NCBI GenBank assembly: GCA_030622125.1
Contig: JAUXGM010000025.1
Span: 1-19,887 of the forward strand
Direction of reading: 5' to 3'
From: a bacterium
Lineage (GTDB): Bacteria > AUK180
Length of the DNA stretch: 19,887 bases
In this document: positions 1-19,887 of the stretch, in pieces
Layout of the letters: each line of letters begins with the position of its first letter
How positions within the stretch are numbered: the stretch's first letter is position 1
Translations under genes and position numbers: made by a program
Notes under the pieces: model-generated
What the model saw: only the letters and a program-made list of their open reading frames with translations
Database searches by the model: none
What the model was told of the DNA's origin: nothing

Positions 1-559
1 AGAGGGCTTTGTTTACATACTGCATCTGATCGGGTCTGCCCCGTGCGAGTTCGATGTAATCCTTCCAGGCATACATTGCCTTATCCGAATGGGTGTTGTG
101 CAATACCAATGCCCTATTGTAAAGGGCGGGCAGATTATCGGGTTGTTTACTCAATACCCATTCAATATGTTCCAGAGCATCATCATAGTGCTTTAATTTT
201 GCGAGGACAAGTCCTAAATTGAGATGTGCCTTCACATAACCATGCTTTTGATTTATTGCTATACTGTATTCACGTATTGCAGCCTCATATTTATATCTCA
301 TATCATAGATGAGTGCGAGATTGAAATGAACCTCAGGTAATTTATTATTCATCTTTAATGCCTTTTCGTAATACTCCTTTGCAATATCAAACTGCCGTGC
401 AAGAAAATAACGATTTCCCTTAGTAACCATTGATTCAACGGTAACGGTATTTTTGTTTATGATGTTAATGACATTCGTTGGTTCCACCTTTTCCCCTTTT
501 TTACACCCCGCAATAATCAAAAGAACAAGTATCAATAAAACTATTCTATAATTTTTCAT
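1..559 (-). CDS. TPR-repeat lipoprotein, partial (C-terminus outside window)
   Basis: The frame is open from an ATG at 559 to the window edge, giving about 186 residues of an incomplete protein. The N-terminus is a short basic stretch (MKNYR), a hydrophobic core and a lipobox LIIAGC with the lipidation Cys at residue 19, so the product should be a membrane-anchored lipoprotein. From about residue 45 the sequence has the spacing of tetratricopeptide repeats (for example GNRYFLARQFDIAKEYYEKA, then an AAIREYSIAI helix, then ALYNRALVL). TPR arrays bind other proteins; no enzymatic role is visible. The start overlaps the end of coaD by 14 nt, which makes it the seventh gene of the alaS operon. A second TPR lipoprotein sits upstream in the same operon, but the two are not obvious duplicates. 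Function unknown. Confidence 0.85.
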   Translation of the reverse strand, partial: MKNYRIVLLILVLLIIAGCKKGEKVEPTNVINIINKNTVTVESMVTKGNRYFLARQFDIAKEYYEKALKMNNKLPEVHFNLALIYDMRYKYEAAIREYSIAINQKHGYVKAHLNLGLVLAKLKHYDDALEHIEWVLSKQPDNLPALYNRALVLHNTHSDKAMYAWKDYIELARGRPDQMQYVNKAL

Positions 560-1028
560 TAAGCTTTTTCCTTGTATAATCATTTATAAATAATTTTAGA
601 TCCCCATTGAATTCAGCAATTTCCTTGACCATAGAAGAACTGATAAATGAATATTCTGCCGATGGAACAAGATAGATCGCTTCAAATTCCTTGTGAAGTT
701 TTCTATTGGTAAGCGACATCTGGAATTCATATTCAAAATCGGAAAGCATTCTAAGCCCACGCATTATAAGGTTTATGTTCTTGCTCTTAAGATAATCAAT
801 CAATAGTCCGGAAAAAATGTCAACCTCAACTTTACTTTCATTTGGGAAATAACTCTTGATAATATCAGCTCGTTCATCAACAGAAAAAAGTGTTTTTTTC
901 TTTGGATTTTTCAAAACAGAGATGATCACCTTATCAAAGATTTTTAATGCTCTTAAAACAAGATCACAATGCCCTTTCGTAAATGGGTCAAAACTTCCCG
1001 GATAGATTATTATGCTTTCATTTTTCAT
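546..1028 (-). CDS. coaD: Phosphopantetheine adenylyltransferase
   Basis: CoaD transfers AMP from ATP to 4'-phosphopantetheine, the penultimate step of coenzyme A synthesis in the cytoplasm. The 160-residue length is normal for the bacterial family. The nucleotidyltransferase signature is present at the N-terminus: YPGSFDPFTKGH, with the T/HxGH element at residues 17-20. The conserved RGLR sequence (about residue 90) and the C-terminal ISSSMVKEIA segment also match CoaD. The ATG overlaps the last 11 nt of rsmD and the stop overlaps the next gene by 14 nt, so translation is probably coupled. The rsmD-coaD pairing is very common in bacteria. Confidence 0.96.
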   Translation of the reverse strand: MKNESIIIYPGSFDPFTKGHCDLVLRALKIFDKVIISVLKNPKKKTLFSVDERADIIKSYFPNESKVEVDIFSGLLIDYLKSKNINLIMRGLRMLSDFEYEFQMSLTNRKLHKEFEAIYLVPSAEYSFISSSMVKEIAEFNGDLKLFINDYTRKKLNEKL

Positions 1029-1542
1029 CTCTTCTCTCCATTATAATTTTTATGTTACCATATTTTTTCTCTTTTATAATATACGAAAAATTGTATTTAT
1101 TGTCAACCGATATCTCAAATATTCCTGTTGGACCGTTTAATTTTTCAAACTCCCTTATCAGTTTTTCCATCTTCTTGAATCCAAAAGGAGGATCGATATA
1201 AAAGATAACATTATTTCTGTCGAATTTCTTTAAAAGTCCGATCCCATCAGCAGTTTTTATTTGATAATGTTTTTTTGTTATATTCATTATTTTTAACCGG
1301 GATGATATATTCATTAGATTTTTTCTATCAATATCATTAAATATAACGAGGGCTGCATCCCTTGATAATGCTTCAAGTCCCATTATTCCACTGCCGGCAA
1401 AAAGATCGATAAAGGTATATCCGCTTAGGTCATTTTTAAGTGTATTAAAAACAGCCTGCCTTACCTTGCTTAATGTCGGTCTAACTCTTTTTGAACCGAA
1501 TTTGATCTCTAAACCTTTGAAATTACCGCCTGTGATCTTCAT
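1018..1542 (-). CDS. rsmD: 16S rRNA (guanine966-N2)-methyltransferase
   Basis: RsmD methylates G966 of 16S rRNA using S-adenosylmethionine. The 174-residue protein starts with the family N-terminus (MKITGGNFKG), followed by a region containing RPTLSKVRQAVFNTL. The SAM-binding motif I is FIDLFAGSGIMGLEALS at about residues 44-60, and the catalytic motif IV is DPPF at 117-120. Its ATG lies in an ATGA overlap with the recG stop, and its stop overlaps coaD by 11 nt. The recG-rsmD-coaD order is a recognised conserved neighbourhood and supports the assignment. Confidence 0.94.
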   Translation of the reverse strand: MKITGGNFKGLEIKFGSKRVRPTLSKVRQAVFNTLKNDLSGYTFIDLFAGSGIMGLEALSRDAALVIFNDIDRKNLMNISSRLKIMNITKKHYQIKTADGIGLLKKFDRNNVIFYIDPPFGFKKMEKLIREFEKLNGPTGIFEISVDNKYNFSYIIKEKKYGNIKIIMERRDEK

Positions 1543-3626
1543 AATATCTCTGAATATTTGATCTTTTCCTTATAAAATTTTTCAATTATAAGTTCAATAT
1601 TTCTAAGATCCGGATGATTAAATCCGCCATATTCTCTTTTGATCTCTCCGATCATATCATGCGATAATTCCACAAGTTCTCTATCTCTGAAAACATTAAA
1701 GAGTTTAAAGGGCGGAACCCCCGATTGTGATGTTCCCATTATTTCACCGGGACCTCTCAGTTTAAAGTCCTCCCGTGAGATATCAAAGCCATCATTGTAT
1801 TTTTCCATTATTTTTATTCTTGCACCCTTTTTATGTTCCGTGTATAAGAGACATTCGGAAGGCAAATTGGATCTTCCCACCCTGCCTCTTAACTGATGCA
1901 GCTGCGAAAGTCCAAATCTTTCAGCGTTCATTACTATCATTAAGGTTGCCTCTGGAACATCTATACCTACCTCAATTACAGTTGTTGAAACAAGTATTTT
2001 CACTTTTTTATTTGCAAATCTGTCCATTACACTGATCTTTTTATCACTTTTCATCTTTCCGTGTAATAGTTCGACATTCTCACTGCCGAAGACCTTTGAT
2101 AATGCTTCAAATCCCTGCTCGGCACTTAATAAGTCCATCTTTTCCGTCTCTTCTATCAATGGAAAGACAACAAAGCTTTTTTCATCCTTATCAAAATGTG
2201 ATCTTATCTTTTCAATCAATTTATCTTGATTATTTACGATTGATTTTGTTTTTATAAGTTTTCTTCCGGCGGGAAGTTCATTTATGACGGAAAAATCCAT
2301 ATCACCGTATATGGTCAAGGCAAGCGATCTTGGAATAGGAGTTGCACTCATTACCAATACATCGGGTCTAATTCCCTTTCCGATCATTTCCATTCGTTGT
2401 TCTACTCCAAATCTATGCTGCTCATCTATAACAATAAAGCCCAATTTATCAAATTTTACCTGCCCTTGAAATAAAGCATGTGTTCCTATGACGATATGTA
2501 ACGAGCCATCGCTTATGGATTGATTTGTTTTTTTCTGTTCCGATTTCTTTAATTTACTGTAAAGAAGTCCCACCTTAATATCAAATTTACTTAGAAGTTT
2601 TGATATTTTAATATAATGCTGCTGGGCAAGAACTTCGGTAGGCACCATTATAGCTGCTTGATAACCATTGTAAACAGCATTGAGCATTGCTATCAAAGAA
2701 ACAATCGTCTTTCCACTTCCGACATCACCTTGAAGCAGCCGATTCATCGGCGTCTTATCAGCCATATCATTTAATATCTCTTCAAGGGCGGTCTTTTGTG
2801 CAGGGGTAAGTTCAAAAGGTAAACCCTTTATAAAATTATTTAATTTTTCCTTTAATATCCGGTAGGATATACCGGGTTCCGATTTGATCTTTATTTTTCT
2901 TTTGCCCCAGTAATATTGTAGATAAAATATTTCATCAAGTATCAATCTTTTTTGATGCTCGGTGTTGAAATTTCGGACATCAGAGAAGTCTTCATCATTT
3001 TTAGGAAAATGTGTCCTTATGATCGCATACTTCTCATCAGGAATGTCAAATTTGTTTTTAATTATCTCCGGTATCGGGTCAACTATCCTATCCTTAGCAA
3101 AACCAAGACAATTATAGATGAATTTTCTCAATTTATTTTGACTTAATCCCTCCGTCAAATGGTATATCGGAACTATTCTGCTATGACTTAATGATACTTC
3201 GTTATCAGTCGCAATTTTTTCCCATTCGGGGTTGTTAAAAAAGATCCTCCCATAATTGAATTCAACCTTTCCCGAAATAATAATCTCATCATCCTCCTTT
3301 AAAACCTTGGCGATATACGCCTGATTAAAAAATATTAGAGGTATCCTACCTGTTTCATCACCTACAATGATCTCTATTCTCATTGGACCATGATAACTTT
3401 TACGGCTCATAACATCAATTACAGTTGCTTTGATCGTATGAAAGCCAAGATTCAATTGCCCGATACTTACTATCTTTCTTCTGTCCTCGTAATCCCTTGG
3501 AAAATGTGTCAAAAGCTCGAATATATCTTTAATTCCTTTCTTTGCTAATAATTTTTTATTATACGGACCGATTCCCTTTACATATTGGAGGTCAAAATTT
3601 TCCAAATCTCCGGATAAAAGGAACAT
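1539..3626 (-). CDS. recG: ATP-dependent DNA helicase RecG
   Basis: RecG remodels stalled replication forks and Holliday junctions. The 695-residue length is typical. Visible parts in order: an N-terminal helix-hairpin segment (LQYVKGIGPYNKKLLAKKGI, from about residue 13); an OB-fold wedge domain (about 60-140); Walker A motif GDVGSGKT at 300-307; the DEQH box at 401-404; SATPIPRSLALTIYGD; and the C-terminal helicase motif QLRGRVGRS followed by the RecG-type LRGPGEIMGTSQSG segment. The start codon shares one base with the upstream stop (TAATG) and its stop overlaps rsmD in ATGA, so it is translated as part of the alaS operon. Confidence 0.97.
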   Translation of the reverse strand: MFLLSGDLENFDLQYVKGIGPYNKKLLAKKGIKDIFELLTHFPRDYEDRRKIVSIGQLNLGFHTIKATVIDVMSRKSYHGPMRIEIIVGDETGRIPLIFFNQAYIAKVLKEDDEIIISGKVEFNYGRIFFNNPEWEKIATDNEVSLSHSRIVPIYHLTEGLSQNKLRKFIYNCLGFAKDRIVDPIPEIIKNKFDIPDEKYAIIRTHFPKNDEDFSDVRNFNTEHQKRLILDEIFYLQYYWGKRKIKIKSEPGISYRILKEKLNNFIKGLPFELTPAQKTALEEILNDMADKTPMNRLLQGDVGSGKTIVSLIAMLNAVYNGYQAAIMVPTEVLAQQHYIKISKLLSKFDIKVGLLYSKLKKSEQKKTNQSISDGSLHIVIGTHALFQGQVKFDKLGFIVIDEQHRFGVEQRMEMIGKGIRPDVLVMSATPIPRSLALTIYGDMDFSVINELPAGRKLIKTKSIVNNQDKLIEKIRSHFDKDEKSFVVFPLIEETEKMDLLSAEQGFEALSKVFGSENVELLHGKMKSDKKISVMDRFANKKVKILVSTTVIEVGIDVPEATLMIVMNAERFGLSQLHQLRGRVGRSNLPSECLLYTEHKKGARIKIMEKYNDGFDISREDFKLRGPGEIMGTSQSGVPPFKLFNVFRDRELVELSHDMIGEIKREYGGFNHPDLRNIELIIEKFYKEKIKYSEIL

Positions 3627-4060
3627 TACATCAAATTATCCTCATCAAATATATCGTCATAATCCATAAAATCATCAAAATATTCGTAAATACCATTTAA
3701 AAGCATATTATTTCCCGTGTAAATAGGAAGTTTATTGTCAAGTGCAATTATAATTCCATCGAGTATCTCTATATTTTCCTTCTTTTTATCTATATTTTCA
3801 AGCTCTCCGGAATCTTTGTTCTTTATGAATAATGATCTGAAATTTTTAAAATATTTTTCCTTTTTTAATTGAAAATAGATATCATTTCTATCATAATTAT
3901 TCCCAATGATAGATCGTATTATCTTGATCTGACCCAATGATATCTGCAGCGGTGTAAGTATTTTTTTATTTGATTCGCTTCTTAATATCAGAAAATACCT
4001 TCCGTTTTCTGTTGTTATAATATCCGAGTATTTTAATTTTTTATATTTTTTCCGATCCAT
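3626..4060 (-). CDS. Divergent DUF151/bifunctional-nuclease-like small protein
   Basis: This 144-residue protein is not confidently recognisable, but its layout resembles the DUF151 (bifunctional nuclease, BFN) family. RYFLILRSESNKKILTPLQI lies where family members have a strand, an acidic turn and LPIWIG. IIGNNYDRNDIYFQL sits where they have an ALEG-PRP-THDL helix. DGIIIALDNKLPIYTGNNML matches the SDAIALALR-APIYV strand-helix near the end. The C-terminus is very acidic (DDFMDYDDIFDEDN). Several usual family residues are replaced, so nuclease activity should not be assumed. The ATG overlaps the upstream TPR lipoprotein by 28 nt, the longest overlap in the operon, and no later Met gives a plausible shorter protein. 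The stop is fused to the recG start in TAATG. Confidence 0.6.
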   Translation of the reverse strand: MDRKKYKKLKYSDIITTENGRYFLILRSESNKKILTPLQISLGQIKIIRSIIGNNYDRNDIYFQLKKEKYFKNFRSLFIKNKDSGELENIDKKKENIEILDGIIIALDNKLPIYTGNNMLLNGIYEYFDDFMDYDDIFDEDNLM

Positions 4061-5397
4061 GATCTTACCTCTTTATCCTTACTGTTTTTTAATAAAAGAT
4101 CAATAACCTTATCATCATCCTTGATATTTCCCTTAGATATATCTACCAATATACCCTGAAAATAGATAAGTGTCAATATATTATCATTTAATTTTGCAGC
4201 TTTTTTAAAACTCTCAACTGCAAGATCAATCTTTTTTTGATTTAATTGCATAAGCCCGATATAAAATAACTTCCGATGATCCTTATTGCCGATATTCATA
4301 CCATTAAATATTGTATTTGCTTCATCAAATTCCCCTGCTTTTATAAGAAAAATAGCGAAATTCAGATCACTATCATAACTTGAAGGTATGGATTTATATA
4401 TCTCTAATGCTTTATCTCTGTTTCCGAATACATAATGATCGATATTTGCTTTATAAAGTCCGTCGGCACTATTTCTAAGCTGATAATTCCCCCATTGGTA
4501 AAATAACCTTTCAATCGTGTAATCAAGCTCCAAACCTTTTTGAATGGTGTATCTGAACATCTCAAAATTTCCCATGTTAAATTCCGATATTCCTTTTTTG
4601 AATAATTTAAAGCCGGCGGGTTTAAAATTAAACATATCAAGGTTATTCCCTATCTCTGAAAGAGAAAGCAGATTGAAATACTTCCATTTCGCTTTTTCCA
4701 TTTTTCCAAGTGCAAACGATTGAAAATACTGGCTTTTGGCATCATCGTATCTTTTTAGACTCTCATAAGTAATCCCTAAATTATAATGAACGAGAAAATC
4801 TTTATCATTATAAGAAAGACAGTATTTCAGGTATTTTTCCGCTTCCTTGAATTTATTTTTCTTCATCAAAAGATTGGAATAAAGGTTATTGAGATTGAAT
4901 ATTCCCTCTTCATTGATATAACCGGGAAGTATCTTTAATCCAAGTTCTGCTTCCGAGAGTGCTTTATCAATGCCGAACAATTCTTTTATTGTTCGCACAT
5001 ATCTAAAAAACGCCTGTCCATCTTTGTAGGAAGGATTCGTATGAACTATGCTTTCAAAATAAGGCAGTGCCTTCTGAAAATTTCCTGAGTTGAAGGAAGC
5101 CATTGCTCCTAAATAAGATCTTACAAGTTCATCGGAATCCCTTTGTTCGATGATCTCCTTGAATGCCTTCTTTGCTTTTTCGTATTTTTGCATTTTAAAG
5201 TAGCACTCTCCTATCATATAGTGAGCAGAATCTATTCGCAGCGGCACATCTTTTATTGATCTTTCAAAATACTTTATTGCTTTTTCATATTTATGAGCGT
5301 TGTAATATTCTATTGCCCTATTCCAATTATCTACCTTTTTACAGGAAGCAAAGAGAATTAAAATTCCAATTACTATGAATAATATCTTATTTTTCAT
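4033..5397 (-). CDS. TPR-repeat lipoprotein
   Basis: A 454-residue protein with a lipoprotein signal peptide: MKNK, a hydrophobic core, then LFASC with the lipidation Cys at residue 19. Most of the rest consists of tetratricopeptide repeats. Clear ones are WNRAIEYYNAHKYEKAIKYF (from about 25), SAHYMIGECYFKMQKYEKAK (from about 57), LVHYNLGITYESLKRYDDAK (about 203) and LFYIGLMQLNQKKIDLAVES near the C-terminus. It should act as an envelope-anchored scaffold, with partner unknown. It overlaps the alaS stop by 11 nt and the next gene by 28 nt, so it is co-translated with housekeeping genes with no obvious functional link. A role in outer-membrane or lipoprotein assembly is possible but unsupported by sequence. 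Confidence 0.88.
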   Translation of the reverse strand: MKNKILFIVIGILILFASCKKVDNWNRAIEYYNAHKYEKAIKYFERSIKDVPLRIDSAHYMIGECYFKMQKYEKAKKAFKEIIEQRDSDELVRSYLGAMASFNSGNFQKALPYFESIVHTNPSYKDGQAFFRYVRTIKELFGIDKALSEAELGLKILPGYINEEGIFNLNNLYSNLLMKKNKFKEAEKYLKYCLSYNDKDFLVHYNLGITYESLKRYDDAKSQYFQSFALGKMEKAKWKYFNLLSLSEIGNNLDMFNFKPAGFKLFKKGISEFNMGNFEMFRYTIQKGLELDYTIERLFYQWGNYQLRNSADGLYKANIDHYVFGNRDKALEIYKSIPSSYDSDLNFAIFLIKAGEFDEANTIFNGMNIGNKDHRKLFYIGLMQLNQKKIDLAVESFKKAAKLNDNILTLIYFQGILVDISKGNIKDDDKVIDLLLKNSKDKEVRSWIGKNIKN

Positions 5398-7963
5398 TTA
5401 AAACATCTCCTAATTTTTCTATAACCGCTTCAACCCCGGATGGATTGCCGCCTCCGCATTGAATAAACTCATTTCTTCCGCCGCCGCCGCCTTTGATGGT
5501 TCCAAAAAACGGTCTCATAAATGCAGCAGCATCGAGATCTACATTGCTGCCTCTACTTATAGCAAGAACAAGCTTTTCATCCCTTACCTGATATGCTAAA
5601 ATAACCTTATCGGGAAATTTGATACGCATCTCATCCATTACATCCTTTGTATAATTAAAATTCAGATAGAGCGGAATCCTTACAATACATAATATCTTAT
5701 TGGAAATATTACCTTTAATAAAGAATTCAAGTGCTGCTTTTTCAATGGTATTTTTCTCTTTTATCATAGTCATGTAATTTTCCTGAAGTTTTTCCACCTC
5801 TTTCTGCGGGTCGGATGTTTTTAATTGAAAAGCAATCGCCTTATACCTTTGATAATTTTCGTTCATAAAGGCAATATATCTTTCCCCACCTACCGCTTCA
5901 ATTCTTCTTACCCCTGCTGCTACTGCAATTTCACCGGTTATCTTAAAGCCCCTTGCGATTAGTGTATTATGCAGATGTGTTCCACCGCAAAGTTCCAATG
6001 ACGCATCCTCCACCTCTACGAGACGAACATTTTCACCGTATTTTGCTTCAAAAAGTGCCGTTGCACCTCTTTTCACCGCTTCATTCAAGGTGGTTTCGGT
6101 TATAAGCACATTCAATCCCTTTGCAATATTGTTATTTACGATATCTTCTATTTTTTTTATCTCATTATCGGTAACCTTTTTAAAATGGCTAAAATCAAAT
6201 CTCAATATATCCTCACTCACATAAGATCCCGCCTGATGACAATGTTCGCCCAATACCTCTCTTATTGCAGCCTGTAACAGATGGGTAAGCGTATGATGAA
6301 CTGCGATATTTTTTCTTCTGTTCGGATCAACTTCCGAATCGATCTTCTCATTTTTCAGAAAACTCCCCTCTTTAACTATTCCAATATGAAGGTAGATACC
6401 ATTTTCCTTTTTGGTATCTTCAACAGTGAAGAGAGAACTATTTTTAATTATTTTTCCTCTATCTCCGACTTGTCCACCTGATTCGGCATAAAACGGGCTT
6501 TTATCAAGAATGATCGTTCCTCTTTGCCCTTTCTCAAGTTTATCTATTTTTTCAAATCTTTCATTGAGTATTAAAAGAATATTTCCATCGGATCTAAGTT
6601 CATCAGATCCGATAAATTCTGTTTTCGGTATCTCTTTAACTACCGAAAGGTCGATCCGCTTTTGTTTCTTGCGTGCCCTTTCCCTTTGCTCTGCCATTCG
6701 GATATTAAAACCGTCCAGATCAAGTTTTAATTTATCATCAAGAGCAAATGCCTTGATAAGATCAATGGGAAACCCCAGTGTATCATAGAGTTCAAAGAGA
6801 GCATTCCCATCTATGATATCCCCGTTGTTTTTCTTTATCTCATCAACGATCTTATTGTATTTACCGTATCCGATCTTTAGAAGTTCTTTAAACCTCCTTT
6901 CTTCCTCGTATATAACCCTTTCAATGAGCTCCTTCTTTTCATTGATAATAGGATATGCGTCTCCCAATAAACTGTTCACCGTTCCAACAAGTTTATAAAG
7001 AAAGAATTCCTCAATAGAGAGTTTTTTCAGGTTGATCGCCGCTCTTCTTAATAATTTTCGGACAACATATCCCCTGCCTACATTTGATGGAGTTATGTTA
7101 TCCCCGATAAGAAAGGTCAATGCTCTTATATGATCTGCAACTATTCTAAAAGACGGTCTTAGCTCGGGATTTTCATCATATTTAAAACCCGATTTAAGTT
7201 CTAATTCCTTAATTATAGGAAAAAAGAGATCCGTTTCAAAATTCGTTTGCGTTCCCTGCACCACCCTTGCGATCCTTTCAAGTCCCAGACCGGTGTCAAC
7301 ATTCTTCTTTGGAAGGGGGTCAAGTTTACCATCTGAATTTTTATAATACTGGGTAAAAACGATATTACCGAGTTCAAGATAATTATATGAATCATTAAGT
7401 TCTTCTACCGTGGGATTTGTATTGCCGATCAGATCGTATATTATCTCCGTTGACGGACCGCAAGGACCTGTTTCTCCCATCTCCCAGAAGTTGCTTTTAT
7501 CCATTTTATATATTCTTTTTTCATCTATTCCAATCTTATCCCGCCATATCTTCAATGATTCTTCATCATCCTTGTAAACGGTGATAAACAGCCTCTCTTT
7601 CGGAATACCGAGTAATGTATGAAAATAACGCCATCCAAGTTCAATTGCATGTTCTTTAAAGTAATCACCAAAAGAAAAATATCCCAACATCTCAAAAAAG
7701 GTATGATGATGCGGTGAAAATCCAACCGTCTCAAAATCATTATGCTTTCCTGAAACCCTCATACACTTCTGAACACTTCCCAACCTTGTATCAAACGGGG
7801 TTTGATCTCCTGAAAAATAAGCTGCAAATTGGTTCATACCCGCATTTGTAAAAAGCAATCCAAGTTCCTTCGGCGGTATAAGTGAAGCGGACGGTATTAT
7901 CTTATGCCCATCTTCCTTTAACATATCTATAAATATTTGCCGTATCTCTTTCGTTGATCTCAT
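5387..7963 (-). CDS. alaS: Alanyl-tRNA synthetase
   Basis: AlaRS charges tRNA-Ala and edits mischarged Ser and Gly. The 858-residue length is normal. The catalytic core carries LLFTNAGMNQF (about 36-46), RLGSVQKCMRVSGKHNDFE (60-78) and HHTFFEMLGYFSFGDYFK (86-103). The editing domain has the metal-binding HxxxH (His557, His561) and CGGTH (Cys659, His663). A DHHA1-like C-terminal domain ends with a glycine-rich GGGGGR and QCGGG segment. The start is an ATG preceded by GGAG at good spacing, behind a strong promoter. It is the first gene of a seven-gene operon, and its stop overlaps the next gene by 11 nt. Confidence 0.98.
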   Translation of the reverse strand: MRSTKEIRQIFIDMLKEDGHKIIPSASLIPPKELGLLFTNAGMNQFAAYFSGDQTPFDTRLGSVQKCMRVSGKHNDFETVGFSPHHHTFFEMLGYFSFGDYFKEHAIELGWRYFHTLLGIPKERLFITVYKDDEESLKIWRDKIGIDEKRIYKMDKSNFWEMGETGPCGPSTEIIYDLIGNTNPTVEELNDSYNYLELGNIVFTQYYKNSDGKLDPLPKKNVDTGLGLERIARVVQGTQTNFETDLFFPIIKELELKSGFKYDENPELRPSFRIVADHIRALTFLIGDNITPSNVGRGYVVRKLLRRAAINLKKLSIEEFFLYKLVGTVNSLLGDAYPIINEKKELIERVIYEEERRFKELLKIGYGKYNKIVDEIKKNNGDIIDGNALFELYDTLGFPIDLIKAFALDDKLKLDLDGFNIRMAEQRERARKKQKRIDLSVVKEIPKTEFIGSDELRSDGNILLILNERFEKIDKLEKGQRGTIILDKSPFYAESGGQVGDRGKIIKNSSLFTVEDTKKENGIYLHIGIVKEGSFLKNEKIDSEVDPNRRKNIAVHHTLTHLLQAAIREVLGEHCHQAGSYVSEDILRFDFSHFKKVTDNEIKKIEDIVNNNIAKGLNVLITETTLNEAVKRGATALFEAKYGENVRLVEVEDASLELCGGTHLHNTLIARGFKITGEIAVAAGVRRIEAVGGERYIAFMNENYQRYKAIAFQLKTSDPQKEVEKLQENYMTMIKEKNTIEKAALEFFIKGNISNKILCIVRIPLYLNFNYTKDVMDEMRIKFPDKVILAYQVRDEKLVLAISRGSNVDLDAAAFMRPFFGTIKGGGGGRNEFIQCGGGNPSGVEAVIEKLGDVLNEK

Positions 7964-7983
7964 AAAATCTCCACAATATATTT

Positions 7984-8012
7984 ATTATATCAAAATAATG
8001 CTTCTCATTCAA
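7984..8012 (-). promoter_or_regulatory. Sigma70-type promoter of the alaS operon
   Basis: On the minus strand TTGAAT (8012-8007) and TATAAT (7989-7984) are separated by exactly 17 nt. Initiation about 7 nt downstream would give a short leader of about 14 nt containing GGAG before the alaS ATG. No other strong promoter is seen for the seven genes that follow. Confidence 0.8.
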
Positions 8013-8069
8013 ATTTTTTTTTGTTTTTATTCCTCATTTTCTTTTTCATTTTCCATTCTTCATTTATTA

Positions 8070-8284
8070 TTGTCATTCAGAGCCCCTTGTGGGCGTGGAA
8101 TCCAGCATTTTCTTTCATTCTTCACTCTTCACTTATTATCTGTCATTATGAGGATTTTGAAAAAATCCGTAATAATCTCATTTTTTGAAGTTTACCCCGT
8201 ATTTCAATACGAGGCAGGAATGACAAGCCGTAGGGGCACGGCATGCCGTGCCTTTACTGTCATTATCGGGCTTGACCCGATAAT
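8070..8284. repeat. Cluster of TGTCATT-headed hairpin repeats
   Basis: Four small units share a TGTCATT head, a short hairpin and an ATCC-like tail. One begins at 8070 (GCCC/GGGC hairpin). One begins at about 8141, with GGATTTT/AAAATCC at 8152-8158 and 8162-8168. One is inverted, ending at about 8225, with arms at 8195-8203 and 8206-8214. One begins at about 8258, with a perfect 9-bp stem ATTATCGGG/CCCGATAAT at 8262-8270 and 8276-8284. Between the last two is an 18-bp perfect palindrome, GGCACGGCATGCCGTGCC (8235-8252). These resemble widespread intergenic palindromic repeats. Confidence 0.7.
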
Positions 8285-8303
8285 CCATCTTTAGACAAAA
8301 TCC

Positions 8304-8451
8304 GAGACACATCTCAACTTTCTTGGGACGCACCTGAACATCCGAGGTATGTCCCGCTTGTTTTCTGAGTTTGTATTTGTCTTTTTTTCATTGTCAATTG
8401 TCCATTGTCCATTGTCAATTGTATTCGGTAATGTCCCTCTTTTATTGGGAT
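8304..8451. repeat. REP-like hairpin element, degenerate and interrupted
   Basis: Read on the minus strand, this region contains a hairpin with arms 8325-8335 and 8345-8355 (GGGACGCACCT / AGGTATGTCCC, 9-nt loop). It also has a diverged arm at 8304-8321 matching the 19744-19761 arm, and a segment at 8431-8451 matching 19701-19721 (reverse complement of CCCAATAAAAGAGGGACAT). The pieces are in the same order as in the intact copy at 19701-19761, but are separated by a satellite insertion at 8388-8422. Confidence 0.65.
8388..8422. repeat. TCATTGTCAATTGTCCATTG satellite, copy 1
   Basis: An internally repetitive tract of 7-nt words (TCCATTG, TCAATTG). Its first 21 nt are identical to those at 10599-10619, in the same orientation. 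It splits the REP-like element at 8304-8451. Confidence 0.75.
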
Positions 8452-8520
8452 ACGGAATTTAATATTGTTTTTAACTAACCTCCAACCTCTAACATCTGTA
8501 TTTTTCCTTGAACCTTCCTA

Positions 8521-8608
8521 TGGCGGAGAGGCAGGGATTTGAACCCTGGGTACCTCTCGGTACATACGCTTTCCAAGCGTACACCTTAAGCCGCTCGGTC
8601 ACCTCTCC
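8521..8608 (-). tRNA. tRNA-Ser (anticodon GGA)
   Basis: The 88-nt minus-strand sequence folds as a class II tRNA. A 7-bp acceptor stem is formed by GGAGAGG (8608-8602) and CCTCTCC (8531-8525), followed by G and an encoded CCA at 8523-8521. The anticodon stem is TACGC/GCGTA around a TTGGAAA loop, giving GGA, which reads UCC and UCU. A long variable arm (TGTACCGAGAGGTACC) and a CAGGG-TTCAAAT-CCCTG T-arm complete it. The long variable arm and GGA anticodon identify serine. It is 40 nt downstream of the last BMC gene and has its own promoter. Confidence 0.97.
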
Positions 8609-8624
8609 ACAAAAGATTACAAAT

Positions 8625-8652
8625 ATTATACTGAAAAATCAATAAAAGTCAA
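8625..8652 (-). promoter_or_regulatory. Promoter of tRNA-Ser
   Basis: TTGACT (8652-8647) and TATAAT (8630-8625) with a 16-nt spacer; initiation would fall about 10 nt before the mature tRNA 5' end at 8608. The -35 hexamer contains the TGA stop codon (8651-8649) of the upstream BMC-P gene, so the promoter is embedded in the end of the BMC operon. Confidence 0.8.
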
Positions 8653-8921
8653 GAAGTCGGGCGATATATTTCGTCTATTATACCGCAGATCGTAATATCA
8701 GACGGCGGTCTATTGCCGGTTAACATATCAACGGCTTCCTTCCCTTTAACAAGCAAAACCGTTTCACCGGCACCGGCACCCATCTTATCAACAGCAATTT
8801 GATAATCACCACTTTCACTTCCATCTGCGTTTAACATCTTAATTATTATCAATTTCTTTCCTATTAATCCGGGTTCACATCTTGAAAGTGTGACTGAACC
8901 GATTGCTTTTCCTATGTTCAT
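8649..8921 (-). CDS. BMC-P (EutN/CcmL) pentameric shell vertex protein, second copy
   Basis: A 90-residue protein of the EutN/CcmL family, whose pentamers cap the vertices of bacterial microcompartments. It begins MNIGKAIGSVTLSRCEPGLIGKK, in which the family strand pattern IGxVxxxxxxxxLxGxKL is visible. It continues with VDKMGAGAGETVLLVKGKEA and ends with the ITICGIIDEI strand. It is clearly different from the other BMC-P at 13453, so the shell may use two vertex types. The ATG is in an ATGA overlap with the rpiB-like gene, so the two are translationally coupled. It is the last protein gene of the BMC operon; its stop codon is inside the tRNA-Ser promoter. Confidence 0.94.
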   Translation of the reverse strand: MNIGKAIGSVTLSRCEPGLIGKKLIIIKMLNADGSESGDYQIAVDKMGAGAGETVLLVKGKEAVDMLTGNRPPSDITICGIIDEIYRPTS

Positions 8922-9532
8922 CTCTCCACTATCCTAACACCGAGATCAAATGCTATTTCTTTGGCAAGTTCCGTTATAATCGCAGCTTTTTCATAATAAA
9001 CGACCTTTTCATTGCTTCTGGAAGCCAACCTTATATCATCACCGGTTATTAACCGTTTTGGCGGAGCAGTATATTTTTCCACTTCTTTTAAATTTGCCTC
9101 TTCAAGTCCAATGATCTTATTTACACGACGCTCGTGTCTACCGCCACTGAATTTCGTTTCTAAAAATTTTTTTACCATTTCTTTTGCAAGGACATCACCC
9201 GTCTGCCCTGCTCCAAAAACAATTATATTGGCATTGTTATGTAATCTTGCACTCTCTGCCATAAATAAATTATTGCAGGTTGCTGCTCTTATTCCCTGTA
9301 TCTTGTTTGCAGCTATGGCAGAACCGATCCCAATGCCATCGATTAAAATACCATAAGGAAAGTTTCCCTTTGCAATCTCGAACCCAACTATTGCAGCAAT
9401 GTCAGGGTAATCAACACTGTCGGGTGTGTAGGTTCCAAAATCCCTGACCTCATATTCTAACGATTCAAGATAGGTTATAAGTTTTTTCTTTAACTCAAAA
9501 CCGCCATGATCACTACCTATTGCTATTCTCAT
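8918..9532 (-). CDS. RpiB-like sugar-phosphate isomerase with C-terminal EutQ/EutT-like extension
   Basis: Residues 1-150 are a ribose-5-phosphate isomerase B (RpiB/LacAB) domain: GSDHGG at 6-11, VDYPDIA at 40-46, IAANKIQGIRAATC at 73-86, ARLHNNANI at 95-103, and the phosphate-binding GGRHERRV at 130-137. Where RpiB normally has GILICGTG, this protein has GILIDGIG, with Asp65 at the usual catalytic Cys. At 204 residues it is about 55 longer than standard RpiB. The extra part (159-204) reads RLITGDDIR then KAAIITELAKEIAFDLGVRI, which resembles the N-terminal LITANDIR/IITPEAREVADLLGF segment of EutQ and the start of EutT-type proteins. RpiB homologues inside BMC operons mark the sugar-phosphate-utilising (SPU) class. 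It lies 9 nt after BMC-T and overlaps the last BMC-P by ATGA. The exact substrate cannot be read from the sequence. Confidence 0.88.
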   Translation of the reverse strand: MRIAIGSDHGGFELKKKLITYLESLEYEVRDFGTYTPDSVDYPDIAAIVGFEIAKGNFPYGILIDGIGIGSAIAANKIQGIRAATCNNLFMAESARLHNNANIIVFGAGQTGDVLAKEMVKKFLETKFSGGRHERRVNKIIGLEEANLKEVEKYTAPPKRLITGDDIRLASRSNEKVVYYEKAAIITELAKEIAFDLGVRIVER

Positions 9533-9541
9533 AATTCATTC

Positions 9542-10099
9542 CTATAATAAACTTCTTTTAATCTCTTCAGTCGGAGCCGGAATAATCTTGTATTGAACAA
9601 GATTGGTATTTCCCTTTAAAAAATCAACTGCTGTCATAACAGATGATTTAACTGCTCCAATCTCACCTGTTAATATAAAATACGCCTTGCCGCCCAATGC
9701 TTTTCCAAGACGCATATCAACAAGTTTTACCTGTGATTCCTTGCATGCAAGGTCTGCTGCTTCCACACATTTAATAATGGAATAACTCTCAACAATTCCG
9801 AGCGCATCCATTTCCGAAAGTGTAACATTCGGAACTCCAATAAGCCCATTTAATACCATATCATGAATATTTGGAATAATTGAATACTCCAAAACAAAAT
9901 CCTTGCCAAGAGTAAAACCGTTTTGAACTGCTTCCTTTACTGCCTGAGTATCACCTGAAACGATAACAATATGCTTTCCCGGACAGACAGGATAATTATC
10001 AAGCAATTTAACATTACCGCCTTTGACCATTTGATCCGCGCAACCTATTCCATCGGCGATACTGTTAAATTCTACCAATGCTATTGCTTTGTTGTTCAT
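9542..10099 (-). CDS. BMC-T tandem-domain shell protein, PduT-like
   Basis: A 185-residue protein with two BMC folds in tandem (about 4-90 and 98-180), the arrangement of trimeric BMC-T shell proteins. It aligns well with PduT: IALVEFNSIADGIGCADQMV, VCPGKHIVIVSGD, then a second domain starting MDALGIVESYSIIKCVEAAD. Cys39 in VCPGK corresponds to the PduT pore Cys (Cys38) that holds a [4Fe-4S] cluster at the threefold axis. PduT works with PduS, which is encoded just upstream, to carry electrons across the shell. A GGAG ribosome site lies 7 nt before the ATG. That site is squeezed between the start codon and the left arm of the inverted repeat around the four-helix-bundle gene, which separates this gene from pduS by 614 bp. 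Confidence 0.93.
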   Translation of the reverse strand: MNNKAIALVEFNSIADGIGCADQMVKGGNVKLLDNYPVCPGKHIVIVSGDTQAVKEAVQNGFTLGKDFVLEYSIIPNIHDMVLNGLIGVPNVTLSEMDALGIVESYSIIKCVEAADLACKESQVKLVDMRLGKALGGKAYFILTGEIGAVKSSVMTAVDFLKGNTNLVQYKIIPAPTEEIKRSLL

Positions 10100-10114
10100 T
10101 CAAAAGCTCCGGTA

Positions 10115-10149
10115 GAGGTTAGAGGCTGGAGGTTAGAGGTTAGTGAAGA
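10115..10149. repeat. Left arm of 35-bp inverted repeat around the four-helix-bundle gene
   Basis: The plus strand reads GAGGTTAGAGGCTGGAGG and continues to 10149. Its reverse complement matches 10687-10721 at 33 of 35 positions. It is made of GAGGTTA-like words followed by GTGAAGA. Confidence 0.85.
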
Positions 10150-10154
10150 CATAA

Positions 10155-10523
10155 TTAACTCCTATTATTTTTCTTATTTTTTAATGAGTTCCGTAATCCA
10201 GATAGCATCTTTATAATTTCAGTTAAATTTTTATTTAATTCCTCATAGCACTCATCTTTAATATATTTTAATTCTTTTGAAACAAATAATTGGTACTTAA
10301 GTTCAGCAGCAGAACTCTTTGAAATGCTTATAAAACGCACAAAATCCTTAGTGCTTTCTCTGTAATTTCCTTCCAATAAATTTGAGCCAATTGAAATTAC
10401 TGCTCTTCTCATTTGAGAAACAATTCCATATAGTTCCTCTTTTGGAAAATGTTTTGTTATCTTATAAACACTTAGTACCATTTCATTTATTTTATTGTAA
10501 ACATCTAAATCTTCAACACTCAT
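10155..10523 (-). CDS. Four-helix-bundle protein (23S rRNA intervening-sequence protein family)
   Basis: A 122-residue helical protein with the hallmark of the S23/IVP four-helix-bundle family: ITKHFPKEELYGIVSQMRRA at about 22-41, then SIGSNLLEGNYRESTKDFVR (about 45-64) and SSAAELKYQLFVSKELKYI. Relatives include the ORFs inside 23S rRNA intervening sequences and the Avd accessory protein of diversity-generating retroelements. No reverse transcriptase or variable repeat is in the window. It has its own AAGGAG ribosome site 8 nt before the ATG. It interrupts the BMC operon between pduS and its PduT-like partner and is enclosed by a 35-bp inverted repeat, so it looks like a later insertion. Nothing indicates a BMC function. 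Confidence 0.9.
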   Translation of the reverse strand: MSVEDLDVYNKINEMVLSVYKITKHFPKEELYGIVSQMRRAVISIGSNLLEGNYRESTKDFVRFISISKSSAAELKYQLFVSKELKYIKDECYEELNKNLTEIIKMLSGLRNSLKNKKNNRS

Positions 10524-10686
10524 TGCTAATCTCCTTCTTTATTTTGTTTCTTTTCTTTTCACTATCCTCTAACCTTTCACTTTCTCTTTTTTTTCTCTTC
10601 ATTGTCAATTGTCCATTGTTCATTGTCCATTGTTTTATTGCCTCTAACCTCTTCTTCTGCGATTTCTATTTTCTTTACTTTTTTTC
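10524..10686. other. Repeat-filled spacer inside the four-helix-bundle cassette
   Basis: No gene. It contains partial copies of the arm motif (TTCACTATCCTCTAACCT at about 10557-10574, CCTCTAACCTC at about 10641-10651), pyrimidine-rich tracts, and a second TCATTGTCAATTGTCCATTG satellite. It looks like an accumulation of intergenic repeats. Confidence 0.7.
10599..10633. repeat. TCATTGTCAATTGTCCATTG satellite, copy 2
   Basis: The first 21 nt are identical to 8388-8408 and the rest is built from the same CATTGTCCATTGTT words. It lies within the inverted-repeat cassette. Confidence 0.75.
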
Positions 10687-10721
10687 TCTTCACTATCCTC
10701 TAACCTCCAACCTCTAACCTC
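10687..10721. repeat. Right arm of 35-bp inverted repeat around the four-helix-bundle gene
   Basis: The plus strand starts TCTTCACTATCCTCTAACC; 33 of 35 positions match the reverse complement of 10115-10149. The arm overlaps the last codons of the pduS-like gene and contains its TAG stop (10716-10714). Confidence 0.85.
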
Positions 10722-12036
10722 TTTTTATTATCTCAACAAAATTTTCACCAACTTCCGCAACCGCTCCGTCAATTGAGCTATGGTAATCTACACCAAGTTC
10801 ATCTTCCTTTGAAATTGCTATAATATCACCCTTTTTAACTTTATCATCTTTTTTAACAATGATACTTGACGGTTTGCCTATGTGTTGATCGGTATATATT
10901 CGAACAAGATCAATATTCATACCGAATTCTTTATATTCCGGATGATGATCAAATTTTTTTATATCAAGGTGGTCCATCAATCTATCCGAATTGATCTCTC
11001 TAAGATCATAATACGATCTTGTAGCTTCGGGATTATTATGATAATGTTCATTTTTGATTTCCTTTTCCGTCATAGTTTTCTTAAATATCTGAGCGACCAA
11101 TCGCGGTGATATATCCATCGGACAAGCAAAAAGTTCGCATACACCGCATTCGGAACATAGAAATGCCATCTCATTCGGAGTAAGTTTGGAAAGAGCGAGA
11201 TTCCGCATCCATTTATGCGGCTCAATCCCATGCCCATTTAAATAACGGGGGCAAAGATCGGTACATCTACGGCATTGGATACAGGCAGATCTTGCTATCT
11301 TAATAATAGCATTTATATCACGATTTCTCTGCCTTATTACCTTTTCGTATTTAGAAAGAATAATTATTCCCGATGTTGTTTTTTTTACAAAACCGGTTGG
11401 TTCTACAAATTTTCCCATCATTGGACCGCCGTCAATGATCACTGCATCCGCAAGTGGAATATTAGGTGATGCAATGTCAAGAAGATATGCAACCGGTGTC
11501 CCGATAGGAACTTTTGTGATGTAGGGATATTTTACATCTCCTGTTACAGTCAAAAACCTTGTTATGTTCTTTTCATTATATCTTACCATTCTGCCAAGAT
11601 GATACATTGTTTCGACATTTTGAACTATTATGCCAACATTTAAGGGAATACCCGCCTCCGGTATGATCTTTCCCGTAACCTCTCGGACAAGGATATGCTC
11701 ATCACCGACAGGATAAATATTCTTAAGTGGGAAGACCTTAATATCGGAACCAATTTCATTTTTTACCGAATCAATCAATGTCCTGTATTTTCCCTTGATA
11801 CAAATAAATACCTTCTTTGCTCCGGTTAGTTCCGCTGCCTTTTTGATGCCTTCCAATACATCATCAAGATGCTCTTTTAATATCGTTTTATCCGTTTCTA
11901 AAAGCGGTTCACATTCAGCACCATTTATGATCAGTGTATCGATTTTAGTGTTTAATTTGAAATAGGTGGGAAATCCGGCACCACCGGAACCGATAATTCC
12001 CGCTTTTTTTATATCAATGATCCCATTTTTGGTCAT
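10714..12036 (-). CDS. PduS-like Fe-S flavoprotein (RnfC family), BMC-associated NADH-linked electron carrier
   Basis: A 440-residue protein of the RnfC/PduS family. The N-terminal nucleotide/flavin-binding region has GSGGAGFPT at 17-25 and NGAECEPLLETD at 38-49. Two [4Fe-4S] motifs follow: CIQCRRCTDLCP (Cys252, 255, 258, 262) and CSECGVCELFACP (Cys294, 297, 300, 305). The C-terminus carries a biotinyl-like/SLBB-type barrel (KPSSIIVKKDDKVKKGDIIA). In Pdu compartments PduS interacts with the PduT shell protein and accepts electrons from NADH (in that system for cobalamin reduction). No cobalamin enzyme is seen here, so a role in reoxidising NADH from the aldehyde dehydrogenase is more likely, by inference. 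The start is in an ATGA overlap with the pduP-like gene. The last codons and stop lie in the right arm of the inverted repeat. Confidence 0.92.
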   Translation of the reverse strand: MTKNGIIDIKKAGIIGSGGAGFPTYFKLNTKIDTLIINGAECEPLLETDKTILKEHLDDVLEGIKKAAELTGAKKVFICIKGKYRTLIDSVKNEIGSDIKVFPLKNIYPVGDEHILVREVTGKIIPEAGIPLNVGIIVQNVETMYHLGRMVRYNEKNITRFLTVTGDVKYPYITKVPIGTPVAYLLDIASPNIPLADAVIIDGGPMMGKFVEPTGFVKKTTSGIIILSKYEKVIRQRNRDINAIIKIARSACIQCRRCTDLCPRYLNGHGIEPHKWMRNLALSKLTPNEMAFLCSECGVCELFACPMDISPRLVAQIFKKTMTEKEIKNEHYHNNPEATRSYYDLREINSDRLMDHLDIKKFDHHPEYKEFGMNIDLVRIYTDQHIGKPSSIIVKKDDKVKKGDIIAISKEDELGVDYHSSIDGAVAEVGENFVEIIKRG

Positions 12037-13451
12037 ACTATCCTAAATCTATCTACCAAAGCACATCTTCTTATTCTTGTAAAAGTAACAGGGGTTGTGA
12101 TACCCTCTCCTGTTGGTGTTGCGATTGTCATTGATGTAGGACCTTCACCCATATATCCAAGTCCCTGAAGCGACATTCCGTTTTTTACGAAGATCGATGC
12201 ATCGCATTTTTTTGCCATATATGAAAGCCGATCAATGTTTGTAGAGTGCATAGTAAATGTATGCCTGTAATGATGTTCCGTTTCAATTGCTCTTTCTACC
12301 GCTTCTTTCCAATCGTTAACTCTTACAATCGGTAAAATCGGAAGAAGCTGCTCCACCTGAACAAGCGGATGATCCCATTTGACCTGCATAATTGCAAGGA
12401 TCGTATCTTCAGAAATATCTATTCCGGCATCCTTTAATATAATATATGGTGCTTTACCAACATATTTTTTATTTATTATCGGGACCCTGTAACCGGTTCC
12501 TTCATCCTTTGCAATTATGAGTTTTGTAACCCTGTCAATATCGCTTTCCGCAATCTCATAGACCTTGTGATTCTTCATACTTGAAATGAGTTTGTCCGCA
12601 ACGGAATTGACAACAAATACCTCTTTTTCTAAAACACAAACGGTATTATTATCGAATGATGAAGATGTAACTATTGCCTCTGCTGCTCTTTCAATGTCCG
12701 CTGTTTCATCTACTATACAGGGTGGATTTCCAGGACCACCGACTATTGCTTTCTTGCCGGAATGCATTGCAAGTCCAACCATAAATTCTCCACCGGTAGC
12801 CACAAGAAGATTAATATTCTTGTGATTCATTAGTTTTTCACTTGTTTTCTGTGTGGGCTCTTTTATAGAGGTCAGGAGATTTTGAGGACCGCCGACTTCT
12901 ACTGCTGCTTTGTTTAAGATCTCTACTGTTTTGAGTGTTACATTCTTTGCAGCAGGATGCGGATTAAATACCATTGTATTGCCGCCTGCAAGGGCACATA
13001 GTCCGTTACTTAAAACGGTAGATGCAGGATTTGTTGATGGCGTTATTGCTCCTATAACACGATAGGGTGCTCGCTCTTCAAGAACCAATCCATGATCACC
13101 CGTATATACCCTGGGTTTAACATCTTCAATGCCGGGAGTTTTTGTTGTAACAAGACGGAGTTTATCCGCCTTGTCCGGCATTTTTCCCATACCGGTCTCA
13201 TCTATCGCCATCTGTCCGAGCATATCGGCGTTTTTTAATGCAGCCTGTTTTATCGCAGTTAATATTTTATCTCTTTCTTCAAGGGATAGTTCTATGAACT
13301 CCTTCTGGGCTTTTTCTGATGCCTGGATCGCATCATCAATATTATCATAGATACCATTAGATGAAACAGAGATTTCACCGGTAAATATATTCTCTTTCTT
13401 AAATTCTTCAATCACTCTTTTAACTAATTTATCTATATCCTTTTCGTCCAT
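12033..13451 (-). CDS. PduP-type CoA-acylating aldehyde dehydrogenase (BMC core enzyme)
   Basis: It oxidises an aldehyde to acyl-CoA with NAD+ and CoA in the compartment lumen. The 472-residue length fits PduP/EutE. Residues 1-20 (MDEKDIDKLVKRVIEEFKKE) form an amphipathic helix followed by a linker, the typical encapsulation peptide. The catalytic Cys is Cys272 in FDNNTVCVLEKE, and the family motifs ITPSTNP (136-142) and GGPGNPPCIVDETADIE (238-254) are present. It lies 1 nt after the BMC-P stop with GAGGTA as ribosome site, and overlaps the pduS-like gene by ATGA. Acyl-CoA would pass to PduL, encoded at the head of the operon. Chain length and aldehyde identity cannot be decided from motifs. 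Confidence 0.95.
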   Translation of the reverse strand: MDEKDIDKLVKRVIEEFKKENIFTGEISVSSNGIYDNIDDAIQASEKAQKEFIELSLEERDKILTAIKQAALKNADMLGQMAIDETGMGKMPDKADKLRLVTTKTPGIEDVKPRVYTGDHGLVLEERAPYRVIGAITPSTNPASTVLSNGLCALAGGNTMVFNPHPAAKNVTLKTVEILNKAAVEVGGPQNLLTSIKEPTQKTSEKLMNHKNINLLVATGGEFMVGLAMHSGKKAIVGGPGNPPCIVDETADIERAAEAIVTSSSFDNNTVCVLEKEVFVVNSVADKLISSMKNHKVYEIAESDIDRVTKLIIAKDEGTGYRVPIINKKYVGKAPYIILKDAGIDISEDTILAIMQVKWDHPLVQVEQLLPILPIVRVNDWKEAVERAIETEHHYRHTFTMHSTNIDRLSYMAKKCDASIFVKNGMSLQGLGYMGEGPTSMTIATPTGEGITTPVTFTRIRRCALVDRFRIV

Positions 13452-13452
13452 C

Positions 13453-13728
13453 TTATACCTCTTTATCTAAATTTATTGAGTCAATAATTCCAATTATTGC
13501 TGCATCAACAGGGTTATTGCCTTGATAGGTAACAAGCCGAGCAGATGAGCCCTGAACTATCAAAACTATTTCTTTATAACCTGCCTGAACAGAGTCAAGA
13601 CAGACAATTGGATTTCCGATCGGCTTATATTTTAAATCTAACGGTTGAACTATAAGAAGTTTTGTTCCTTCAAGTTTTGGTTCTTTTGCTGTACAGACTA
13701 CCTTACCAATTATCTTTCCTATTAACAT
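13453..13728 (-). CDS. BMC-P (EutN/CcmL) pentameric shell vertex protein, first copy
   Basis: A 91-residue EutN/CcmL-family protein: it starts MLIGKIIGKVVCTAKEPKLE, continues with TKLLIVQPLDLKYKPIG and SVQAGYKEIVLIVQGSSAR, and ends DAAIIGIIDSI. It should close the vertices of the microcompartment shell. It follows an intrinsic terminator-like hairpin by 20 nt and has an AGAGGT ribosome site. Together with the 8649-8921 protein it gives the locus two non-identical pentamers, one near each end of the operon. Confidence 0.95.
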   Translation of the reverse strand: MLIGKIIGKVVCTAKEPKLEGTKLLIVQPLDLKYKPIGNPIVCLDSVQAGYKEIVLIVQGSSARLVTYQGNNPVDAAIIGIIDSINLDKEV

Positions 13729-13747
13729 AATTTTTACCTCTTAAATT

Positions 13748-13773
13748 AAAAAAAAGGGAGAATTTCTTCTCCC
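13748..13773 (-). terminator. Intrinsic terminator or attenuator between BMC-H and BMC-P
   Basis: On the minus strand GGGAGAA (13773-13767), a GAAA tetraloop (13766-13763) and TTCTCCC (13762-13756) form a perfect 7-bp stem, followed by eight Ts (13755-13748). It lies 16 nt after the BMC-H stop and 20 nt before the next start codon, with no evident new promoter after it. Partial read-through would make pduL and BMC-H more abundant than the downstream genes. Confidence 0.88.
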
Positions 13774-13788
13774 CGTTCCATTTACCGA

Positions 13789-14076
13789 TTACTTAGCAGC
13801 TTTATTTAACTTAATAGGAAAGATACCTTCAAGATTTGAATGAGGTCTTGGGATTACATGAACACTTACAAGTTCACCAACTTTTTGTGCTGCTGCTGCT
13901 CCTGCATCCGTAGCTGCTTTACATGCTGCAACATCGCCTCTGATCAATGCCGTTACATAACCACCACCGGTTTTTTCATAACCGACAAGGGTAACCTTTG
14001 CTGCTTTGACCATTGCATCTGCTGCTTCAATGCATGATATTAAACTTTTTGTTTCAATCATTCCTAATGCTTCCAT
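13789..14076 (-). CDS. BMC-H hexameric shell protein (PduA/PduJ-like)
   Basis: A 95-residue single-BMC-domain protein: it begins [20 protein letters not shown] and continues with [18 protein letters not shown]; the third strand reads [20 protein letters not shown] and the end [17 protein letters not shown]. It is the bulk facet protein of the microcompartment. The pore loop is KTGGGYVTA, glycine-only where PduA has a Ser, with a Tyr next to it. A strong GGAGG ribosome site precedes the ATG. It is the only BMC-H in the window and is placed before the terminator hairpin, consistent with a need for high abundance. Confidence 0.96.
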
Positions 14077-14092
14077 TTGAAACCTCCATATT

Positions 14093-14728
14093 TTATTTTA
14101 TTATTCTTCCTTTTTCACCGCTTTTTATTGCAAAAGCGTTGCCTTCATCAGTATCAAGATGAATGGCATCGAAAGATTCATTGCTAACACGAACTACAAT
14201 ATCCTTTATGATCGCACTTCTTTCTGTTTTCACCTCAACATCAATGCTGTCGCCATCCTTGATGCCGAACTTTTCAGCGGTATCGGGACAACAATGAAAA
14301 TGTCTCTTTGCTGCGATAACACCTTTTTTTAATATGACAAAGCCCATTGGTCCATAGACAATACAACCCGGAGTTTCCTCAATATCACCGGACATTCTTA
14401 TCACCGGTTCTATTCCCAACACATAAGAATCACTAATTGATATTTCAATTTGTGTTTCATCTCTCACGGGTCCGAGTACCCTGACCTGTGGGAATTCTCC
14501 TTTGGGTCCTATGATCCGAACGGTTTCTTCGGCAACAAATTGACCGGGTTGAGAAAGATCTCTTACCTTTCTTAATTGGTAAGCGTTCCCAAATAATGTG
14601 TAGAGATCTTCTTTTGAGAGATGTATATGTCGTGCAGAAATCTCGATCAATATTCCCTGTTTATTATATTCAAATTCATTTGCAACCTTTTTTATAAGGG
14701 ACTTGATTTTCTCTTCATCGATACTCAT
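14093..14728 (-). CDS. pduL: PduL-type phosphate acyltransferase (phosphotransacylase)
   Basis: PduL converts acyl-CoA and phosphate to acyl-phosphate, recycling CoA in the compartment. Metal-binding and core motifs are present: [50 protein letters not shown] and [15 protein letters not shown]. From the ATG at 14728 the protein is 211 residues, and residues 1-19 ([19 protein letters not shown]) form an amphipathic helix suited to an encapsulation peptide. A longer frame starting at TTG 14755 exists, but the promoter lies across that part, so the ATG is preferred. No ribosome site is evident and the predicted transcription start falls at the ATG. It is the first gene of the BMC operon. Confidence 0.93.
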
Positions 14729-14734
14729 AAACTC

Positions 14735-14763
14735 ATTATAATAAAATTTCAACAAAAAGTCAA
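14735..14763 (-). promoter_or_regulatory. Promoter of the BMC operon
   Basis: TTGACT (14763-14758) and TATAAT (14740-14735) with a 17-nt spacer, near consensus. Only six nucleotides separate the -10 box from the pduL ATG at 14728, so initiation would fall at or within a base or two of the start codon. It begins about 30 bp after the stop of the DUF4139 gene; no terminator is visible between them. Confidence 0.78.
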
Positions 14764-14793
14764 ATTTTTCTTTTTATACTTTTTGGTATATAT

Positions 14794-16410
14794 TTACAAT
14801 CCCACATTGTAGTTCTTTGGGATTTCGATAATGTATTTGATCTTAAATAATTTCTTTTCTTTTTTATTTATCGGAAGTTCCCATTTGATTATTCCTGTTT
14901 TTTCGTTTAATTCATATCCTTCGGGTGTGATCTTAACGCCATTAACCTTGATCTTGCTATCCTGCGATACGGGTATTCTGTCGTATACAACCAACTGATA
15001 TGAATTGACATTAAGATTCTCGACCTTTATACTATATTCAAAATCATACTTTTTATTTTTTACAAGCAACTTCGGCGGATAGTATTTCCTTTTTTCAAGT
15101 TTGAATTTGACCTTGAAATAGTTCACGGGACCCAGATCAAGTTTGAATTTCTCCCCCGGTAAGATCTGTCTTATACTGTAATCCCCGACAAAATTATTAC
15201 CATAAAAAACAGAGATCTTTCCGGCAAGGATCGGTGCAAGACTTTTATTCACAGATTTTATTTGTGCATAAACCTTCGGTTCCATTCTCGGAACGGTCTT
15301 ATATATGGTTTCCCCTTTAATATTTTGTCTCTGCAAATATATTGTTTTTTCTTCACCTGTTGTGGGAATTGTAGAAAGCATTTTTGATCTATACTCAACT
15401 GCATAGGCATTCTCTACAACCTCGGCAGGGGCACTATACATTTTATCTTCACTTTCCGCAATTGATTCCATAGCCATTTTAGGTGCTTGCTGCATTATGT
15501 TATGCTTTCTTGACCTTCCCTTTGTCTTGCTGCGCCATGTAATATTTCTGAGATAATAGGGTTGAATTATCGGTGCTTTTACGCCATACCTTGGTACCGA
15601 AGTAGAAAGTGTCAATGCGACATCTTTCCAATCCTCACCGGTCCTTTGTGAAATAACACCGTAATATTCCATACTGATACCATCTTTTTTTGAGGAAAGG
15701 TATACACGGTAAGTTGGATACCAGCTTGCTCCGTAAGTCAAATATTTTATCTTAAAATTAAAGGTCTTGGGTTCGGAAACATAGCCGGTGATAGATATAC
15801 GTCTCTCCTCTTTACCACCGCCTGTGAGTTCATTTAATTTTTTTGTATAATATTGAATACTTTCTTGATAATTCTTTATCTTTTCACTATTATCATAAAT
15901 CGCATTCAATGTTGCAGTATATTTGGAAAGTATAAAAGAAAGTGTCTTAGTAAGATTATCAATATTCAGGGTTGATTTGGAAAATTGTTTGGAACTATCA
16001 TCTTCTACCTTTGCCTTTATTGATTCCAATGTTTTAATCTGGTTTTGAAGCGAATTATTTCTATTATTGAGATATTTTACCTTTTTTTGCAGTTCTCTTA
16101 TCTTTTGTTTGATATCTTTTATCTTTAAATTTGATTCTACCTTCAAATGAATTGTTTTGTATGCAATATTATAGAGTTTTATTCCGTTCTCTTGGACATC
16201 AACATTTATGGAATTTCTATCGATAGAGGTTGGCAAATTAGGAATATAGATCTCAAACCTACCTTTTGCAAGTGTTATTGTTCCTTCTCTGTTTACCATT
16301 GCCCGATCGTTATAAACGGTAACTCCTTTTATCTTCGCCGAAAGTTTTTTTTCACAAAACGGCATAGCAGCTAAAAAGACCAACAAAAAAATGATCAGTA
16401 GTTTTTTCAT
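14794..16410 (-). CDS. DUF4139 / mucoidy-inhibitor MuiA-family exported protein
   Basis: A 538-residue secreted or periplasmic protein. The N-terminus MKKLLIIFLLVFLAAMPFCE is a signal peptide; cleavage may be near LSA at 23-25, and the Cys at 19 is not in a good lipobox. Then comes a DUF4140-like domain (KIKGVTVYNDRAMVNREGTI, about 26-45), a charged coiled-coil stretch (about 90-190), and the DUF4139 domain with LTYGASWYPTYRVYLSS and GVISQRTGEDWKDVALTLST. The C-terminus has VVYDRIPVSQDSKIKV and ends in a TGIIKWELPI-type strand, as in family members. Function of this family is poorly known. It has its own strong promoter and GGAGG ribosome site and sits directly upstream of the BMC promoter, with no functional link seen. 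Confidence 0.88.
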   Translation of the reverse strand: MKKLLIIFLLVFLAAMPFCEKKLSAKIKGVTVYNDRAMVNREGTITLAKGRFEIYIPNLPTSIDRNSINVDVQENGIKLYNIAYKTIHLKVESNLKIKDIKQKIRELQKKVKYLNNRNNSLQNQIKTLESIKAKVEDDSSKQFSKSTLNIDNLTKTLSFILSKYTATLNAIYDNSEKIKNYQESIQYYTKKLNELTGGGKEERRISITGYVSEPKTFNFKIKYLTYGASWYPTYRVYLSSKKDGISMEYYGVISQRTGEDWKDVALTLSTSVPRYGVKAPIIQPYYLRNITWRSKTKGRSRKHNIMQQAPKMAMESIAESEDKMYSAPAEVVENAYAVEYRSKMLSTIPTTGEEKTIYLQRQNIKGETIYKTVPRMEPKVYAQIKSVNKSLAPILAGKISVFYGNNFVGDYSIRQILPGEKFKLDLGPVNYFKVKFKLEKRKYYPPKLLVKNKKYDFEYSIKVENLNVNSYQLVVYDRIPVSQDSKIKVNGVKITPEGYELNEKTGIIKWELPINKKEKKLFKIKYIIEIPKNYNVGL

Positions 16411-16428
16411 CTCTACCTCCAGTGGTAA

Positions 16429-16457
16429 AGTATATAATTTTTTTATATTTTTGTCAA
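16429..16457 (-). promoter_or_regulatory. Promoter of the DUF4139 gene
   Basis: TTGACA (16457-16452) and TATACT (16434-16429) with a 17-nt spacer, followed by a short leader with GGAGG at 16420-16416, five nucleotides before the ATG. A TAGAGA/TCTCTA stem (16458-16474) abuts the -35 box and includes the stop codon of the upstream transporter gene. Confidence 0.85.
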
Positions 16458-16471
16458 TAGAGATTCCGTCT

Positions 16472-17665
16472 CTAACGGGGCATGCTTCTCACAGTGGTTA
16501 CAAGAAAGAGTGATGCAATAAGAGAGAAGCCGGCACCGGTTAAAAATGCTACATGTGGAGAAAATTTTACCCACAAGAAACCAAAAAGAAGTGAAGAGGG
16601 TAATTTCCCTATCCCTATTGAAAAATTATACGCCCCAAATGCTTTTCCATAAATATTTTTAGAAGCAAGATCGGAAACAAATGCCTTTTGAACGCCTTCC
16701 GTTAAAGCATAGTAAAGTCCATAAAGTGCAAATACAAACCAGATCGTAATTGAGGTGTGATTTAATGAAAAAAGGATGTAGGAAACAGCATATATAAGCC
16801 AACCGACAACCAGTATTTTCTTTCTTCCAAGCCTATCGGAAATAATACCGGCAAGAGGTGCAACAGATATCTTGAACAGATGGAAAAATGACCACAAAAT
16901 TGGGATAAGAGCAATGGAAAGTTTTGATGATTTTGCTTTTAAAAGCAAAAATGCATCGGAAGAATTACCAAGAGTAAAGATAATTAAAGAAACAATGAAA
17001 AATATTAACGGTTTCGGCAATTTTTCATCGGTTTTATCTATTTCTTTTATATGTGGGATCCTTGCAACCTTTTTTTCCTTAACAGCAAATATAAAGATCA
17101 AAACCGCAATAATTCCGGGAATAATAGAAAGAAAAAAGACGGTGGAAATACTCTTGATATTATTATTATTTAAAAGCAGGATCGCAGATGCCAATATCGG
17201 ACCGATCAAAGCACCTAAATTATCCATTGAACGATGAAAACTATATGCAAAGCCCTGATTTTTTGAATCGGTAGAGCTTGCTATTAAAGCATCTCTCGGA
17301 GCAGTTCTTATTCCCTTTCCTACTCTATCAATTGCCCTGAATATAAAGATACCGCCCCAACCTTTTGCCAGTCCGATCAATGGACGGACCAAATTTGATA
17401 TTGTATATCCTATGACGGCAAATTTCTTCTTTTCCTTTCTTTTATCTGAAATAACACCAAAAAAATATTTTAAGACGGAAGCCATCGATTCCGCAACACC
17501 TTCTATTATCCCAAGAAATGCTGCCGCAGAAACCCCTGTTAATGAAGAAAGAAAGATCGGCAAAAGTGGATAGATCATTTCTGATGCAATATCATTGAAC
17601 AGGCTTACAAAAGACATTGAAAGAACATTTTTACTGATCTTTTTTCTATACTTCCTCTTTAACAT
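16472..17665 (-). CDS. Major facilitator superfamily transporter
   Basis: A roughly 397-residue integral inner-membrane protein with about 12 hydrophobic segments. The start region NVLSMSFVSLFNDIASEMIY leads into PLLPIFLSSLTGVSAAAFLG. The first cytoplasmic loop has the MFS signature GVISDKRKEKKK, and the loop between the halves repeats it as GIISDRLGRKKI. RAIDRVGKGIRTAPRDALIA is typical of a widespread uncharacterised bacterial MFS group. The substrate cannot be predicted. The ATG at 17665 is preferred over a GTG five codons earlier, because the promoter lies across the GTG. No ribosome site is seen. Single gene between guaB and the DUF4139 gene. Confidence 0.9.
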   Translation of the reverse strand: MLKRKYRKKISKNVLSMSFVSLFNDIASEMIYPLLPIFLSSLTGVSAAAFLGIIEGVAESMASVLKYFFGVISDKRKEKKKFAVIGYTISNLVRPLIGLAKGWGGIFIFRAIDRVGKGIRTAPRDALIASSTDSKNQGFAYSFHRSMDNLGALIGPILASAILLLNNNNIKSISTVFFLSIIPGIIAVLIFIFAVKEKKVARIPHIKEIDKTDEKLPKPLIFFIVSLIIFTLGNSSDAFLLLKAKSSKLSIALIPILWSFFHLFKISVAPLAGIISDRLGRKKILVVGWLIYAVSYILFSLNHTSITIWFVFALYGLYYALTEGVQKAFVSDLASKNIYGKAFGAYNFSIGIGKLPSSLLFGFLWVKFSPHVAFLTGAGFSLIASLFLVTTVRSMPR

Positions 17666-17670
17666 ATTTA

Positions 17671-17699
17671 ATTTTAGCACTTTTTTGTAATTTTTTCAA
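17671..17699 (-). promoter_or_regulatory. Promoter of the MFS gene
   Basis: TTGAAA (17699-17694) and TAAAAT (17676-17671) with a 17-nt spacer. The -10 box ends only five nucleotides before the ATG at 17665, implying a leaderless or nearly leaderless message. Confidence 0.6.
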
Positions 17700-17746
17700 T
17701 ATAGTTTTTTGTTACTGTGGTTCAGCCAAAAGAAAAACATTCCCCG

Positions 17747-17816
17747 TGTCATTATGAGTACCTTGCTGAAGAATCTATACTATTTCACCGCAGAGCCGCA
17801 AAGAACGCAAAGAAAG
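17747..17816. repeat. Short intergenic repeat fragments
   Basis: A TGTCATTATGAG head like the one at 8141, then GAAGAATCT, followed by CACCGCAGAGCCGCAAAG and further GAACGCAAAGAAA. Both look like parts of widespread bacterial intergenic repeats. No gene is present between 17700 and 18099. Confidence 0.55.
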
Positions 17817-17842
17817 AAAAATCCAGAATTTAAGTAAGAATA

Positions 17843-18077
17843 TTAACCACAGATTAGACGGATTAAACGGATAAAAACAATAATTTTTTTTATTAAAAGT
17901 AAAAATTGTTTAATGTAGAAGATTGAAATTCTCATCTTCTACCTCTTAATTTATTTACCTTTTTAAAGATGAAACTTATTTCATCTTTTACCTCAATCTT
18001 TCTGATTGAGGAATAAAAAATTTATTGAAAATTTAGAAATCTTTGAAATTCGTATAATCCGTTAAATCCGTGGTTAA
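17843..18077. repeat. 235-bp inverted-repeat (MITE-like) element with three internal hairpins
   Basis: The ends are a 30-bp imperfect inverted repeat: TTAACCACAGATTAGACGG at 17843 and the reverse complement of TTAACCACGGATTTAACGG ending at 18077 (25/30 matches). Inside, three hairpins stand close together: 17915-17923 with 17934-17942, 17965-17974 with 17979-17988 (10 bp, 4-nt loop), and 17991-17998 with 18004-18011 (8 bp, 5-nt loop). TCATCTTCTACCTC (17932) recurs as TCATCTTTTACCTC (17981). No coding frame is seen. It lies just after the guaB stop and may end that transcript. Confidence 0.7.
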
Positions 18078-18099
18078 AAAAATCTTGTTTTATAAAAAG

Positions 18100-19560
<1,461 letters not shown>

Positions 19561-19571
19561 TTATTTTCAAA

Positions 19572-19600
19572 AGTATAACATTTTAAAAACTTTTTTTCAA
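19572..19600 (-). promoter_or_regulatory. Promoter of guaB
   Basis: TTGAAA (19600-19595) and TATACT (19577-19572) with a 17-nt spacer; a leader of about 14-15 nt contains GGAGT before the guaB ATG. Confidence 0.8.
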
Positions 19601-19651
19601 TAGGTGGAAGACTTCAAAAGAAGTTGATAAGGTTAGTGAAGAATACCAGAG

Positions 19652-19726
19652 AATAAGGAAATACGGGAATAAGGAAATAAGTAAAACAATATCAAATTCT
19701 GTACCCCATAAAAAGAGGGACATACC
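19652..19726. repeat. 75-bp direct repeat, copy 1
   Basis: It starts AATAAGGAAATACGGGAATA and ends AAAGAGGGACATACC. It matches 19813-19887 at roughly 65 of 75 positions; the offset is 161 bp. Its 3' end forms the left arm of the hairpin at 19717-19761. Confidence 0.8.
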
Positions 19727-19761
19727 TCAACTTTCTGATTTTTAAAGTTGAGGTGTGTCCC
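19717..19761. repeat. REP-like long hairpin
   Basis: An 18-bp stem: GGGACATACCTCAACTTT (19717-19734) and AAAGTTGAGGTGTGTCCC (19744-19761), with a single mismatch that would be a G-U pair in RNA, around a 9-nt loop. A diverged copy in opposite orientation is at 8304-8451. Confidence 0.85.
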
Positions 19762-19812
19762 GGATTCTTCCTTAGATAACGATAGCCCACCCGAGAACAA
19801 TATAAACAAGGC

Positions 19813-19887
19813 AATAAGGAAATAAGGGAATAAGGAAATAAGAAAAACAATATTAATCTCCGCTCCCCATTAAAAGAGGGACATACC
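19813..19887. repeat. 75-bp direct repeat, copy 2 (hairpin cut by window edge)
   Basis: Same sequence family as 19652-19726, ending exactly with GGGACATACC at the window edge. The second hairpin presumably continues beyond the window. The region 19601-19887 holds no gene. Confidence 0.75.

Follow-up and report, generated by a model that had tools for sequence, protein, structure and literature searches.

S23 genes between inverted arrays of short tandem repeats form a widespread, apparently mobile kind of element

The window examined in this study is the whole stretch of 19,887 nucleotides of contig JAUXGM010000025.1 (assembly GCA_030622125.1; GTDB lineage Bacteria; AUK180), whose genome is here named G000. 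It harbors a microcompartment operon (8649 to 14755) with genes for PTAC, BMC, two EutN-type proteins, aldehyde dehydrogenase, PduS, BMC-T, and an RpiB-like isomerase. A small open reading frame at positions 10155 to 10523 (minus strand) is wedged between the upstream pduS-like gene (10714 to 12036, minus strand; RnfC/Nuo51 domains) and the downstream BMC-T shell gene (9542 to 10099, minus strand; two BMC domains). It encodes a full-length S23/IVP four-helix-bundle protein of 122 amino acids (PF05635, E = 1.5e-37; 128.4 bits against a curated cut-off of 33.8) that is homologous to the solved S23 proteins 2gsc (XCC0516) and 2rld, while its match to the bAvd family is below the cut-off of that family.

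The gene lies between the top-ranked inverted repeat of the window, with arms at 10682 to 10722 and 10114 to 10154 (both minus strand) of 41 nt and 90% complementarity. In the sense of the gene, the 5′ arm (10682 to 10722) is a G-rich tandem array, AGAGGTTAGAGGTTGGAGGTTAGAGGATAGTGAAGAGAAAA, of the heptamer GAGGTTA/GAGGTTG and reads AGAGGTTAGAGGTTGGAGGTTAGAGGATAGTGAAGA, and the 3′ arm (10114 to 10154) is its inverted, C-rich copy. The pduS frame ends inside the 5′ arm (AGA GGT TAG), which supplies its last codons and stop, and the BMC-T gene starts at 10099 behind TACCGGAGCTTTTGA, about 15 nt behind the other arm. A preliminary description had placed 35-bp arms around this S23 gene, matching at 33 of 35 positions and built from GAGGTTA words that recur in the window, and this observation is confirmed, including the 33 matches over 35 nt. 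It had not stated that the arms are period-7 tandem arrays, that similar arms flank many S23 genes elsewhere, far above chance, or that the region between gene and 5′ arm holds further repeats, all on the minus strand. The latter comprise a second heptamer family, ATTGTCC/ATTGTCA (about 10598 to 10636), a part-copy of the inner end of the 5′ arm next to the gene start (10538 to 10575, 84% to 10669 to 10706, repeat family D7), and an isolated GAGGTTAGAGG unit (10641 to 10651). The second heptamer family also flanks another S23 lineage of this genome, on contig C184.

To test for an empty site, as had been suggested beforehand, we compared the junction with related genomes. In four genomes of the same family (G001 to G004; loci L072 to L075), pduS (55 to 64% identical protein) is followed within 0 to 20 nt by the BMC-T gene, with neither S23 gene nor array. 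The cassette, with approximate limits at 10100 and 10722 (minus strand), is therefore most likely a recent insertion; loss in all four genomes is possible but less likely. The earlier interpretation, an IVP-type element placed in the operon without breaking either gene, is thus supported, and we consider insertion at this site highly likely. The preliminary description had also named a finding that would speak against it, namely, that the arm sequence is ubiquitous and unconnected with the gene family. This condition is only half fulfilled, since the arm word is dispersed throughout the genome, but its connection with the S23 family is very strong.

We next analyzed whether the architecture is general. 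In 80 unique full-length S23 genes from about 39 genomes, the two 250-nt flanks form an inverted repeat with a score of 16 or more in 49 (61%), with a best internal period of 7 in 40, 8 in 5, and 9 in 4. Genome contigs were searched with a single protein, several of the analyses used simple gene calling, and the samples are not phylogenetically weighted. In a further sample taken afterwards with the same criterion, 23 of 33 new genes were armed, with period 7 in 11, 8 in 11, and 9 in 1. This sample came from the phyla of two genomes, G046 and the cyanobacterial G053, and is not wholly independent, because the second group includes the cyanobacterial genome of S23 locus L131. Depending on the sample, 30 to 39% of S23 genes show no arms by our cut-off. 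In controls, inverted arms were found in 0 of 28 HepT genes of the same genomes, 0 of 225 random windows in the S23 loci, and 1 of 316 other small ORFs (0 of 76 when both sides are intergenic). Direct repeats between the flanks reached the cut-off in only 14%, against 59% for inverted ones. A rule of 35-nt arms (pentamer × 7 nt) fits the window's own arms but is not claimed, as arm lengths run from 17 to 106 nt (median, 33 nt) and some lineages use period 8 or 9. The other S23 genes of the present genome, a comparison likewise proposed in advance, number three and have weaker inverted words of three other families, AAGTACT, ATTGACA, and CACCAGT. Genome G014 differs from the other genomes seen in having 19 PF05635 matches (contigs C2, C3, C7, C12, and C13), mostly as opposed pairs of short frames 100 to 400 nt apart.

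Repeat and protein travel together. S23 proteins that are at least 60% identical but lie at different insertion sites share the repeat in 76% of 50 pairs, whereas for less similar proteins the figure is 0 to 1.2%. The window's lineage carries GAGGTTR-type repeats in three genera (contig C82 of G000, locus L054 of G003, and locus L070 of G001) and GATGTTA in a fourth copy (L093), while the lineage of C184 carries ATTGACA-type repeats in G000 and G003. Betaproteobacterial, gammaproteobacterial, and poribacterial relatives (L128, L130, and L133) share GAGTGAG. Furthermore, the arms are polar: the sense strand of the 5′ arm has more G than C in 45 of 47 cases and, in the added sample, in 23 of 23 (68:2 in total). 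It could be argued that the arrays are ordinary simple repeats born by slippage and that S23 genes merely tend to lie in repeat-rich intergenic DNA, since heptameric repeats are common in some bacteria, polymerase slippage has been proposed for them (PMC4692102), and the arrays are dispersed. This is strongly disfavored and very unlikely, as other small ORFs of the same genomes are not flanked (1 of 316), the arrays are inverted and polar, and the repeat sequence follows the protein lineage across genomes.

Arrays without a gene are scattered in the same genomes. In G000, the arm word occurs at 76 places within two mismatches, against none in the reversed-pattern control. Related words recur in the window at 8475 to 8497, within a gene-less array copy (8370 to 8504) composed of an ATTGTCC array, the dispersed spacer ATGTCCCTCTTTTAT..AATATTGTTTTT, and a CTAACCTCCAACCTCTAAC array. 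Many gene-less arrays of this genome (window positions 8297 to 8504 and 19645 to 19887; loci L013 to L040) sit in a dispersed mosaic repeat of unknown nature with the words AACAATATTAAA..CCG and ATAAAAGAGGGACATACC. In random stretches (up to 40 kb per genome) of 50 genomes, the density of period-7 arrays was 2.9 per 100 kb in genomes with a good S23 gene and 0.28, about 10-fold lower, in genomes without (9 of 18 against 1 of 25 genomes, P = 3e-4), and no other period differed significantly. The exception is G053, an S23-free genome with two heptamer arrays, which belongs to a phylum in which S23 genes are common (51 of 98 genomes). The sister family Avd was considered as the source of its arrays and rejected, since the Avd genes of G053 have no arms. 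Arrays more than 2 kb from any S23 gene share words with the S23 arms of their own genome (0.26, against 0.08 for other genomes; 0 of 5,000 permutations).

Same-genus comparisons revealed further cases of presence and absence. At one ABC-transporter-like operon site (flanks 97 to 99.8% identical), G001 and G004, of the same genus, have two different S23 elements with different repeats, GAAGTGT and GTACGAA, both starting at the upstream stop codon and ending before the downstream ribosome site. Three other G001 elements are missing in G004: at L091, the site is empty just behind a stop codon; at L093, the 3′ arm has become part of the N terminus of the next gene; and at L070, the array remains without the gene. 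In Nostoc sp. XA010, a 177-nt gene-less inverted-array element interrupts an S23 gene whose orthologues in two other Nostoc are intact, with a 6-bp duplication, GATGAC, and Komarekiella has a similar insertion at the identical position. These gene-less elements (L136, 3040 to 3360, and L137, 3040 to 3340) are about 157 to 177 nt long, carry small hairpins near their ends, and lie at the same codon position (GMT^SQ) of S23 genes in two different cyanobacteria. The GATGAC duplication is the only clean target duplication found; the ends vary between copies and the other junctions are not clear-cut, so that the comparison with insertion sequences or MITEs of a known transposase, with sharp terminal inverted repeats and a fixed-length duplication, points neither way. 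In addition, L126 (2841 to 2945) differs from L127 by a 103-nt insertion with CTAG at both ends and a short heptamer-like stretch in the 5′ flank of an S23 gene. Alternatively, S23 could be a host-beneficial nucleic-acid-binding regulator whose binding sites, the arrays, are spread by selection or gene conversion, the gene being carried around by ordinary recombination. This is in line with some S23 genes and arms kept at orthologous operon sites (L116, L120, L121, and L123; 77 to 80% identity over 2.5 kb) and with the proposal of MacGregor (2015) that a TAACTGA-binding protein is the mobile part (PMC4679880). Presence/absence and swaps between sister genomes, the joint movement of gene and arms, and the insertion of a gene-less copy into an S23 gene itself speak against this alternative, and we regard it as unlikely.

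Where both neighbors run in one direction, the S23 gene is in sense in 38 cases and antisense in 8, a bias that could reflect purifying selection after insertion, and the element often lies just between a stop codon and the ribosome site of the next gene. Six elements were flagged inside host ORFs (L117, L118, L128, L130, L131, and L270), of which L270 was only flagged as inside an 823-amino-acid ORF. In the five others, from two host gene families, the element is in sense and the host frame stays open through the whole element in frame +2, against 1 of 62 other elements. This suggests translation through the element (overprinting), although the cases are related within each host family. Downstream of the S23 gene in L131, the same host gene holds a second stretch encoding RSEERGVRNE..SQLTPTNSS, which looks like a gene-less heptamer palindrome inserted in frame.

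The preliminary description had further raised the question whether the arms pair in RNA and whether the RNA is processed there, which would correspond to an rRNA-IVS-like element whose stem is cut by RNase III to release the S23 message, the arms being selected for pairing. The cassette RNA can indeed fold with the arms paired (z = −5.5), the sense bias fits this model, and known 23S IVS elements have an S23 ORF, terminal complementary ends, and RNase III excision (PMC4990558). However, mismatches between arms that would keep G-U pairs in the sense RNA were exactly as frequent as those that would not (56:56); excision by RNase III itself was not assayed. In-gene copies also keep the host frame open, so that no excision is needed. 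Selection for RNA pairing is thus not supported, and we consider this model unlikely.

Taken together, we are fairly confident that the cassette is one copy of a small mobile element of a widespread kind, consisting of a G-rich array of a 7- to 9-nt repeat, an S23/IVP gene, and the same array inverted. What the sequences demonstrate is this architecture in most S23 genes sampled from many phyla, presence and absence at orthologous sites, co-inheritance of protein lineage and repeat, the fixed polarity of the arms, gene-less arrays of the same repeat in the same genomes, and the bias in direction and position; the remainder is our inference. No movement was observed, and presence/absence, which we read as insertion, could in part be loss. 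In our view, the S23 protein binds the G-rich array of its own lineage on DNA or RNA, which would tie gene and arms together and let gene-less arrays spread as passengers, as REP sequences do with RAYT proteins. XCC0516 is a ring of five four-helix bundles (Lin 2006, as cited in PMC4990558), a shape fit for multivalent binding of a repeated word; binding of the arms was not assayed, and no predicted structure of the window's protein was considered. S23 has no known catalytic site, no transposase lies between the arms, and a reverse-transcriptase mechanism was rejected because no RVT_1 gene was found in this genome. We therefore assume that cutting and joining is done by host enzymes, possibly at replication or transcription forks where the arrays are single-stranded; the enzyme that moves the element is unknown. 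Sense insertion and the ability of the arms to supply a stop codon, a ribosome site, or an open coding frame would make insertions into operons and even genes tolerable. We regard the architecture as secure, recognition of the repeat by the protein as more likely than not, and self-driven mobility as about as likely as not.

S23/IVP proteins have been known since the rRNA IVS work without a function, and heptamer repeats have been catalogued in Calothrix, Nostoc, Xanthomonas, and Beggiatoaceae without a cause. The association described here is strong, cross-phylum, and lineage-specific, and it links the two questions. Searches of full-text papers, which did not cover subscription literature, revealed no report joining S23 genes to heptamer arrays. 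At its furthest, a reading with about even odds, S23/IVP proteins would define a new class of bacterial mobile element whose ends are inverted tandem arrays of a lineage-specific 7- to 9-nt repeat read by a ring of four-helix bundles. Such elements would be the source of many of the heptamer repeats scattered in cyanobacteria and other bacteria, could sit inside genes by overprinting, and would move without a transposase or reverse transcriptase of their own. The association described here may also add to the bacterial elements that insert inside coding genes and stay translatable.

Among known systems, 23S rRNA intervening sequences share the protein family, the ORF between complementary ends, the sporadic distribution, and placement where the host product tolerates it. 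The window's element, however, lies between pduS and BMC-T and not within an rRNA helix (the only Rfam hit in the window is a tRNA), its relatives occur in protein operons or genes, and the arms are tandem 7- to 9-nt arrays shared with dispersed gene-less copies, with no sign of selection for RNA pairing. REP/REPIN sequences with RAYT work similarly, as a single-protein element with lineage-specific ends and many gene-less relatives in the same genome, and gene-less relatives of the arms are dispersed in G000 too. They differ in the unrelated protein, a Y1 (HUH) transposase, whereas the only ORF of note on the sense strand between the arms is S23, and in having a hairpin plus tetranucleotide instead of tandem-array ends. 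Diversity-generating retroelements encode Avd (bAvd), a sister four-helix-bundle family, but four bAvd-family genes from two genomes show no such arms, and reverse-transcriptase-like sequence follows those inspected. In-frame insertion in coding genes is described for the palindromic elements of Rickettsia (PMC10969869) and is seen in L117, L118, L128, L130, and L131, but not in the window's copy, which ends pduS. The Rickettsia elements are about 150 bp long and are not heptamer arrays, and no mention of an S23-encoding form was found. Finally, the heptamer repeats of cyanobacteria, Xanthomonas, and Beggiatoaceae (STRR, GGGAATC, and TAACTGA) are likewise intergenic period-7 arrays, and the tandem, dispersed, and intergenic character of the cyanobacterial STRR type holds for the arrays studied here. 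In Xanthomonas, they often form convergent inverted pairs (70 to 75 pairs; PMC4692102), and Xanthomonas campestris also has the S23 protein XCC0516, whose flanks were not examined. No gene was linked to these repeats in the papers found, whereas here a protein family is.
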